DNA from: Leptothermofonsia sichuanensis E412
Lineage (GTDB): Bacteria > Cyanobacteriota > Cyanobacteriia > Leptolyngbyales > Leptolyngbyaceae
Length of the DNA: 64,000 nucleotides
NCBI RefSeq assembly: GCF_019891175.1
Contig: NZ_CP072600.1
Location: 6,076,001-6,140,000, forward strand
Direction of reading: 5' to 3'
Positions 1 to 64,000 of this stretch are shown here, piece after piece (within the stretch, counting starts at the first letter, position 1; each line of letters begins with the position of its first letter). The notes under the pieces are model-generated. The model was not told the origin of the DNA. It made no database searches and saw only the letters and a program-made list of their open reading frames with translations. The translations under genes were made by a program, and so were the position numbers.

Positions 1-288
1 GAGAAATGAGATTTAAGATTGGTGTTTCAGGTTACATAAAAAAATACTTAACACTACGGATCGGTCAAGCCTGCTTTGAGGGACAAAGCTTCCTCAAAAC
101 ACCCTGAGTTTTTGTAGATTTGAGCTATCCCTTAAATCTATCCTGACGGCTTATTAACGCGAAGTGCGACAACCTTCAGATCCCCGGTGTCTAGAGAGGT
201 TGGTCAGCGAATTCGATCAAAGTCCACAAGACACCAGGGATCCTGGCTTCCAGAGTTTTTTCCCAGAATCGAGTTGCCCATGGCGTTA
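1..288. other. Left-edge spacer, no gene seen
   Basis: This stretch lies downstream of the minus-strand gene that ends at 289. Frames here give only short, low-quality peptides and I recognise no RNA gene or repeat. Confidence 0.5.
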
Positions 289-2571
289 CTACAGTCCTGA
301 TTCAATCAGCGGAACGGCTGCATTCACCAGCGAGAGCAGCACACCAGTTTGTTCCTGTCCGTTGGTTGCCAGGTCGCTATGACAGAGGTAAACCCGTTCC
401 TGCGATCGCCCCAACAGATCGAGCAAAATCCGGCGAAGCCGACGCTCATTTGACTCCATGACTTCTGCGGCAGTCAGGGCATGGCCAGACCAGTTCCGCA
501 GGAACAGGGGAGCACCAAACAATGCATCAATTCCAGTCAGCCAGCGGGGAGATCCCGCATCCAGCCAGAACTGCCAGCGATGGGTCCGGCGATTGGAACG
601 ATACTGAAACACTGTTGCCAGGGTTACGGCATTGCTGGCAGGTCCCATTGGCCGCACAGGGTAAGGATTTGCCGTAATCGTGCCGCTGTTCAGAAGCTGG
701 ATAAAGCGATTGACGGTCATATAAGCAGGGGCTTCATACCGTTCTCGACTTCGGAGTCTGCGGCTCACTTCCCAATAATGTTGCGCTGCCTCAATCAACT
801 GGCGCAGGGCAGAAAGCTGGTCAAAGGGCAAAGAGCCGCCCCCCAGTAAAAAGAACTGAATTGCCCGATCCAGCAGGGAAACAGCATTTGGGATCAGGCG
901 TTGCTCCAGTTGAGCCTGCTGGGTGCCAATCCACTGCACGATTTCCTCGTAGGCAGTGGTTGCCTGGTAACCCAACCGATCCCAGCGGGGAAAGGTAGTG
1001 GCCGGTAGTAACCGGGGATGATCTGGGTGGGGGACAAAGCAGTAGTCGGCAATTAACCCGGCCCGGACAGGATCAAGGGGAAAGGATAAAGCAGATATGG
1101 CTTTGCCATTCCCAAAAGGCAGGATGAAGGAATCGTCGTAAGACAGAGATTCGCCTGCGGTTGCTTCGCCCTGGGATGCTTCTGTCACCCTGCTTCCTTG
1201 TTCCTCTCCCTCCGATACCCGATACCCGCTCTCCGGTTCCCACTTCCTTGCCAGAACCACCAGCATTTCAGCCACCGTATCCCGATTGACTAACCGCCCT
1301 AAACCAGGATAGACGAGTGTTAACAGGGTCAGAAGGGCGCGAATGATAGGGTAGCTGGTGAGAGGGCGCTGATCGTTGAGAGATTCAACCGGAATCTGAT
1401 GTCTGGTCAGCATTTCGCTGAGACTATAGCGGGCGATCGCATCCAGACCTGGACCAATGAGGGCAATGTCTCGCGGCTCGATTTGCCCCTGCTGCACGGC
1501 TTCCACGATTACCGCTACAGTCCGCTGCAAAAGCTGGGCACGGGAGACCGTCTGGATCGTCTGGATGGACTCTGGCAGACTGGCTAAAAAAATTGGGTCT
1601 GTCACCAGATCGACGACAGATGCTCCCAGATCCTCTGCCAGAGAGGGACACGGGCGTTCTGTCAGTGATTCCATCCGGCACCGTTCCGCCAGGCCAGCCA
1701 GGTAGTTGGGGTCTGCCCCCAGACCCAGCCGCACGGCTCCATCAGGATTGTAGGTAAAAGCTGCGATCGCACCAGCATCGAGCATAACTTCAAACAGGGA
1801 GCGGGCGATCGCCGGGTACTCGTCTACATCATCTGCCAGGATAAGCCGATACCGTTGCAGCAGATGGGCCTGATAAGTGGGGTCAGGTAGCAAATATTGC
1901 CAGTACAGACCAGCCAGGATGCCATAGGTCAGCAAACCCCGCTCCAGGCACCAGTGCTGCCAGCGTTGCAGCATTTCCCCCACCTGTTCTGGAGGGATGG
2001 GGATTTCATCCGATTGCCCACCCAACCACTGCTCTAGGATGGAGGGAATTTCCTGGATTGTTTTTCCAGCCAGGGCCGCCAGTTGCAGCAAATCCAGCGA
2101 TCGCCGCACCAGCCGGGAGGCAATCACATTGGACTGTTGAGCAATCACCGGGTCCAGTTCTGGCTGCCAGAGCTGACTGGCAAGCTCCTGCTCATTTTCT
2201 GGAGCCAACCGCAGAGGAAATTGGGCTTTCAGGTCCAGTTGCTGGATCAGCAGGGGCCAGAACAGGATCACCTCATCCTGAAAGAAGCCCAATGGAGTCT
2301 TCGAGTGGAACGGATAGCGACTCTGGATAGCTGCGACCAGGCGATCCGCCAGTTCGATGCGGTTATCGCCAATCGCAGCAAAGACTAGAACATCCCCTCT
2401 ATGAGGCTCCGCGACAGTTCCCTGCCTGCTTCCAGGGGAGTGGGTGGGCACCTGACTGGCTGGCTCCTGCCCGGCTCTCGCGGTGTCCACCCATTCCCCA
2501 AACAACTCTACTAACCGGCTTGTTTTGCCGCTCCGGGAAGGTCCTGTAATCCAGACTGACTCACCGTTCAC
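289..2571 (-). CDS. Large P-loop protein resembling UvrD/AddB-type superfamily 1 helicases
   Basis: A 760-residue protein opens with a Walker A motif (GPSRSGKT, residues 10-17). It has a Walker B-like segment LILADDVDEYP at about residues 243-253, reminiscent of the DEYQD box of UvrD/Rep enzymes, and a later segment around GDIALIGPGLD like the second RecA domain. The canonical motifs III-VI are not obvious, so it may be a degenerate or AddB-like subunit rather than an active helicase. A low-complexity insertion near residues 440-480 (rich in Glu, Gly, Ser) coincides with a repeated GATACCC motif at 1213-1232. The start is GTG at 2571; no strong ribosome site precedes it. A DNA-repair or recombination role is inferred from fold only. 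Confidence 0.7.
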   Translation of the reverse strand: MNGESVWITGPSRSGKTSRLVELFGEWVDTARAGQEPASQVPTHSPGSRQGTVAEPHRGDVLVFAAIGDNRIELADRLVAAIQSRYPFHSKTPLGFFQDEVILFWPLLIQQLDLKAQFPLRLAPENEQELASQLWQPELDPVIAQQSNVIASRLVRRSLDLLQLAALAGKTIQEIPSILEQWLGGQSDEIPIPPEQVGEMLQRWQHWCLERGLLTYGILAGLYWQYLLPDPTYQAHLLQRYRLILADDVDEYPAIARSLFEVMLDAGAIAAFTYNPDGAVRLGLGADPNYLAGLAERCRMESLTERPCPSLAEDLGASVVDLVTDPIFLASLPESIQTIQTVSRAQLLQRTVAVIVEAVQQGQIEPRDIALIGPGLDAIARYSLSEMLTRHQIPVESLNDQRPLTSYPIIRALLTLLTLVYPGLGRLVNRDTVAEMLVVLARKWEPESGYRVSEGEEQGSRVTEASQGEATAGESLSYDDSFILPFGNGKAISALSFPLDPVRAGLIADYCFVPHPDHPRLLPATTFPRWDRLGYQATTAYEEIVQWIGTQQAQLEQRLIPNAVSLLDRAIQFFLLGGGSLPFDQLSALRQLIEAAQHYWEVSRRLRSRERYEAPAYMTVNRFIQLLNSGTITANPYPVRPMGPASNAVTLATVFQYRSNRRTHRWQFWLDAGSPRWLTGIDALFGAPLFLRNWSGHALTAAEVMESNERRLRRILLDLLGRSQERVYLCHSDLATNGQEQTGVLLSLVNAAVPLIESGL

Positions 2572-2808
2572 CTGATGGTTCGCTCCCAGTTACCTGCGGA
2601 TGAATTGGTTGAAGAACGCGCCAGATAACCTGTCCGCTCCAGTTCCCTGGTATTTCGCAGCCCTGCTACCGATCGGGATCTGAAGAGTGTTATCCACCGC
2701 GTTAGGATGGCTGAGGATACTGAATGCAGGCACTGATTTTGAGGTCTGTCCTGAGTCCCCAGGAATCTAGAGTACACTTTATTTTCAAGTGTTGGCTCTC
2801 CTGGTGGT

Positions 2809-2936
2809 GTAGCGGTCCTAAATTTGGATTCTGGAATTTGGATTCTGGGAAAGAATCCTGGTGGAGTTTTTTCTCACCAGGACTTTCACTTTCACAATTG
2901 ATTTTTCTTTCACAATTGATTTTTTAGGACTGCTAC
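2809..2936. repeat. Inverted-repeat mini-element, family H copy 1
   Basis: The ends are GTAGCGGTCCTA (2809-2820) and TAGGACTGCTAC (2925-2936), an 11/12 match as inverted repeats. The interior contains an 18-bp perfect tandem duplication (2889-2924). A second copy with the same ends is at 63176-63268. Confidence 0.65.
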
Positions 2937-3000
2937 GAGGATATACAGATAGGAGGATATACAGATAGGAGGATATACAGATATGAAAATATACAGATGT
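2937..3000. repeat. 16-bp tandem repeat, four units
   Basis: The unit GAGGATATACAGATAG starts at 2937, 2953 and 2969, with a degenerate fourth unit at 2985-3000. There are no spacers between units, so this is a simple tandem array and not CRISPR-like. Confidence 0.85.
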
Positions 3001-3004
3001 GCTC

Positions 3005-3109
3005 CTAGAGCATCGGTTCAGAATTCCAAGAAATCGGATTTCTGGTGAGAAATTCAACGAAACCTGGGCATCCGGTAGAAGAAATCCGATTTCTGTACCG
3101 GCGTTCTAG
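3005..3109. repeat. CTAG-ended palindromic element, family A copy 1
   Basis: A 105-bp element with imperfect terminal inverted repeats (CTAGAGCATCGG and, at the other end inverted, CTAGAACGCCGG). Each half contains a small palindrome of the form AGAAATCxGATTTCT. Related copies are at 12705-12809, 23632-23686, 39964-40067 and 52255-52339. Confidence 0.8.
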
Positions 3110-3183
3110 CGGGTAGCCAAGCCTGGAGCTTCCCTGAACGACTGTACGCTTAACCTTGACCAATCTCTTTCAAGCCTGTTGCT

Positions 3184-4638
3184 ATGACTTCATTCTGGAC
3201 AAGAGCAAATCGGCGATTGCAAACCATCAGACAGTGGTATGAAAGAACCCCGGAGCGGGCACTTGACCAGGCTTATGATGCGGCCTTGATGATTCGGGCG
3301 ATCGAAGATGAACACTTTGATGGCAATCGGATTTCAAACAGTGCTGGTCGGTACAGCGAAAATACGTTTGCTTATTTTCAAGCCGAATTAAACAAATATC
3401 TCAAAATTGCTGAAATTCGACTATCAGAGTTTAAGGCAAGTCGCTCCTTCTTAAACATCACTGATCCTTCTGCCAGTGCCCGCCCTGAGGCTAATCAGGC
3501 CAGTGACCGAGAGCAGCCAGCGATCGTTCTAGAAAAGCTGAAATTTATTGATGCCATCATTGAACGCTACAAGTCTCAACCGCCAAACTCCCTGTCTCTG
3601 GTACCCGTTTCTCAGGTCAATGGGAGAAGTCCGCTGTCTTCCTCCAATTTATTCACAGCTGCAGAAAGGAAAAAATCACCCTATTCACCGGATTTAATCT
3701 CTGAGGACGACTCCATTCTGGACAAAACTGGAGTGTTGCCCCGGTCTATTTTAGGCACCCTCAACCGCATCAAGCGAGACTTAGATCCCAATTCTGAACC
3801 TCAGGTGGTGCAGAGTTTTCGCGCTACCAAAGCAAAAACCCTCATTTCTATCCGGTTTCTTTTACTGTTAATCATTGTCCCGCTCTTAACCCAGCAATTA
3901 ACGAAGGTTTTTGTCATCAGCCCAATTGTTGATCGCATCCGACAACCCGATCAGGCTCAAATTTTTCTCAATTATGAACTTGAGGAAACAGCCCTCCAGG
4001 AACTGCGGATTTATGAAGAAAGACTGCGGTTTGATAGCCTGATCGGCAGGGCACCCCGTCTGACGGAAGCCCAGGCAAGGGAGTGCCAGGTCGAGTTAGC
4101 CATTCGAGAGGAAAATGCCGGGGTCAATCCTCCGATTGATTGGGAAGGGAGCATCGGGCGAGCGGATGCTCCGGTAAGCCTTTCTGCCCAGCAGGTGCGG
4201 GAATGCCTGGTGAAAGAGCGGGCAGATGAACTGGCTCAAGAAAACTTTCAGAATGGATCAAATGCGATCGCCAATATTTTTGCTGATGGTTTCTCTCTGA
4301 TTGCCTTTGCCATCGTCATGCTGACTAACCAGCGAGAGGTTGGAGTACTCAAGGCGTTTCTGAATGAAACCGTCTATGGCCTGAGCGATAGCGCCAAGGC
4401 CTTTATCATCATTCTGTTTACCGACATCTTTGTCGGCTTTCACTCGCCCCACGGTTGGGAGGTTTTACTGGAAGGGGTGGCAAGGCATTTTGGCTTACCG
4501 GCCAACCGGGATTTTATCTTTCTGTTTATCGCTACGTTTCCAGTCATCCTGGATACGATCTTTAAGTACTGGATCTTCCGCTACCTTAACCGCATTTCCC
4601 CTTCTGCGGTCGCTACCTACCGGAATATGAACGAATAG
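3184..4638 (+). CDS. pxcA: Proton extrusion protein PxcA (CemA family)
   Basis: A 484-residue protein of the PxcA/CemA family, which in cyanobacteria is needed for light-induced proton extrusion and pH homeostasis at the cytoplasmic membrane. The N-terminal 210 residues are soluble and charged. Four hydrophobic segments follow: near residues 218-240 (FLLLLIIVPLL), 360-380 (FSLIAFAIVML), 400-418 (AFIIILFTDIFVGF) and 440-462 (FIFLFIATFPVIL). The ending matches the CemA domain. Length is normal for the cyanobacterial form, which has a longer N-terminus than plastid CemA. The ATG at 3184 opens directly into the conserved start of the family. Its 3' end overlaps the convergent amidohydrolase gene by 26 bp, so no terminator lies between them. 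Confidence 0.92.
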   Translation: MTSFWTRANRRLQTIRQWYERTPERALDQAYDAALMIRAIEDEHFDGNRISNSAGRYSENTFAYFQAELNKYLKIAEIRLSEFKASRSFLNITDPSASARPEANQASDREQPAIVLEKLKFIDAIIERYKSQPPNSLSLVPVSQVNGRSPLSSSNLFTAAERKKSPYSPDLISEDDSILDKTGVLPRSILGTLNRIKRDLDPNSEPQVVQSFRATKAKTLISIRFLLLLIIVPLLTQQLTKVFVISPIVDRIRQPDQAQIFLNYELEETALQELRIYEERLRFDSLIGRAPRLTEAQARECQVELAIREENAGVNPPIDWEGSIGRADAPVSLSAQQVRECLVKERADELAQENFQNGSNAIANIFADGFSLIAFAIVMLTNQREVGVLKAFLNETVYGLSDSAKAFIIILFTDIFVGFHSPHGWEVLLEGVARHFGLPANRDFIFLFIATFPVILDTIFKYWIFRYLNRISPSAVATYRNMNE

Positions 4639-5854
4639 GATTATCGTTAAAAAACTTCTCGACACAACGAACAAAAATTTCAACCCCCATTCCCAGCGCC
4701 GTTTCGTCAAAGTCAAACTGGGGATGATGGTGGGGAAAGGATAACCCTCTGGAGAGATTGGCAGATCCCAGAAAGAAGTAGCAGCCTGGAACTTGCTGAA
4801 GGAAAAAAGACATATCCTCGCCGCCCATAGTCTGACATTGGGGAACAATACCAGTCGGCGTTTCAACCACATGTTCCGCAACCGAACGAATCATGCTGGC
4901 AATTCGGTCATCATTAATCACAGGTGGATAGAGGCTGCGGTATTCCAGATCAAAGCTGGCACCGTGCGCCTGACAGATCCCCTGAATGATTTGCTGGATG
5001 CGATCGCCAAAAAACCCCTCGTATTGAGGATTGAAGTAGCGCACGGTGCCACTCAGTCTGGCATTCGCCGCAATCACATTGTTGGCAGTGCCTGCATGGA
5101 ACTTACCCACTGTGACGACCGCAGACTCGATGGGATCGACATTGCGAGCCACAATCGTTTGCAGGGCACTGACCACCTGCGCTCCCACCACAATCGAGTC
5201 AATCGAGTGCTGGGGGATGGCACCATGCCCACCTTTGCCCGAAATTGTGCAATCAAATAGCTCAACCGCTGCCATCAGGGGACCACTCCGAATACCTACA
5301 GTCCCCAGTGGCAGAAAATTCCACAGGTGCAATCCAATGATGGCATCCACATCCGGATTGTTGAGCACTCCGGCTTCAATCATTGGTTTGGCTCCACCCG
5401 GACCTTCCTCGGCGGGTTGAAAGATGAGCTTGACGGTGCCAGCAAAGGAATCACGATGCTGCGAGAGGTAACAGGCGGTAGCCAGAGCGATCGCAGTATG
5501 ACCGTCATGGCCACAGGCGTGCATCACCCCATCATGCTGCGATCGGTAGGGAACGTCGTTTTCTTCCTGAATTGGCAGGGCATCCATATCTGCCCGAATG
5601 GCCAGAACCGGTCCCGGTCGGGTGCCCGGAATCACTGCAACAATTCCTGTCCTGGCAATCCCGGTCTGGTGCTCAATGCCCCACGCCTGCAACTTTTGGG
5701 AGACAAATTCCGCTGTGAGCTGTTCCCGAAAGCCTAACTCAGGCCACTGGTGAAGGTGTCTGCGCCACTCCACAATCTGGGGATGCAGTGCCTGAATCTC
5801 TGCCCGAATACGAGCTGGGTGAGTGGATAGGGGCGTGAGTGGGGTTGAAACCAT
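4613..5854 (-). CDS. M20 family amidohydrolase (N-acyl amino acid hydrolase type)
   Basis: A 413-residue zinc hydrolase of the M20D group (hippurate, IAA-amino-acid and N-acetyl amino acid hydrolases). The diagnostic elements are in order: HLHQWPELGF near the N-terminus, the metal-site motif HACGHDGHT, the catalytic EEGPGGA segment, and GGEDMSFF near the C-terminus. A dimerisation domain lies between the last two. No signal peptide is seen, so it is expected in the cytosol. The physiological substrate cannot be told from sequence. It faces pxcA tail to tail with a 26-bp overlap. Confidence 0.9.
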   Translation of the reverse strand: MVSTPLTPLSTHPARIRAEIQALHPQIVEWRRHLHQWPELGFREQLTAEFVSQKLQAWGIEHQTGIARTGIVAVIPGTRPGPVLAIRADMDALPIQEENDVPYRSQHDGVMHACGHDGHTAIALATACYLSQHRDSFAGTVKLIFQPAEEGPGGAKPMIEAGVLNNPDVDAIIGLHLWNFLPLGTVGIRSGPLMAAVELFDCTISGKGGHGAIPQHSIDSIVVGAQVVSALQTIVARNVDPIESAVVTVGKFHAGTANNVIAANARLSGTVRYFNPQYEGFFGDRIQQIIQGICQAHGASFDLEYRSLYPPVINDDRIASMIRSVAEHVVETPTGIVPQCQTMGGEDMSFFLQQVPGCYFFLGSANLSRGLSFPHHHPQFDFDETALGMGVEIFVRCVEKFFNDNPIRSYSGR

Positions 5855-6067
5855 AGTTCAAGGAAAAGTTACAGATAATTACCAGGATGCTCCAGACAGA
5901 TGAGGATCAGAGGCAGCTTCCAGGTTGAATGTTTTCGATCAGCGATTCAACTTGATTGTGACACTTGCCGTCGCCAATTTCCAGAATCACCGTTTCCGTA
6001 TTGTCATCAAAATCCTGTAGTCCCTGCAAATTGCGATCGCCACCAACCCGTCCAGAGCAGGTCAGCC

Positions 6068-6190
6068 AGAGGTTTGGAATCAGGGATTCAATCAACTGAA
6101 ACGCCTGGAACTTTACCACAGAGACGCACAGAACACACAGCCATTCCTGAGTGTGCCTGGCCTTTCTCAGGTGGACTGTCTCTGTCACCC
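6068..6190. repeat. ACCACAGAGG-type dispersed repeat, family D
   Basis: This contains GATTCAATCAACTGAA followed by TTTACCACAGAGACGCACAG, the same order as in copies at 33055, 42610 and 63386. The right half is divergent. Confidence 0.6.
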
Positions 6191-6291
6191 CTTTCAATTA
6201 CGATATGCGATCGGGTGAAAATTTTGATCCTGAACGAGCTTATCCTTATATATCTATATACATCCATAGAAAGCATGTCACCTTTGCCGGC

Positions 6292-6395
6292 CCTCATCCC
6301 CTAGCCCCTTCTCCCAACCCAGGAGAAGGGGAGTCGAGCCATCTCAAAGTCCCTCTCCCAAATTGGGAGAGGGATTTAGGGTGAGGGCAAAAGTG
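6292..6395. repeat. CCCTCTCCC-type palindromic repeat, family F
   Basis: GCCCTCATCCCCTAGCCCC at the left is mirrored by ATTTAGGGTGAGGGC at the right, with CTTCTCCCA and GGAGAAGG plus CTCTCCCAA and TTGGGAGAG as inner arms. This type of inverted repeat is common in cyanobacterial spacers. Only one copy is in the window. Confidence 0.7.
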
Positions 6396-6543
6396 ACATG
6401 CACCCCATCTATACGCCCCCCAACTTCAGGCTCAGATCGCACTTTTACTTTTCACTTTGAGAGGCTTACACCGTGCGAGTTTGCGCTGTGCAAATTGTCG
6501 ATCAAGAGATGCAAATTGAAATTCATTCGGATTATATAAACCA

Positions 6544-7506
6544 ATGGACGCTCAAGAATTCCTTCTCCGTTATGAAGCGGGGGAAAGAGACTTTAAAACA
6601 ATCGATTTAACTGGTGCAAACTTACATGAGGTTAATTTGTCTGGCGTTTCATTTAAGAAAGCACTTTTATTTGAGGCAGACCTGAGTGGAATTAACCTGA
6701 TTGATGTAGATTTAACCGGAGCGATTTTGCAACGAACCAATTTAACCGGAGCCTGCTTAAGTGGGGCCAAATTGAGTGGAGCTGATTTAGCGGAAGCGAC
6801 GCTCACCCATGCAGACTTAAGTGGCACTTTACTGTGGAGAGCGAACCTGAGAGATACCAATTTAGCAGAAGCAAACTTGTGTCGAGCGAACTTGCATGAG
6901 GCGAATCTGTGGAGAGCACGGTTGCCACTAGCAAATCTGAGTCATACGAATCTAATAGCGACTAATCTGAATGAGGTAGACTTGACTGCTGCAAATTTGT
7001 GTCGATCTACGTTGGTCAATGCTCAACTGGTGCGATCGCAGTTACAGGATGCTCGCATTGAACGGGCTGAGTTGATGCATTCCAACCTGAGAGCAGCAGA
7101 CTTGAGCCGTGCCGATCTCAATGGGGCGAATCTGGAGGCAGCTAATCTGAACCATGTCAACCTAAGCCGTGCCAATTTGACGGGTGCCAACCTGCACCAG
7201 GCTAATTTAATTGAGGCTCAACTGATTTTAAGCATCCTGCGGGGGGCAAATCTGGAAGCGACTGAGTTGACAAAAGCAAATTTGACTGAGGCAGATTTGA
7301 GTTGGGCAAGGATGGAGCGAGCTAATTTAAGTGCGGCCAATTTACGGAAGGCGACCCTTTCATCAGCCAATTTGAATCAGGCAATTCTGCGGGGGGCTGA
7401 CTTCAGCGAGACTGATTTGACCCAGATGCAGGTGGATCAGGCCAACCTGAATTGGGTGATTGTACCGATATTCAGCGATACCCCGACGCACAGGTCCTCC
7501 TATTGA
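6544..7506 (+). CDS. Pentapeptide-repeat protein
   Basis: A 320-residue protein that is almost entirely A(D/N)LxX repeats, beginning near residue 18 (DLTGANLHEVNLSG) and running to about residue 305. This predicts a right-handed quadrilateral beta-helix of about a dozen coils. The only non-repeat parts are a short N-terminal cap (MDAQEFLLRYEAGERDF) and a short tail. No membrane segment or signal peptide is present. Such proteins are abundant in cyanobacteria. Characterised relatives include HetL and gyrase-protecting MfpA/Qnr, but repeat proteins cannot be assigned a function from the repeats alone. Confidence 0.9.
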   Translation: MDAQEFLLRYEAGERDFKTIDLTGANLHEVNLSGVSFKKALLFEADLSGINLIDVDLTGAILQRTNLTGACLSGAKLSGADLAEATLTHADLSGTLLWRANLRDTNLAEANLCRANLHEANLWRARLPLANLSHTNLIATNLNEVDLTAANLCRSTLVNAQLVRSQLQDARIERAELMHSNLRAADLSRADLNGANLEAANLNHVNLSRANLTGANLHQANLIEAQLILSILRGANLEATELTKANLTEADLSWARMERANLSAANLRKATLSSANLNQAILRGADFSETDLTQMQVDQANLNWVIVPIFSDTPTHRSSY

Positions 7507-7533
7507 CTGCTGGCTGCGCGATCGCGGGTCAGG

Positions 7534-7658
7534 CCCTGAGGAACGCGGACTTTATCACCACAGAGGCACGGAGAACACAGAGCAATTCCCTGATGCCCTC
7601 TGGGTCTCTGGGGTAAAACCCTGAGGTTTTCGGTTGATTGAATCCACGATCCTCAGGG
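7534..7658. repeat. ACCACAGAGG-type dispersed repeat, family D
   Basis: A complete copy of 125 bp with perfect 9-bp inverted ends, CCCTGAGGA (7534-7542) and TCCTCAGGG (7650-7658). The body contains CACCACAGAGGCACGGAGAA and the inverted partner CTCTGGGTCTCTGGGGTAA. Confidence 0.75.
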
Positions 7659-7667
7659 AATAGTGAC

Positions 7668-7738
7668 GTTGCCGATTCTGGGGATGAATGAAGAGTTGGA
7701 TGAATTGCAACGTTCAATTCATCCTGCTATTGAGCAAC
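7668..7738. repeat. GTTGC-ended palindromic repeat, family G
   Basis: GTTGCCGATTCTGGGGATGAA at the left mirrors TTCATCCTGCTATTGAGCAAC at the right. A related copy is at 11972-12043. The right end forms the last codons and TAG stop of the cupin gene. Confidence 0.55.
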
Positions 7739-8098
7739 ACCGAAAATGGTTTCATCTTCTTTTTGCCAGGCAGGGTCAACAATGCAGATAAAAATGAGCG
7801 GCTCTGTTCCGCTGTTATGGATAAATTGTCTGGCATTAGGAGGAATATAAATGGCATCCCCTGCTTCTACTGGCTGCGTCTCTCCATCAATACTCATTTC
7901 GCCAATGCCACTCAGGATGTAGTAAACCTCCGAAGTTTTGAGCGCATGGGGAATCGACGTTTGCCCGACAGGGACGATCGCATGAGCCAGACTATATCGT
8001 AACTCCAAAGGCTGCTTATCAGGATGCAGAAGCTCCCGCAGCCGCGTACCGTCCCCGGCAATAAATTCTTCACAGGCAGACAATTTTTGAATCAACAT
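7727..8098 (-). CDS. Small cupin-domain protein
   Basis: A single-domain cupin of 123 residues. The second half shows the cupin beta-barrel pattern: HALKTSEVYYILSGIGEM, then GDAIYIPPNARQFIHN and a hydrophobic closing strand. The first motif keeps H and E, and the second keeps the HN pair, so a metal site is possible. The substrate is unknown; single-domain cupins include sugar isomerases, dioxygenases and binding proteins. A longer frame extends 51 bp upstream to 8149, but that extension is the translation of an ACCACAGAGG-type repeat, so I place the start at the ATG at 8098. The C-terminus runs into a family G repeat. Confidence 0.8.
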   Translation of the reverse strand: MLIQKLSACEEFIAGDGTRLRELLHPDKQPLELRYSLAHAIVPVGQTSIPHALKTSEVYYILSGIGEMSIDGETQPVEAGDAIYIPPNARQFIHNSGTEPLIFICIVDPAWQKEDETIFGVAQ

Positions 8099-8252
8099 CT
8101 TTGAGTCAACATAGGAATGGCTCTGTGTTCTCGGTGCCTCTGTGGTCAATTCAGTTGACTGACTCTACCATCCTATGCTTGTCCCAGCCCAGGCCAGGGC
8201 TTTCTGCTGTTATGCTCAGAGCGCCATTATCTCCTGATTCAGCAACCCTTTT

Positions 8253-8282
8253 AAAGATGGCTAAACTAAAGATGGCTAAAGT
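8253..8282. repeat. 15-bp tandem duplication
   Basis: AAAGATGGCTAAACT is followed directly by AAAGATGGCTAAAGT, just beyond the 3' end of the minus-strand gene at 8287. Confidence 0.8.
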
Positions 8283-8286
8283 AGTC

Positions 8287-8589
8287 TCAATAAGCGGTTT
8301 CTTGAGGCAATGGAAGTCGCTTGCCAGACTCAAAATCTGGACAGCCGATCGCCTGCTCCGTCAGGGCTGATGCAGGATGCACCGTACACTTCAGATGATA
8401 GTCGCCAGTAAAAAACCGACAATCAGCACAGGGAATCCGATGCATTTGACGGGAGCGGTCAAGGATATCGCGGATAGCTGCCCACAGACTCCAGCCAATT
8501 AAAAACAGGATCAGCCAGGGAATGACGAAAGAAATCGGCACCAGCAGCCAGTGAACCCCATGAATTAGAAATTGCACGAGTGAAATCAC
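8287..8589 (-). CDS. Small membrane protein with four-cysteine tail
   Basis: A 100-residue protein. The first 42 residues form one or two hydrophobic segments (GVHWLLVPISFVIPWLILFL). The cytosolic tail holds four cysteines in the arrangement C-x2-C (PCADCRFF), then C in HLKC, then C in IGCPDF, which could bind zinc or an iron-sulfur cluster. I recognise it only as the kind of small conserved protein found in cyanobacteria. The ATG at 8589 opens straight into the hydrophobic region. Confidence 0.65.
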   Translation of the reverse strand: MISLVQFLIHGVHWLLVPISFVIPWLILFLIGWSLWAAIRDILDRSRQMHRIPCADCRFFTGDYHLKCTVHPASALTEQAIGCPDFESGKRLPLPQETAY

Positions 8590-9076
8590 GATTGCATAAA
8601 AAGAACATACAAAAGCGATGGATAAATATCAGTGTTACCTGTATCTGCGTGGAATTACCCCTATGAGATGCTCAAGAATTACTAAGAAATACCAAATCCC
8701 TGTTACATAAATCAGAGTCTTCCTTTAAGGCATGTGAATTAATTAAGAGTTCGTCCTCAAAGACCTCGTCCTCAGACAGAACCACAAAGACTCTCTGGCA
8801 CAGCCTGCCCGGAGAGCATAGAGCGCCAGCCTGCTTTGTGTCCTTTGTGCCTTTGTGGTCAGGGTTACAGGTCAACGGTTTCGCTCCTGAGCAAATCTCT
8901 ATCAAAACAAAATTCCAGTCAGAGGCAGGTTTTGCAATTCCCTCATCAAGGTGTTCTTACCATTCCAATTCGACAAACTGATTCGACAAACTATAGTGTA
9001 AATAGTTCAGTTTTTCTGGTCTGCGTGGACTGTTTCTGATTCCCCCGAAATCTAAGACTGGGAGGTCTTACCTCAA
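8590..9076. other. Spacer upstream of the HlyD-like gene
   Basis: A 487-bp spacer without a supported gene. It contains an ACCACAAAG-type repeat (about 8755-8875) and a 12-bp duplication of ATTCGACAAACT near 8968-8990. Short frames here translate the repeat. Confidence 0.6.
8755..8875. repeat. ACCACAAAG-type dispersed repeat
   Basis: AGAACCACAAAGACTCTCTGG at the left pairs with CTTTGTGCCTTTGTGGT at the right, with GC-rich inner arms. It is related to families C and D. Confidence 0.65.
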
Positions 9077-10447
9077 ATGCGCGTTTCTCTATCCTCCACC
9101 CCTGCCCAATCACGCCAGGTCAAGCAGCGACTGGCAAATCCGGAGGAATCCCTTTCCTACGAGCTGGGTAAAGCCGTCCAGGAACTCCCCCCGCTCTATA
9201 CCCGTGTGTTGGCAGCCAGCATCAGCGCCCTGGTATTTGGGACAATCACCTGGGCCGCATTAAGCAAAGTAGATGAGGTTGCCCCCGCCAATGGGCAGTT
9301 GGTTGCTTCCACCGAAGTGCGTCCGTTTCGGGCATCCAGTAATGGCAGCATTGAAACCATCAATGTTCAAGAAGGTGATTTCGTCAAGAAAGGGGCGGTT
9401 CTGATCACCCTAAACTCAGATCTCTCCCAAACCGATGTGGATCGGCTGGAAAAGTCGGCTGAACTGATTCGCCAGGATATTGCCCGTCTGGAGGCTGAAA
9501 GCCGGGGTGAGCGGAGCACAGGTGCCCCCCTGCAAGACAAATTGCTGGAAGCACGTCTGGCGGAATTCGATACCAAGCAGGCAACCGCTAATGCCGAAGT
9601 TGAGCGCCAGAATGCTACCCGGCAGGAAGCTGTGGCCCGACTGGCCAGATTGCAAGAAAACCTGGTCTACGCTAAAGATAGCCTCAAGAATGCCCAGACG
9701 CGGGAGCGGGCACTCAGCACCCTTCAGGGGACGGGAGCAGTCCCCCAACTGGACTACATTCGGGCACAGGATGAAGTAATCAACGCCAGAGACAAGGTCG
9801 TCTCCATTGAAAAGGAAATTGATGCCCAGCGAGAGCGCATCTCCCAGGCACAGGAAGCCTTTCAGGGTGCAAGGAGTACCGCCGAAGGATTAAGTTCCCA
9901 GCGGCAAACCGAAATTCTGTCGCTCCTGACGAAACGCAAAGAAGAACTGACCGATGTGACTGGCAAGCTCGAATCCGCCAAAAAACAGCGCGATCGGGAA
10001 ACGATAGAAGCGCCCTTTGATGGCACCGTTTATAACATCAAGGCCACCAGGGGTCCGGTGCAGTCTGGGGAAGAAATGCTATCCATGATTCCCCAGGGAG
10101 AACAACTGGTGCTGGACGCCAAAGTTCTGAACCGGGACATTGGCTTCATTACTCCAGGAATGCGGGCGAAGGTGAAACTGGCAACCTTCCCTTACCAGGA
10201 ATTTGGGATTGTGGATGGGGTGGTCGAAAAAGTTAGCCCGAATGCGATCGTTGAGAAAGATGTGGGTCTGGTCTTTCCGGTCAGAATTCGGTTGAACCGG
10301 CAGGCAGTTCCCGTTCGCGGTAAAGATGTGGAACTGACCCCTGGCATGGCGGCTACTGCGGAAATTGTGACCCGCCAGAAGTCAATTCTGACCTTCCTGA
10401 TTGAACCCGTCACTCGCCGCTTCAACGAAGCATTTTCTGTCCGCTAA
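9077..10447 (+). CDS. HlyD-family periplasmic adaptor of a type I secretion or efflux system
   Basis: A 456-residue membrane-fusion protein. One transmembrane segment lies near residues 42-62 (VLAASISALVFGTITWAAL). A biotinyl-lipoyl half-motif follows (GSIETINVQEGDFVKKGAVL), then about 190 residues of predicted coiled-coil hairpin rich in Glu, Gln, Arg and Ala, then the second lipoyl half (IEAPFDGTVYNI) and a beta-barrel domain. This matches HlyD/PrtE-type adaptors that link an inner-membrane ABC exporter to a TolC-like channel. No ABC exporter or TolC gene is adjacent, so its partner must be elsewhere. It meets the MFS gene tail to tail with a 4-bp gap. Confidence 0.9.
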   Translation: MRVSLSSTPAQSRQVKQRLANPEESLSYELGKAVQELPPLYTRVLAASISALVFGTITWAALSKVDEVAPANGQLVASTEVRPFRASSNGSIETINVQEGDFVKKGAVLITLNSDLSQTDVDRLEKSAELIRQDIARLEAESRGERSTGAPLQDKLLEARLAEFDTKQATANAEVERQNATRQEAVARLARLQENLVYAKDSLKNAQTRERALSTLQGTGAVPQLDYIRAQDEVINARDKVVSIEKEIDAQRERISQAQEAFQGARSTAEGLSSQRQTEILSLLTKRKEELTDVTGKLESAKKQRDRETIEAPFDGTVYNIKATRGPVQSGEEMLSMIPQGEQLVLDAKVLNRDIGFITPGMRAKVKLATFPYQEFGIVDGVVEKVSPNAIVEKDVGLVFPVRIRLNRQAVPVRGKDVELTPGMAATAEIVTRQKSILTFLIEPVTRRFNEAFSVR

Positions 10448-10451
10448 ACCA

Positions 10452-11870
10452 CTAGAGTCCATTCCCCTTCTCCTTCTCCGCCCGCCGTCGCTCGTGGAGC
10501 TTGAGGAGAATTTCAGCATGGGCTTCGCGGGTAATGGGGTAGAAGTATGCCAGCACCAGACCCAGAATCAGGGATAGCGTGGGTAAAGGACCCACTGCTA
10601 CCCGAATTGCCATCAGGGCAGAGGGGGTTTGTTCGGCTGCACCACCAACATAGCCTGACCATTCCAGGGCCAGACCAACCAGAAATAACCCGACTGCCAG
10701 TCCAATCTTTTGGAGCAACACCATAAAGGCGTAAAACACCCCTTCACGGCGCTGTCCGGTCTGGAGTTCATCCAGTTCGATCACGTCGGGCAGCATGGAC
10801 CAGGGGATCAGATAGGCGGTAGAAACTCCCAACCCTGCCAGGACCGCTAGGACATACATAAACCCAATCTGTCCGGGTTGCAGCAAAAATAGCCCTGCCT
10901 GTGCCAGAATCCACACCCCCATACCCATAAAATAGGTGGCTTTTTTGCCCATGCGAGCGCTGACAGCACTCCACATAAATAGCGTCAATAGCGCGGTTCC
11001 CTGGACAACCAGAATCACCAGGTTAGAGATCTGATCCGATAACCCCATCCAGTTGACAACAAAATATTTCAGGATAGAAGCGGTGATCTGGAGTGCCAGC
11101 CAGGAGAAGAGATATATCCCAATCACATAGAGAAAGGGGCGGTTGGTGAAGGCAATGCGTAGCTGCTCAAACAACGGTAGGGAGTTTTCCTGGGTAGAGG
11201 CCAGTTCCTGTGCCATCATGGTTGCTCGACGCCAGGTGCCAAATACGCACCAGAAGAGGGAGGCGATCGCAATCACGGCGCAGACCACACCAATCCATAA
11301 GTACTGCTGCCGCAGATCTTGAACCAGTGACGCAATCAGAATGACCAGCATGACTGAGAGAATACTGCCCCCAATCGAGAAGGTGAAACGAAAACTGTTG
11401 AGGCTGGTTCGTTCGTTGTAATCCTGGGTCAGTTCTGGGGTCAGGGCCGTGTAGGGCAGGTTGACCGCTGTGTAAGCAGCATTGAAAAATATGCTGATGA
11501 TTACGTAATACCAGAACAATCCCCAGGGGTTTTCTGTGGGCACAATCCACTGCAAAATAAAAAATACGCCAAAGGGGACTGCCCCAAAGAGCATCCAGGG
11601 GTAGCGTCGCCCCCAGCGCGATTGGGTTTTATCACTGAGCACCCCCACAATCGGGTCATTTATCGCATCCCAGACCTTGCCAATCATTAAGATGCTACCT
11701 GCCAGTCCTGCCGGTATGTGGGCAACCTCCGTAAAGAAAAAAAGCAGATAAAAGACCAGAATATTGGCGGTCATAGCAGCTCCTAAATCTCCTGCACCAT
11801 AAGCCAGTTTGGTACTGAAGTTGAGCTTTGTCCGGGCAGGAATGTCAGGAACTGCAGATGGATTGTTCAT
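10452..11870 (-). CDS. MFS transporter of the glycoside-pentoside-hexuronide (GPH) type
   Basis: A 472-residue membrane protein with about twelve hydrophobic helices. The N-terminal AYGAGDLGAAM, the conserved segment KVWDAINDPIVGVLSDKT and the following RWGRRYPWML loop are hallmarks of the GPH symporter group (MelB-like sodium or proton coupled sugar transporters). The C-terminus is charged (LHERRRAEKEKG). The substrate is not predictable. It ends in a TAG lying within a CTAG (10452-10455). Confidence 0.88.
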   Translation of the reverse strand: MNNPSAVPDIPARTKLNFSTKLAYGAGDLGAAMTANILVFYLLFFFTEVAHIPAGLAGSILMIGKVWDAINDPIVGVLSDKTQSRWGRRYPWMLFGAVPFGVFFILQWIVPTENPWGLFWYYVIISIFFNAAYTAVNLPYTALTPELTQDYNERTSLNSFRFTFSIGGSILSVMLVILIASLVQDLRQQYLWIGVVCAVIAIASLFWCVFGTWRRATMMAQELASTQENSLPLFEQLRIAFTNRPFLYVIGIYLFSWLALQITASILKYFVVNWMGLSDQISNLVILVVQGTALLTLFMWSAVSARMGKKATYFMGMGVWILAQAGLFLLQPGQIGFMYVLAVLAGLGVSTAYLIPWSMLPDVIELDELQTGQRREGVFYAFMVLLQKIGLAVGLFLVGLALEWSGYVGGAAEQTPSALMAIRVAVGPLPTLSLILGLVLAYFYPITREAHAEILLKLHERRRAEKEKGNGL

Positions 11871-12183
11871 GATGAGATACGAGGGAGGCGGTCAACAGTT
11901 GTATTATTCTGTTCATCTTCAATGATGAACGTTGGATTTGTCGTGACAGTTTGTTACCAGAGGGGAGGGCGTTGCTGAAAATCGGGATGAATTGAAACGA
12001 AGTTTCAGGCATCCAGCACCTTTTTCATCCCCAGATTCAGCAAAGCCGGGGGCAGAGATGGAATAACAGGGTTGATTTGTTCTTCCTCCTCTTTCCTCTG
12101 TTACTCTTCCTGTTGACCCGTCATCCTTCATTCCTCCACCTGACTCTGCCTCCTTCCCCATCCTTTCCTTCCCCATTCCCCTC
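11871..12183. other. Divergent spacer with palindromic repeat and pyrimidine-rich tract
   Basis: This spacer separates the divergent MFS and phosphoribosyltransferase genes, so it must hold both promoters. It has a family G palindromic repeat (11972-12043) and about 100 bp of almost pure C/T on the plus strand (12078-12183) directly before the phosphoribosyltransferase ATG. Confidence 0.6.
11972..12043. repeat. TTGCTGAA-ended palindromic repeat, family G
   Basis: TTGCTGAAAATCGGGATGAA (11972-11991) is mirrored by TTCATCCCCAGATTCAGCAA (12024-12043). The inner part carries a second short inverted pair (GAAACGAAGTTTC). Confidence 0.65.
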
Positions 12184-12708
12184 ATGACAGACCTCTATGT
12201 TTCCTGGTCCGAGTACCACCAAAAAATTGAGCAGCTTGCCATCAAAATTTATCAATCAGGCTGGTGCTTCAACCAGATTGTTTGTCTGGCGAAGGGTGGG
12301 TTGAGAGTTGGTGATATTCTGGCTCGCATTTATGACGTACCCCTGGCTATCCTGGCGACCTCATCCTATGGAGGACCCGGAAATCAGGTGCGGGGTTCCA
12401 TCACCTTTGCCAGAGACTTAACGATGACGACCGCTAATCTGGGCAGCCATGTCTTGCTGGTTGATGATCTGGTGGATTCAGGGGTGACATTGAAGAAATC
12501 GATCGTCTGGCTTGATCGCAAGTATGGTTTCTATATCGAAGAAGTGCGGACGGCGGTTCTCTGGTACAAGGACTGCTCCGTTATTACACCAGACTATTAC
12601 GTAGATTATTTACCCCATAATCCGTGGATTCACCAACCGTTTGAACCCTATGAGCAGATGAGTCCTGCGGATCTGGCATCTTCATTGTCATCTACGACAA
12701 CCTTCTAG
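12184..12708 (+). CDS. Phosphoribosyltransferase-family protein
   Basis: A 174-residue protein with the PRPP-binding loop VLLVDDLVDSGVT at residues 90-102, preceded by the type I phosphoribosyltransferase core (IVCLAKGGLRVGDILA). The closest textbook match is xanthine/guanine-type purine phosphoribosyltransferase (Gpt-like). The C-terminal segment YVDYLPHNPWIHQPFEPYE resembles the hood of such enzymes. A purine salvage role is inferred. The TAG stop lies in the CTAG that begins the family A element at 12705, so the repeat abuts the gene exactly at its stop codon. Confidence 0.82.
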   Translation: MTDLYVSWSEYHQKIEQLAIKIYQSGWCFNQIVCLAKGGLRVGDILARIYDVPLAILATSSYGGPGNQVRGSITFARDLTMTTANLGSHVLLVDDLVDSGVTLKKSIVWLDRKYGFYIEEVRTAVLWYKDCSVITPDYYVDYLPHNPWIHQPFEPYEQMSPADLASSLSSTTTF

Positions 12709-12809
12709 AACGCCAGTACAGAAATCGGAGTTCTTCTACCAGATATCCAGGTTTCGTTGAATTTCTCCCAAGAAATTCGATTTCCTGGAATTCTGAACCG
12801 ATGCTCTAG
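12705..12809. repeat. CTAG-ended palindromic element, family A copy 2
   Basis: A 105-bp copy in the opposite orientation to the one at 3005-3109, same length. It begins in the stop codon of the upstream gene and shares its right-hand CTAG (12806-12809) with the next element. Confidence 0.8.
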
Positions 12810-12929
12810 TGGTCTGTCAAATTAAATTTGACAGGTAACTGAATACTGAAAGGCTGATTGAAGAAAGGCTGATTGAAGTTAAATTTTGAGGGTCTGCGAC
12901 CCGTCAAAATTTTCCTGACGGAACACTAG
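12806..12929. repeat. CTAGTGG-ended element, family B copy 1
   Basis: The left end is CTAGTGGTCTGTCAAA and the right end GGAACACTAG. The interior has a perfect 15-bp tandem duplication (GAAAGGCTGATTGAA at 12848 and 12863). It shares the left CTAG with family A copy 2. Confidence 0.65.
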
Positions 12930-13075
12930 TGGGCTGTCGACTCTGTAATTGTGAGTCTGGGCGAGAGAAGAGGTCGTTCATCCACTCACCCCATCAAAGC
13001 TGGATAAGTATTTCTAACAATTCTATACTTCCCCATCCAAACTTCCCTATCAAAACACTCCCTGAAAGGGTTTGA

Positions 13076-13291
13076 TGCCGTTTCAGTAATTCTATTGATA
13101 TACTAGACGAACTGAGTAGATCAGAGTTTATAGAATCTGCACCCTGGGATATTTTGTGGCTGAGTGCAGCCCTGATTCAGCTTCGGATGTATGCGATGGT
13201 TCAGAAAATTGCCCCCTTTTTCTGGTGTGTTCATTCTTCAGGTCAAGGGCGCTGCGTCTACTGGTTCACATTTGAATCTAACTTTCCCTGA
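13076..13291 (+). pseudogene. Coding-like open frame without a clear start
   Basis: This 71-codon open frame ends in TGA at 13289-13291, 8 bp before the next gene. Its translation looks like real protein (segments FIESAPWDILWLSAALIQLR and KIAPFFWCVHSSGQ, then CVYWFTFE), rich in Trp, Phe and Cys. Possible starts are a TTG at 13154 (45 residues) or an ATG at 13187 (34 residues). Neither would include the whole protein-like part. It may be a small protein with an unusual start, or the remnant of a longer gene. I do not recognise the family. Confidence 0.3.
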
Positions 13292-13299
13292 GGCTAGAA

Positions 13300-13752
13300 A
13301 TGCGTAATCCTGGCGATCGCCCTATGTCCCACTCTACTTCCAAACCTTCTCATCATCGCAAGCGTCTGGGTGGTTACCTGGTAGAAGCTGGTCTACTGAC
13401 GCCCGCCCAGGTGGATGTGGCGCTGAATGATCAAAAACTCACTGGAATGCGCTTTGGGGAAATTCTGGCAGCGCGAGGTTGGGTGAAGCAACAGACCATT
13501 GAGTATCTGATGAAAAAAATTGTCTTGCCAGAGCAGGAAGCTGCCGCGATGCAGGAGATGGCTCACAAATCTATAGCCCCCCATGACCCTAACCCACAGC
13601 AACAGAATTCTACCAGCCTCCCACCAGTTACAGTATCGAATCCGAACGCTGCCAGTACCAACAAACAAGCCCTTATCCGACGGGAAATTCCCATTTCCAA
13701 GCCCCTGCCATCTGTGGGTTCTTCCGACGATGGTGTGAGTTGGGTTGGTTAA
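13300..13752 (+). CDS. Small protein with a GspE/MshE N-terminal-like domain
   Basis: A 150-residue protein. Residues 20-75 (GGYLVEAGLLTPAQVDVAL, then MRFGEILAARGWVKQ) match the helical N-terminal domain of type II secretion and type IV pilus ATPases (T2SSE-N/MshEN), which in some proteins binds cyclic di-GMP. The rest is a Pro/Ser/Asn-rich tail with no ATPase domain. It could be a stand-alone regulator or adaptor for pilus or secretion machinery. The start may be ATG 13300 or ATG 13324. The longer form contains a HIP1 site, and the family-like region begins after both. Confidence 0.7.
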   Translation: MRNPGDRPMSHSTSKPSHHRKRLGGYLVEAGLLTPAQVDVALNDQKLTGMRFGEILAARGWVKQQTIEYLMKKIVLPEQEAAAMQEMAHKSIAPHDPNPQQQNSTSLPPVTVSNPNAASTNKQALIRREIPISKPLPSVGSSDDGVSWVG

Positions 13753-13760
13753 AGCGCAGG

Positions 13761-13794
13761 GATTAACTACCAAATAAGATTAACTACCAAATAA
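13761..13794. repeat. 17-bp tandem duplication
   Basis: GATTAACTACCAAATAA occurs twice in direct succession (13761 and 13778). The second unit contains the stop codon of the minus-strand AEC transporter. Confidence 0.85.
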
Positions 13795-14706
13795 CCAGAG
13801 CCATAGGGGTAAGGTCATCAGTAATCCCAGCGAACCTGCGGCTAAAGCGGTTACGGATAGTTCCTGATCCAGCCCATAGGTTTCGGCAATGACGAGGGTG
13901 GCAAAGGCAGGGGGCATTGCCATTTGCAGGAGAATAGCCCGGTGGATCATCCCAGTAATTCCCAGCACCCAGAGTAAAGTTCCCAACACCAGCGGCACCA
14001 GCACCATTTTGATGCCGATACTAACCGCCGCAAGCCTGACGCTTCTCAGCGAAGAGATTTGACTCAATCTCATACCCACCAGCACGAGTGATAGGGATAC
14101 AATGCCCCAGGCAATACCCCGTAAGCTGGTTTCAACTGGATCGGGGAGGGGCAGATCCCGCCCCGCCAGTCCGATCATAAAACTCCAGAGGGCTGGATTT
14201 TGAGCGATCGCCCTGGCCGACTGGCCCAACCGCTGCATTTCTCCTGCACTGAAGCGAGATGCCAGAGCAACTCCCAAGCCATAGGCGGCAGGGGTTGACC
14301 CCAGCAGATCATAAAACAGCGCCCAGCTAAAGTATTGGGGACCAACCAGCGCCAGGGAAATCGGAAATCCAAGATAGCCAGTGTTACCAACTATGACGGA
14401 CAACAAAAAGCTACCCTGGGTGCCTGAACTCCAGTTTTGGTGACCGTTTTGCCAGTGGGTAATTCCCCAGGCCAACCCCACCCCCAACAGAACAGCAACC
14501 CAGGCCGTGACGGGGGCAACCCAGAGGGACCAGGATGGTTGAGTGTGGCGCAAAAATGCAATGATGCTGATGGGTACACCAATCCAGAACAAAAATTTTC
14601 CCAGATAGGCGGGGGTCGGTTTGGGCAACAGCCGACCAAGCCCCCAGCCCACCATTGTCAGACTGATGAGCGGGATGTAAACAGCCAGGAGATTTGAGTG
14701 GGACAT
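13780..14706 (-). CDS. AEC-family transporter (auxin efflux carrier-like permease)
   Basis: A 308-residue integral membrane protein with about ten hydrophobic helices. The N-terminal helix VYIPLISLTMVGWGLGRLLP, the GNTGYLGFPISLALVG segment and the second half ending in AETYGLDQELSVTALAAGSL match the AEC/Mem_trans family. Bacterial members export or import carboxylates and other organic anions, but no substrate is evident here. It converges with the GspE-N-like gene. Confidence 0.88.
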   Translation of the reverse strand: MSHSNLLAVYIPLISLTMVGWGLGRLLPKPTPAYLGKFLFWIGVPISIIAFLRHTQPSWSLWVAPVTAWVAVLLGVGLAWGITHWQNGHQNWSSGTQGSFLLSVIVGNTGYLGFPISLALVGPQYFSWALFYDLLGSTPAAYGLGVALASRFSAGEMQRLGQSARAIAQNPALWSFMIGLAGRDLPLPDPVETSLRGIAWGIVSLSLVLVGMRLSQISSLRSVRLAAVSIGIKMVLVPLVLGTLLWVLGITGMIHRAILLQMAMPPAFATLVIAETYGLDQELSVTALAAGSLGLLMTLPLWLWLFGS

Positions 14707-14859
14707 CGTTGAATTTGGATTAAGATAGGGCTACTTTCGAAGGTGAGTTTATAGTCTAAACTTTCGATCAGACAGGACGTTTTCAGTTAAACTGGCACAG
14801 TCCACAGTTCATGCGATCCGATATCGCTTAAGTGTTGCTTTCAGTGCAGGAGTGAGACA

Positions 14860-15675
14860 TTGGATAACACGAGTACTTCAGAACAAGCACCAATAGTGTC
14901 ATCACCTCCACCAACGGACGATATTCCGGTTGCTCTGCGGGTCACTCCTCAGGAAACGTCCAAGTCCTCGATGAACACGGTGGTGGTTGCGGGCAGTCTC
15001 TCTGCATTGGCTATTGTTGCCCTGGTTTCTGGGGTGTTGTTTTCCTTCAGAATGCAGCAGGTCCAGGATGCGGCGATCGCCACTGCCAGCCCCGCCCCAG
15101 TAGAGCCAGCCCCTGCTCCCAGTGCTTCACCAGCTACCGATGTGCTCTTAGGCCATTTTGCTTACGCAGAGGCACCCCGGTCTGAACTGGTGGCGATTAC
15201 AGATGACGGCAGCATTAAGCTGCGAAAGTCTGCTGCCAAAGCCTATCGGGAAATGGCCGCCGCTGCTTTACGGGATGGAGTTGTTCTTGTCCCCATTTCG
15301 GGGTTTCGCACCACAGCCGATCAAAAACATCTCTATTTCGATGTCAAGGCTGAACGAGGACAGGATGCTCAGGAGCGGGCAAAAGTCAGTGCTCCCCCTG
15401 GATACAGTGAGCACCATACAGGCTATGCCCTTGACATTGGGGATGGTAATGTTCCAGCTACCAATCTCAGTGTCAACTTTGAGAAAACAGAGGCATTTCG
15501 GTGGCTCCAGGCAAATGCGGCTTATTACAGTTTTGAAATGTCCTTTCCCAAAGGCAACAAGCAGGGAGTCAGTTACGAACCCTGGCACTGGCGGTTTGCA
15601 GGCGATATCAACAGTCTGAAAACTTTCTACAAGGCACGCGAAGATCAGAAACCGTCCGCCAGTAGCGAACCGTAA
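14860..15675 (+). CDS. Membrane-anchored D-Ala-D-Ala carboxypeptidase (VanY, M15B)
   Basis: A 271-residue protein with a cytosolic N-terminus of about 40 residues, one membrane anchor (VVVAGSLSALAIVALVSGVLF), a Pro/Ala linker and a periplasmic M15 peptidase domain. The zinc ligands are visible: H185 or H186 in SEHHTGYALDIGD, D192 in the same motif and H243 in EPWHWRF. The likely role is trimming the terminal D-alanine of peptidoglycan stem peptides. The start is TTG at 14860. An AGGAG at 14848-14852 lies 7 nt upstream and no better ATG exists, which decides the start. The purU gene begins 3 bp after the stop. Confidence 0.88.
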   Translation: MDNTSTSEQAPIVSSPPPTDDIPVALRVTPQETSKSSMNTVVVAGSLSALAIVALVSGVLFSFRMQQVQDAAIATASPAPVEPAPAPSASPATDVLLGHFAYAEAPRSELVAITDDGSIKLRKSAAKAYREMAAAALRDGVVLVPISGFRTTADQKHLYFDVKAERGQDAQERAKVSAPPGYSEHHTGYALDIGDGNVPATNLSVNFEKTEAFRWLQANAAYYSFEMSFPKGNKQGVSYEPWHWRFAGDINSLKTFYKAREDQKPSASSEP

Positions 15676-15678
15676 CCG

Positions 15679-16539
15679 ATGTCTTCTGCCAGGCGATATA
15701 TCCTGAGTCTCTCCTGTCCTGATCGGGTTGGGATTGTGGCGGCAGTCAGTGGTTTCGTTGCCAGCCACAATGGTTGGATTGTGGAAGCCCAGCACCATGC
15801 CGATCAGCCAGCCAAAAGCTTTTTTATGCGACAAGAGATTCTGGCTGATTCACTTCCCTTTGGGATTGAGGAATTCCGGCGACAGTTTGCTCCCATTGCC
15901 CATCAGTTTCAGATGGATTGGCAGGTAACAGACTCTGCTCAAAAAAAGCGTGTTGTGATTTTAGTCTCTAAACCAGAGCATTGCCTCTACGATTTGCTGG
16001 CACGCTGGCAGAGTGGAGAACTGGATATGGAAATTCCTTGCGTGATTTCCAACCACGAAGTCTTTCGTAAATTTGTGGAGTGGCATGACATTCCCTACTA
16101 TCACATCCCCGTGACGCCAGAAACCAAACTGGCAGCCTATGACAAGGTGATGTCTATCTTTGAGGACAGGGGTGGAGATGTGATGGTGTTAGCCCGCTAC
16201 ATGCAAGTTTTATCGCCGGAAATGTGCGATCGCTATCCCAAACGCATTATCAACATCCACCATTCATTCTTACCGTCATTTGTTGGTGCCAGGCCCTATC
16301 ATCAGGCCTATGAGCGGGGCGTTAAGTTGATTGGTGCCACCTGTCACTATGTCACCGCTGAACTGGATGCAGGTCCCATCATTGAGCAGGATGTGATTCG
16401 GATTGATCATTCTGATTCGGTGGAGGATATCGTCCGTTACGGAAAGGATATCGAAAAGACTGTGCTGGCAAGAGGCTTGCGCTATCACATTGAGGATAGG
16501 GTGCTGGTGTATGGCAACAAGACAGTGGTGTTTCGGTAG
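15679..16539 (+). CDS. purU: Formyltetrahydrofolate deformylase
   Basis: A 286-residue enzyme that hydrolyses 10-formyl-THF to THF and formate, balancing one-carbon pools and supplying formate for purine synthesis. An N-terminal ACT domain (SCPDRVGIVAAVSGFVASH) is followed by a formyltransferase catalytic domain. The catalytic triad is visible as N192 and H194 in NIHHSFLPSF and D230 in AELDAGPII. Length is as expected for the family. It follows the VanY gene with a 3-bp gap, suggesting cotranscription, although no functional link is obvious. Confidence 0.95.
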   Translation: MSSARRYILSLSCPDRVGIVAAVSGFVASHNGWIVEAQHHADQPAKSFFMRQEILADSLPFGIEEFRRQFAPIAHQFQMDWQVTDSAQKKRVVILVSKPEHCLYDLLARWQSGELDMEIPCVISNHEVFRKFVEWHDIPYYHIPVTPETKLAAYDKVMSIFEDRGGDVMVLARYMQVLSPEMCDRYPKRIINIHHSFLPSFVGARPYHQAYERGVKLIGATCHYVTAELDAGPIIEQDVIRIDHSDSVEDIVRYGKDIEKTVLARGLRYHIEDRVLVYGNKTVVFR

Positions 16540-16627
16540 GGGCAGGGTTCAGAAGTATCACTGTGATTGAGCTGTGCCGTGCGCTCAAGGAAGAAAGTCA
16601 ACATCATACAGTCCAACTCAATGGGTC

Positions 16628-16948
16628 TTATTCCAACTTTTCCAGAGCATCCCGAACATCGACTAAATGGTTATTAAATACTTCTAAAGCGGCATCCAGA
16701 ATCTTAAAAATGGCAGGATCACGAATAGAGTAGAACACAAAATTACCTTGCTTGCGACTTATAACTAGATTCCGGCTACGCAATACAGCTAACTGCTGAG
16801 AAATTGATGACGGTTCGATTTCCAACCACTCTGCAATCTCATTCACACTGCGTTCTCCTACCCGCAGCGCATCTAGAATTTGAATCCGCACCGGATTAGA
16901 CAACACCTTAAACAGATCCGCTTTAAAGTGGCTAGGTTTGAAAGGCAT
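16628..16948 (-). CDS. ArsR-family winged-helix transcriptional regulator
   Basis: A 106-residue DNA-binding protein. The core is LFKVLSNPVRIQILDALRVG, then the recognition helix region EPSSISQQLAVLRSRNLVIS and the wing (RKQGNFVFYSI). It contains no cysteine at all, so it is not a thiol- or arsenic-sensing type by the usual sites, and no HIS-rich metal site is obvious. Homologues of this type are often found beside SulP transporters, and a sulP gene lies 3 kb away. It starts 12 bp after a response regulator on the same strand, suggesting one transcript. Confidence 0.88.
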   Translation of the reverse strand: MPFKPSHFKADLFKVLSNPVRIQILDALRVGERSVNEIAEWLEIEPSSISQQLAVLRSRNLVISRKQGNFVFYSIRDPAIFKILDAALEVFNNHLVDVRDALEKLE

Positions 16949-16960
16949 TTGAGTATCTGA

Positions 16961-17404
16961 TTATCTTGAGAGTTTTTCAGTTAAATTAACACTGTGCTGT
17001 TCATATATACAAGGAACAGGCTGAATTTCAAGTACATTTCTACTTCTCAAATACTTTGAAAGTGTTCCCAGAATCGTATCTGGCAGAGCTGGCTTACTCA
17101 GAAAGTCAGCAGCTCCTAACTGGAGTGCATGGTTTCGAGCATCGGCTGTTACTGTGCCAGACATGAGGATAACTGGAATCATTGCCAAATTAAAATCTTG
17201 CTGAAGTTTTTCGAGTAACTCATAGCCACTCAATCGGGGCATATCAATATCAGAAAGGATGAGATCAGGGTTCTGTGCGATCGCCAGTTGCCAGCCCTCA
17301 AGTCCATCTTTTGCTTCAATTACATTGAAACTTCGCCACCGCAGAAAATCAGAGATAAACTTACGGATACCTTCGTTGTCCTCAACTATCAGGATTTTCT
17401 TCAT
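16961..17404 (-). CDS. Single-domain response regulator
   Basis: A 147-residue receiver-domain protein. The acidic pocket (D9), phosphoacceptor D52 in LILSDIDMP, the conserved Thr/Ser region (LMSGTV) and K104 (FLSKPALP) are all present. About 25 residues after the receiver have no recognisable output domain. It would act through protein contacts, as CheY-like regulators do. The ArsR gene follows 12 bp downstream. No histidine kinase is in the window. Confidence 0.9.
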   Translation of the reverse strand: MKKILIVEDNEGIRKFISDFLRWRSFNVIEAKDGLEGWQLAIAQNPDLILSDIDMPRLSGYELLEKLQQDFNLAMIPVILMSGTVTADARNHALQLGAADFLSKPALPDTILGTLSKYLRSRNVLEIQPVPCIYEQHSVNLTEKLSR

Positions 17405-17442
17405 CAGTTGCTCTCCATCAAATCTTGCTTGATTAAATGCAA

Positions 17443-17551
17443 ACTAGTAGAGCAAATTAAAAGTTCTGCAACGTAGGTTGGATAGAGCGATAGCGAAACT
17501 TGACCATTCCAAAGCCTTCATGTTGCAAAATTAAGTGTTTACTCTACTAGT
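17443..17551. repeat. CTAGTAGAG-ended mini-element, family I
   Basis: A 109-bp segment bounded by perfect 10-bp inverted repeats, ACTAGTAGAG (17443-17452) and CTCTACTAGT (17542-17551). The next inward bases (CAAATTAA at the left, AATTAAGTG at the right) keep some symmetry. Only one copy is seen. Its right-hand CTAG supplies the TAG stop of the minus-strand gene at 17547. Confidence 0.6.
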
Positions 17552-18383
17552 GCTGATAAGTCTTTTGCTGAACTTGTACCTGCCGCAGTCGATCCAGGTA
17601 TTTTGAAATAATGATGGTTCCATGATCGCGGGTAGTCAGCAGTTTGCGATCGCAGATACTGTCTGAGCAACCCCTGGCATGGTTCAGATATTGATCCAAC
17701 ATGTTTGGTGAAGTTGGCTGGTTCAGTTCATTAGAAATAATCACAATTTCGGGTTTACAATAATCAAATACTTCTGGACAATAGCTTTCTTCTCGCCCAT
17801 GATTAGCGGCAACAAATATGTTGACGTGTCGCAGTCGATTGCAAAAATCTCCATCCTTGAGCAGTGACCGCCACCCCGCTATTTCCAGATCGCTGGGAAA
17901 AATGATTTTAATATCTCGATAAGATACAAACGTAACCAGACTAAGATTGTGGGCATCCTGGAAGTCTGGGTAATTGTTCCAGAAAAAGGAAAAATCAATC
18001 CCGTGAATTTTCATGGTCTGACTGATTTGAGGGCAGCGTGAATTGCGATCGGTTGTGAGCACATTACTAAACCGTTGATTCGCCAGATCCAATTCATGAA
18101 ACTGATCAGCATTTAATGATGGATTAGCGACTAAGAAATGAACAGCTAAGCCATCTATCAACGTTTGTCTGAGAAAATTAGAGAGACCCGCTAAATGTTC
18201 TTTTCCGTAAGCAGGAATAATCAAACAATCCAGGGAGGTACATTGTTGCTTCAACAGGTGGTGAGAAGGGTTAAAGCCACTACGTGTACCATAACCGAAA
18301 TCTATCAAAATCGTGTGATGATCGCTTGTACTAACTGCAGCACAGAACCCATGATCAACGTCAAAAATCTTGATGTCTAACAT
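17547..18383 (-). CDS. ComEC-like metallo-beta-lactamase-fold protein, degenerate metal site
   Basis: A 278-residue soluble protein that follows the layout of the ComEC C-terminal hydrolase domain. It has the opening FDVDHGFCA (residues 7-15), an ILIDFGYG strand, the loop IIPAYGKEHLAG (55-66), a central VTFVSYRDIKIIFPSDLE, the NIFVAANHGREES segment and an IVIISNE strand. In active enzymes the 55-66 loop reads HxHxDH. Here only H63 is left, so hydrolase activity is doubtful. There is no signal peptide or membrane part. A broken tandem copy lies just upstream. Its role is unknown; stand-alone proteins of this fold occur in conflict and signalling loci. Confidence 0.65.
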   Translation of the reverse strand: MLDIKIFDVDHGFCAAVSTSDHHTILIDFGYGTRSGFNPSHHLLKQQCTSLDCLIIPAYGKEHLAGLSNFLRQTLIDGLAVHFLVANPSLNADQFHELDLANQRFSNVLTTDRNSRCPQISQTMKIHGIDFSFFWNNYPDFQDAHNLSLVTFVSYRDIKIIFPSDLEIAGWRSLLKDGDFCNRLRHVNIFVAANHGREESYCPEVFDYCKPEIVIISNELNQPTSPNMLDQYLNHARGCSDSICDRKLLTTRDHGTIIISKYLDRLRQVQVQQKTYQH

Positions 18384-18437
18384 CTTCTTACTCCAGGTAA
18401 AATAGCATAGGTTTTTGAAATCTTCTGAGATTTCAAT

Positions 18438-19313
18438 TTATGTTTGATAGACTTCAGCCTGTTGTAGCTGATTCCTTTTAGACTGTTGAGTACTTATTTC
18501 TATAGGATTGTTTGGAATTGTTTGGATGGTAATTGTTCCAGCATCACGAGTTGTCAATACTTTTTGTCTACCCAGATCTGTTTCGATTCCATGGGCATGA
18601 TATTCGTATTGACGAATTGCGGCAAGAGGAAGCCTTCTGTGAAGATGATTGGAAATAATCACCAGATCTGGTTTGCAATAGTTAAAAACCTCTGGACAAT
18701 ACCCATCTTCTTGTCCATGATTCGAAGCAACCAATAAGTTAACTTGACGAAGGCGATCGCAAAATTCAGTATTTTTCAACAAATTTCGCCAACCTTCTAT
18801 TTTCAAATCACTGGGGAAAATAATATGCATATCCTGACAGGAAAAAAATGTAACTAGGCTCAGGTTTCGAATATCTAGAAAATCTGGGTAAGAGTTCCAG
18901 AAAAAAGAAAGTTTACAATTTTGCCAGTCAATAAACTAATTGATCTTTCGTTGTTGGCGGAGCACGTTACTCAGTCGTTTTAGAGTCGAACCTGTACCAG
19001 GATTGCGAATCATCAGTTCAGGTAAGTTAGCAGCATTGATGGATGGATTTGCAATCAAGCAGTCGATTGAAAAGTAATACTCAGAAACATGACTACTAAG
19101 ATCAGAAAATCCGGTTAAATGTCCTTTAGTGTAAGCAGGTATAACAAGATAATCGATATGCCGGGAGGGATGATTGAGCAAGTATCTGGCAGGACGAAAC
19201 CCAGTACGAAAGCTGTAGCCGCAGCCAAGCAGCATTATGTGATGCTCATTTAGTTCAATCGCAGCGCAGAATCCATGATCTACATCAAAAAGCTTAATCT
19301 TTACCATACTCAC
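18438..19313 (-). pseudogene. Tandem paralogue of the ComEC-like gene, interrupted by an in-frame TAG
   Basis: Reading one frame from 19313 down to 18438 gives 292 codons aligned end to end with the neighbour at 17547-18383 (FDVDHGFCA, IPAYTKGHLTG, LSFFWNSYPDF, IIFPSDLKIEGW, LLVASNHGQED). The frame is broken only by a TAG at 18936-18938, after LSNVLRQQRKIN. The same frame resumes at once (FIDWQNCKLSFFWN), so this is a nonsense change and not a frameshift. A few residues are missing relative to the intact copy at the same point. The upstream part would give a 125-residue fragment. It is most likely a recent pseudogene. Readthrough or a sequencing error are alternatives. Confidence 0.7.
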
Positions 19314-19384
19314 TTTCTATGCCTGATAAAAGCTAGTCCTAATAAAAACTGGCATCACTTAATAAAACTGACATCAATCTATTG

Positions 19385-19470
19385 ACTGTTCTTGGCACCG
19401 TTCGGCTTCGACGGGGAACGCTCAGCGGAACTACGCTCCCTGTCGAAGCCTCCATCGAGCCACACTTACA
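19385..19470. repeat. Palindromic repeat of the GGCTTCGAC type
   Basis: CGGCTTCGACGGGGA (starting 19401) is mirrored by CCCTGTCGAAGCC, around a core CTCAGCGGAACTACG. This kind of hairpin repeat is common in cyanobacterial spacers. It lies between the broken MBL-fold gene and the next small gene. Confidence 0.55.
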
Positions 19471-19559
19471 TTGAAGCCTGATTTCTAAAACCTGTCCGTG
19501 TAGAAATGGGTTACTGAACTGACGCCACAAACTACTGGTGCTAGAAGCGTTGGGGATTT

Positions 19560-19775
19560 CTAGCCCACGCCAAAATCAAAAACCACGTCGTAAGTGATAT
19601 CAGGAGCCATTTTTGTCAAGAACTGCAAATGCTCCTCGGCTGCTGTCCGAGAATCAAACTGAGCAATCATACTGTATTGCGAATTGGGAAGACGGCGAAC
19701 AACACACCAGGAAGGAGGTGTAAGTAGTGCATCGTCTACTCTATTGGATTCAGCACGAGTCATCTCAGTATGCAT
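19560..19775 (-). CDS. Small conserved-looking protein of unknown function
   Basis: About 71 residues with the core SWCVVRRLPNSQYSMIAQFD, then SRTAAEEHLQFL. The alternating pattern suggests a small alpha/beta fold. A longer frame reaches 19904 but its added N-terminus is Cys-rich and unlike the rest, so I take the ATG at 19775. I recognise it only as a type of small cyanobacterial protein. Confidence 0.55.
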   Translation of the reverse strand: MHTEMTRAESNRVDDALLTPPSWCVVRRLPNSQYSMIAQFDSRTAAEEHLQFLTKMAPDITYDVVFDFGVG

Positions 19776-19935
19776 AGTTATCTGACAACAAAAGAACCAC
19801 GGGCATTCGCCACAGGACTGGAAAATGCCCGCAGAAGAAGGCAATTGCAGCCGTGAGAGTTTAAGGAATCCTATATTCAACTGCGGCTTGCCACACCTTA
19901 GCATGGGTGTTAATCTATATTCAAGACTTTGAAGA

Positions 19936-19976
19936 TTCTAATATTTTAACATTCTAATATGTTAGTTTTCTAATAT
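19936..19976 (+). promoter_or_regulatory. Three direct repeats at 16-bp spacing upstream of sulP
   Basis: TTCTAATAT occurs at 19936-19944, 19952-19960 and 19968-19976, an exact 16-bp period. The middle copy is set in AACATTCTAATATGTT, an inverted repeat of AACAT. The flanking bases differ between units, which favours conserved binding sites over a fresh slippage product. The last unit is 53 bp before the sulP ATG, a good position for an operator or activator site. The ArsR protein at 16628 is a plausible binder. Confidence 0.55.
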
Positions 19977-20029
19977 GCATAGATACGGGATGTAGAGATA
20001 CTCAGATGATGGGGGTTTTCTGAAATCTA

Positions 20030-21709
20030 ATGAGTGTAGTACACCATTTCAGTAGCAAACTGCGAACCTGGACAGGTCGTATGGTCGCTTACTGGCAGGG
20101 CGACGTAGCAGGAGGATTAACCGCGGCTGTGGTAGCCTTGCCCCTTGCGCTGGCGTTTGCGGTCGCAAGTGGGGTAGATCCAAAAGCAGGACTTTATACA
20201 GCGATTGTTGCAGGAATTGTCGCGGCTGTTTTTGGCGGATCTCCAGTTCAGATTACGGGTCCTACCGGAGCAATGGCGGTTATTCTGGTAGGAATTGTTG
20301 CCAGGTACGGGATTGAGAAGGTATGGATTGCTGGGGTGATGGCAGGCATCATCCAGGTGGCTCTGGGAGTTGCCAAACTCGGAAGATTGGTTAAGTTCAT
20401 TCCCTATCCGGTCACCGCAGGCTTTACCAATGGGATTGCTGTAATCATTTTTTGCGGACAATTAAATAACTTCTTAGGCCTGCAATTACCTCGTAGCGAA
20501 CATTTTCTGCCTGGATTGTGGCAAACAATAACCCATCTGGAGGGGGTGAATTGGGCGGCTGTTGGATTGGCAGCCGTGGTGATTGTGACTAAATTGTTTT
20601 GGTCACGAATTACAACCGCAATACCTGCTTCACTCGTTGGGTTGGTGCTGGCAACAACGATCGCATCTGTCTTACGCCTTAACATTCCCACCATCGGCTC
20701 AATCCCGCAATCGCTGCCGAGTTTTCAGACAATTCCTCATTGGAATGATTTTGGACTAATTCGGGATTTAATCAATCCTGCGTTAGCGCTGGCAGCATTG
20801 GGTAGTATTGAATCACTGCTCTCGGCAGTCGTGGCAGATGGCCTGACCGTGAGTGAAAAGCATAACAGCGATCGCGAATTGATTGGTCAGGGTTTGGCAA
20901 ATATCGTTGTTCCCTTTTTTGGCGGCATTCCGGCAACAGGGGCGATCGCTCGCACGGCGGTTAACGTACGAGCAGGCGGCAAAACCCGACTCTCCGGAGT
21001 AATTCATGGAGTAGCGCTTGCCATCATTGTTCTCGTTTTAGCCCCATTAGCTGCTCAAGTGCCCCTGGCAGCCCTGGCAGGCATTCTAATGGTGACGAGC
21101 GTGCGAATGATTGAGTGGGAAGCGATCGGGTTACTGGCGCGGGCAACCTATTCTGATTTTGCAGTCATGCTCCTTACCTGGATGGTGACCATCTTCTTTG
21201 ACCTGGTGCTGGCAGTGGAAGTTGGATTGATTGCGGCAGGGGCGTTGTTTATCAAACGCATGAGTGATCTGAGTTTGGGCAAGGTTCCTGAAACAGAGGT
21301 TTTTCCACCCGGTGTGCCGTTGGAGTTGAGTAAGCAGATTGCCGTTTACCGGGTTGATGGTCCCGTATTTTTTGGAGCGGCTGAACGGTTTGTAACATTC
21401 CTGCGCGATGAACCAGAAGTGAAGTATCTGATTTTGCGGATGCGATTTGTGCCCAACATGGATACGACCGGACTGGTTGCTTTGGAAGATATCTACCATG
21501 ACCTGAAACGGCATGATTGTCGCTTACTGCTCAGTGGGTTGCAACCTGAAGTTGAAAAGTTACTGGAACGCAGTGGGTTTCTAGACAAAATTGGACGAGA
21601 AAACTGCTTTGAAACAACGGACGCTGCTATCTGTGCGTTAAATCCTGATTTGGCCGCCTGTCAAACAGAACTGACGCTAAATACGCGATCAGAAGAATTA
21701 GTTGCTTAA
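20030..21709 (+). CDS. SulP-family anion transporter with STAS domain
   Basis: A 559-residue permease. The SulP signature region is near the N-terminus (GDVAGGLTAAVVALPLALAF), followed by GLYTAIVAGIVAAVFGGSPVQITGPTGAM in pieces along the first helices. A C-terminal STAS domain (from about residue 440) contains VLILRMRFVPNMDTTGL-like sequence. About ten to twelve membrane segments are expected. Cyanobacterial SulP proteins include the sodium-dependent bicarbonate transporter BicA and sulfate permeases. The sequence does not let me choose. The ATG at 20030 follows the repeat-type regulatory region. Confidence 0.92.
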   Translation: MSVVHHFSSKLRTWTGRMVAYWQGDVAGGLTAAVVALPLALAFAVASGVDPKAGLYTAIVAGIVAAVFGGSPVQITGPTGAMAVILVGIVARYGIEKVWIAGVMAGIIQVALGVAKLGRLVKFIPYPVTAGFTNGIAVIIFCGQLNNFLGLQLPRSEHFLPGLWQTITHLEGVNWAAVGLAAVVIVTKLFWSRITTAIPASLVGLVLATTIASVLRLNIPTIGSIPQSLPSFQTIPHWNDFGLIRDLINPALALAALGSIESLLSAVVADGLTVSEKHNSDRELIGQGLANIVVPFFGGIPATGAIARTAVNVRAGGKTRLSGVIHGVALAIIVLVLAPLAAQVPLAALAGILMVTSVRMIEWEAIGLLARATYSDFAVMLLTWMVTIFFDLVLAVEVGLIAAGALFIKRMSDLSLGKVPETEVFPPGVPLELSKQIAVYRVDGPVFFGAAERFVTFLRDEPEVKYLILRMRFVPNMDTTGLVALEDIYHDLKRHDCRLLLSGLQPEVEKLLERSGFLDKIGRENCFETTDAAICALNPDLAACQTELTLNTRSEELVA

Positions 21710-21929
21710 TGGTTAGACCGTTCGATGATGAAACTTATCAGTCACTTAATCCAAAATTCGGATGAATTAGCTGACTGCGTTGATGCAGACGATAAGTTTT
21801 TCATCAGATCCAGCAACAATCACCGTTGGTGTTGCGATCGCTCCTTCCCGGGTAGCGATCGCCTTTTCTCTTCTGCTGGTTGTTCAACTGACTGCAGTCA
21901 TTAGGTATAGGGCAATCAGTTCAACAAAA

Positions 21930-21963
21930 AAGGATGGCTTTAATATAAGGATGGCTTTAATGA
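21930..21963 (+). repeat. 17-bp tandem duplication of a start region
   Basis: AAGGATGGCTTTAATAT (21930-21946) is followed by AAGGATGGCTTTAATGA (21947-21963). Each unit has an AAGG ribosome-site-like motif and an ATG. The first ATG gives Met-Ala-Leu-Ile then stop. The second opens the next gene. Confidence 0.8.
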
Positions 21964-22178
21964 AACAGATTATTAGTCGAGAGTCTCTTCAACGATTTTA
22001 TGGAAAAGGAATACATCTGTATGAACAGGGAATTGAGTGTCATGGGTGGTTTATTGTGCCGTTTGTGTCTGGACAGTTTTATGCAACAAGCTGCTTTTGT
22101 CCTAAGGGAAAGCGCTACATCAGTTGGAGTCAATATTCTAGTTTAGATGAGGCGGTCAATGAATACCTTGCATATTGA
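21951..22178 (+). CDS. Small protein of unknown function
   Basis: 75 residues from the ATG at 21951 (MALMKQIISRESLQRFYGKG), ending SLDEAVNEYLAY. It has the look of a small SH3- or KTSC-like fold but I cannot name the family. The same frame stays open upstream to 21780 and would add a hydrophobic segment, but the duplicated ribosome-site region makes the shorter form more likely. The stop codon region overlaps the next gene by 20 bp, suggesting translational coupling. Confidence 0.5.
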   Translation: MALMKQIISRESLQRFYGKGIHLYEQGIECHGWFIVPFVSGQFYATSCFCPKGKRYISWSQYSSLDEAVNEYLAY

Positions 22179-22446
22179 AATTATTGGCAACAGTAATGAG
22201 GATTGCCGTTTTCTGGAGAACAATGTATTGACAGCAATGGTTAAACTAGGCATTACTGCTCATGTCAATTGCATCGCGGATGCTGAGGAAGTCAAGCGAC
22301 GACGATTGGGCTGTACGCCAGTATTGACTATTAATGGTAGAGTCGTCAGTCAGGGACAAAATATTTCATCAAGACACATTCAGACATTTCTGCGCGAAGC
22401 GACGGATGTCTCGCAGCATGGAGATTTTCTGAGCCGAATGTTTTAA
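22159..22446 (+). CDS. Small thioredoxin-fold protein (TM0996-like)
   Basis: 95 residues. The layout is that of small glutaredoxin-like proteins: a first strand (HIEIIGNSNEDCRFLENN), a helix, a second strand (AHVNCIADAEEV) and the cis-proline region (GCTPVLTINGRVVSQG). The usual CxxC at the first helix is reduced to one cysteine (EDCRF), so a dithiol reductase role is doubtful; thiol binding or a monothiol role is possible. The start is ATG 22159. A 12-bp longer frame exists. It overlaps the preceding small gene and lies downstream of sulP on the same strand. Confidence 0.7.
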   Translation: MNTLHIEIIGNSNEDCRFLENNVLTAMVKLGITAHVNCIADAEEVKRRRLGCTPVLTINGRVVSQGQNISSRHIQTFLREATDVSQHGDFLSRMF

Positions 22447-22475
22447 GGGTTGCCGCGAACAGCAACGACTCAACT

Positions 22476-23426
22476 TCAAACCTTTTGAATCACTGTCCGT
22501 CCCAGTAATCCCTGGGGTCTGACGAGTAACACGATGAATAAAATTCCAAATGCAACCGCATCTTTATAAGCAGAGTACTCGCCGGGAACAAATGCTTCTA
22601 CCAGTCCGATCAACAACCCTCCCACAACTGCGCCCGGAATACTACCCAGGCCACCTAAGACAATGACTGCCAGTCCCTTAAGCCCAAAACCAATGCCAAA
22701 GTAGGGACCGGCAATGCTAACGCTGGAACCCACTAAAGTGCCTGCTACGGCTGCCAGAAAACTGCTGACAAAAAAGGTCAGAACGATGAAGCGATCGGTG
22801 TTGATGCCTAACAGGCTGGCGGTGGTTGGATCCTCTGCTACTGCCCGCATGGCTTTGCCGTATTTCGTTGCATTAATGGAATAGGTCAGGACACACAAAA
22901 TCACCCCTGCAATCAGAAAGATCACAATTTGCACAGTGCGAATGGGAATCGGGTTATCGACTGTGCCAAAGTTGATGGCGGGGGGCAAATTACCAAAGGT
23001 ATCGGCTGGGAATGTATAATTTTCAGCACCAACCAGATACTGAATCAGGTTCACAATTACCAGTGCCACACCCAAGCTAGAAACAACCGTCAACAGCGGA
23101 TCCGCCCGTTTGCGGCGGAGGGGACGAAACGCCAGGCGCTCGATCGCGACACCCACCAATCCTGCCAGCACACCACTGATCAGGGTCGCCAACCAGAACG
23201 GTAAATTGAGGGGTAACTGGGCATTTGCCAGTAAGCCATTAAACCCAAATGCACCGCCCATCAATGCATAGGTAAAATATGCTCCCAGGGTGAACACTGC
23301 TCCATGGGCAAAATTGATGATTCCCAGGATTGAAAAGATCAGCGTATATCCCAGCGCGAAAATGGCATAAACGCTGCCAATGGAAAGGCCATTAAGAAAG
23401 TTTTGCAGAAACAGTGTCAGGTTCAT
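22476..23426 (-). CDS. Branched-chain/neutral amino acid ABC transporter permease (LivH/NatD type)
   Basis: A 316-residue permease with about eight hydrophobic segments. The N-terminus QNFLNGLSIGSVYAIFALGY and the segment IINFAHGAVFTLGAYFTY are typical of LivH. The GLKGLAVIVLGGLGSIPGA motif near the C-terminus is the ABC-interaction loop. In cyanobacteria such permeases belong to the Nat system for neutral amino acids or to urea (Urt) and related systems. The binding protein lies upstream on the same strand. The second permease and both ATPases are not adjacent. I take the ATG at 23426 over a TTG 6 bp upstream. Confidence 0.9.
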   Translation of the reverse strand: MNLTLFLQNFLNGLSIGSVYAIFALGYTLIFSILGIINFAHGAVFTLGAYFTYALMGGAFGFNGLLANAQLPLNLPFWLATLISGVLAGLVGVAIERLAFRPLRRKRADPLLTVVSSLGVALVIVNLIQYLVGAENYTFPADTFGNLPPAINFGTVDNPIPIRTVQIVIFLIAGVILCVLTYSINATKYGKAMRAVAEDPTTASLLGINTDRFIVLTFFVSSFLAAVAGTLVGSSVSIAGPYFGIGFGLKGLAVIVLGGLGSIPGAVVGGLLIGLVEAFVPGEYSAYKDAVAFGILFIVLLVRPQGLLGRTVIQKV

Positions 23427-23768
23427 CAGCAATAGCAGGGGGCAGGGGGGCAGAGAACTATCAGGATAAAGTTTTGAGACTTTTTATAGCATTTTTGCAT
23501 CCAGCAAGATATGTGGACTTTCCACCAGCTTGTTTTCCAAAAGTGCTCTTAACTCGCCAGGCAGGGACGATATTCCTCAGTCAGTTGCTCAATTGAGCGC
23601 ATGAATCCCAATCTCTTTCAGCAGGCTGAATCTTGGAACGCTGGTACAGAAATCCGATTTCTTGGAACTCTGAACCAGTGCTCCAGGTAAATTGGCTCAA
23701 ACTCTTACATGGGAAGAGCTTCAGGGAGCGATCGCTCACCTCAAAATAGCTATCGCTATCAATTCTCT
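23427..23768. other. Spacer between the permease and binding-protein genes
   Basis: No gene is supported. It carries a shortened family A element (23632-23686) in an otherwise plain AT-rich sequence. Confidence 0.55.
23632..23686. repeat. Shortened CTAG-type element, family A copy 3
   Basis: The two ends of the family are present (GGAACGCTGGTACAGAAATC and TTCTTGGAACTCTGAACCAG) but the middle 50 bp are missing. The terminal CTAGs are mutated to CTTG and CCAG. It looks like an internal-deletion derivative. Confidence 0.65.
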
Positions 23769-24983
23769 TCACTTCAGAAATACAAATTGCCCATTTTTAC
23801 CATCTGGTTCCATCTTGATCTGAGCCACGTAAAAATCCTTCTGAATAATTTCCCCTTCCGGCGTGAAGGCAATTTCACCCAGGGGGGTGTCATACTTGCC
23901 CGTCAGGAGTTGCCGATTCAAATCAACGCGCAGTTGTGGCAATGAGAGTTGAGTCACTTTCTGCTTACTGTCCAGGGCTTTCAACGCTTCAACAAAAACC
24001 TGCACGCCAGCAAAGGTCTGAGCGCTGAACTGAGGGGGGTCTTTTTTGTACTGTTTCATGAAGGCTTCCCGAAATGCTTTATTGACTGCACCAGGATGCT
24101 CTGGACTGTAGGCCTGTGCAATCAGAACCCCATCGCAGAGAGCCTTACAAACCTTAAAAATATTAGAGGTATTGAGTCCATTGCCCCCAATGATCAAACC
24201 CCGGTAGCCCAGTTCTCGCAGTTGCCGCACCAGGTTGCCCCCATCTGCGGACAGGCCAGAAATAATGACTAAATCGGGTTTGGCATTGAGGGCAGCCGTA
24301 GCCTGGGATTGAAAGTCAGTGTCCGTGGTCTGAAATTTCTGAACCGTAACAATTTCCAACTTCTGGTCTTTAACGGTCTGCTGAAAAATATCCGTTTCAG
24401 ATTTGCTAAAAGCATCATTTTGGGCAAAGAAGACAGCCACCCTTTTAATGGTGGGATCCATCCTAAGGGCGGCTTTAACGGAATTGGGAGCAACGACCGA
24501 AACGGGAGCCGATACCCGAGACACAAATTCACCAATCTGAGGAATTCCTTTAGCCGTATTCGATGGACCAATCACAGGAACTCTGGCATTGTTGGCGATG
24601 GGATTGGCACTGAAGGCTTGCTGTGAGAGGGTTGGACCCACAATACCCACGACCTTATCCCGGTTGATCAGGGTTTGAAAAGCATTAATGGCTCCAGCTT
24701 CGTCTCCCCCCGTATCCTGGAAAACCAGCCTGATCGGAGTTCCATTGATACCGCCTTTTTCATTGAAATATTGTTCGGCAATCTTTGCCCCATTGACTTC
24801 TTCCTGTCCTAGGAGTGCAACATTACTGGTCTGGGCAACTCCAATCCCGATCAAGATTGCGTTTCCTCCCGCTGCCTGAGGAGAATCCGTGGTGGTTGTG
24901 GTGCCAGGATTACTGGAGTTACAGGCACTCAGGGCGATCGCCAGAGGAACCAGGAAAACAGATAAACGAGAAGCAACATTCAT
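23769..24983 (-). CDS. Branched-chain/neutral amino acid ABC transporter substrate-binding lipoprotein (LivJ/NatB type)
   Basis: A 404-residue periplasmic binding protein. The N-terminus has a lipoprotein signal with the lipobox LSAC (Cys near residue 21), then a Thr/Ser linker and a type I periplasmic-binding fold (IGIGVAQTSNVALLGQEE, GIVGPTLSQQAF, VIGPSNTAKGIPQ). This family binds leucine, isoleucine, valine or other neutral amino acids. It is transcribed toward the LivH-like permease, 336 bp away. The ATG at 24983 opens the signal peptide directly. Confidence 0.92.
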   Translation of the reverse strand: MNVASRLSVFLVPLAIALSACNSSNPGTTTTTDSPQAAGGNAILIGIGVAQTSNVALLGQEEVNGAKIAEQYFNEKGGINGTPIRLVFQDTGGDEAGAINAFQTLINRDKVVGIVGPTLSQQAFSANPIANNARVPVIGPSNTAKGIPQIGEFVSRVSAPVSVVAPNSVKAALRMDPTIKRVAVFFAQNDAFSKSETDIFQQTVKDQKLEIVTVQKFQTTDTDFQSQATAALNAKPDLVIISGLSADGGNLVRQLRELGYRGLIIGGNGLNTSNIFKVCKALCDGVLIAQAYSPEHPGAVNKAFREAFMKQYKKDPPQFSAQTFAGVQVFVEALKALDSKQKVTQLSLPQLRVDLNRQLLTGKYDTPLGEIAFTPEGEIIQKDFYVAQIKMEPDGKNGQFVFLK

Positions 24984-25020
24984 AACCCAGTCTCATTCTG
25001 TGGGTAAGGGGGACTATACA

Positions 25021-25050
25021 GATCTCATTTCAATAGATCTCATTTCATCA
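25021..25050. repeat. 15-bp tandem duplication
   Basis: GATCTCATTTCAATA is followed directly by GATCTCATTTCATCA, just upstream of the binding-protein gene and probably within its promoter region. Confidence 0.75.
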
Positions 25051-25104
25051 TATTCTGTGGGTACTCACGAGGAGATCATGGAAGTTATGGCAGGGGGCAG
25101 GAGA

Positions 25105-25140
25105 CGAGAGGAGTGAGGAGTGAGGAGTGAGGAGTGGGTG
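25105..25140. repeat. GGAGTGA low-complexity tandem repeat
   Basis: Several copies of the heptamer GGAGTGA run together, followed by GGGTGG. This is a short-repeat tract of a kind common in cyanobacterial spacers. Confidence 0.75.
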
Positions 25141-25207
25141 GTTGAACACAGCGCCATCCTGATGTGCCCCCGGTGTCTCTGTAGTGAAGTTTCAGGTTAC
25201 AAAATTC

Positions 25208-26644
25208 TTATTCCTTAGAGGTATTTATTTGCAGTCCCCCAATCATCTGCTCGATCTGGGGGCGACTGAGTTTGCCCTGGGCATTGCGCGGCAACTGATC
25301 GACCGCAATCCACTGCTTGGGCTGTTTGAATTTACTTAGGCGGGTTTTCACAGCAGTCTGGAGCTTTTCTGGAGACACCTCCGGGCTGGAAGGCACATAG
25401 AGGGCAGTCACTGTCTGCCCCCAGTGGCGATCGCTCACCCCGATCACACAGACATCCTGCACGAACCCTGTGGCCCGAATCACGGCTTCGACCTCTGCCG
25501 GGAACACATTTTCTCCTCCGGTAATAATCTTGTCGCTGCTTCGTCCCACGATATGCAGATAGCCCTGCTGGTCGAGAAAGCCCAGATCGTCTGTGGACAG
25601 GGTGGGTGGGTCAGAGAGGAAGGGGGGGAGAGGGGAGAAGGGAGAGGAGGAATGAGGGAAGGGGTAGTATCCAATTGCCAGGGAACTGGCATGGATGGTA
25701 ATGATCCCGGTTTGGGAAGCATCCACCGGTTGACCTGTGGGGGCGCAGATCTGGATGTGGGCATGGGGTAACACCTGCCCACATCCGGAGTACCCCTGAA
25801 GAAACGCTTCGGGTTTCAGTGTGGCAACCTGAGCGGCTGTTTCAGTCATGCCATAGGTAGGAGCCAACCGGATTTGATAAGTTCTGGCTGTTTCCAGGAG
25901 TTCAGACCAGGGAGGCGCTCCACCTAACAGCACCGTCTGAAACCGGGATAGCCAGGGAATCAACCCAGGCTGATTCAGTAACCGCTGAAGCTGAGTTGGT
26001 ACCAGGGATAGAAAAAAAGCCTCTGGCTGGATGTCAACCGTCCTTCCAGTTTCCAGTTCCTTAAAGGGCAACAGGACCAGACGGCCACCCGACATAAAGG
26101 AACGGAGAAATTGCATCAAGCCGCTGACATGGTAGAGCGGCAGGACACAGAACGAATTCACCTGTTTCACGTCAAAGTACTGCTGGAATCCAGCGATCGC
26201 TGCCATCAACGTCTCCCAGGTATGAACGGCAAACCGAAGCTGACCGCAAGAGCCACCTGTGGGAATCATGATTAGCGGGTAGATAGCCGGTAGCCGATAC
26301 CGGGTGTTGGGTTCAGATACTTTGTGCGCTTCTCCTTCTCCCATCTCTTCCCCTTTCCACACCAGATCGGGTTGCACCATGTCCACCACCGACTGCCATT
26401 CCCCCAGGGACCAGTCCGGATTGCCGAGGAAAAGATGTGCATTGTGGGCACAGGCGGCGATAAAACCAGCCAGGAACCTGACAGGATTCCGTTCAGCCAG
26501 AAGAACCCGGACCGGACTGTCCCAGTTGGATGCCTGCCGGAGTCGTTGCTCGATCCACTCATCCAACGTTTCCTGGTGATAGCCAATCAACCAGTTCTGG
26601 GTCAGTCTTTGATTGAAACAGTCCATCACAGTGCTCATCGCCAT
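25208..26644 (-). CDS. menE: o-Succinylbenzoate-CoA ligase
   Basis: A 478-residue adenylate-forming enzyme that activates o-succinylbenzoate with ATP and CoA in phylloquinone synthesis. The phosphate-binding loop is PTGGSCGQLRFAV. The A5 motif is APTYGMTETAAQ, then STDDLGFLDQQGYLHIVGR, KIITGGENVFPAEVE and the catalytic-lysine segment RNAQGKLSRPQ. Two low-complexity insertions are visible: one near residue 100 (HKVSEPNTRYRL) and one rich in Pro/Ser/Phe (HSSSPFSPLPPFLSD) near residue 330, encoded by a purine/pyrimidine-biased tract at 25606-25680. The ATG at 26644 has GGTGGAG just upstream and lies 9 bp after the menC stop, so the genes are cotranscribed. Confidence 0.93.
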   Translation of the reverse strand: MAMSTVMDCFNQRLTQNWLIGYHQETLDEWIEQRLRQASNWDSPVRVLLAERNPVRFLAGFIAACAHNAHLFLGNPDWSLGEWQSVVDMVQPDLVWKGEEMGEGEAHKVSEPNTRYRLPAIYPLIMIPTGGSCGQLRFAVHTWETLMAAIAGFQQYFDVKQVNSFCVLPLYHVSGLMQFLRSFMSGGRLVLLPFKELETGRTVDIQPEAFFLSLVPTQLQRLLNQPGLIPWLSRFQTVLLGGAPPWSELLETARTYQIRLAPTYGMTETAAQVATLKPEAFLQGYSGCGQVLPHAHIQICAPTGQPVDASQTGIITIHASSLAIGYYPFPHSSSPFSPLPPFLSDPPTLSTDDLGFLDQQGYLHIVGRSSDKIITGGENVFPAEVEAVIRATGFVQDVCVIGVSDRHWGQTVTALYVPSSPEVSPEKLQTAVKTRLSKFKQPKQWIAVDQLPRNAQGKLSRPQIEQMIGGLQINTSKE

Positions 26645-26653
26645 CTCTCCACC

Positions 26654-27796
26654 CTACACCGCAGTCAACCGAGAGCACCGCTGGAGCCATTGCCACAGGT
26701 CTTCCCCGTTTAGCCTCAGAGCCGGATCACGGTCAAGAAACCAGTGATCTAACCCAAAGCCGATTGCCCGTGGGTGGGTCATCAGGTCGGCTGCCAGATG
26801 GAGGAGCGCATTTTGCCCGATCGCGGTTTCAAATACGGAGGAAACCACTACATCAATCCCGGTTTCCTGACAGAACTGGCGCAAACGGGTAGGAAACCCT
26901 GCAATCGCTGGTTTAATCACAAACACCCCTCGCCATCCCTGCGCATAGCAGCTTTGCAGTTGGGTCAGGTTGGCAACCGATTCATCCAGGGCGATCGCGG
27001 TCCTGAACTGCTGGCTGAGCACTTGCATGGACTCAAGGTGTGCTGGGGCTAATGGCTGTTCCAGGTATTCCACCACTAGAGCATCTGTTGAAAGCTGATC
27101 ACAAGCTTGTAACCAGCGTGCAGCCTCGTCGTAGCCCAGTGATCCATTGGCATCCAGACGTAACCGGGCAGCCGCAGGCAGCCTCTGGATCAGTTGGTGA
27201 AAGATTTCCAGTTCTTGGGCGATCGCACCAACCCCAATTTTCCACTTAAACGTCCTGTACCCCGCTCCCCACAAAGGCTGCCAGGCACTTAAGCACAGTT
27301 TTCCAGCAGGCAAAAGCTGGCTATGGGAAAAGGATTCCAATGGCTGGCTGGCAGAGCCAGCAAAGCCGGGGACAGGGGACAGGGGACAGGGGATGGAGGC
27401 GGGGGACAACGGGATGTCTGGATTTACATAGATGTCTGGATTTACATGGATGCCTGGATTTATCTGTCTGACATTCGTGCTCCCACCGGGGGCGATCGGC
27501 CTAGAAGCAGACTCAAACCCGAACTGACAGGCTGGTAACTCCTCTGGAATGGAGCGAATCATATCACCTGTGATCCGAGCCGGGAGTTTTTGACAAAACG
27601 CCACTGCCGCTTCCAGAGTCTCTGAACCAAACCAGGGAACCGGAGCAATTTCCCCAAAGCTTACATTTCCCGCAGGATCCGTTAACCGTAGAATAATTCC
27701 TTCCCGCCTCTGCCAGACCCCATGAGCCGTCCTCAGCGGTTGCCGAAACGGACGCTTATACACCCCAAACTCAAACCCCCACTCTTCCTCTCTCAC
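26654..27796 (-). CDS. menC: o-Succinylbenzoate synthase
   Basis: A 380-residue enolase-superfamily enzyme that dehydrates SHCHC to o-succinylbenzoate. Visible features are KWKIGVGA with its catalytic lysine, LRLDANGSLGYDEA, EYLEQPLAP, ALDESVANL and IKPAIAGFP. It is about 60 residues longer than usual because of a low-complexity insertion (about 27330-27510). There an 18-bp tandem repeat encodes NPDIYV-type units and a GACAGGG repeat encodes PLSPVPG. The frame could start far upstream at 27973, but that extension is Cys- and Glu-rich junk overlapping menA. I choose the GTG at 27796, preceded by a strong AGGAGGAAGG. It lies between menA (25 bp upstream) and menE. Confidence 0.9.
   Translation of the reverse strand: MREEEWGFEFGVYKRPFRQPLRTAHGVWQRREGIILRLTDPAGNVSFGEIAPVPWFGSETLEAAVAFCQKLPARITGDMIRSIPEELPACQFGFESASRPIAPGGSTNVRQINPGIHVNPDIYVNPDIPLSPASIPCPLSPVPGFAGSASQPLESFSHSQLLPAGKLCLSAWQPLWGAGYRTFKWKIGVGAIAQELEIFHQLIQRLPAAARLRLDANGSLGYDEAARWLQACDQLSTDALVVEYLEQPLAPAHLESMQVLSQQFRTAIALDESVANLTQLQSCYAQGWRGVFVIKPAIAGFPTRLRQFCQETGIDVVVSSVFETAIGQNALLHLAADLMTHPRAIGFGLDHWFLDRDPALRLNGEDLWQWLQRCSRLTAV
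27413..27466. repeat. 18-bp tandem repeat inside menC
   Basis: GATGTCTGGATTTACATA and two close variants follow one another at 27413, 27431 and 27449. The unit is a multiple of three, so the menC frame stays open through it. Confidence 0.88.
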
Positions 27797-27821
27797 GCCT
27801 TCCTCCTCACTCCTCCCCTTC

Positions 27822-28736
27822 TCACCCCCCCAACACAAACCCCGCCCCCAACAGCAGCCCACTCCAGAAATGCAGGGCAACCGCAATAAAGCGGCAGTGG
27901 GTGAGTTTTTCGGGTTGATGGTAATAGGAACCAATGACGCGACACAGTTTGAAGGCATAGAGCAGACTGGCAAACACCAGCAGGCTCCAGATTGGGAAAA
28001 TACCCAAAGTTATGAACAGGAGGGTGAAGCCGTAAATGCTGCCCGTAATCCAGGGCAAGAGTTGGGCTGCACGCTGGCTACCCAGCCGAACAATGGGAGA
28101 TTTTTTGCCAACCGCCGCATCTTCATGAACCTGGTTGAAGTGGGAACAGAACAGGATCAGGCTGGTGGCAATGCCAACCACCACCGATGCGGCAAAGTTA
28201 GTGACAGACCAGGATTGGGTCTGGCTGTAGTAAGCGGCAGCAAATGCCAGAGGACCAAACGCAAAAAAGCAGAGGATTTCCCCCACTCCCTGGTAGCTGA
28301 GACGGAAGGGGGGACCCTGGTAAACATAGCCGATCGCACAGCAGCATAAAATCAACCAGATTACAGTCAGATCCTGTTGCCAGAAGGCGATTGCCCCAAT
28401 CCCTACCAGTCCCAGAGCCAGACAGAGATTTCCCAGCCAGAAGATGAATGTCTTATTCCCCGTCAGGTTGACCAGGGAGTTGGCTTTGTTGACATCCACC
28501 CCAGTTTCTGCATCAAACACGTCATTACTCAGATTTTCCCAGGCAAGGATGAGAATAGCAGCAGCAAGGAAGGTGAAAAAGGTTCTGACGTCAAAGGTCC
28601 AGGTTTCGGAAAAAGCGACCGCACTGCCGACCACAATGGGCATGATGGCGACGCTATACATGGGTGGCTTAATCGCAGCAAACCACAAGTTCCGATCTGG
28701 CTGAGAATTTGACTGCTCAAGGGTTTTGGTTGTCAT
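27822..28736 (-). CDS. menA: 1,4-Dihydroxy-2-naphthoate prenyl(phytyl)transferase
   Basis: A 304-residue UbiA-superfamily membrane enzyme that attaches the phytyl chain to dihydroxynaphthoate. The first Asp-rich motif is NDVFDAETGVDVNKAN, and the second is the FNQVHEDAAVGKKSP loop. About eight or nine hydrophobic helices are present. It is first in the minus-strand trio menA-menC-menE and diverges from menF across a spacer of about 200 bp. The ATG at 28736 begins a short cytosolic leader before the first helix. Confidence 0.93.
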   Translation of the reverse strand: MTTKTLEQSNSQPDRNLWFAAIKPPMYSVAIMPIVVGSAVAFSETWTFDVRTFFTFLAAAILILAWENLSNDVFDAETGVDVNKANSLVNLTGNKTFIFWLGNLCLALGLVGIGAIAFWQQDLTVIWLILCCCAIGYVYQGPPFRLSYQGVGEILCFFAFGPLAFAAAYYSQTQSWSVTNFAASVVVGIATSLILFCSHFNQVHEDAAVGKKSPIVRLGSQRAAQLLPWITGSIYGFTLLFITLGIFPIWSLLVFASLLYAFKLCRVIGSYYHQPEKLTHCRFIAVALHFWSGLLLGAGFVLGG

Positions 28737-28941
28737 GGAAAAGAATCTGACTGGAAAGGGAAGCGTCTGGTTTCAAACAATTTCATTATTCTACGGCTCT
28801 GGGGGTTCCCGAATTTTGATCGCCAGCCCAGACTTTAAATTTTGAAACACAACCCCCCAGCCAGATTGGTTGGCTGTAAACCTCTCGTCATGGGCGATCG
28901 CAGAACTATACTGGTTTATACAGTTCCATTGCTTCTGTTAC

Positions 28942-30405
28942 ATGCCAGTTACACCGTACTGCAAGAATCTGTTTCAAAGCCGTAGGGATCTGCACCAATT
29001 TCTATTAGCTTGCCAGCAAGAATCACTTGAAAAAGATCACCCCAGAATCATTAGCATATCCCTGGAAATTGAGCCTGTTGATCCACTCATTGTCTTTGAC
29101 CAGATCGCCCAAACTAATCAGCTAAACTTTTACATTGAAAAACGAGATTTACCCCAAAATACCTATTCAGATGCTCCAAATTTAGACTCCAAAAGTGTCA
29201 GCGGAATTGCGGCGATCGGTTCAGCCATTGACCTTCAGGTAGGAGGATGCAACCGTTTTCAAGCAGCAAAGGAATTCATTCATTCAGTCCTCTCAGATAC
29301 GGTTATCGTTGGAGATTCTCACCTGCCCCTGGCAGGACCCCACTTTTTTTGTGGCTTCACTTTTTTTGATAATTGTTTTGAGCCTGATTTTTTGTTTCCG
29401 GCAGCAACAGTTTTTCTACCAAAATGGCAGGTTTCCTACCAGAAAAATTGCTGTACTGTTGTAGCAAATCTGGCAATTCATTCAGAAATCAATCTGGAAT
29501 CAACGACTGATGATTTGTGGCAAACGTTACAAACGATCCGGTCCACCCACTATCAGTTGCTCAATCCCAATCTCAATCATCGAGAACTATTGCGGAAGCA
29601 AGATGTGGCAGATACTCACCACTTTGAGCAGGCCGTTTTGGCAGCCCTCAACTCGATTCAAAATCATGTGTTAAACAAGGTGGTGCTTGCCCACGCAATT
29701 GACATCGTTTCGCCCTTGCCGTTTCACCTGGTTCATTCCATTCACAACCTGCGCCATCTTCATCCCGACTGCTACCTGTTTGCTATTAGCAACGGAAAAG
29801 GGCAGCATTTTATGGGTGCCAGCCCGGAGCGGTTGATTAGTCTGCGCAATCGCCAGTTGCTGACGGATGCTCTGGCAGGCTCTGCTCCACGGGGCAAAAC
29901 AACCTGTGAAGACGCATTTCTGGCAAATAACCTGCTCAATAGTAATAAGGAAATGCATGAACATCAGGTTGTGCTTGAATTCATTACCCGTCAGCTCTGC
30001 CATCTGGGGCTGACTCCCCAGCCCTCCCCCCTGCGTTTGCTGCAGTTATCCAATATTCAGCACTTACAGACCCCAATTCAGGCACGGGTGCCCGCGGGAA
30101 TTCACCTGCTGGATGCGATCGCTGAACTTCACCCCACGCCAGCGGTGGCCGGGGTACCGCGAGATATCGCCTGTGAGCATATTCGCCAGTACGAGGCATT
30201 TGAGCGATCGCTCTATGCCGCCCCCATTGGCTGGGTTGACCACCAGGGGAATGGTGAGTTTGCTGTGGGTATCCGCTCTGCTTTAATTGATGGTTGCCAT
30301 GCCCGCCTCTATGCTGGCGCTGGCATTGTTGCCGGGTCAGCCCCAGAACGAGAACTGGCAGAAGTTCAACTTAAGCTGCAAGCGCTATTAGCCGCGCTGG
30401 TTTAG
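28942..30405 (+). CDS. menF: Isochorismate synthase
   Basis: A 487-residue chorismate-utilising enzyme making isochorismate, the entry step to phylloquinone. The conserved C-terminal half shows LLTDALAGSAPRGKT, EMHEHQVVLEFI, HPTPAVAGVPR and GWVDHQGNGEFAVGIRSAL, ending YAGAGIVAGSAPERE. A frame from a TTG at 28870 adds 24 Trp/Phe/Cys-rich residues unlike the family, so the ATG at 28942 is preferred. It leads menF-menD-menB; menD follows 10 bp after the stop. Confidence 0.92.
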   Translation: MPVTPYCKNLFQSRRDLHQFLLACQQESLEKDHPRIISISLEIEPVDPLIVFDQIAQTNQLNFYIEKRDLPQNTYSDAPNLDSKSVSGIAAIGSAIDLQVGGCNRFQAAKEFIHSVLSDTVIVGDSHLPLAGPHFFCGFTFFDNCFEPDFLFPAATVFLPKWQVSYQKNCCTVVANLAIHSEINLESTTDDLWQTLQTIRSTHYQLLNPNLNHRELLRKQDVADTHHFEQAVLAALNSIQNHVLNKVVLAHAIDIVSPLPFHLVHSIHNLRHLHPDCYLFAISNGKGQHFMGASPERLISLRNRQLLTDALAGSAPRGKTTCEDAFLANNLLNSNKEMHEHQVVLEFITRQLCHLGLTPQPSPLRLLQLSNIQHLQTPIQARVPAGIHLLDAIAELHPTPAVAGVPRDIACEHIRQYEAFERSLYAAPIGWVDHQGNGEFAVGIRSALIDGCHARLYAGAGIVAGSAPERELAEVQLKLQALLAALV

Positions 30406-30415
30406 CCACAGAGTC

Positions 30416-32158
30416 ATGCCGATTGATTTTAGAAACACAAATCTAGTCTGGACTTCGATTCTGGTAGAAACCCTGCACCGACTGGGGTTGACTACGGCTG
30501 TTATCTGTCCGGGGTCACGCTCTGCCCCCCTGGCGATCGCCTTTGCCAATCATCCCCAGATCGAAGCCATTCCAGTCTTAGATGAGCGTTCTGCCGCTTT
30601 TTTTGCCCTCGGTATTGCTCGCCAGCAGGGGTTACCTGTGGTTCTGGTCTGCACATCCGGCACCGCCGCGGCAAACTTTTATCCGGCTGTCATCGAAGCC
30701 AGGGAGAGCCGTGTACCTCTGCTGGTATTGACCGCAGATCGCCCCCCTGAACTGAGGGACTGTAATGCCGGACAGGCGATCGACCAGCATAAGCTGTATG
30801 GCAGTTACCCCAACTGGCAAACAGAACTGGCATTGCCAACGCTGGAACTGTCGATGCTTGGCTACCTCAGACAAACCACCATTCACGCCTGGGAACGGTC
30901 ACTGTATCCATCAGCAGGTCCCGTTCATCTGAACTGTCCCTTTCGCGATCCCCTTGCCCCCCTGCCGCAACCAGAAGCCCAATCACTGGCAGCAATTTTT
31001 GACTTTGAACAGTTTTTTGCCTCAGTGGCATGTTTACCTGACTTTTTTCCGTCTCTCCCCGCTGCTCCTTCCCCCCTTCCCCCCCTGGCTGCCAACGGCA
31101 TCATTGTTGCCGGTCCTGCCCAGCCCAAATCTCCAGAGCGTTACTGTCGGGCGATCGCCCATCTATCTCGAACCCTGGGCTACCCTGTTCTGGCAGAAGG
31201 ACTCTCGCCCCTGCGCAATTACGCCAGCCTGAACCCTAACCTCATCTCCACCTACGACCTGATTCTGCGCAACCCTTCTCTTGCAGAAAAACTCCGTCCC
31301 GAGCTGGTGATACGCCTTGGCGAAATGCCCACCAGTAAGCAACTCCGCACCTGGCTAGAAGCCACCCACCCACGCCAGTGGGTGATTGATCCCGATGGGC
31401 GTAACCTGGATCCCCTGCATGGTCAGACCATTCATTTACACCTATCCGTTGAAGCCCTTGCCAGGCTCATCCCCAAACCGCCCCAGCCCTCCGACTCCTA
31501 CCTCAATCTCTGGCGTACCGCCGAGGCCCAATCCCGTCGCATGCTCGACCAGACCATGATGGAATCGGAGGTTTTGTTTGAGTGTAAGGTTGCCTGGTTA
31601 CTCTCTAAAGTGCTGCCATCGGGAACCCCCCTTTTTATCAGCAGCAGTATGCCAGTACGGGATGTGGAATTTTTCTGGGCACCCGGCAACTCTAAAATCA
31701 GACCCATCTTCAACCGGGGTGTAAACGGCATTGATGGGAGCCTGTCCACGGCTCTAGGGGTGGCCCACCGACAGCAGAGCAGTGTCATGTTGACCGGCGA
31801 TCTGGCACTTCTGCACGATACCAACGGCTTTTTACTCAAACCTCAGTTTTCTGGACACCTGACCATTGTACTGATTGACAACAATGGCGGTGGCATTTTT
31901 GAGATGTTACCCATTGCCCAGTTCGACCCCCCCTTTGAAGCCTTCTTTGCCACGCCCCAGTCCGTCAACTTTGCCCAACTCTGTATGACCTACGGGGTAG
32001 AACACGAACTGATTACAGGCTGGCAACAGTTGGAGCGCCGCTTAACCCGGCTACCCCAGAGCGGAATTCGCATCCTGGAAATTCGCACAGGACGGAAAGC
32101 AGACGCCCTTTGGCGGCAGAATAACTTAGAAGCCTTCGCTGCCAATATCCATTTTTGA
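30416..32158 (+). CDS. menD: SEPHCHC synthase (MenD)
   Basis: A 580-residue thiamine-diphosphate enzyme that condenses isochorismate with 2-oxoglutarate. The N-terminal PYR domain has VICPGSRSAPLAIAF and VLDERSAAFFALGIAR, with VVLVCTSGTAAANFYPAV. The C-terminal cofactor domain has FNRGVNGIDGSLSTALG, GDLALLHDTNGFL and the metal site IDNNGGGIFEMLP. A Pro-rich stretch near residue 215-225 (LPAAPSPLPPLA) looks like a small low-complexity insertion. The spacing to menF is 10 bp. Confidence 0.95.
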   Translation: MPIDFRNTNLVWTSILVETLHRLGLTTAVICPGSRSAPLAIAFANHPQIEAIPVLDERSAAFFALGIARQQGLPVVLVCTSGTAAANFYPAVIEARESRVPLLVLTADRPPELRDCNAGQAIDQHKLYGSYPNWQTELALPTLELSMLGYLRQTTIHAWERSLYPSAGPVHLNCPFRDPLAPLPQPEAQSLAAIFDFEQFFASVACLPDFFPSLPAAPSPLPPLAANGIIVAGPAQPKSPERYCRAIAHLSRTLGYPVLAEGLSPLRNYASLNPNLISTYDLILRNPSLAEKLRPELVIRLGEMPTSKQLRTWLEATHPRQWVIDPDGRNLDPLHGQTIHLHLSVEALARLIPKPPQPSDSYLNLWRTAEAQSRRMLDQTMMESEVLFECKVAWLLSKVLPSGTPLFISSSMPVRDVEFFWAPGNSKIRPIFNRGVNGIDGSLSTALGVAHRQQSSVMLTGDLALLHDTNGFLLKPQFSGHLTIVLIDNNGGGIFEMLPIAQFDPPFEAFFATPQSVNFAQLCMTYGVEHELITGWQQLERRLTRLPQSGIRILEIRTGRKADALWRQNNLEAFAANIHF

Positions 32159-32180
32159 AGGAGGGGCGAGGGGACAGATC

Positions 32181-32208
32181 GTTTTTAGTGGTTAGTTTTT
32201 AGTGGCTA
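32181..32208. repeat. 14-bp tandem duplication before menB
   Basis: GTTTTTAGTGGTTA is followed by GTTTTTAGTGGCTA, 10 bp before the menB ATG. It may affect menB translation initiation. Confidence 0.75.
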
Positions 32209-32218
32209 GAGGGTTAAT

Positions 32219-33052
32219 ATGCAAATTGACTGGCAACCGGCAAAAACCTACGAAGACATCCTCTATCACAAAGCTGATGGGATTGCCAAAATCACCATCA
32301 ACCGTCCCCATAAGCGCAATGCTTTTCGTCCCAGGACCGTGTCGGAACTCTATGATGCCTTTTCGAATGCACGGGAGGATCGGCGCATTGGTGTGGTGCT
32401 GTTGACAGGGGCAGGTCCCCACACCGATGGGAAATATGCTTTTTGTGCCGGTGGCGACCAGAGCGTGCGCGGGCATGGCGGTTATGTGGATGATGACGGG
32501 ATTCCGCGATTGAATGTCCTCGACTTACAGCGGTTGATTCGCACCATGCCCAAGGTGGTAATTGCCCTGGTAGCCGGGTATGCGATCGGCGGTGGACACG
32601 TCTTACATGTCATCTGTGACCTGACGATCGCCGCTGACAACGCCATTTTTGGGCAGAGTGGTCCCAGGGTTGGCAGTTTTGATGGTGGATTTGGTGCCAG
32701 TTACTTAGCACGAATCGTAGGGCAAAAAAAAGCACGAGAAATCTGGTATCTCTGCCGTCAGTACAATGCCCAGCAGGCACTGGAAATGGGCCTGGTCAAT
32801 TGTGTCGTTCCGGTTGACCAGCTAGAGGCAGAGGGCATCCAGTGGGCACGGGAAATTTTGGAAAAAAGTCCAATCGCCATTCGCTGCCTCAAGGCCGCCT
32901 TCAATGCTGACTGTGATGGGCAGGCTGGCTTACAAGAGCTTGCTGGCAATGCCACCCTGCTTTACTACATGACGGAAGAGGGAGCTGAAGGGAAACAGGC
33001 TTTTCTGGAAAAGCGTCCACCCAATTTCCGCCAGTACCCCTGGCTGCCTTAG
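32219..33052 (+). CDS. menB: 1,4-Dihydroxy-2-naphthoyl-CoA synthase
   Basis: A 277-residue crotonase-fold enzyme closing the second ring of the naphthoquinone. The oxyanion-hole regions are [12 protein letters not shown] and [17 protein letters not shown], followed by [16 protein letters not shown], which is typical of MenB. Length is normal. It follows menD with a 60-bp gap containing a 14-bp tandem duplication. With the minus-strand trio, it completes the core phylloquinone pathway; a thioesterase and MenH are not seen here. Confidence 0.95.
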
Positions 33053-33955
33053 GCGCGCGGATTCAATCAACTGAATTTACCACAGAGGCACGGAGAACAC
33101 AGAGCGATTCCCTGGTGCAGTTGGGATCCCTGTGCTGAGTGTGGATTTACTTGTAGTTTTATATATCCACTGTTTCTATAAGTTAAAAAGCTTCAAGATA
33201 ACCATAAAAACTGATGGTCAATCTTCACCTTTGTAAGGTTTTACCTGCAAGGTTTTGCTAACAGTTTCGCTAACAATTTGCTAACAAAAGTTCACGCCAG
33301 ACAAGAGGTTGATGCCATGATGGCTGTACCTGACCACTCCTGAGAATGAGTTTGTCTGGCTTCCTGGTTTTTATAGGTAGTGTTTTTAGGGTATTGAAAC
33401 ATCTTTAAGACTCTATATATAGATGAAGCCAGACGGGTGCAGACTGGAAAAGCAGAAGCAATTACCCGGTTCACCAATGGATGAGGCTATCTAATGAAGC
33501 TATCGAAAAAGTGCTGAAGCTCCTCGATAAAACCATAAGCTAAAGGCTGATGAATCCATCTCCTAAAGGCTTTGAAATCATAGCAAGAATTTGTACTCTT
33601 CCAGAAAGTAAACTTTGGTTTCATGCGCTTGATTCTATTTTGGAGTTTGCTATTGTAGTAATTGAAGCTAACAAGCTTCCCTGGCAGATAAACAGCCAAG
33701 TCCACGTTAGTAAAGAGGTAAAAAGAGCTGTTTCACGTAACATCTGTCTCGTTAAACTACGGCAGCATCCAAATCGAAACTTGATATTTCCCTAGCTGGT
33801 AAAAAGGGAGCAATGAATCTGATTGATTGATGGTTATTTCTAGGGTGTGCAATCAGTTCAACTCCATATACAATAGGCAGAAGAAAGGGAAATCGCTCAA
33901 GGAGTAGGGGCTTGGATGCTGTTGTAGTTTTAAACCCAATGAGGCAGAATCTGTC
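33053..33955. other. Long spacer (903 bp) with a repeat and no recognisable gene
   Basis: The first 75 bp are a family D repeat. Three copies of GCTAACA lie at 33257, 33269 and 33280. GCCAGACAA (33296) and TTGTCTGGC (about 33350) could pair across 45 bp. Short frames at 33487-33795 on both strands overlap each other and I recognise neither. Confidence 0.5.
33055..33130. repeat. ACCACAGAGG-type dispersed repeat, family D
   Basis: GGATTCAATCAACTGAATTT leads into ACCACAGAGGCACGGAGAAC. The right half is truncated near 33125. Confidence 0.7.
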
Positions 33956-34723
33956 ATGGCTATTATTGCCCTGAAAGCCTGGTATCTCCGGGAGTATGAG
34001 CCAATTAAAGAATTAGAAAAAAGACCCTATGATCTGCGCCTGAGCAAGAATAGTTTGTTGAAGTCAGGATTACGGGCTGATTTTTTAGACGATAGTGAAG
34101 CTGTTAAACAATCAGTCTGGTTTCAACGTTATTTAGAAGGCGAACTGGTCGAGTTTTATATTGAAGGGAGTGGTGGTTACGCCATTGCTAATATTGATTT
34201 ATGTAGCCACGAAATCTACTTTTCAAAGCAGGATGTCATGGCTCATTTGGAGCCAGTTATCTTTCTGTGCTACCAGAGTGAGTTTCCAGAGTCAAGTGAG
34301 ATATTGCGGGAGGAATTGCAAAGTTTACTGGAGAAGTTAAATTCTAAATCACGCATCCCCCTCACCTTAAAGGAATCTCACCGGCTATCTGAAGGTCCCA
34401 CCCGTCTTAACAGTTCTTTACTACGAACAATTCGCCAGAGTCTTCTGTTTATTGCAGATGGAACTGCGATCGCCCAGATTGCCAGTTCCCCCGTTCAACT
34501 GATCCCCAGCCCCAGGGTTTGTGTCGAAGTGGGCTATGCGCTCCAGTGCAAACGCACCGAGCAAATTCTGCTGATGCAAATGGAGCGCCCAGATCTGCCT
34601 GGCTTTTTCCCGTTCGATCTGCCCGGCCAGAACCGCCTTGTATTCAGGGACAAAGCCCAACTTCGTAAAAATCTTTCATCCCTGGTTCAAACCCATCTGC
34701 AACGATTCAGCTTATTTTCTTAA
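33956..34723 (+). CDS. Protein of unknown function with a possible TIR/deoxyribosyltransferase-like C-terminus
   Basis: 255 residues. The first 110 form a mixed domain I do not recognise (MAIIALKAWYLREYEPIKEL). From about residue 150 the pattern SLLFIADGTAIAQIASSP, then PSPRVCVEVGYALQCKRTEQ and ILLMQMERPDLPGFFPFDL resembles the nucleoside 2-deoxyribosyltransferase and TIR-like fold. There an NPNVxxELGYA-type segment carries the key glutamate and is followed by a strand and a FxL/VxF segment. The match is by eye only. If correct, it could bind or cleave a nucleotide. It stands alone between repeats. Confidence 0.5.
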   Translation: MAIIALKAWYLREYEPIKELEKRPYDLRLSKNSLLKSGLRADFLDDSEAVKQSVWFQRYLEGELVEFYIEGSGGYAIANIDLCSHEIYFSKQDVMAHLEPVIFLCYQSEFPESSEILREELQSLLEKLNSKSRIPLTLKESHRLSEGPTRLNSSLLRTIRQSLLFIADGTAIAQIASSPVQLIPSPRVCVEVGYALQCKRTEQILLMQMERPDLPGFFPFDLPGQNRLVFRDKAQLRKNLSSLVQTHLQRFSLFS

Positions 34724-34728
34724 GGTTA

Positions 34729-34828
34729 TATTTGAAGTTTCACCCCAGAGGCACGGAGAACACAGAAAAATTCCTCTGGGGTGAACTGCTAAGTTTTTCG
34801 GTTTATTTAATCCTCGATTCTAAAGGTC
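34729..34828. repeat. ACCACAGAGG-type dispersed repeat, family D
   Basis: CACCCCAGAGGCACGGAGAA pairs with TCCTCTGGGGTGAA. The right end GTTTATTTAATCCTCGATTC matches the ends of the copies at 7534 and 42610. Confidence 0.7.
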
Positions 34829-34987
34829 AGAGTACGGGGTTAAATACCCGACCCGGCCCCCGGTACCCATCCCCTGATCTCTGAAGCCGTTGACAAGGAT
34901 ATTTTCAGGTCATTCCTGGGAAAAGTGAGTTTATTCATGTGACTGAGTAGATAATTGTGAAGGTCATACAGGCAAGGGAAACGCGCT

Positions 34988-35305
34988 ATGACAGGAAATA
35001 TTAATCCAGCCCAAACGGGCGGTGCAACCAGTGGGGAACCACGAAGAAGTAAGTACGCCCGCACACCAACGGAATATGCGGTTCATATCCTGATTCAGGG
35101 AGGGCATCGCGAGGAGGTTCGGTTCGCCACGATTCAGGAGTTTCAGAAGTGGTACAGCGGTGAGTTGGCGCCCAAGGCATCCTCCACTGATTTCATTACG
35201 GTGCCAATTAAGAACATTCAGGGAGAATACATGGTGTTGCGCCCTTCCAGCGTATTAGGGATTCGCGTAGAGCCGGTATTTAGCTCTAGCGTAGAGCGGT
35301 TTTAG
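34988..35305 (+). CDS. Small conserved-looking protein of unknown function
   Basis: 105 residues. An N-terminal 25-residue Gly/Ser/Arg tail precedes a compact core (TEYAVHILIQGGHREEVRFA, FQKWYSGELAPK, FITVPIKNIQGEYMVLRPSS). The core looks like a beta-rich domain. I know it only as a type seen in cyanobacteria and cannot assign a function. The ATG at 34988 is preceded by AAGGGAAACGC. Confidence 0.6.
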   Translation: MTGNINPAQTGGATSGEPRRSKYARTPTEYAVHILIQGGHREEVRFATIQEFQKWYSGELAPKASSTDFITVPIKNIQGEYMVLRPSSVLGIRVEPVFSSSVERF

Positions 35306-35472
35306 GAGCAGCACAGAATAGATTCACCAACCTCATTGCCCGATGATGAACCTTTTCAGTCCAGTGAGGGTGTTGAGGCATCCCACCTCGTCTCACACGC
35401 CCGTACCTCACTCAATTGAGAAACGCTATAGTTATGACTTGTGGCGGATGTAGATGCTGAGGGGGAGAATCT

Positions 35473-36687
35473 GTGGTGACGCGGGTGAATAATCAAGGGC
35501 TGTTCTGGGGAGTTGGGATGGCGCTCATCACGATCGCTCTGCCTGTGGTAGCCCAAACCCCAGCGGTCAATGGAGACGTTGCCCGGGTTCAGCGCTCAAC
35601 GCCTGCAAAACCATTGGTCGCGGTTGGGTTACCGGCCCGGCTGGGGCTGGATCAGCAAATTTGGGGGGAATCAGGGCATCCGGGCGATCGCCCGGCTTTG
35701 CTTGCGGCTGTTGACCACAGCCTGCGATACCTCAGAACGGCTCGTGCGGCAGAAGATTATCGCAAACTTTCAATCCCAGGGATCACCCGCCAGCGGGTGG
35801 TCCGCAGCCTCCAGCGGTTTCGTCAGTTACTCCTCCACACTCGCTCGTCAGCCGAGTTACAGGCATTCGTTGAGCGAGAATTCGTTCTATACCAGGCTAC
35901 GGGCAAAGACGGTCAGGGTACGGTTGGCTTTACCGGCTATTTTGAACCCGTGCATTTTGCCAGTCTGCAACCAACTCCGGAGTTTCGGTATCCCATTTAT
36001 CGACAGCCGCCTGATTTTGCCACCTGGTCCCAGCCCCACCCCACCCGAGTCCAACTGGAAGGAGCGGATGGACTACAATTTGCAAAAGGAAAATTGCGAG
36101 GGCAGGAACTTGCGTGGCTGCGCGATCGCCTGGAGGCATACCTGATCCAGGTGCAGGGGTCTGCTCGTCTGCGCCTGACAAATGGTAGAACCATGACCGT
36201 TGGCTATGCTGGACACACCGATTACCCTTACGTCAGCCTGGGTAAGGAACTGGTCAACGCCGGCAAGATTAAGCAGGAAGACCTCTCCCTGCCGGTTGTC
36301 ATCCAGTACTTTCAGCAAAATCCAGCCGACCTGGATGTCTATCTGCCTCGTAATCAGAGATTTGTGTTTTTCAGGGAGACAGGAGGCAGATCCGCTACTG
36401 GCAGCCTGGGTGTTCCAGTCACGCCGGAACGTTCGATCGCGACCGATAAGTCGCTTTTTCCTCCTGGCGCTCTGGCACTGATTCAGACCCAGATTCCCTA
36501 TGTGACTGCCGCAGGACAACTGGAACCGCGGGCTGTCAGCCGCTATGTTCTGGACCAGGACACTGGTGGAGCCATTAAGGGTGCCGGACGAGTGGATATT
36601 TATATGGGAACTGGAAAGCTGGCCGGCGATCGGGCTGGTTTGATCAATACGCCCGGATCTCTGTATTACTTACTGTTGAAGGAGTGA
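35473..36687 (+). CDS. mltA: MltA-type murein transglycosylase
   Basis: A 404-residue exported lytic transglycosylase that cuts the glycan backbone of peptidoglycan. A signal peptide occupies the first 28 residues (LFWGVGMALITIALPVVAQ). The MltA domain includes GTVGFTGYFEPVHFASL and YLIQVQGSARLRL. The C-terminal 3D domain has DQDTGGAIKGAGRVDIYMG with conserved aspartates at 361, 363 and 375. No lipobox is present, so it is periplasmic rather than a lipoprotein. The start is one of two adjacent GTG codons at 35473 and 35476. Confidence 0.88.
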   Translation: MVTRVNNQGLFWGVGMALITIALPVVAQTPAVNGDVARVQRSTPAKPLVAVGLPARLGLDQQIWGESGHPGDRPALLAAVDHSLRYLRTARAAEDYRKLSIPGITRQRVVRSLQRFRQLLLHTRSSAELQAFVEREFVLYQATGKDGQGTVGFTGYFEPVHFASLQPTPEFRYPIYRQPPDFATWSQPHPTRVQLEGADGLQFAKGKLRGQELAWLRDRLEAYLIQVQGSARLRLTNGRTMTVGYAGHTDYPYVSLGKELVNAGKIKQEDLSLPVVIQYFQQNPADLDVYLPRNQRFVFFRETGGRSATGSLGVPVTPERSIATDKSLFPPGALALIQTQIPYVTAAGQLEPRAVSRYVLDQDTGGAIKGAGRVDIYMGTGKLAGDRAGLINTPGSLYYLLLKE

Positions 36688-37069
36688 AGGCGTGAAGGAG
36701 TCAGGCGTCAGAACTCAGGAGTCAGAAGTGAGGGGGTGTTAGTCCTTAGAGAGGAGTAAGGGGGTTTGCTCTTTCATCCTTCACCCTTCACCTGTTTCCC
36801 ATTACTCACATACGCTCAACTTTTAACTTACCTCTCATCCTCCCTTCTCCTTAAAAAATTTCACTGTAACCTGACGATCGCTACCTTAAGTTTTTACACT
36901 GGGTAGGGAGGTGACTGATCGATGGGGATTCTCCAACGCTGAAGCCTCGACTCTTAAAGCCATTTTCAAATCCGTAAGCCCCAAGTCGCAGGAAAATTGC
37001 TGTAAGTTTGCCACTGGCAGCACTCTAGCCTCTGATCACTTATTTTGTAACCACTGAAAGGACAGAAAC
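36688..37069. other. Spacer with short-repeat tract before vipp1
   Basis: The first 70 bp are a GAAGGAGTCAGG-type low-complexity tract with no structure. The rest is plain sequence with a polypyrimidine part near 36770-36850. The vipp1 promoter should lie here. Confidence 0.5.
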
Positions 37070-37870
37070 ATGGGATTATTTGACCGCGTTAGCCGGGTAG
37101 TTAGAGCCAACCTGAACGATCTGGTCAGCAAGGCGGAAGACCCCGAAAAGATCCTGGAGCAAACCCTGATTGATATGCAGGAGGACCTGGTGCAGATGCG
37201 TCAGGCGGTGGCCAGTGCGATCGCCAGCCAGAAGCGCACCCAGCAACAGCTAAATCAGGCGCAGACCGAAGCCAACAACTGGCAGCAACGGGCACAACTT
37301 GCCTTACAAAAAGGCGACGAAAATCTGGCGCGGGAGGCTTTACTGCGGAAGAAAACCCATACCGAAACAGCCACGACCCTGAAAGCACAACTGGATCAGC
37401 AAACCACCACTGTAGATGCCCTGAAGCGGAATCTGATTGCGCTGGAAGGAAAGATTTCTGAAGCCAAAACCAAGAAAGACATGCTCAAGGCACGGGCTTC
37501 GGCAGCCAGAGCAAACGAACAACTACAAAACACCGTTGGGCGTATGAGCACAAGCAGCTCTATGGCAGCCTTTGAGCGGATGGAAGAAAAAGTCCTGCAA
37601 ATGGAAGCCCGCTCCCAGGCCGCCGCAGAAATTGCTGGAGCCGATCTGGAGAGCCAGTTTGCCATGCTGGAGTCCGGCAGTAATGTGGATGATGAATTAG
37701 AAGCTATGAAAGCTCAGTTGCTCGGTGGTGCCTCCCCTGCTCAGGCCAAACTTCCTGCCACTGAAACAACCACTGGCTCTGCCACTGCTCAGGGAACCAG
37801 TGCCCCGGTTCAGGATGCCGCCGTGGATGATGAATTGGAAGCATTAAAAACAAAGCTGGATCAGTTGTAG
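37070..37870 (+). CDS. vipp1: Vipp1/IM30 (PspA family) membrane-remodelling protein
   Basis: A 266-residue protein that is almost all alpha-helical. The start MGLFDRVSRVVRANLNDLVS is the amphipathic membrane-binding helix typical of PspA/IM30. Long coiled-coil helices follow to about residue 215. An Ala/Thr/Pro linker then leads to a C-terminal helix (VDDELEALKTKLDQL), the extension that separates Vipp1 from bacterial PspA. Vipp1 forms ESCRT-III-like rods and rings and protects thylakoid and plasma membranes. An AAAGGA motif lies before the ATG. Confidence 0.93.
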   Translation: MGLFDRVSRVVRANLNDLVSKAEDPEKILEQTLIDMQEDLVQMRQAVASAIASQKRTQQQLNQAQTEANNWQQRAQLALQKGDENLAREALLRKKTHTETATTLKAQLDQQTTTVDALKRNLIALEGKISEAKTKKDMLKARASAARANEQLQNTVGRMSTSSSMAAFERMEEKVLQMEARSQAAAEIAGADLESQFAMLESGSNVDDELEAMKAQLLGGASPAQAKLPATETTTGSATAQGTSAPVQDAAVDDELEALKTKLDQL

Positions 37871-37954
37871 AAGTGGTAAAAGCCAAAGCACGGCAAAACA
37901 CGTCAAAATGACTGAGGCGAGTATTTTGTTGCAGATCTGAGTTTGGGGACAGGT

Positions 37955-38278
37955 ATGAGTAGTGTGCAGGTAATTACCGACGCTGAGTTTGAAACCGAGG
38001 TTCTGAAGGCAGACAAACCCGTGCTGGCATATTTTTGGGCATCTTGGTGTGGTCCCTGTCGGCTGATGGCTCCGATTGTGGATGGTCTGGCAGAGGCTTA
38101 TGGCGATCGCATCAAAGTGGTCAAGCTGGAAGTTGATCCCAACCCTGAAGCGGTCAATCAGTGTCAGGTAGAAGGAGTTCCTGCCTTAAGACTGTTTAAG
38201 CAAGGAACTCTGGTTGAATCCAGAGAGGGTGCCATCAATAAGCAAAAGCTGGAGGCGATCGTCAATCCTCATTTGTAG
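37955..38278 (+). CDS. Thioredoxin
   Basis: 107 residues with the classical active site WCGPC (C32 and C35), cis-proline loop VEGVPALRLF and full thioredoxin length. It is a cytosolic dithiol reductant for ferredoxin- or NADPH-linked redox control. It is not the canonical m-type in its N-terminus (MSSVQVITDAEFETEVL). The frame opens at a TTG at 37943, but the ATG at 37955 has GGGACAGGT just before it and fits the family. Confidence 0.93.
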   Translation: MSSVQVITDAEFETEVLKADKPVLAYFWASWCGPCRLMAPIVDGLAEAYGDRIKVVKLEVDPNPEAVNQCQVEGVPALRLFKQGTLVESREGAINKQKLEAIVNPHL

Positions 38279-38300
38279 CCAGACTCTAAAACAAATGGCC

Positions 38301-38370
38301 TGTAGTGCATTGCGGCAGAAGTTTTTCACCACAAAGGGCACAAAGGGACACAAAGTTGAGTGACAGTGGA
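38301..38370. repeat. ACCACAAAG-type element, family C partial
   Basis: TAGTGCATTGCGGCAGAAGT followed by TTTTTCACCACAAAGGGCAC matches one half of the family C elements at 44187 and 50527. The other half is missing. Confidence 0.65.
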
Positions 38371-38383
38371 CATAAAGGGTTAA

Positions 38384-38416
38384 AGATCTCCAACTTCTCG
38401 AAGAAGTTGGAGATCT
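38384..38416. repeat. Perfect 15-bp hairpin between convergent genes
   Basis: AGATCTCCAACTTCT (38384-38398) and its exact complement AGAAGTTGGAGATCT (38402-38416) flank a CGA loop. It lies between the ends of the thioredoxin and pmbA genes and could act as a two-way terminator or RNA stabiliser, but there is no T-run. Confidence 0.8.
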
Positions 38417-38532
38417 GAGTGAGCGGAAGCAGGAATCCTGTCATCCGTAGAATCTGCAACGGCTGTCAACAAGCTGCCGATGGCCGATCGCTGGAGCCGG
38501 AGCCTGCAACCAGGGGGAGTACTCTGTGAAGG

Positions 38533-39873
38533 CTACTCCCCGGTAATGGACAGTCCTTCAACCCACACATAGGAACAAACGCCACTGGGGGTCAGGTGGG
38601 CTTCATTTTCTACATAAATGATGGACCTTAAAACGTCCAAAAAGTCACCCGCGACGGTGGCTGCCTCAATACTGGTCCGTTTGCCGTGGTTGATCAGCCA
38701 TCCATCGAAGGGCAGGGAAAATGAACCCTGGAGAGCCTGAACCCCGGCATGGAGGGCATGCAAATCATCGATTAACACCACATTTTCGGCACTATCCAGG
38801 CTGTACACCTGCTCTGCGGGTTTACCAGGGAACACATGGTAAAAGTGGGGGCTGACGCTAACCTTGGCACCAATGTTGGCATGTCCCGTAGGTTGAGTGT
38901 TGAATCGCTTCGCAGTTCCGGCACTGTGAAGAAAACTGGTCAATACCCCGTCCGTAATCAGGGCAAGTCTGCGCGTGGGTGTACCTTCACCATCAAAGGT
39001 TGCAATAGAGACATTATCCGGGTGGAGGGCATCGTCACAGACCGACAACAGTGGAGAAGCAATCTGGGTTCCCAGGGATTCAGGGGTGGAGAGACTTTGC
39101 TTATCCAGAATATTTTGGGCATTAAACAGATTAGAAAATGCTCCCAGCAAATTGAGAAATGCTTCCGGTGAAAAGACGACCCGGTATTTGCCCGTCTGGA
39201 TCTTGTCATAGTTCAGATGGCTGAGGGTTTTGTCAATTGTTTCCTGCAAGCATCCTGCTATATCCAGGGTTTCTATGCCTCGACTCATCCGAAATGCCCC
39301 GGCACTGCGGGGTTTCTTGCCTGCTTCTTCAGTTTTGCTGTAGAGGTAGATAGAAGCTGTAGAGTAGGCTTCGGTTCTGACCGCGCCATCACTGTTGAGG
39401 TAAAAGTGGTCAATGTCCCGCTGGGCCAGACCGTTGTAAGGGACGCTGGCGATCGCAGGATGGGCGTCTTTCACTTCTTTCTCAGCCACAATCAGCCTGT
39501 CCAGCAGGTCTGAAACGGGAACCTGGGGAGTTTTCTCACTGATTTGCTGAGCCAGGGGAGCAGTGGCTTCCGGGCTAAAGTCGGGTACGTTTTCTTTGAC
39601 GCCAAAGAAGCTGGCTTCGTAGGCTGTTTTGAGCGCCAGTTCCAGGCCATTTGGATCCACATCGGTTGTGGAAGTCACCCCCATGGAGTTTTCCTCATTC
39701 CACACCCGCACAGTCACACTGGAGCGTTGGGATGCTTTCACCTGGTCCGGTTTGCCTTGATCCACTTTGACGCTGGTTTCATCCACGGCTGAACCAAAAA
39801 TGTCGTACTTGTGAATACTCAACCGATTGGCGATTTCTTTTGCCTGGGTTGCCAGTTCTTGAATACTCGGCAC
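38533..39873 (-). CDS. pmbA: TldD/PmbA family protein, PmbA (TldE) type
   Basis: A 446-residue protein of the PmbA/TldD family, which with TldD degrades or matures peptides and antitoxins. It has the PmbA-like C-terminal domain (TRRLALITDGVLTSFLHSAG, TGHANIG). The HExxxH zinc motif of TldD is absent, which fits the TldE/PmbA partner. A TldD gene is not in the window. The cytosolic protein lacks any signal. The ATG at 39873 opens a normal start for the family. Confidence 0.9.
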   Translation of the reverse strand: MPSIQELATQAKEIANRLSIHKYDIFGSAVDETSVKVDQGKPDQVKASQRSSVTVRVWNEENSMGVTSTTDVDPNGLELALKTAYEASFFGVKENVPDFSPEATAPLAQQISEKTPQVPVSDLLDRLIVAEKEVKDAHPAIASVPYNGLAQRDIDHFYLNSDGAVRTEAYSTASIYLYSKTEEAGKKPRSAGAFRMSRGIETLDIAGCLQETIDKTLSHLNYDKIQTGKYRVVFSPEAFLNLLGAFSNLFNAQNILDKQSLSTPESLGTQIASPLLSVCDDALHPDNVSIATFDGEGTPTRRLALITDGVLTSFLHSAGTAKRFNTQPTGHANIGAKVSVSPHFYHVFPGKPAEQVYSLDSAENVVLIDDLHALHAGVQALQGSFSLPFDGWLINHGKRTSIEAATVAGDFLDVLRSIIYVENEAHLTPSGVCSYVWVEGLSITGE

Positions 39874-39963
39874 AGCGATTCCTCAACCTTTTCTAGAAAC
39901 GTATATTTGGAGCTTACATCCACTTTCTAGTATGACTTACCCGGTCTGAAACCTGATAAACCA

Positions 39964-40067
39964 CTAGAGAATCGGTTCAGAATTCCCAGAAATCAGATTT
40001 CTCGTGAGAAATTCAACGAAACTCAGTATCCGGCAGAAGGAATCCGATTTCTATATTGGCGTCCTGG
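39964..40067. repeat. CTAG-ended palindromic element, family A copy 4
   Basis: 104 bp, same orientation as the copy at 3005. The left end is CTAGAGAATCGG; the right CTAG has decayed to CTGG. The paired AGAAATCAGATTTCT is kept. Confidence 0.78.
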
Positions 40068-40099
40068 AGTTGTGTTTCTGCTATCACTTCAAGCCAGCC

Positions 40100-42457
40100 T
40101 TACTCTATGCGCTGCAGGGGAGTCAGTTTGGGGTCGATAATCTTTTGTCCCATGTTTGGGAATTTAACTGCCAGGCAGATTTTGTTGCCAGCACCGAAGA
40201 TATGGGTCACCTGGCCTGTGCCAAACGCTTTGTGGATGATGCGATCGCCCACTGTCCAATCATCCGCATGGGTATTGGGAAGGGGGGAATCGGTTTCGCT
40301 CGCCTGACGAGCTTGGGCAATGGTTTTAGTGAGCCGGGTGGGGAAGGCAGTTTTGACATTGGATTCCATGTCTTCCCTGGGCAGTTCTGACAGAAACAGG
40401 GAGGGTTCGGCGTACTCGCGGTTGCCATACAGGCGGCGGGCGCGGGCATAGGAGATAAACAACTGCTCCTGGGCACGGGTAATACCGACATAGCAGAGGC
40501 GGCGTTCCTCTTCCAGGGCAACCGGATTGTCAATCGAGCGATGGTTGGGGAATAAGCCCTGCTCCAGCCCCACCAGAAATACAACGGGGAACTCCAGCCC
40601 TTTCGAGGAGTGGAGTGTCATCAGGGACACTTTGTTATCGCCTTCTTCCAAATTGTCCAGGTCAGAGGCGAGGGAGGCATTGGCAAGAAAGGCAATCAGG
40701 CTGGGGTCTTCTTCGTTTTCTTCCTGGAATTGGAGAACGGCGTTGTAAAGCTCATTCACGTTACCCAGGCGCTCATCTGCCTCTTCAGTGCCCTGTGCCT
40801 TCAGGTCAGCGACATAGCCGGAATCGTCCAGCACACCCTGGATGACCTCATTAGCAGGCAGGGTATCCAGTTGCTCCCGATATTTTTGAATGATCCGGGC
40901 AAAGCTCAAGACGCCTTTGGCGGAACGACCCGCCAGGGTCTTCACCGAAGTTTCATCGGTCAAAATTTCCCAGAGGGGCTGGTTTAACTCCTGGGAGGCC
41001 CTGACCAGACTATCCACGGTGGCTTTGCCAACGCCTCGCCTGGGAGTATTGATCACCCGCAGCAGGCTGACGGTGTCGTAGGGGTTGGCGATCGCCCGCA
41101 GGTATGCCACCACATCCTTAATTTCCTTCCGGTCATAGAACCGCAGCCCGCCCACCACTTTGTAAGGAATGTTGAAGCGGGTCAACAGTTCTTCAAAGTT
41201 GCGGGACTGAGCATTGGTGCGATACAGAATGGCAAAGTCGTTCCATTTCAGTTCTGGATTATCCTGTTCCAGCTTGCGGATTTTTTGCACCACAAACTCC
41301 GCTTCTTCCGTCTCGTCATCTGCCCGATGCAGGAAGATTGGTTCCCCACTGCCACGGGTGGGGCGCAGGATCTTATCAATCCGCTCGGTGTTATTGGCAA
41401 TTAGCTGGTTGGCGGCTTCCAGAATGTTTTCTGTGGAGCGATAGTTTTCCTCCAGCTTGACCATCGTGCGGGTATCGTCATCAGGGAGGCGATCGCCAAA
41501 GTCACCCTGAAAATCCATCAGAATTGTGAAATCCGCTGCCCGGAAAGAATAAATAGATTGATCCGCATCCCCCACCACAAACACAGAGCGGTGGTGCCAG
41601 TTGTCGAAGGTTGCCGTGTCTTCCCCATTTGTTACCAGCAGACGAATCAGGTCATATTGAGTACGGTTTGTGTCCTGGTATTCATCCACCAGCACATGCC
41701 GGAAGCGATTATGCCAGTAAGCCCGCACCTGTTCATTCTGACGAAACAGTTTCACGGGCATCAGAATCAGGTCATCAAAATCCAGGGCATTATTGGCTGC
41801 CAGAGCATCCTGATACAGGCTGTAAACATTACTGATCACCCGTCCCCGGTAGTTGGGTTGCTCCCGCTCCAGATCTTGAGGGGACCAGCCTTGGTTTTTG
41901 GCATTACTGAGGGCATACCGCACTGATCGCGGATCGAATTTTTTGTCATCCAGATTGAGCTGGTTAATCACAATATCCTTGACCAGACTCTGGGCATCGG
42001 ACTCGTCAAAGATAGAAAAGGTGCGTGTCCACTTGCGCCCGTTCCGGTCCTGATATTTTTCAATATCAAACCGCAGAATTCGACAGCAGAGGGCATGGAA
42101 CGTGCCAATCCAGAGATTTTTAGTGATGGTTTTATAGACGTGAGATTTGAGCCGGGTCTGCTGGCTTTCGGAAAGGGAATCCAGAGGTTTACCGTGTTCC
42201 CGCTGGGCTTCGCGATCAGCAAACAGCTTTTCAATCCGCTCCTTCATTTCCCTGGCGGCTTTGTTGGTAAAGGTCACTGCCAGGATGTTTTCCGGGTCAA
42301 CCCGGTGGGTCAGCACCAGATTGGCAATGCGATAGGTCAGTGCCCGCGTCTTGCCAGAACCAGCCCCGGCAACCACCAGCAGGGGACCACAGTAGTGCTC
42401 TACGGCCTGCCGCTGAGAGGCATTGAGATGGCTGAGAAATTCCGTCGTTTGAGTCAT
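40100..42457 (-). CDS. pcrA: ATP-dependent DNA helicase PcrA/UvrD
   Basis: A 785-residue superfamily 1A helicase. All motifs are visible: Walker A VAGAGSGKTRALTYRI, DEYQDTN (II), GDADQSIYSFRAAD (III), LEENYRST (IV), TLHSSKGLEFPVVFL (V) and EEERRLCYVGITRAQE (VI). A C-terminal tail ends with a small Tudor-like domain (GDRIIHKAFGTGQVTHIFG). It acts in nucleotide excision repair and removal of RecA or stalled polymerases. The ATG at 42457 (MTQTTEFLSHLN) is preferred over an upstream start that adds five residues. Confidence 0.95.
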   Translation of the reverse strand: MTQTTEFLSHLNASQRQAVEHYCGPLLVVAGAGSGKTRALTYRIANLVLTHRVDPENILAVTFTNKAAREMKERIEKLFADREAQREHGKPLDSLSESQQTRLKSHVYKTITKNLWIGTFHALCCRILRFDIEKYQDRNGRKWTRTFSIFDESDAQSLVKDIVINQLNLDDKKFDPRSVRYALSNAKNQGWSPQDLEREQPNYRGRVISNVYSLYQDALAANNALDFDDLILMPVKLFRQNEQVRAYWHNRFRHVLVDEYQDTNRTQYDLIRLLVTNGEDTATFDNWHHRSVFVVGDADQSIYSFRAADFTILMDFQGDFGDRLPDDDTRTMVKLEENYRSTENILEAANQLIANNTERIDKILRPTRGSGEPIFLHRADDETEEAEFVVQKIRKLEQDNPELKWNDFAILYRTNAQSRNFEELLTRFNIPYKVVGGLRFYDRKEIKDVVAYLRAIANPYDTVSLLRVINTPRRGVGKATVDSLVRASQELNQPLWEILTDETSVKTLAGRSAKGVLSFARIIQKYREQLDTLPANEVIQGVLDDSGYVADLKAQGTEEADERLGNVNELYNAVLQFQEENEEDPSLIAFLANASLASDLDNLEEGDNKVSLMTLHSSKGLEFPVVFLVGLEQGLFPNHRSIDNPVALEEERRLCYVGITRAQEQLFISYARARRLYGNREYAEPSLFLSELPREDMESNVKTAFPTRLTKTIAQARQASETDSPLPNTHADDWTVGDRIIHKAFGTGQVTHIFGAGNKICLAVKFPNMGQKIIDPKLTPLQRIE

Positions 42458-42609
42458 GGGGCACCAGGGCAACTGGACAGGAGAACTGTTAATAGAACCG
42501 GAAAGTCGCTTCTAGTCAAGGATATCGTATCTTACTCAAATCCTCTAACTGTTTGGCCGTTTCCTGATTATCCAGTGCAGCCAGCCAGGAATCGAGAAGC
42601 AGATGAACC

Positions 42610-42724
42610 AGAGAAGTTAGAACTTTACCACAGAGGCCCAGAGAACACAGAGTAGTTCCGCCATGCCCTCTATGTCTCTGTGGTAGAACCCTAAGTTTTT
42701 CGGTTGACTGAATCCACGCTCCTT
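42610..42724. repeat. ACCACAGAGG-type dispersed repeat, family D
   Basis: A complete copy. TTTACCACAGAGGCCCAGAG pairs with CTCTATGTCTCTGTGGTAGA, and it ends GACTGAATCCACGCTCC like the other copies. Confidence 0.75.
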
Positions 42725-42734
42725 AGCGGTTCTG

Positions 42735-44060
42735 TTAAAGCAGGGCGGCTGCCCGCTCTGCCAGACTGGAACGCTCCCCCTTCAGCAACGTAATATGCCC
42801 TGCCAGGGGTTCCCCTTTAAACTTCTCGACAATGTAAGTCAGCCCATTGCTGGCAGCATCCACATAGGGATTGTCAATCTGATCAGGGTCGCCAGTCAGG
42901 ACAACTTTGGTGTTTTCTCCAGCACGGGTGAGGATTGTCTTCACCTCATGGGGCGTGAGGTTTTGGGCTTCATCCACCACAAAAAATTGCTTGGGGATTG
43001 TGCGCCCACGGATATAGGTCAATGGTTCAATCTGTAGCAACCCCTGTTCAATCAACTCCTCATGGCCCCGTCGCCAGTGGGCAGGTTTACCGGCAGATTC
43101 CTGGGTTCCCAGGATCAGATCAAAGTTATCGTAGAGGGGTTGCATCCAGGGTGTCAGTTTTTCGCTAATGTCCCCTGGCAGATAACCAATATCCCGCCCC
43201 ATTGGCACCACGGGTCGGGAAATCAACAACCGACTGTAAAGGTGCTCATCTGCGACTTTCTGGAGTCCAGCCGCGATCGCCAGCAGGGTTTTCCCTGTCC
43301 CGGCAGTGCCCACCAGTGTGACCAGTTGGATGGAGTCTCGCAATAGCAAATCAAGGGCAAACTTCTGCTCCCGGTTGCGTGGATAAATGCGAGAAACACC
43401 GTGGTGGGGAATTTTAGTCAGCGGAACAATCTTGCCACTCTCACCATCGACAATTGCCAGCGCTGTGTGGGAAGGATTGGACTCATTCACCAGGGTTAAT
43501 GCCTGATTGGGGAAAAGCGGCAGATCCAGCGTAATTCCCCCCTGTTTGAACAGGTGATCAATCTGCCCGACAGTGACTGCAATCTCTGCCATGCCCGTAT
43601 ACAGCCCTCCAACATCTACTTTGTCAGTTTCGTAATCCTCAGCCGCCAGCCCCAACGCATCTGCTTTAATGCGCAGATTGGTATCTTTGCTGACCAGCAC
43701 AACTGGATAGAATCCCTGGCGCTGGAGTTCCAGGGCAACCGCCAGAATCATGTTGTCGCCGTTCCCGTGAGCGAGTTCAGTAGGCAGTTCCTTCAGCGTT
43801 TCTTGATGGCAGAGGGCGACTCGTAAACTGCCACCACCATTAATTGGTACCCCCTCGGTGAGCCGTCCCAACTGCCGCAGTTCGTCCAGCTTACGTGAGG
43901 CCTGGCGGGCATTCCGTCCAGTCATTTCAGGCTGTTTTTTGAACCGATCCAGTTCCTCGATGATAGTAATTGGCAAAATTACATCGTTGTCCTTAAAGCG
44001 CACCATAGCCGATGGGTCATGCAAAAGGACATTGGTATCGAGGACAAAGGCTTTTTTCAT
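42735..44060 (-). CDS. PIN-domain plus PhoH-type ATPase
   Basis: A 441-residue fusion of an N-terminal PIN RNase domain (FVLDTNVLLHDPSAM, with the conserved Asp) and a C-terminal PhoH ATPase. The ATPase has Walker [16 protein letters not shown] and Walker B QFFVVDEAQN. This PhoH2-like arrangement is an RNA helicase/RNase linked to stress. The segment RSGRTIPKQFF and LTGDPDQIDNPYVDA fit. The start is ATG 44060; a TTG 6 bp upstream is less likely. Confidence 0.92.
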   Translation of the reverse strand: MKKAFVLDTNVLLHDPSAMVRFKDNDVILPITIIEELDRFKKQPEMTGRNARQASRKLDELRQLGRLTEGVPINGGGSLRVALCHQETLKELPTELAHGNGDNMILAVALELQRQGFYPVVLVSKDTNLRIKADALGLAAEDYETDKVDVGGLYTGMAEIAVTVGQIDHLFKQGGITLDLPLFPNQALTLVNESNPSHTALAIVDGESGKIVPLTKIPHHGVSRIYPRNREQKFALDLLLRDSIQLVTLVGTAGTGKTLLAIAAGLQKVADEHLYSRLLISRPVVPMGRDIGYLPGDISEKLTPWMQPLYDNFDLILGTQESAGKPAHWRRGHEELIEQGLLQIEPLTYIRGRTIPKQFFVVDEAQNLTPHEVKTILTRAGENTKVVLTGDPDQIDNPYVDAASNGLTYIVEKFKGEPLAGHITLLKGERSSLAERAAALL

Positions 44061-44087
44061 GGGCAAGCAAAGACGGATTTAGAATCC

Positions 44088-44185
44088 CTGGTGGTCTGTC
44101 ACGAATTATTTGTGGGTTGAAAGCCCTAAAATAACAATCTTTTCTCTATTCCAGACTCACAAATACAAAGGAGATAAACCACTAG
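44088..44185. repeat. CTAGTGG-type element, family B copy 2
   Basis: 98 bp from CTGGTGGTCTGTCACGAATT to GATAAACCACTAG. The right-hand CTAG lies 1 bp before the CTAG that starts the next element. Confidence 0.7.
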
Positions 44186-44186
44186 T

Positions 44187-44310
44187 CTAGTGGATTGCGG
44201 CAGAAGTTTTTCACCACAAAGACACAAAGGAACACAAAGTTTCTGAGTGCGCTTTGTGTCTTTGTGGTTCAACCTGAAACTGGCGAGTTATTTTCGCCAA
44301 CCTGCACTGG
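44187..44310. repeat. ACCACAAAG-type element, family C copy 1
   Basis: From CTAGTGGATTGCGGCAG to CCTGCACTGG. The inner arms are CACCACAAAGACACAAAGGA and CTTTGTGTCTTTGTGGTT, with the outer inverted pair near the ends. The shortest complete copy, without the nested element found in the two others. Confidence 0.75.
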
Positions 44311-44355
44311 AGCATGAGGGAAGCTTGGAGAATGGTTTTAGATGCCGGACGCTGC

Positions 44356-45186
44356 CTAACCCTTTACCCCACTCCCTGCTTCGGTCGGTACCACATAGCG
44401 CTGCATCACCATAAAAAACAAAATAATTGGCACAATCGAAATTACTGAACCCGCGGCAACCAGTCGCCAGTCCAGGTTTAACTGCCCCGCCAACTGTGCC
44501 ACCCCCAGGGGCAGGGTGTAATACTCCGGGCGATCCAGCACAATCAGGGGCCATAGAAAATCACTCCAGGAGCCGATGAAGACAAAAATTGCCAGGGTTA
44601 CCAGGGCAGGACGAATCGACGGAATCATGACATACCACCACAGCCCCAGTTCTGAACAGCCATCCATCCGGGCGGCTTCCTCCAGTTCTTTTGGGACCCC
44701 CTGAAACGCCTGCCGCAGCAGAAAGATGCCAAATGCAGAGGCGATCGCTGGAAAAATCAGCCCCAGGTAGGTGTTGCGTAATCCCAATTGCACAGTCAAC
44801 ACGTACAACGGAATCATCACAATCTGAAACGGAATCATAATGGTGCAGACAATCGCGATAAAAATTCCCCCTCGTCCCCAAAAGCTTAGGCGAGCCAGAG
44901 GGTAGGCAGCTAATGCACAGAACAGCAAATTTAAACAGACGGTCAGGACTGCCACCAGCGTACTGTTGAACAGGTAGCGCCCAAAGGGATTGGTCTGCCA
45001 GACCTGAACAAAATTTTCCAGGGTCGGCTGGCTGGGTAACAGCCTTGGAGGATATTGAAAGATATTTTCGCTGGGCGACTTCAGCGACGTGCTGACCAGC
45101 CACACCAGGGGAACCAGCATGACAACCGCGATCGCCCCCAGCACCAGGTACATCCAGATATTCCGCCAGTATCGAGTCCGTTTCAT
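44356..45186 (-). CDS. Carbohydrate ABC transporter permease (MalG type)
   Basis: A 276-residue inner-membrane permease with six helices. The segment TLENFVQVWQTNPFGRYLFN and the ABC-contact motif EEAARMDGCSELGLWW (EAA loop) are typical of MalG-like sugar permeases. The substrate is unknown. No MalF partner, binding protein or ATPase is adjacent; a MalF/MalG pair lies at 56.5-58.3 kb. Its ATG overlaps the stop of the CPBP gene (TAATG), which indicates translational coupling. Confidence 0.9.
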   Translation of the reverse strand: MKRTRYWRNIWMYLVLGAIAVVMLVPLVWLVSTSLKSPSENIFQYPPRLLPSQPTLENFVQVWQTNPFGRYLFNSTLVAVLTVCLNLLFCALAAYPLARLSFWGRGGIFIAIVCTIMIPFQIVMIPLYVLTVQLGLRNTYLGLIFPAIASAFGIFLLRQAFQGVPKELEEAARMDGCSELGLWWYVMIPSIRPALVTLAIFVFIGSWSDFLWPLIVLDRPEYYTLPLGVAQLAGQLNLDWRLVAAGSVISIVPIILFFMVMQRYVVPTEAGSGVKG

Positions 45187-46106
45187 TAATCAACCCCTGG
45201 TAGCGGTTTTTTTTGTGCCAGCGATCGCAGAATCCATAACAAGCCACAGAGAAAGACAAAACCCATGACACCTGCCAGGGGATTGTGATCAATGCCTGTC
45301 ACCCAGGCAGGAACGCGACCAGTATACCCAACTAACTGCCCCACATTAATGATGTAGTAGCCCCAGACCAGACCCGCATGAAGCCCCATCGGTAGACCCA
45401 ATCGTCCCCGATAGAATCCCCCTTCCCAGTTGCTACGGGAGCGTTTTGCCCAGACAAAGGTTGCCCCCAGCATGAGTAGTGCTGGAAACGTGATCACGGT
45501 CCGCCGCAATTCTTCTAACGGTTTGATGAAATGCAGGGCAGCAAAAATCGCGGCATTGCTCCAGAGGGCAACCACCGCCGGGTAATCCTGCTCCAACTCA
45601 CCCAGGAGCCATCCCCGGAAGAACAGTTCTTCGGCAAAGCCAATGCCCAGTGACACCAGCAACCCTTCCAGAATCACGCGCACCAGATCGGGGGCAGGCG
45701 GTTTCCAGACCAGCCAGCCAAGCCAGCCCTGGGTAAGGAACAGGGCAAATAAACTCAACAAGCCGACCGCCACCCCTGTCAACGCCTCTAACCCATTACG
45801 GCGAGTAAACTCCAGACCGTAACGCCACAGCAAATCGGAGCGTCCATAGACATGCTGCCCCCACTGCCGTATCAGCCAGATGAACTCCCCGTACAGGAGC
45901 AGCAGCGTGGCGATACTGGCAGTGTTTTGAACACGGTCTGGAGAGCCGCCCCATTGGGCGATCGCAAGGTAAATTAAACCCGCCAGAGGCAGCCACAGAA
46001 CCAGTAATCCGGCTAAAAAAACCCCCAGCCTCACAGGAGCCGGATACCGGGATAGCCTGGAAAAAATGATTTTCAACCGCCCTCTCTGGCTATTCGTCCG
46101 GTTCAA
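45186..46106 (-). CDS. CPBP-family intramembrane glutamic protease
   Basis: A 306-residue membrane protein with about seven hydrophobic helices. The active-site pair is present: FAEELFFRGWLLGEL (EExxxR) and the His-containing segment AALHFIKPLEELRR, followed by WAKRSRSNWEGG. These are the marks of CAAX-like (CPBP) proteases, some of which act in prenyl-protein processing or bacteriocin immunity. The start is tentative: TTG 46106, inside the clpS 3' end, with no strong ribosome site. It is followed in overlapping frames by a sugar permease. Confidence 0.82.
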   Translation of the reverse strand: MNRTNSQRGRLKIIFSRLSRYPAPVRLGVFLAGLLVLWLPLAGLIYLAIAQWGGSPDRVQNTASIATLLLLYGEFIWLIRQWGQHVYGRSDLLWRYGLEFTRRNGLEALTGVAVGLLSLFALFLTQGWLGWLVWKPPAPDLVRVILEGLLVSLGIGFAEELFFRGWLLGELEQDYPAVVALWSNAAIFAALHFIKPLEELRRTVITFPALLMLGATFVWAKRSRSNWEGGFYRGRLGLPMGLHAGLVWGYYIINVGQLVGYTGRVPAWVTGIDHNPLAGVMGFVFLCGLLWILRSLAQKKPLPGVD

Positions 46107-46371
46107 TGGTGCTGCTTAAGCCGTGGCTTTTCAGCATCTCGCAGTAGAATTCAGCATGTTCCTGGGCACAGGTGATGACCAGCGCTAACCCATTGGTGTG
46201 AGCCTCCATCATAATATCGACGGCTTGAGGCTGGGTCAGGTTGGGCACAGTTTTCAGCAAAACCTGTACCACATGCTCCATTGAGTTGTAATCGTCATTG
46301 TGAAGCAAAACCCGGTAGCGGGGTGCAAGCTTCCTTACCGTTGAACGCTGTTCAAGGGTTTCGACAGACAC
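46090..46371 (-). CDS. clpS: ClpS adaptor for the Clp protease
   Basis: A 93-residue N-end rule adaptor that delivers substrates to ClpC/ClpA. The conserved core is YRVLLHNDDYNSMEHVV, then the hydrophobic pocket and helix region (VLLKTVPNLTQPQAVDIM) and the AEFYCEMLKSHGL end. The frame is open to a TTG at 46404, but a GTG at 46371 with AGAGGAT 7 nt before it gives the usual length. The 3' end overlaps the CPBP gene by 17 bp. Confidence 0.92.
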   Translation of the reverse strand: MSVETLEQRSTVRKLAPRYRVLLHNDDYNSMEHVVQVLLKTVPNLTQPQAVDIMMEAHTNGLALVITCAQEHAEFYCEMLKSHGLSSTIEPDE

Positions 46372-46731
46372 TGCTCTATCCTCTCCGTGAACTATCTGGA
46401 ACAACTGATCAAACTAAACCAAACTCAACAGGGGGATGAGTCAGAAACCGGGTAGACTCCAGAGCCATGTATCCCTGTTGCAAGACTGGCGCGCAGGCTT
46501 TTCGCTGCCCCAGTCAGAGTTTTCACCCATTTTAATATCTAACTGACATCAGACCTGTAATTCGTAGGCCATGCTTCAGTCCGCGATCGCCGCCGACTTC
46601 ACATTGCTTAATTTCCTTTATACCATCCAACCTTTAATCCGGCATCTTCAGTAACAATTTCAGTGTTGTGGCGGTGGAAGCGAAAAGGGGCAACCCCTTA
46701 GAATTGGGATAAAGCGATTGATATTATCTCT
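46372..46731. other. Divergent spacer, clpS and next gene
   Basis: A 360-bp promoter region between divergent genes. It has an HIP1 site near 46581 and no repeat or gene that I can support. Confidence 0.5.
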
Positions 46732-47154
46732 ATGGGCTTTTCATCAAAGCAGGGGTTCTTGCAGGAGCAACCTTTTCAGCCTTGTCAGATTGTTTGTCTG
46801 GAAGATGCAACAGGTTGCCTCTATGCTGAAGTCATCCAGATTGTAGAAGCCCGCCAGATTTGCTGGGTACGTCCTCTGCTCCTTACGCTGAAAGCGTCAA
46901 ATATTGATTGTTGGGAGGAAAACAAATCCCATTCCTGGTATGACCTTCGTTCAGGATCTGATTTGTTCTATCCGCTGGCACTTTTCCGAGCGGCCCTGGA
47001 CACTGAAATTCTCCCTCTCCTTTCCGCTCTCTATGCTTCAGACACAGGCTCAGGTGGAGAACCCGTCGATCAAACTGGGCATCACCAGCTTCGTCAGTTC
47101 ATTCAATCAGTCTGGCAGAGCTACCCCGATGCTTTTGGAGCATTATCTGCTTAG
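46732..47154 (+). CDS. Conserved-looking protein of unknown function
   Basis: 140 residues. The core (QPCQIVCLEDATGCLYAEVI, then ICWVRPLLL and WYDLRSGSDLFYPLALFR) suggests a small beta-barrel followed by a helix. No signal or membrane part. I recognise it only as a type found in cyanobacteria. The ATG at 46732 is the first of the frame. Confidence 0.6.
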   Translation: MGFSSKQGFLQEQPFQPCQIVCLEDATGCLYAEVIQIVEARQICWVRPLLLTLKASNIDCWEENKSHSWYDLRSGSDLFYPLALFRAALDTEILPLLSALYASDTGSGGEPVDQTGHHQLRQFIQSVWQSYPDAFGALSA

Positions 47155-47194
47155 TTCCAACGATGCAGGTTTACTACGGCGGCTCAATTAGAAC

Positions 47195-47245
47195 GATCAG
47201 CTCAGTAATATTCAGCTCAGTAATAGTAATATTCAGCTCAGTAAT
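47195..47245. repeat. Short tandem repeat after the 46732 gene
   Basis: The unit (A)TTCAGCTCAGTAAT occurs at 47195 (variant), 47210 and 47231. A second small duplication of ATTCAACAGTCA follows near 47281. Confidence 0.7.
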
Positions 47246-47420
47246 ATAGCGGTAGCCATCCAGGTCAGGACAGATTAGAACATTCAACAGTCATATTCAA
47301 CAGTCACTCTCTCTTCCCTGCCTCCGTCCCCTATCCCCTGTCATCATGCGCACGCTTTCCAGACTCAGCCCACTCAGACTTACATCCTTTCAGAGGACTG
47401 ACAATTCCTATGGACAGGTC

Positions 47421-47615
47421 TTACGGACTGGGCACCAACTGAATCCTTCCAGAATCCATTTCATCCATCAGCAGCTCAAGCGCCTCATAATCGACATCTG
47501 AAATGTGACCTAACCGAGTCAACTCATAATTGATCTCATTTTCAATGTCAGGCGTCAACTTTCTGATATGAAGGGCTTTTTCTACAAGCTGCCGTATAAT
47601 CGCTGAGTTTTTCAT
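47421..47615 (-). CDS. Small protein of unknown function
   Basis: 64 residues, mostly helical: KNSAIIRQLVEKALHIRKL, then ENEINYELTRLGHISD and YEALELLMDEMDSGRI. It looks like the small regulatory or antitoxin-sized proteins frequent in cyanobacteria. I place the start at ATG 47615, since a longer frame to 47690 adds a segment leading into a perfect palindrome. No toxin gene is adjacent. Confidence 0.55.
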   Translation of the reverse strand: MKNSAIIRQLVEKALHIRKLTPDIENEINYELTRLGHISDVDYEALELLMDEMDSGRIQLVPSP

Positions 47616-47689
47616 TGGATATAGTAGGAACTCTAAGTCTAAATTCTCTACTGACTGACGGCTGAACGGCGTGATCTGAAACGCCCCCA

Positions 47690-47713
47690 TTCAGTGATTT
47701 AAATCACTGAATC
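47690..47713. promoter_or_regulatory. Perfect 24-bp palindrome upstream of a small gene
   Basis: ATTCAGTGATTT (47690-47701) is followed immediately by its exact complement AAATCACTGAAT (47702-47713). It lies 75 bp upstream of the 47615 start, a good place for a dimeric repressor's operator. Confidence 0.55.
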
Positions 47714-47774
47714 ACAGTTGGATTATCTTACAAATTTTTTATGGATATTGATATTTCCGATTAGAAAACTTTGC

Positions 47775-47900
47775 ATTTCCGACGGCTACATAACCTGAAA
47801 TTCACCACAAAGGCACAGAGGGCATAGAGTAATTCCTCTGTGCCCTCTGTGTCTCTGTGGTAGAACACCAGGTTTTTCAGCTTTAATTCACGACCCTTAT
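47775..47900. repeat. ACCACAGAGG-type dispersed repeat, family D
   Basis: ATTCACCACAAAGGCACAGA pairs with CTCTGTGTCTCTGTGGTAGA. The right end (TTTAATTCACGACCC) touches the last codons of chlB. Confidence 0.72.
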
Positions 47901-49423
47901 GCTCCCACCGCTTCCTTAGCCGCGTAGAGGACTTCAGCGGTGATGGTTTCAATGCCGCGATCGCGGGCGAATTTCTCTGTATTTCGTTTCACCTTGCCGC
48001 GTACAAAGCCAGGAATCTTGTTCAGTTCTGCCAGACCATCTTTACTCCAACTCATATCCGAGTCAGCCGTCAGAGCCTTGGTAACCACTTCCTTGGTGTC
48101 GTGACCACCAAAGATTTCCAGCAGGTGGTCTTCCATGCCGAGAGTAAAGGAGTTGTAGATCAGATCCACAATCTGATTGGTGCCTTCGTAGCCGACGAAA
48201 GGCTTGTAGCCGATGGGGAAGTTCTGAATGTGGATGGGGGCAGAAATGACCCCACAGGAAATATCGAGGCGTTTACCAACATGGCGTTCCATCTGGGTGC
48301 CAAAGATGGCAGCGGGTTCAACCCGGGCGATCGCATCCCCCACTTGAGTATGGTCGTCCGTCACGATCACCTCATCGCAGTACTCACTCACCTGTTCCCG
48401 GAACCAGTCAGCATCATATTTACAGTAGGTGCCTGCCCAGACAACATGGATTCCCATTTCCCGTGCCAGGATTTTGGTAATCGCCGCCGCGTGGGTGTTG
48501 TCACCATACACCACAGCCTTCTTGCCTGTCAGGTTCTGGCAGTCGATGGAGCGAGAGAACCAGGCAGCCTGGGAGACATGCAGGGTTTGCTCATTGATGT
48601 AGTCTTCATAGTTCACATCCACCCCCTGCTCGTTCAGAATTTTCTGAATTGCACGCAGGCAGCGGGCAGTTTCAACCACGCCCATGGGAGTAATATCGAC
48701 ATAGGGCATCCCGAATTCCGTGTGCAGATATTCTGCTGCCATGACACCCAGTTCGCGGTAAGGTACCAGGTTAAACCAGGCGCGGGGTAGATTCTTCAGA
48801 TTATGAACCGAAGCCCCCTCTGGCAGAATTTCATTCACCTCGATCCCCAGATCTGCCATCAGGCGCTTAAGTTCAGTGCAGTCATGGTTGTTATGGAAAC
48901 CCAGGGTAGAAATGCCGATGATATTAACCGAGGGCTTTTCGGTTTTCCCCTGGGGCAGGGTTCCTTTCTTGCGGGCTTTTTCGATATAAAACTGAATTAC
49001 CTGATGCAGCGTGCGGTCTGCCGCCTGAAGTTCATTCACCCGGTAATGGTTCACATCTGCCAGCATGACATCGCCCTTTGCTTCTAGCTGGGCGCGATCG
49101 CAGAAATTTTGCAGATCTTCTTGCAGAATGCTGGAGGTGCAGGTAGGAGTCAGGATAATCAGGTCCGGGTGTTCTTCAGAGTCTTTGCGGGTGATGTTAT
49201 CGACCACTTTTTCTTGAGAACCCCGTGCCAGCACATTCCGATCAACAATACTGGCTGTAACGGGGGTAAAGTCACGCTCCCGTTCCAGCATTGAGCGCAT
49301 GACGTTGAAATAGTCATCCCCAAGGGGCGCGTGCATGATGGCATGAACATTCTTAAATGAACTGGCAATGCGAAGGGTGCCGATATGGGCGGGACCTGCA
49401 TACATCCAATAAGCCAATTTCAT
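47897..49423 (-). CDS. chlB: Light-independent protochlorophyllide reductase subunit B
   Basis: A 508-residue subunit of dark-operative protochlorophyllide oxidoreductase (with ChlL and ChlN), which reduces ring D of protochlorophyllide in darkness. The protein is nitrogenase-like. The cluster ligand D36 (PLGDDYF) and C95 (TPTCTSS) match the known cluster-binding positions in this family. The C-terminus ([16 protein letters not shown]) is the usual small domain. Length is normal. chlL and chlN are not adjacent here. The start is ATG 49423. Confidence 0.96.
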
Positions 49424-49901
49424 AGGGCGTCTCTCTTAAGGTAGGTAGAAAATTGGGAATCGAGCCGTAAGCCGTTCCTTCAGGTGCCTTGGCAAAGCGT
49501 TTGATCTTAAAGGCTGATCAGACGAACGCCTAACAATTTTCTCAGACATGGCAGCGCTTTGAGCGATCGCTTCAGGGCTGGTTCCTTGTCTTTTGAGAGG
49601 GGGATGAATGTCTGGACTGCCTGCCCTGACTTCATTTGCGTCCAGGCTCAGGCAGGCATCCGCTCAATCTGCTGCAACGATTCTTAATACCCTGAATACA
49701 GGTTAACTCTTCCATTCAGGAGCACCAGAAGGGGCGTCAGATTTGCACTTTTATGCAAAGTCTTCTGACGTTCCCTGGCTTAAACTGGATGCATAAGAGG
49801 GTATATTGACCTGCTGAACTATCCGTCGGTTCCTGGATCGTCATCAGAGATCTTGAGAGTAATTCTGCCCTCGGTGCTGCCATTTAGGGAAGTCTACCTT
49901 G

Positions 49902-49970
49902 AAAGCCTATCCAAAAACGTCTGAAGTTGGGTCATGAGCTTTGGCAGCCAGGTTTTTCCGAATAGGCTTT
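49902..49970. repeat. GCCTATCC hairpin element, family E, degenerate
   Basis: AAAGCCTATCCAAAAAC at the left and TTTTTCCGAATAGGCTTT at the right, 69 bp. It shares ends and length with copies at 50593, 52408 and 56369 but a different centre. Confidence 0.6.
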
Positions 49971-50108
49971 GAGACATATCGGGGTGGCTCTTTTTGCAGA
50001 GTTTTATAAGGGATATCAGTCAGGTTCCTTGACATCATTCCCCAGTAGGTCTGTTACTGAATCTATTTTTGACCTGATGTAGCAACCGGTTCGGGAGTTT
50101 ATTCCCCG

Positions 50109-50435
50109 GTGAACTGCAACCCAGGTTTAGTTTCGTGCGTCCAATGCATGAGTACGCCAGTTGTCTTGAGAACCATGAACAGTCACACTTTGCGATTTCT
50201 AATCCAATTTCTTCAGTCAGGGGGTTCACCTCTGAAAGATAGGCGGTTGATTGCTCGAAGCGTCAGCCTTGTTGGCGTTTTACTGGTGGCGACCACCATG
50301 CTGGGAACCTATGCTCCCCGTAAACCGCGACAACCCCCGCGCAGACCCCCCACTTCTCTGGTTGAACCCCCAGCCGATTTGTCCGCGCTGAGTTATGAGC
50401 CTGGTATCACCTGGAATGCTGAACCGAAGCTCTAG
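50109..50435 (+). CDS. Doubtful small membrane protein
   Basis: A 108-residue frame with one hydrophobic segment (SVSLVGVLLVATTMLGTY) and a Pro/Arg-rich stretch. Its last residues and TAG stop are made by a family A element end. A real gene could begin at ATG 50175 (MNSHTLRFLIQFLQ). I do not recognise it and give it low weight. Confidence 0.3.
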   Translation: MNCNPGLVSCVQCMSTPVVLRTMNSHTLRFLIQFLQSGGSPLKDRRLIARSVSLVGVLLVATTMLGTYAPRKPRQPPRRPPTSLVEPPADLSALSYEPGITWNAEPKL

Positions 50436-50530
50436 TGGTCTGTGAAGAATTATTTTGTGGGTTGAAACCCCCAAAATAATACCCCTTTTCCGTTTCCAGA
50501 CTCACAAATTCAACGGTGACAAGCCACTAG
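50432..50530. repeat. CTAGTGG-ended element, family B copy 3
   Basis: 99 bp with perfect 7-bp ends CTAGTGG and CCACTAG. It shares both terminal CTAGs with its neighbours: a family A remnant on the left (50411-50435) and a family C element on the right. Confidence 0.78.
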
Positions 50531-50719
50531 TGCAGGTTGCCAAAAATAACCCGCCAGTTTTAGCTTGAACCACAAAGACACAAAGCGCACGAAAAGCCTA
50601 TCCGAAAAGCCCCAATGGACAAAGCTTAACTCCAGATGAGGAAGTTTTCGGATAGGCTTTAGGAAACGTTGTGTCCCTTCGTGCCTTTGTGGTGAAAAAC
50701 TTCTGCCTTCTTGCACTAG
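50527..50719. repeat. ACCACAAAG-type element, family C copy 2, with nested family E
   Basis: From CTAGTGCAGGTTGCC to CTTGCACTAG, 193 bp. The arms GAACCACAAAGACACAAAG and CTTCGTGCCTTTGTGGTGAA are separated by a 68-bp family E element (50593-50660). The right CTAG supplies the TAG stop of fabD. Confidence 0.8.
50593..50660. repeat. GCCTATCC hairpin element, family E copy 1 (nested)
   Basis: AAAGCCTATCCGAAAA and TTTTCGGATAGGCTTT are perfect inverted ends around a conserved centre (CCCCAATGGACAAAGCT). It lies inside the loop of family C copy 2. Confidence 0.85.
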
Positions 50720-51603
50720 GATGCAGGGGGCAGGTCTGCCAGACTGCCAATGTTTTCCAGAATCAGGTTGGGGCTGGTACGTTTAATGATCCCGGTCAAC
50801 ACTTTTCCTGGACCGACTTCGATCACCCGCTCGATTCCTTCTTCTGGCATTCTGAGGGATATTTCACGCCAGCGGACAGTACCCGTCATTTGACGATTAA
50901 GGCGATCTTTCAAAACCTGAGCGTCGGTGGCAGGAGTGGGGTCAACGTTGGACAATACAGGTACCTGAGCGGTTGAGAATGGAACCGTGTCCAGTTCCTT
51001 TTGAAACGCGGCGGCGGCAGTTGCCATCAAGGGAGAGTGGAAAGCTCCACTCACATTTAGCTTCACGGCTTTCTTTGCCTTGACACTCCCGATAATCGCT
51101 TCAACGGCGGCAGGGGTGCCTGAAATGACCACCTGACCGGCATTGTTATCGTTTGCCAGAACAGCATCAGGGGTTTGTTGAAGTTGCTCTGCTAATTGAT
51201 CACGGTCAAAACCTAACAAGGCTGCCATCATGCCATCAGAGGCACTATCCATGAGTTCTGCGCGACGCTTGATCAACCGCAACCCATCATCAAAACTGAA
51301 GACCCCGGCAGTGTAAAGGGCTGCATACTCCCCCAGACTATGACCCGCCACAAAGTCTGGTTGGTGCCCGCACTCCTTCAGCCAGTCAGCCAGGATGGTT
51401 TCTACCACATAGAGACAGGGCTGGGTATACAGGGTGCGTGACAGCTTATCTTCTTCGCTCTGGCAAATCTCGACAACAGACCAGCCCAGGATAGCGTTTG
51501 CCTGATCAAATCTTGCTTTTCCTTCAGGCAGATCGAGCAGGTCCATGCCCATCCCTGCTGCCTGTGAACCCTGGCCAGGAAACACCCACGCTGTTTTAGT
51601 CAT
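50716..51603 (-). CDS. fabD: Malonyl-CoA:ACP transacylase
   Basis: A 295-residue fatty-acid synthesis enzyme that loads malonyl groups on acyl carrier protein. The motifs are FPGQGSQ, the active-site S89 in AGHSLGEY and the catalytic H189 in GAFHSPLM. The ATG at 51603 is preferred over one 12 bp upstream. The gene is not next to fabH here. Its TAG stop is the end of a CTAG that bounds a family C element. Confidence 0.95.
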   Translation of the reverse strand: MTKTAWVFPGQGSQAAGMGMDLLDLPEGKARFDQANAILGWSVVEICQSEEDKLSRTLYTQPCLYVVETILADWLKECGHQPDFVAGHSLGEYAALYTAGVFSFDDGLRLIKRRAELMDSASDGMMAALLGFDRDQLAEQLQQTPDAVLANDNNAGQVVISGTPAAVEAIIGSVKAKKAVKLNVSGAFHSPLMATAAAAFQKELDTVPFSTAQVPVLSNVDPTPATDAQVLKDRLNRQMTGTVRWREISLRMPEEGIERVIEVGPGKVLTGIIKRTSPNLILENIGSLADLPPAS

Positions 51604-51742
51604 TGTGCCATCCATCTCATCGAATACCGTTTAGTTATTGTACGAGTTCGTGCGATCGCCAGCCTAGACGATTCTCAGAGCAGCCTTTATTGGCTCAGCA
51701 ATGATCAGGCTGGTATTTCTCTGGCGTGCTGGGGAGTGAGGA

Positions 51743-51800
51743 TTGTATGACCTGAAATTCACCACAGAGGCACAGAGAACACAGAGCCTTCTGTGCCAAG
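51743..51800. repeat. ACCACAGAGG-type dispersed repeat, family D, partial
   Basis: TTGTATGACCTGAAATTCAC then CACAGAGGCACAGAGAACAC. It supplies the spurious N-terminal extension of the next frame. Confidence 0.65.
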
Positions 51801-51832
51801 ATGGGAGAAGTGTCTACTGGAATGCCTGCTCC

Positions 51833-52240
51833 ATGTCTTCAAATGACCCTGCTCTGGAGGAAACGCTCCACCGTCTACGGGAGCTACGGGGGTTACTGCT
51901 GCGACTGCATAAAGCCCTGCTTGAGTCTGAGCGAGTCGAGTATGAGCAAACCTATGGACCGATTCAGTCCAAAGGTGAGTTTTTTCAACTGGTGATTGGG
52001 CATGAATGGTTCAACTGGCTGCGTCCCATTTCGCAATACATTGTCCTGATTGATGAGTCTATGAGTGTGAAGGAAGCCCCCATCACCCTGGCGACAGCGC
52101 AAACACTTCTGGAAGAGGGGCGATCGCTGCTGCGGTCATTACAGGAAGCAACTCCCGCCGAGCAACGCTATCACCAGGCAATTCAACGTGACCCGGCTAT
52201 TGAATGGATACACTCCAGGGTGCTGGGGTTGCTAATCTAA
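51833..52240 (+). CDS. Conserved-looking protein of unknown function
   Basis: 135 residues from ATG 51833 (MSSNDPALEETLHRLRELRG). It is alpha-helical: LLLRLHKALLESERVEYEQ, FFQLVIGHEWFNWLRPISQ, IVLIDESM, then LEEGRSLLRSLQEA. This looks like a helical bundle with conserved WFxWLRP and DE residues. I know similar proteins from many bacteria but cannot name the family. The frame extends upstream to 51743 only through a repeat. Confidence 0.62.
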   Translation: MSSNDPALEETLHRLRELRGLLLRLHKALLESERVEYEQTYGPIQSKGEFFQLVIGHEWFNWLRPISQYIVLIDESMSVKEAPITLATAQTLLEEGRSLLRSLQEATPAEQRYHQAIQRDPAIEWIHSRVLGLLI

Positions 52241-52254
52241 ACCAGATGCAGTCA

Positions 52255-52339
52255 TCGGGTTTCTTCGACCGGATACCGGGGTTTCGTTAAATTTGTCCCC
52301 AGAAATCTGATTTCCTGGAATTCTGAACCGATGCTCTAG
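52255..52339. repeat. CTAG-ended palindromic element, family A copy 5, truncated
   Basis: The right end TTCTGAACCGATGCTCTAG and the centre are as in copy 2. The left 20 bp (GGCGTTCTAG side) are missing. Confidence 0.72.
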
Positions 52340-52341
52340 AA

Positions 52342-52535
52342 CTGGTGGAGGTTGCCGAAAAGAACCCGCCAGTTTCAGGTTGAACCACAAAGACACAAAG
52401 CACACGAAAAGCCTATCCGAAAAGCCCCAATGGACAAAGCTCAACTCCAGACTGAGGAAGTTTTCGGATGGGCTTTAAGAAGCTTTGTGTCCCTTTGTGC
52501 CCTGGTGGTGAAAAACTTCTGCCGCAATACAGTAG
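52342..52535. repeat. ACCACAAAG-type element, family C copy 3, with nested family E
   Basis: It has the same order as copy 2 at 50527: GGAGGTTGCCGAAAAG, GAACCACAAAGACACAAAG, a nested family E element, then GTGCCCTGGTGGTGAAAAAC. It lies 2 bp after the family A element. Confidence 0.78.
52408..52476. repeat. GCCTATCC hairpin element, family E copy 2 (nested)
   Basis: AAAGCCTATCCGAAAA to TTTTCGGATGGGCTTT, inside family C copy 3 at the same internal position as in copy 2. Confidence 0.83.
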
Positions 52536-52550
52536 ACAGTAGATAGCTGA

Positions 52551-52937
52551 TTATTTGAGGTTCCAGATCTGTCTCTTAATCAGCCATTCCCCAGAGTCTT
52601 CTCTATGGAGAAGCCAGGTTTTTGTAGTTTTAAATGATTTTGTTGTCCCGTCAGCATGAGTCACCGTATTCACACTGCCCTGAGCAATTCCATATATCCA
52701 TTGATCGTCAATCTGTAGCGCATCCAGGGGCGTCAGGTGAACAGTCCATCTAGCGACATCATAATCCTTCTGCTCGCTCTTTGAAATCTCATCTGGTCCA
52801 TATTCAGGCTCCGACCCTGGCGGAATCCGAATCGCGTCAGGGGCGAATAGCTTCCGATAGGCGATCGAATCGTTGGCACTGACGGCTGCCTGATATCTCT
52901 CACACATTGCCTTGAAAATCTCATCTGCATGAATCAT
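52551..52937 (-). CDS. SnoaL/NTF2-like (DUF4440) protein
   Basis: A 128-residue single-domain protein of the cone-shaped NTF2-like fold. The pattern MCERYQAAVSANDSIAYRKL, FAPDAIRIPPG, then ARWTVHLTPLDAL and TWLLHREDSGEWLIKR fits DUF4440/SnoaL-like. Members range from isomerases to binding proteins, so the role is open. No signal peptide. Confidence 0.78.
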   Translation of the reverse strand: MIHADEIFKAMCERYQAAVSANDSIAYRKLFAPDAIRIPPGSEPEYGPDEISKSEQKDYDVARWTVHLTPLDALQIDDQWIYGIAQGSVNTVTHADGTTKSFKTTKTWLLHREDSGEWLIKRQIWNLK

Positions 52938-53340
52938 GGTTTGAGTCTCCCTGGCTGATTTGCCCTTGAGGGATTTGCATGAACCGGAGCCACCAGTGAA
53001 ATGAATTTAGACCTCGCTTCATCCCTGCCAGCAGTGGGTTGAGCGAAGTCAAGACCTGGCTGATTGGTTCAGATTTTCCCGCAGTTTCCTTTCCTGTTGC
53101 TCAGCCAGTGAACTGTATGGGATATAACCAGAGCCATCGCCTGAACTGACTCTTCCATGACTGAACCACAGCTATAGCGATCCTATACCGGGTGTGGCGA
53201 ATGCAGGTGAAGCTGCAAAGGTCTGTAAGGAATGTACATTGATTAAGATACTTTTCTGAAACAGAACCACAAAGAGCACAAAGAGCGTCAAGAACTTGCT
53301 TTGTATCCTTTATGCCTTTAGAGGCCACTAACGCCTGTTA
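52938..53340. other. Spacer with degraded repeats
   Basis: 403 bp with an ACCACAAAG-type repeat (about 53262-53330), a TATAGCGATCCTATA fragment like the end of family H (53171) and no gene that I can support. Confidence 0.5.
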
Positions 53341-53775
53341 TTAATGGGACGTATTGACGTGATTAAACAATTCCAGAGCCTGTCGGAGAAAGTGTTTCAG
53401 TCTATCGCCCATTTCCGGGGTAGGACAGCTTGTGCCCTCAAACGTCCAGTTTTCAACGGTGGACAGCCACCACTGTTTACCCCGATGGTCAAACCCTGCC
53501 AGTTCAATGCCAATGGCACGGCGATCGCCCGTCTCCAGATCCTGATGAAACCGAATCTGGATCAAAATACTGCGGCTCTGGAGGGATTTTGAGACACCGG
53601 GAAAATGAAACCCAATATCAATTGAATCCGGATCAACCAGTTCCTGGGTATCCGGGTCATTTGCCCAGGGGTTCAGGTCAGATCTTGCATCTGGAAACTC
53701 AGCTTTGAACAGGTTGACAACAGCAGCAATTTTGCTGGCAGTTTCCAGACTCTTTGCCTGTTCGGCTGCATTCAC
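53341..53775 (-). CDS. Protein of unknown function
   Basis: 144 residues. It has a helix (EQAKSLETASKIAAVVNLF), a middle with PDSIDIGFHFPGVSKSLQ and SILIQIRFHQDLETGDRRAI, then GIELAGFDHRGKQWWLST and a C-terminal helix. It looks like a compact alpha/beta protein of the sort conserved in cyanobacteria. No function can be assigned. Confidence 0.6.
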   Translation of the reverse strand: MNAAEQAKSLETASKIAAVVNLFKAEFPDARSDLNPWANDPDTQELVDPDSIDIGFHFPGVSKSLQSRSILIQIRFHQDLETGDRRAIGIELAGFDHRGKQWWLSTVENWTFEGTSCPTPEMGDRLKHFLRQALELFNHVNTSH

Positions 53776-54148
53776 TCGCGACTCCTTTCTGGTTTAAGGC
53801 AGAAATATAAGTTTAAGGCAGAAATATAAGCTAAGGGTAACTCAAACATTATTCACAAAACTGTAATGTTTGCAATATTTGTAAATTTTTGCAGGAACCG
53901 CCCGATTTTTTGCTGTTGCAAAGGTGGTAGCACTTTGCTTGGCACTATTTCCCACATCTAATTTCCTACATTTAGTTATAGCCCCGTCTCATGTACCACC
54001 TATTGCCAGGTCTATTCTGTGGGTCAGTTGCAGAGCAGCCATCCTCAGGTAGGGTAAAACCAACTACCAATGGGTGAATTCCGAATCTGAGTGATCCCAT
54101 AGAATTCTTTACAATACCGAATATAAGCAAGCAGAAGGAGCTATCGGT
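53776..54148. other. Spacer upstream of ftsH
   Basis: The left part has a 19-bp tandem duplication and an AT-rich stretch (53840-53960). The right 150 bp are probably the ftsH promoter and leader. AGAAGGAGCTATC lies before the ATG. Confidence 0.55.
53792..53829. repeat. 19-bp tandem duplication
   Basis: GTTTAAGGCAGAAATATAA is present twice in direct succession (53792 and 53811), upstream of the minus-strand gene ending at 53341. Confidence 0.85.
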
Positions 54149-56089
54149 ATGCCCGTCAAAACCAATGGAGGGCCTTCCCTGAAAGCGCCGAAACCCAGGC
54201 AATTTGGGGGAGGTTTATTAATTCTAATCACGTTGCTCCTGCTTTTGAACTTCGTGATTCCCAGTTTTGGTTCACGTCCCCCTCAGATCGCTTACAGCGA
54301 TTTTATTGCTCAGGTGCAGGCTGGCAAAGTGGATCAGGCGCTCGTGTCCAGCGATCGCATCGAGTTTATTCTGAAACCGGATCCCAATGCACCGGAAGCG
54401 GAAGCTCAGCGCCGGGTGTTTACCACCACTCCCGTCGCGGTTGATCTGGATTTACCCAAGATCCTGCGGGAGAATAATGTTGAGTTTGGTGCTCCACCCC
54501 CCAACAACAATGGCTGGATTGCCACCCTGTTGAGCTGGGTTGTGCCACCGCTAATCTTTTTTGGCATCTGGGGTTGGATCTTAAACCGTCAGAGTGGAGG
54601 TCCAGCCGCACTTACGGTTGGTAAGAGTAAAGCCCGCATTTACTCAGAAGGCAGTACGGGTGTTCGATTCGCAGATGTGGCTGGGGTTGACGAGGCAAAA
54701 GCCGAGCTTCAGGAAATAGTGGACTTCTTGAAAAACGCTGAGAAGTACACTCGTCTGGGTGCCAAAATTCCCAAGGGGGTGCTGCTGGTGGGTCCCCCAG
54801 GAACGGGTAAAACACTGCTGGCAAAGGCGATCGCTGGCGAAGCTGGGGTTCCCTTCTTTAGCATTTCTGGTTCGGAATTTATTGAGCTATTTGTCGGGGT
54901 TGGGGCTTCCCGGGTGCGTGATCTCTTTGAGCAGGCAAAACAGCAGGCTCCCTGTATTGTGTTCATTGACGAACTGGATGCTCTGGGTAAGTCCCGTGGT
55001 GGCAACAACATCCTGGGTGGCAATGATGAGCGGGAGCAAACCCTCAACCAGTTGTTAACGGAGATGGATGGATTTGATGCCAATACGGGTGTGATTATTA
55101 TTGCTGCCACCAACCGTCCTGAAGTTCTGGATCCCGCTCTGCGTCGCCCCGGTCGCTTTGACCGTCAGGTTCTGGTCGATCGCCCCGACAAAATTGGGCG
55201 CGAAGCAATTCTGAAGGTTCATGCTCGTAACGTAAAACTTGCAGAGGATGTAGAACTTGCCACGATCGCCATTCGGACTCCTGGGTTTGCCGGAGCTGAT
55301 CTGGCAAACCTGGTCAACGAAGCAGCTTTGCTGGCTGCCCGTAACAACCGCCAGGCTGTCACCATGGCAGACTTTAATGAAGCGATTGAACGGGTAATTG
55401 CCGGTCTGGAGAAAAAGTCTCGGGTGTTGAATGAGCAAGAGAAAAAACGGGTTGCTTATCACGAAGTGGGTCATGCCATTGTCGGGGCACTGATGCCCGG
55501 TGCTGGTAAGGTCGAAAAGATTTCGATTGTGCCCCGTGGGGTGGGTGCCCTTGGCTATACGCTGCAATTGCCGGAAGAAGACCGCTTTCTGATGTCGGAG
55601 GACGAAATCCGGGGTCGCATTTCCACGCTCCTGGGTGGGCGATCGGCAGAGGAATTGATCTTCAATAATGTCGTTTCCACGGGAGCGAGCGACGATATCC
55701 AGAAAGCCACGGATCTGGCAGAGCGGATGATTACGCTCTATGGGATGAGTGATTATCTGGGTCCAGTGGCGTTTGAGAAGCCTCAGAACCAGTTTCTTGA
55801 AGGCTACACTTCTCCCCGCCGGTCCGTCAGTCCCAAGGTGACGGAGGAAATTGACTACGAGGTGAAAGAAACGGTCGAACGGGCACATCACATAGCACTT
55901 GCCATCCTGAATCAGAACCGGGATCTCCTGGAGGAAATTGCCCAGGAATTACTGAACAAAGAGGTCTTAGAAGGAAGTGCTCTCCGCGATCGCCTGAACC
56001 AGGCTGTTGCTCCTGAAGAAGTCAATACCTGGTTGTTGACTGGCAACTTACCAGAAAACACCATCTTGATGCAGTCTACTCTGGTGTAG
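54149..56089 (+). CDS. ftsH: ATP-dependent zinc metalloprotease FtsH
   Basis: A 646-residue membrane AAA protease for quality control of membrane proteins, including photosystem II D1 turnover in cyanobacteria. Two hydrophobic segments (about residues 24-44 and 116-136) bracket a lumenal or periplasmic domain. Walker A GPPGTGKT is at 215-222, Walker [13 protein letters not shown] follows, and the pore motif is FVGVG. The zinc site is HEVGH (H438). Length is normal. An AGAAGGAG precedes the ATG, and a terminator-like hairpin follows the gene. Cyanobacteria carry several FtsH; which one this is cannot be told. Confidence 0.95.
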
Positions 56090-56137
56090 CCTCTGCATCG
56101 GTCAATGGACGATTAATCAGACGAGTGATTCATGAGC

Positions 56138-56171
56138 TGGGGTTGTGCCGTGTGCCAACCCCATTTTTATT
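56138..56171 (+). terminator. Rho-independent terminator after ftsH
   Basis: GGGGTTG (56139-56145) and CAACCCC (56156-56162) form a stem around a 10-base loop, followed by ATTTTTATTT. It lies about 50 bp after the ftsH stop. Confidence 0.7.
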
Positions 56172-56297
56172 TAACGAAGCTATGAGTACACCCTAACCTG
56201 CATTATTCATGGCTTTTCTGAAAAATGCTTAGATTCTTTACCTGGAAAAGCTTTGAGCGATTGCTTAGGTTCGACAGGGTGTGTTTGAAGATTGTTC

Positions 56298-56368
56298 TCG
56301 TTCCCATGCTCTGCGTGGGAATGGGTTCTGGAGGATCTGCCTCCCGTATAAGCGGCAGAGCCGCATTA
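56298..56368. repeat. GTTCCCATGCTCTGCGTGGG-type palindromic repeat
   Basis: Arms GTTCCCATGC and GCGTGGGAAT pair with GT wobble, followed by GGAGGATCTGCCTCC and GCGGCAGAGCCGC. This compound hairpin repeat is widespread in cyanobacterial and other bacterial spacers. Confidence 0.7.
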
Positions 56369-56431
56369 AAGCCTATCCGAAAAACCCCAATGGACAACGC
56401 TCAAATCCAGACTGAGGAAGTTTTCGGATAG
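56369..56431. repeat. GCCTATCC hairpin element, family E copy 3
   Basis: AAAGCCTATCCGAAAAAC to TTTTCGGATAG. The last bases (GCTTT) are lost where the next hairpin begins. Confidence 0.82.
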
Positions 56432-56465
56432 TCCTGGTGTCCAGGCTCTGCCTGGACACCAGGAC
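56431..56465. repeat. Perfect 16-bp-arm hairpin
   Basis: GTCCTGGTGTCCAGGC and GCCTGGACACCAGGAC flank the loop TCT. It directly follows the family E copy. Confidence 0.88.
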
Positions 56466-56527
56466 TATCCTTCTGATGAAGGATTCAGGCTAATCACATA
56501 ACTTTAAATCGGTATACGCTGGAGGGA

Positions 56528-57463
56528 ATGACAGTGATTGTCTCTGGGGCAATGCCAATGGGGAACTTACTGAAAAACTGGCAAATTCAACGACGCCAGG
56601 AAGCCATGACCGGCTATGGATTTATGGCTCCTACAATTCTGATTGCAGGGGTCTTTCTGTTTTTGCCGATCCTCTACGCGATCGGGCTGGCGTTTTATCG
56701 GGTGCAGCTTCTGGGCGAGGTCCGCTATGACTTTACTGGATTGAGAAACTTCATCCGGATGACCCAGGATGAACGAGTCTGGATTGCGTTGAGAAATACG
56801 GTTGAGTATGTGGCGATCGTGGTACCAATTCAGACCTTGCTGGCTCTTTTTCTGGCCCTGGTTTTGAATCGTCAGATTAAAGGACGTTCCTGGTTTCGGG
56901 TTGCCTTTTTCCTGCCCACAGTAACTTCATCCGCTGTCTTGACGCTGATTTTTATGTGGATTTACAACTCAAATGGGTTACTGAATCAGCTTCTCAGTTG
57001 GTTTCGCTTACCCACCTACAACTGGCTGGGTGATCCAGCGGTTGCCTTAAAGGGGATTATGATGATGAATATCTGGGCGACTGCTCCGCTGTTCATGGTC
57101 GTTTACCTGGCCGCCCTACAGGATATTCCAGAAAGCCTGTACGAAGCAGCCAGGCTCGATGGAGCAACGGGTTGGGAAACGTTTTTTTACATTACCTTAC
57201 CGTTTCTGCAACCCGTCACATTTTTTGTCGTGGTGATGGGTGTGATTGGCACCTTTCAACTGTTTGATCAGTCCTATATTTTTTCAGCCGGGTCGGGTGG
57301 CCCCAATGATTCAACCCTGACAATTGTGCTGCTTATTTATCAGTATGCATTCAAAAATCTGGATATGGGCTATGCCCTGGCACTAACCTTAATGCTGGCA
57401 GTGGTGCTGATAGTTTCAACTGTGATTCAGCGCCAGCTCTTTAAAGAACAACACTTCGATTGA
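56528..57463 (+). CDS. Sugar ABC transporter permease (MalF type)
   Basis: A 311-residue permease with six helices. The MalF-like first helix is GFMAPTILIAGVFLFLPILYA and the ABC-contact loop is ESLYEAARLDGATGWET. It pairs with the next gene. The start is uncertain: ATG 56528 lies only 1 nt after GGAGGG, while GTG 56534 has GGAGG at 8 nt and could be the true start. The system may move glucosylglycerol, maltose or another sugar; binding protein and ATPase are not adjacent. Confidence 0.88.
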   Translation: MTVIVSGAMPMGNLLKNWQIQRRQEAMTGYGFMAPTILIAGVFLFLPILYAIGLAFYRVQLLGEVRYDFTGLRNFIRMTQDERVWIALRNTVEYVAIVVPIQTLLALFLALVLNRQIKGRSWFRVAFFLPTVTSSAVLTLIFMWIYNSNGLLNQLLSWFRLPTYNWLGDPAVALKGIMMMNIWATAPLFMVVYLAALQDIPESLYEAARLDGATGWETFFYITLPFLQPVTFFVVVMGVIGTFQLFDQSYIFSAGSGGPNDSTLTIVLLIYQYAFKNLDMGYALALTLMLAVVLIVSTVIQRQLFKEQHFD

Positions 57464-57524
57464 GTGGCATCGTTTGCGGTCTGCCCCGTTTCCATTCCAG
57501 GTTTAAAGTCTGACGTGATTAGTT

Positions 57525-58349
57525 ATGAAACCGTTTCGCTGGTCAACTGGCATTTTATACACTGTGCTCATTGGCTATGCTCTGGTCACCTTTTTGCCAT
57601 TTGCCTGGGCACTGTCTACTTCGCTCAAGCCGCTTTCCGAAATTGTGGCAGGTGGTATTCATCTGATTCCCCAAAACCCTACCCTGGAAAATTATCGCCA
57701 GATTTTTACCCAGGAACCTCTGTTTGGTCGCTGGTTATTGAATAGTGCGATCGCCGCTTTTTTTATCACCCTCTTCAACTTACTGTTTAACTCAATGGCG
57801 GGATATGCTCTGGCACGCATTCGCTTCCCAGGAAACCAGATCTGGTTCTTTCTGATCCTGGTCGCATTAATGATTCCGGGACAGGTTACCTTACTCCCTA
57901 AATTTCTGATTCTAAAGTCCCTGGGCTGGCTGAATACCTATCAGGGACTGATTATCCCTGCCGCAATCAACGCCACATTTATTTTCATGATGCGCCAGTT
58001 TTTTATTAATTTTCCCAGAGAACTGGAAGAAGCGGCTGCTCTGGATGGACTGGGACGGTTTGAAACCTTTGTTCAGATTGTGTTGCCCCTGGCAAAACCG
58101 GCACTCGCTGCTCAAACCATTTTTGTGTTCATGGGTTCCTGGAATGAGTTTTTATTGCCCCTGGTCGTGATGGCGGACCCAGAAATGTTCACACTCCCCC
58201 TGGGACTGAATGCGTTCAAGGGCGAATACATCAGTTATTGGAACTACATCATGGCGGCATCCATGATCTTCACCCTACCAGCTCTGGTGGTTTACGCATT
58301 CTTCAACCGCTATTTTATCCAGGGTGTCCGATTTACCGGGAGTAAGTGA
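57525..58349 (+). CDS. Sugar ABC transporter permease (MalG type)
   Basis: A 274-residue partner permease. The segment TLENYRQIFTQEPLFGRWLL and the loop EEAAALDGLGRFETF are typical of MalG. It follows the MalF-type gene with a 61-bp gap. Its last 75 bp overlap the convergent 2Fe-2S gene. It differs from the MalG-like protein at 44356, so the window has two such permeases. Confidence 0.9.
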   Translation: MKPFRWSTGILYTVLIGYALVTFLPFAWALSTSLKPLSEIVAGGIHLIPQNPTLENYRQIFTQEPLFGRWLLNSAIAAFFITLFNLLFNSMAGYALARIRFPGNQIWFFLILVALMIPGQVTLLPKFLILKSLGWLNTYQGLIIPAAINATFIFMMRQFFINFPRELEEAAALDGLGRFETFVQIVLPLAKPALAAQTIFVFMGSWNEFLLPLVVMADPEMFTLPLGLNAFKGEYISYWNYIMAASMIFTLPALVVYAFFNRYFIQGVRFTGSK

Positions 58350-58940
58350 TAGTTCTTCTGCCCCAGGTGTTGCCTGAGGAAAATGTTGATTCACTAACGC
58401 CGGAACATCACCAGCCGAAATTCGGCTATAGCGAGTTTTGTCAGGCATAAAGACAATATTGGGACCCGCTTTGCAGTGCTTCATGCAACCCGTTCCCCGA
58501 ATGGTTACCTGATCGGTTAAACCGCGATCGCCCAACGCACTCTCCAGTGCCTTGCAAACCGCTTTGCCGCCGCGCTTCATACAGTCAGACTTCTGGCAAA
58601 CCAGAATCGTTGCTTTGGACTTTCTGGCTTCTGCCAGTGGTGCCAGCCGCTCAGGCAGGATGTCGGATGATTGACCGGAATCAACCACCATAATTCGATA
58701 GGCCTTCAGCTTTACGTCATCGTCATCCTTAACCGTCTTTTCGCCCCAGATCTGTAACCAATCACCGGGAGACAGCACCCTGCCAACCGAAGCCCGTGCC
58801 TCCTTTGAGAGCTTGATGGAGTATTCTCCATCGGCGGTTTCAAGGCGCAGGCGCTTGATTTTATAGCCATCTTCGACGATAAAACCAAGAAATCGTCCTT
58901 GCAGACTAAACAACGCTATCTGCTTGTCTTTTTTGCTCAT
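58275..58940 (-). CDS. Thioredoxin-like [2Fe-2S] ferredoxin-domain protein
   Basis: A 221-residue protein. The N-terminal 110 residues are a beta-rich domain (IALFSLQGRFLGFIVEDGYK). The C-terminal domain has the cysteine set of thioredoxin-like 2Fe-2S ferredoxins: VCQKSDCMKRGG and GTGCMKHCKAGPN. Such proteins carry electrons in NADH dehydrogenase, hydrogenase or cyanobacterial redox complexes. The partner here is unknown. The last 25 codons overlap the convergent permease gene. Confidence 0.85.
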   Translation of the reverse strand: MSKKDKQIALFSLQGRFLGFIVEDGYKIKRLRLETADGEYSIKLSKEARASVGRVLSPGDWLQIWGEKTVKDDDDVKLKAYRIMVVDSGQSSDILPERLAPLAEARKSKATILVCQKSDCMKRGGKAVCKALESALGDRGLTDQVTIRGTGCMKHCKAGPNIVFMPDKTRYSRISAGDVPALVNQHFPQATPGAEELSLTPGKSDTLDKIAVEECVNHQSW

Positions 58941-59043
58941 GGGTCGATCCAGGTCAAAGGACTCATTACCAGGTTATTTCGTTATAGCGCTCATTCGCTG
59001 CTGTCTATTTGACAGGTCCACTAAACCGATCTACTGAACAGGT

Positions 59044-59295
59044 CTACTGAATAACCGTGTCCCAGCAGCGCTCCAGCCAATCGATGAGTTCTACCCGCGA
59101 GGCGGTTAACTGGTGAACTACACTCCTGAGCTGAAGAATGTCGAGTGGACTGTCCACTTCAACCACTAACAGGCCATCGGAGGAACAGTAACAGGGAATT
59201 GAGAGTGCTTGCAGGCGTTGACTGGCTTGCCAGCGATCGCAACGGGAAACAGACAGTAGCTGGACGGTCAGGGATTCAAGCTGGGATGGATTCAT
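59044..59295 (-). CDS. Small cyanobacterial protein of the Asr1405/Asl0597 type
   Basis: 83 residues (MNPSQLESLTVQLLSVSRCD). It has the pattern of small conserved cyanobacterial proteins: RWQASQRLQALSIPCYCSSD, then GLLVVEVDSPLDILQLRSV and VELIDWLERCW. The function is unknown. Confidence 0.6.
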   Translation of the reverse strand: MNPSQLESLTVQLLSVSRCDRWQASQRLQALSIPCYCSSDGLLVVEVDSPLDILQLRSVVHQLTASRVELIDWLERCWDTVIQ

Positions 59296-59912
59296 TGGGT
59301 TCAGACAGATTCAAACGAAATGAGATTGAGTACAAATGAGATTCATTCTTAGATAATCCGTGAAAACTTACAGGGTAATAACCCTGGCTTCAGTGCTATT
59401 GCCTATTTTTCTGAAATCCTCATAGCCGCTTTATAATCTTCAACCACTGGAATCATCCGCGCCTGAAAGCCATCTCTTATGCTTAGATTGCCCAGAATGT
59501 CAACTGGCTCACCCCATGAGATTACCTGCATGAACGGTTGATTCCTAATCAAGGTTTCTTGGAAAATTTTAATAAATTTTAATAAATCAGAGCAAAATCC
59601 TGGTGTTCTCCAGAAAATCTTATTGAAAAATCTAATCAATAAGCCTACTCATGATTCTACACTAAAAGCGATCGGCTGCAAGTAATTCGCAATAAGCTAA
59701 ATGAGTTGATAATCCCCTGTACCGGAGTCGTTTGAGCTGTATGCCATTTCCAGGTTCAACGTTTTCTTATCCAATTCTTTGCCATCCCTTCATATATCGG
59801 GCAGCCTCAGGGCAATTCCCAGGTGTGTATGCGGTAATTAGTGGTCTGTTTTCTCCTGACCTGAACAGGTATTGCTATATCCTGTAAGGACACCCGTAAC
59901 CATGACGGCATT
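59296..59912. other. Long spacer upstream of the DUF1824 gene
   Basis: 617 bp with one weak minus-strand frame (59403-59639) and otherwise AT-rich sequence. A 47-codon plus frame at about 59739-59882 reads openly but has no support. No repeat families are seen except a TAGTGGTCTGTTTTC fragment near 59841. Confidence 0.45.
59403..59639 (-). CDS. Doubtful small protein
   Basis: A 78-residue frame (MIRFFNKIFWRTPGFCSDLL) with LGNLSIRDGFQARMIPVVED near the end. It could be a small gene or the tail of a decayed one. The sequence is AT-rich compared with its neighbours. I do not recognise it. Confidence 0.3.
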   Translation of the reverse strand: MIRFFNKIFWRTPGFCSDLLKFIKIFQETLIRNQPFMQVISWGEPVDILGNLSIRDGFQARMIPVVEDYKAAMRISEK

Positions 59913-60344
59913 ATGTCAACCCTGAATGCTGGCGACCTCACCCTTGAAACGGCTCAACACATCCTGAGGCAGTTTATCTGTCTGGATCAGACCGGTGGAG
60001 AACCAGTTCCGGATGCTGATCTGGTGCGCCAGTCCCTGCTCCTGGTGGCTGATCGCTCCGATTTTCAGATTTTTGGGATCTGCGCTGATAGCACCACCCA
60101 GGCAACCGCCACCCTCTACAGTTATCTGCACGCCCTCGGTTATGACTACCGGCCAGAGGTTGCCCCTACAGAAGGTCCCGTCTATATCAAATTCAACCCC
60201 AAGACAGGGCGCTGTCATACGGATTCCTATTCAGGCACCCATCGTGGCGTTCTGATCTCCTGTCAGTCTGCCTACGATGGAGATGTGAATGAAACCTTTG
60301 GGCATTTGCCACTGGATTTGTGGCTCTCAACTCTCGACGCTTGA
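59913..60344 (+). CDS. DUF1824-family protein
   Basis: A 143-residue protein of a family found in cyanobacteria (LTLETAQHILRQFICLDQTG, LLLVADRSDFQIFGICAD, VYIKFNPKTGRCHTDSY, then NETFGHLPLDLWLSTLDA). The fold is predicted alpha/beta and function is unknown. The helicase gene begins 5 bp after its stop, so the two are probably cotranscribed. Confidence 0.78.
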   Translation: MSTLNAGDLTLETAQHILRQFICLDQTGGEPVPDADLVRQSLLLVADRSDFQIFGICADSTTQATATLYSYLHALGYDYRPEVAPTEGPVYIKFNPKTGRCHTDSYSGTHRGVLISCQSAYDGDVNETFGHLPLDLWLSTLDA

Positions 60345-60349
60345 CTTCC

Positions 60350-62626
60350 ATGCTCCCCATAGTTTCCCCTGACACGCTTTCTTTCCAGCAACTTCGGGAC
60401 AGGTTACGTCCGGGACAGCGGGAAATTGCCGACTGGCAGGGGGGACCGCTGGCGGTATCGGCGGTGCCGGGGGCAGGGAAGTCTACCGGGATGGCAGTCG
60501 CGGCGGCGATCGTCATTGCCCGCAATCAGCTTCATGCCCGGCGGCAACTGGTGGTGGTGACGTTTACGCGATCGGCAGCGGCAAACATTAAACTGAAAAT
60601 CAGGGGGTATCTCAAAGATTTGGGATTGCCTGCCACCGGGTTTACGGTGCAAACCTTGCATGGGCTTGCCTGGGCGATCGCCCGTGCCCACCCAGAGCTA
60701 TCTGGATTAAACCAGGATAGTGTGCTGGTCACTCCAAACCAGAGCCATCGGTTGATTCGGACCTCTGTAGAGCAGTGGATTTCAGCGAACGCCCGGCATT
60801 ACCAGAGACTGATAGAAGGACGACAGTTTGATGGCGAAGAAACCGAGCGGTTACGTCGCCAGTCGGTGTTACGCACTGAGGTGTTGCCTGCCCTGGCTAC
60901 GACCGTAATTCATGAAGCGAAGAGTTCTGGGCTAACGCCGGAGGATCTGCGTCAGCAGAGCCATGAGGTGTCGGATGAATATTCGGTACTGGCGATCGCA
61001 GCCGGGTTGTATGAGTTTTATCAGATGCAACTCCGGTTCCGTAACCTGATTGACTATGACGAAATGATTCTGGGGGCACTGAAAGTTCTTCAGGATCCGC
61101 TCGTGCGTGAGTTCTGGCAGAAGCAGACGTTTGCCGTGTTTGAGGATGAAGCGCAGGACTCCAGCCCACTTCAGACCCGGTTGCTGGAAATTCTGGCTGC
61201 GCATCCCAGGGAAACTGATGGTGATGGACAGGAGAATCTGGTTCGAGTTGGCGACCCCAATCAGGCGATCAACTCAACGTTTACTCCGGCAGACCCCATT
61301 TTCTTTCGAGAATTTTGTGCCGCCTGTGAACAGCGGGGCAGGCTGGCAACCATGACCCAGGCGGGACGCAGCACCCGACGAATCATTGACGCTGCCAATT
61401 TTGTGCTTCAGTGGGCTAATCAGTCGGGGATAGCTGGCAGTGAGCAACCATTCCGTATGCAGACAATTGAGCCAGTGCCGCCAGATGACCCGCAGCCCAA
61501 TGCCAATCCACCGGCGGAAGGAAAGGGATTGGAACTTTACACGCCCGCAGACGTGTACCAGACCGTCGAGTGGATCGGCAGGCGGGCGATCGCCCTGTTC
61601 CAGCGCAATCCCGACAGCCGCGCCGCGATTCTGGTGCGTACCAACGAGCAGGGACGCTTTGTTGCCAGAGAACTGGAACGCTGGTACGGAGAAACTCTGC
61701 TGGTCTATGAAGTGGGCCAGCGCGATCGCCAGTCCCATGTTCCGGCTGAACTATTGACTCTGCTTCAGTTCATTCACCGCCCCCATTCCCCTGACTACTT
61801 AAAAGCGGCTCTCACCACATTAGTAGAGCGTAAGCTGATTCCGACCCAGGATCTGAATGCACTGGTCAGTCTGCCAGAGCAGTTTCTCTATCCGGGACCC
61901 CTGGATTCCCCAGCCCTGGAACCTGTAGTCCAGGCTCGCCGCTACTGCACCAGCCTGCTGCACGCCCGACTCGAACTCCCCCCCTATCAACTGATTCCCT
62001 TTCTGGCACTCGCCCTCAACTACGACCAATCCGAACTGGCGACAGCAGATAAGCTCTCAGAGAGAGTGATCCAGCAAACCACCGGAGATAACTCCCTGGC
62101 AGCCATTTTGAGTGTCCTGAACGAAATCGTTTCAGCAGAGCAGTTTGAGCCAGTGGACGCCAGCGACCCAGAGGAGCGCTACCTCCGGGCTGGTCAGTTG
62201 ACAGTTATCACCATGCACAAGGCAAAGGGACTGGACTGGGACTTTGTCTTTCTTCCTTTTCTGCACGAGAACACCATTCCAGGTACGCTGTGGGTATCCC
62301 CTCAGACCCAGTTTTTGGGTGAGTTTACCCTGGCAGAAGTTGCCCGCGCTCAAATTCGTGCCAGTGTCCACAATCAGTTCCCTTTACCCGATACACAGAC
62401 AGCCTGGGAACGAGCAAAACATTTGAAAACTGCTGAAGAATTCCGTTTGCTTTACGTTGCCATGACGCGAGCCAGACGGTTGCTGTGGATGTCAGCCGCC
62501 CAAAAAGCCCCGTTCACCTGGAACAAGCCAGATAATCTGGATGAACGCAAACCCTGTCCTGTAATTCCCGCCCTGGCTGAACAGTTTCCCTGGGCCGTGA
62601 GTCAGGTTCTTGGGGCAATTAATTAA
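60350..62626 (+). CDS. UvrD-family ATP-dependent helicase
   Basis: A 758-residue superfamily 1 helicase, different from PcrA at 40.1 kb. The motifs are Walker A VSAVPGAGKSTGMAVA, VVTFTRSAAANIKLKI (Ia), FAVFEDEAQDSSPLQ (II), VGDPNQAINSTFTPADP (III), TMHKAKGLDWDFVFL (V) and EFRLLYVAMTRARRLLW (VI). It probably acts in DNA repair. I choose the ATG at 60350 over an upstream GTG at 60320. The last 8 bp overlap the convergent gene. Confidence 0.92.
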   Translation: MLPIVSPDTLSFQQLRDRLRPGQREIADWQGGPLAVSAVPGAGKSTGMAVAAAIVIARNQLHARRQLVVVTFTRSAAANIKLKIRGYLKDLGLPATGFTVQTLHGLAWAIARAHPELSGLNQDSVLVTPNQSHRLIRTSVEQWISANARHYQRLIEGRQFDGEETERLRRQSVLRTEVLPALATTVIHEAKSSGLTPEDLRQQSHEVSDEYSVLAIAAGLYEFYQMQLRFRNLIDYDEMILGALKVLQDPLVREFWQKQTFAVFEDEAQDSSPLQTRLLEILAAHPRETDGDGQENLVRVGDPNQAINSTFTPADPIFFREFCAACEQRGRLATMTQAGRSTRRIIDAANFVLQWANQSGIAGSEQPFRMQTIEPVPPDDPQPNANPPAEGKGLELYTPADVYQTVEWIGRRAIALFQRNPDSRAAILVRTNEQGRFVARELERWYGETLLVYEVGQRDRQSHVPAELLTLLQFIHRPHSPDYLKAALTTLVERKLIPTQDLNALVSLPEQFLYPGPLDSPALEPVVQARRYCTSLLHARLELPPYQLIPFLALALNYDQSELATADKLSERVIQQTTGDNSLAAILSVLNEIVSAEQFEPVDASDPEERYLRAGQLTVITMHKAKGLDWDFVFLPFLHENTIPGTLWVSPQTQFLGEFTLAEVARAQIRASVHNQFPLPDTQTAWERAKHLKTAEEFRLLYVAMTRARRLLWMSAAQKAPFTWNKPDNLDERKPCPVIPALAEQFPWAVSQVLGAIN

Positions 62627-63134
62627 TGAACCCAATCCGCTTCATGATATTTTCTCGATCTTGCCGTCCTAACTCAATCCATTGCTCAAAGCTAGATTTG
62701 TCAGAGTAGCGCTCAAACCAGTTTTTTAATTCCTCAATATTGTTTCCCACACTCCAACCTTGTGGATATGGAACAATCATCTTTTGAAAGTATGGGATAT
62801 ACCATCGCATAAAAACTTCTCCGAATAGATCAGGGATCATGCCATTGACAAGTTGCTTATGTTTAATGGCGATCCAAAGTCGTTGGTAAAAGTTGATCAC
62901 ATTCCAGATATGCGAATATTCCTCTGCTTCTAGCAATGGAGAGAACTGGTCATAGGTCTTGTCCATATACTGGGCAAAAACCCTATCAGCAGGTCTTCTG
63001 GATTTAAGCACTTCGCCTGAATTAAATTCCCGGTGTAGCTCAAGGGTAAGTTGCATTTTGGCGTGTCTATCAGAGGTTAACCATGCAATGAATGAACCAA
63101 GAAGTGTCCCAACAATGCCGAATAATGCTTCCAT
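62619..63134 (-). CDS. Membrane-anchored protein of unknown function
   Basis: 171 residues with one N-terminal membrane segment (LFGIVGTLLGSFIAWL) followed by a soluble helical domain (MQLTLELHREFNSGEV, then YSHIWNVINFYQRLWIAIKH). This layout resembles DUF4760-type proteins, in which an N-terminal helix carries a cytosolic bundle with a conserved FYxRLW-like segment. The match is by eye. It ends 8 bp inside the helicase gene. Confidence 0.6.
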   Translation of the reverse strand: MEALFGIVGTLLGSFIAWLTSDRHAKMQLTLELHREFNSGEVLKSRRPADRVFAQYMDKTYDQFSPLLEAEEYSHIWNVINFYQRLWIAIKHKQLVNGMIPDLFGEVFMRWYIPYFQKMIVPYPQGWSVGNNIEELKNWFERYSDKSSFEQWIELGRQDRENIMKRIGFIN

Positions 63135-63175
63135 CCCTTAATTCTCAATCTCATGCTTTGCCCTTACCAGGGAAT

Positions 63176-63268
63176 TATAGCGATCCTATCTGGATTGTGA
63201 GAAAGGATTCCCCAGGAATCCTTTCTCACAAAGCCTCTCACTCTCACAACTGATTTAGGACTGCTATA
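63176..63268. repeat. Inverted-repeat mini-element, family H copy 2
   Basis: The ends are TATAGCGATCCTA and TAGGACTGCTATA. The left half is a perfect hairpin (TGTGAGAAAGGATTCC at 63196-63211 and its complement at 63215-63230, loop CCA). A third-copy end fragment may exist near 53171. Confidence 0.65.
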
Positions 63269-63385
63269 TATAGCAGGTGCCAGGTGTTATGGCAGGGGAC
63301 GGGGTACAGGAAAGGAAGAATGACGGGAGCAGGCTTTGCTTTCTGAGTTGTCCTGGATTCAATGGCTACCGCTACAGGTGTTAAA

Positions 63386-63511
63386 GATTGTGGATTAAAT
63401 AAACTGAAAAACTTAGAACCTTACCACAGAGGCACAGAGAACACAGAGTCGCTTCTTTGTGCCCTTCGTGTCTTTGTGGTGAAGTTGCAGGTTATAAAAT
63501 CCTCAGGCTTA
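63386..63511. repeat. ACCACAGAGG-type dispersed repeat, family D
   Basis: TTACCACAGAGGCACAGAGA pairs with CTTCGTGTCTTTGTGGTGAA. The left end GTGGATTAAATAAACTGAAA and right end match the family. Confidence 0.72.
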
Positions 63512-63526
63512 AAGAAGGAAAAGACC

Positions 63527-64000
63527 ATGACGACTCGTCTTGTAGACAGGACCGCGATCGCCTATCTCCGTTCTCCGGAGGCTATTCGGCAACGGTGCCA
63601 GCAATTATTCGATCTGGCCTGCACCGATCAGTTGCGTTATTTTCGATGCGACTTGAGTCAGTTGGATGCCACGGCTGACTATGTCATCCAGGTCATGGGG
63701 GAAACCTATCCAGACTTTAACATCCCGTTTCATAGCCGCTGGCGACATTTTGAAGTAGGAAGTCCCCTGCGGCTGAACCAACTGGAGCAACAACTGTCCA
63801 GGTTGCCTCCGCTGGAAAAAGCCTGGGCAAAATTTGATTTAGCCATTATAAGCGTACTGCTGGATGCGGGGGCAGGTGCCCGGTGGCGGTATCAGGAACC
63901 GGAGACAGGGGAAGTATTTGGACGGTCAGAGGGGTTAGCGGTTGCCAGCTTTCATCTGTTCTGTCAGGGCCTGTTTTCCAGTGACCCCACCCATCCTTTG
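63527..64000 (+). CDS. DUF1688 (URC4/urg3-like) protein, 5' part only
   Basis: The ATG at 63527, with AAGAAGGAAAAG before it, opens a frame that runs without a stop to the end of the window (158 codons). The translation (MTTRLVDRTAIAYLRSPEAI, LDATADYVIQVMGETYP, FNIPFHSRWRHFEVGS, AWAKFDLAIISVLLDAGAGA) matches the DUF1688 family. Its fungal relative URC4 works in uracil catabolism; the cyanobacterial role is not known. The family is normally about 400 residues, so roughly 250 residues lie outside the window. Confidence 0.82.
   Translation, partial: MTTRLVDRTAIAYLRSPEAIRQRCQQLFDLACTDQLRYFRCDLSQLDATADYVIQVMGETYPDFNIPFHSRWRHFEVGSPLRLNQLEQQLSRLPPLEKAWAKFDLAIISVLLDAGAGARWRYQEPETGEVFGRSEGLAVASFHLFCQGLFSSDPTHPL

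Follow-up and report, generated by a model that had tools for sequence, protein, structure and literature searches.

An ArsR–SulP gene cassette scattered among cyanobacteria as a candidate self-regulated anion-uptake system

ArsR-fold regulators of the BigR/SqrR type are sometimes encoded near sulfur or SulP genes, and SulP bicarbonate transporters are, according to Felce and Saier, reportedly linked or fused to carbonic anhydrase (CA). Many SulP transporters have no assigned substrate, and many cysteine-free ArsR proteins have no assigned signal. SulPs linked to CA have been placed among the bicarbonate carriers (PMC12596568, PMC6458275). In Richelia, SulPs that keep the BicA sites only in part did not transport bicarbonate. 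The ArsR protein Rv0081 targets an inverted repeat within its promoter (PMC6177252); its locus is cited there as a predicted formate hydrogenlyase.

Here we analysed a window of 64,000 nucleotides from Leptothermofonsia sichuanensis E412 (contig NZ_CP072600.1, positions 6,076,001 to 6,140,000). All genes named in a first-pass annotation were found in the window sequence where it had placed them (Table 1), and no Rfam family matched the locus. The proposed common transcript of the receiver and ArsR genes is plausible, given the 12-bp gap between them.

Table 1. Features of the ArsR–SulP locus (positions in the window)
Feature	Position	Strand	Evidence
Cys-free ArsR/SmtB regulator, Rv0081-like	16628..16948	-	HTH_5; best PDB match Rv0081 6jmi
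Stand-alone CheY-like receiver	16961..17404	-	Response_reg E 2e-25
MBL1, ComEC-type MBL fold, PDC-M48B relative	17547..18383	-	Intact frame; HxHxDH lost (PAYGKEH)
MBL2, second MBL paralogue	18438..19313	-	One frame, interrupted by TAG 18936-18938
Conserved small protein of ~70 aa upstream of MBL	19560..19775	-	Homologues at the equivalent position of 11 aligned loci
Conserved 44-bp promoter element	19888..19931	+	Matrix match 63.3 bits
Palindrome TAGCATGGGTGTTA, proposed ArsR operator	19899..19912	.	ArsR-linked occurrence; genome-unique exact match
Three imperfect 16-bp tandem units (TTCTAATAT...), sulP leader	19936..19983	+	Lineage-specific
SulP-family anion transporter with STAS domain	20030..21709	+	Sulfate_transp E 8e-88, STAS E 5e-21
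Frameshifted remnant, Tat-signal region of beta-CA-like gene	21804..21886	+	blastn vs G016 gene
Small protein of no assigned function	21960..22178	+	ORF annotated from 21780; L061 homologue
Thioredoxin_3/ArsE-like protein, single motif Cys, optional member	22147..22446	+	Profile match

The first-pass annotation had proposed a survey of gene neighbourhoods and had named absence of the arrangement from all relatives as the outcome that would speak against it. The survey clearly revealed strong conservation in relatives, so this objection falls away. Among 42 genomes from the order, ArsR and MBL are confined to one set of eight, each of which has the two genes side by side; the ArsR orthologues next to MBL are 86-97% identical. 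A divergent SulP (81-88% identical) lies beside the pair in all seven of these eight genomes that could be checked. The same gene set was observed in Fischerella, Hydrococcus, Myxosarcina, Rivularia, and others. Because its flanks differ from locus to locus and the SulP tree is taxonomically mixed, we conclude that the gene set is a horizontally transferable cassette scattered among cyanobacteria. The receiver, MBL2, the thioredoxin-fold protein, and hemE2 are optional members. CcmK genes adjoin four cassette loci, too few to prove a role in carbon metabolism, and we use them as support only. Outside this group, an ArsR relative in Cohnella neighbours SulP, with CA close by, and one in Pseudonocardia sits next to CA. 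Plasmid-borne MBL relatives did not reveal the cassette a second time. A Rahnella homologue of MBL is encoded behind a distant SulP (29% identity) in the vicinity of an arsenic ArsR, an arrangement that may be coincidental. In the listed titles and opening lines of abstracts, mostly outside subscription journals, the literature on SulP, ArsR, and CA or on cyanobacterial bicarbonate does not describe the module.

The regulator has 106 residues and, as had been noted, no cysteine. Its ArsR-type winged helix is supported by the HTH_5 match and by NF033788, which scored above its cut-off, and its similarity to Rv0081 extends over the full length. Thiol or persulfide sensing was rejected, as the protein has no Cys and its score with the BigR model (51.7 bits; cut-off 155) is far too low. 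Being free of Cys, it also lacks metal-sensor ligands of the alpha3N type. Compared by eye with SmtB, it presumably lacks the alpha5 Asp/His set as well.

The predicted conserved control element lies just upstream of the phased repeats. It consists of a -35-like TTGCCA, 17 bp, a -10-like TAATCT, and then CTATATTCAAGACTTTG; the next-best match of its matrix in the window scored 7.1 bits. Within this likely sulP promoter lies the 14-bp palindrome TARCAYNNRTGYTA, which we propose as a candidate ArsR operator. It was present with at most one mismatch in 14 of 25 ArsR-bearing loci versus none of 11 sulP loci without ArsR (p 0.002); six loci had served to read the motif, and without them the ratio was 9/19 versus 0/11 (p 0.011). 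The other 11 ArsR-bearing loci have no clear palindrome within 350 bp, and one of these, L055, carries one further upstream. A Nostoc plasmid also carries the palindrome, flanked by two ArsR genes and without an annotated SulP in the vicinity, and in Cyanosarcina (L072) the promoter element lies ahead of a hydrogenase-4-like cluster. A search mostly outside subscription journals found no literature joining ArsR, hydrogenase-4, and cyanobacteria.

The three phased repeats noted upstream of sulP are real, with three exact copies of TTCTAATAT at a period of 16 bp (19936-19976), but conservation did not hold: they are absent from all relatives' loci checked. With up to two mismatches allowed, the rest of the 6.43-Mb genome contains no two-unit version, so the repeats are more than chance. 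They are best explained, from the sequence comparison, as a local, lineage-specific tandem duplication. Their absence from the other loci excludes them as the ArsR site.

For the transporter, both Sulfate_transp and STAS scored above their curated cut-offs. With the BicA model NF050096, it reached 303.9 against a cut-off of 880, and its ion site reads GSIESLLS where BicA has GCIDALLT. Across the 35 SulP rows, the BicA Asp (D258) is always Glu, and the BicA Thr (T262) is Ser or, in three rows, Ala. Score and ion-site residues thus rule out membership in BicA. The top-scoring NCBIfam model, that of the C4-dicarboxylate carrier DauA, did not reach its cut-off.

In many relatives, sulP is followed by a Tat-exported, beta-CA-like gene. 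Its product carries CxDxR, HxxC, and a twin Arg, matches Pro_CA_2 (PF20393) above cut-off, and was found only behind SulP; a sequence-profile search found no PDB relatives. In the window, an 83-bp frameshifted remnant aligned with the G016 gene (blastn, 74% over 86 columns, E 8e-10), and no intact copy is present in the genome. Judged from this remnant, the CA-like gene is decayed in the window. Given such a partner in relatives, the SulP anion is probably bicarbonate.

The remnant also bears on the two overlapping small genes behind sulP. Both are present, and the second encodes a thioredoxin-fold protein whose motif has a single Cys (C20) and no CxxC, as had been claimed. The N-terminal part of the first (21780-22178, 132 aa), however, overlaps the lost CA-like gene. 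Its real start is probably at 21960, because of the comparison with its homologue behind sulP in L061, which is 83% identical to the shorter protein. The thioredoxin-fold protein also follows SulP in G016 and Hydrococcus. A 114-aa ORF on the minus strand (19560-19904) had not been listed before; homologues point to a conserved protein of roughly 70 aa with its start at 19775. Relatives contain between zero and three receiver copies.

Both ComEC-like MBL paralogues were recovered, MBL2 only as a frame with an internal stop codon, which makes a second working copy doubtful. The description of the MBL proteins as degenerate holds: in MBL1, only the last His of HxHxDH is kept. Its predicted structure (pLDDT 90) has an MBL fold with Z 26.1 to 9ic4, a ComEC MBL domain, and the gene is under purifying selection (low dN/dS). 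MBL is absent or truncated in several loci while ArsR–SulP remains; the MBL proteins are optional passengers of the cassette. The cyanobacterial loci contain no equivalent of the transmembrane (TM) partner gene that accompanies distant MBL homologues, and that TM protein matched no PDC-M48 profile. Literature naming PDC-M48 was not found, again mostly outside subscription journals. From its profile match (PDC-M48B, E 2.9e-44), MBL1 probably descends from a candidate-defence family and may now be a binding or regulatory partner.

An uptake module for bicarbonate or sulfur with its own control, as suggested at first pass, is the best-supported reading because the genes stay together in relatives and move between genomes, many relatives have an exported beta-CA-like gene behind sulP, and the operator-like palindrome tracks ArsR. 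The redox part of that suggestion is weak, since nearly all members of the ArsR clade are devoid of Cys and the thioredoxin-fold protein, an optional member, lacks CxxC. On balance, we favour a mobile, self-regulated anion-uptake cassette in which an Rv0081-type ArsR controls a SulP importer, probably of bicarbonate. The ion-site differences from BicA, the lack of bicarbonate transport by Richelia SulPs with partial sites, the outgroup rhodanese neighbours, the loss of the CA-like gene in the window, and the ArsR-bearing loci with no clear palindrome weigh against it. A dimer of the Cys-free ArsR would sit on the 14-bp palindrome, which fills the sulP promoter spacer, and would repress the sulP arm and possibly also its own divergent arm (70-aa protein, MBL, receiver, ArsR). 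A signal would lift this repression, and SulP would then bring in a small anion, with bicarbonate as the likeliest candidate. At the outer face, the Tat-exported (periplasmic) beta-CA-like protein of many relatives would convert CO2 and HCO3- into each other. The MBL-fold protein, devoid of a canonical metal site, would probably act as a binding or regulatory partner. Only speculatively, a domesticated candidate anti-phage MBL, stripped of its metal site, could be the signal-binding partner of the ArsR in a mobile Ci-uptake cassette, with one ArsR–operator unit reused for SulP or a hydrogenase-4-like complex.

The same ArsR cassette might instead serve a SulP whose substrate is a sulfur oxyanion (sulfate, sulfite, or thiosulfate), with ArsR sensing sulfur status, which we consider unlikely. 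Rhodanese genes near the ArsR–SulP pairs of G062 and G085, the former also with a Pyr_redox–rhodanese fusion, do point to sulfur, and the lack of BicA ion-site residues and the thioredoxin-fold accessory protein of some loci are compatible with it. These rhodanese neighbours, however, were seen in the distant outgroup only; the cyanobacterial partner is the CA-like protein, and ArsR has neither the BigR/SqrR Cys pair nor a score near the BigR cut-off. It is rather improbable that SulP carries formate or another C1 or organic anion, with ArsR in a formate- or hypoxia-linked circuit like that of Rv0081. The closest solved ArsR is Rv0081, from the predicted formate hydrogenlyase locus (cited in PMC6177252), the Cyanosarcina element lies ahead of a hydrogenase-4-like cluster, an Allomeiothermus relative adjoins complex I-like genes, and DauA is the best SulP model. 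Yet family scores below cut-off are weak evidence, formate dehydrogenase was not identified near the examined cassette loci, and the CA-like partner fits bicarbonate better.

We give little credence to a locus that is chiefly a defence island, with MBL as an active anti-phage effector and ArsR and SulP as bystanders. The PDC-M48B match (E 3e-44) and the patchy, mobile distribution would suit it, but PDC-M48 is a candidate system only, the metal motif is lost, MBL is missing or truncated at loci that retain ArsR–SulP, and the gene order is maintained beside the same metabolic genes. That unrelated genes came together by chance is hardly credible: the optional membership of receiver, MBL2, thioredoxin-fold protein, and hemE2 would allow it, but the order kept despite differing flanks, the low dN/dS, and the ArsR-linked promoter element contradict it.

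The self-regulated uptake cassette ties a SulP substrate and an ArsR signal to one short, genome-unique candidate operator, making both testable. If it is indeed a bicarbonate system, it adds a regulated, transferable Ci-uptake route for cyanobacteria. MBL1, moreover, exemplifies a defence-type enzyme family that has stayed under selection after loss of the canonical active site. It shares its profile with PDC-M48B, a PADLOC candidate defence family, and its fold with the ComEC MBL domain; unlike these, it lacks the canonical metal motif. It has no TM partner gene of the kind seen beside distant homologues, and it resides within an ArsR–SulP cassette.

Among transporters, the window SulP has the fold and STAS domain of cyanobacterial BicA, but Glu and Ser replace the ion-site Asp and Thr. 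The can2-sulP pair of Acidithiobacillus (PMC6458275), with presumed bicarbonate traffic, places SulP next to a beta-CA-type gene as in the relatives' cassettes. In contrast to cytoplasmic Can, the CA-like protein of the cassette is Tat-exported and belongs to PF20393. The cassette goes beyond such systems by its putative ArsR repressor, promoter palindrome, and MBL, with the CA lost in the window. Among regulators, BigR and SqrR carry a conserved Cys pair that the window ArsR lacks. Rv0081 of M. tuberculosis, the closest solved ArsR, is likewise free of Cys in the aligned part, a likeness drawn from protein sequence. Its locus is a predicted formate hydrogenlyase, whereas the usual, putative target of the window ArsR is sulP; a cluster related to the formate hydrogenlyase-type target is found in Cyanosarcina L072.

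ORF calls and Pfam/NCBIfam scans of the window, which stems from a closed cyanobacterial genome of 6.43 Mb, recovered all genes listed in the first-pass annotation and placed a STAS domain in SulP. The ArsR protein (106 aa) indeed lacks cysteine, and its gene lies 12 bp from that of the receiver. The thioredoxin-fold protein carries the single Cys described at its motif; its Hydrococcus relatives have none there. Of the two proposed MBL paralogues, MBL1 is intact, and MBL2 is a single frame broken by one TAG codon. An inverted repeat with 17-bp arms (GGCTTCGACGGGGAACG / CGCTCCCTGTCGAAGCC) between MBL2 and the 70-aa ORF is possibly a dispersed repeat. Coordinates are collected in the table.

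The suggested survey of related cyanobacteria revealed a conserved neighbourhood. MBL1 was present in 8 of the 42 genomes of the order, and ArsR (86-97% identity) occurred in exactly the same eight, always near MBL1. A divergent SulP orthologue (81-88%) adjoined ArsR/MBL in all seven genomes that yielded one; the eighth locus is cut off by a contig end. Like arrangements were observed in Fischerella, Pegethrix, Myxosarcina, Hydrococcus, Stenomitos, Rivularia, Plectonema (SulP partial) and Leptolyngbya; in Pseudanabaena UBA1465, ArsR is located on the SulP side, and no SulP was seen on the short Phormidesmis contig. The order is [CA-like] <- SulP <- [ArsR2] / [70-aa protein] -> MBL [MBL2] -> [RR, 0 to 3] -> ArsR -> [hemE2]. 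The second hemE shares 64-71% identity with a canonical copy located elsewhere in the searched genomes, and is decayed to remnants in two genomes (G012, G041) and two relatives' loci (L059, L061). A PepSY-like membrane protein, recognized by eye, lies near ArsR in two loci.

The flanks of the cassette vary between genomes and the SulP tree intermingles orders, with Fischerella as the row nearest the window (90%), which fits horizontal transfer. Among 386 genomes of the phylum, SulP (at least 77%) was found in the window and 22 others, all of the same class, and ArsR is adjacent to it in 9 of these 23. Since the ArsR-SulP pair also occurs in two outgroup genomes (G062, G085), it probably predates the association with MBL. 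Three ArsR-SulP genomes (G372, G232, G384) lack MBL and two more (G052, G325) keep just a remnant of it; it is dispensable.

The MBL proteins proved as degenerate as claimed, the first motif reading PAYGKEH or similar in the cyanobacterial clade; distant homologues retain DEDH-, GDLE- and HHG-like motifs, and relatives' MBL2 copies show further motif loss. A confident model of MBL (pLDDT 90) aligns with the ComEC MBL domain at Z 26.1 and an rmsd of 2.8 over 246 residues, and the sequence matches the PADLOC candidate-defence profile PDC-M48B (E 3e-44). Among close relatives, dN/dS is 0.05-0.11 (dS near saturation), which indicates purifying selection. Either MBL has become a pseudoenzyme or its chemistry has changed. 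Non-cyanobacterial homologues with an intact DEDH motif (loci L078-L087) often have as neighbour a gene for a small membrane protein that matched nothing in Pfam; the two may form a two-gene defence system. On a Rahnella plasmid, an MBL homologue (33%) immediately follows a distant SulP gene with an arsenic ArsR near, which may be an independent case of SulP and MBL as neighbours.

The three TTCTAATAT units were absent from the other cassette loci checked, the TTCTAATAT pair had no second occurrence in the genome, and a tandem duplication within the sulP leader explains the units best. Just 5' of them lies a 44-bp element common to relatives, TTGCCACACC-TARCAYNNRTGYTA-...-TATATGCAAGACTTTG. Scored with a matrix built from six loci, another six reached 50-63 bits and an additional five 23-40; the second-best site in the window reached 7 bits. 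The palindrome inside the element has its sole exact match in the genome here. With at most one mismatch and within 350 bp 5' of the sulP operon, it was found in 14 of 25 ArsR-bearing versus 0 of 11 ArsR-less loci (p 0.002, kinship ignored), and with the six motif-source loci excluded in 9 of 19 versus 0 of 11 (p 0.011, kinship ignored). On a Nostoc plasmid it also separates two ArsR genes that have no SulP annotated nearby, and in Cyanosarcina radialis it and the element (62.9 bits) precede a hydrogenase-4/complex I-like cluster (NuoB-, NuoL-, NuoH-, NuoN- and 30-kDa/NiFe-type genes) that replaces sulP. So the palindrome follows ArsR rather than SulP, and we infer that ArsR binds it. In the simplest reading, ArsR would repress sulP until some signal relieved repression.

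BigR/SqrR-type thiol sensing is unlikely, the protein being Cys-free and its BigR score below the cut-off. Among solved structures, M. tuberculosis Rv0081 comes closest (profile E 3e-19); according to PMC6177252, it lacks a defined metal site and, by earlier work cited there, represses its own promoter via an inverted repeat. Related ArsR proteins (42-51% identity) adjoin SulP, with CA near, in Cohnella, CA in Pseudonocardia, and complex I-like genes in Allomeiothermus.

Behind sulP, many relatives carry a gene whose CA-like product (~190 aa) has a twin arginine without exception, shows the CxDxR and HxxC signatures of beta-CAs, and matches PF20393 (putative carbonic anhydrase). It was present in 6 of 16 genomes searched, only behind SulP. 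The window has lost it except for an 83-bp frameshifted remnant of the signal-peptide region (74% DNA identity, E 8e-10), by which the 132-aa ORF probably starts further downstream (table).

Bicarbonate has about an even chance of being the SulP substrate. It is favoured by the exported CA-like partner, by published work (PMC12596568, PMC6458275) that places CA-linked SulPs among the bicarbonate carriers, and by occasional CcmK-type carboxysome shell genes adjoining the cassette or SulP-CA. However, the ion-site residues of SulP are unlike those of BicA, Richelia SulPs with partial BicA sites did not transport bicarbonate, and the outgroup ArsR-SulP pairs, which belong to distant phylum members, have rhodanese genes nearby.

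Coordinates of cassette features in the window and in other loci (L) or genomes (G)
Feature	Source	Coordinates
Window	G000	C1:6076001-6140000
ArsR	window	16628-16948 (-)
Receiver	window	16961-17404 (-)
MBL1	window	17547-18383 (-)
MBL2	window	18438-19313 (-)
TAG in MBL2	window	18936-18938
Inverted repeat	window	19404-19450
44-bp element	window	19888-19931
Palindrome	window	19899-19912
TTCTAATAT units	window	19936-19983
SulP	window	20030-21709 (+)
CA-like remnant	window	21804-21886
132-aa ORF, probable start	window	21960
Element and hydrogenase-4-like cluster	L072, Cyanosarcina	1-6640
SulP-MBL	L187, Rahnella plasmid	1116-4843
CcmK-type genes	L059	9388-9702
CcmK-type genes	L061	8447-8770
CcmK-type genes	L165	5223-5948
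CcmK-type genes	L167	306-1031
ArsR-SulP near rhodanese; Pyr_redox-rhodanese fusion	L171	2169-4222
ArsR-SulP near rhodanese	L172	9422-9748
Second hemE directly 3' of ArsR	G016	C1:4237656-4238720
Second hemE directly 3' of ArsR	G158	C197:51895-52923
Second hemE directly 3' of ArsR	L067	
Second hemE directly 3' of ArsR	L071	
PepSY-like protein	L173	7865-8812
PepSY-like protein	L073	1996-2589

In the open-access papers that we searched, we did not find descriptions of the palindromic promoter element, of the PDC-M48B-like passenger, or of re-use of the element ahead of a hydrogenase-4-like cluster. ArsR-SulP and SulP-CA pairs are of already known kinds. The Cyanosarcina cluster recalls the M. tuberculosis Rv0081-Rv0088 locus, a predicted formate hydrogenlyase according to the title of a work cited in PMC6177252.
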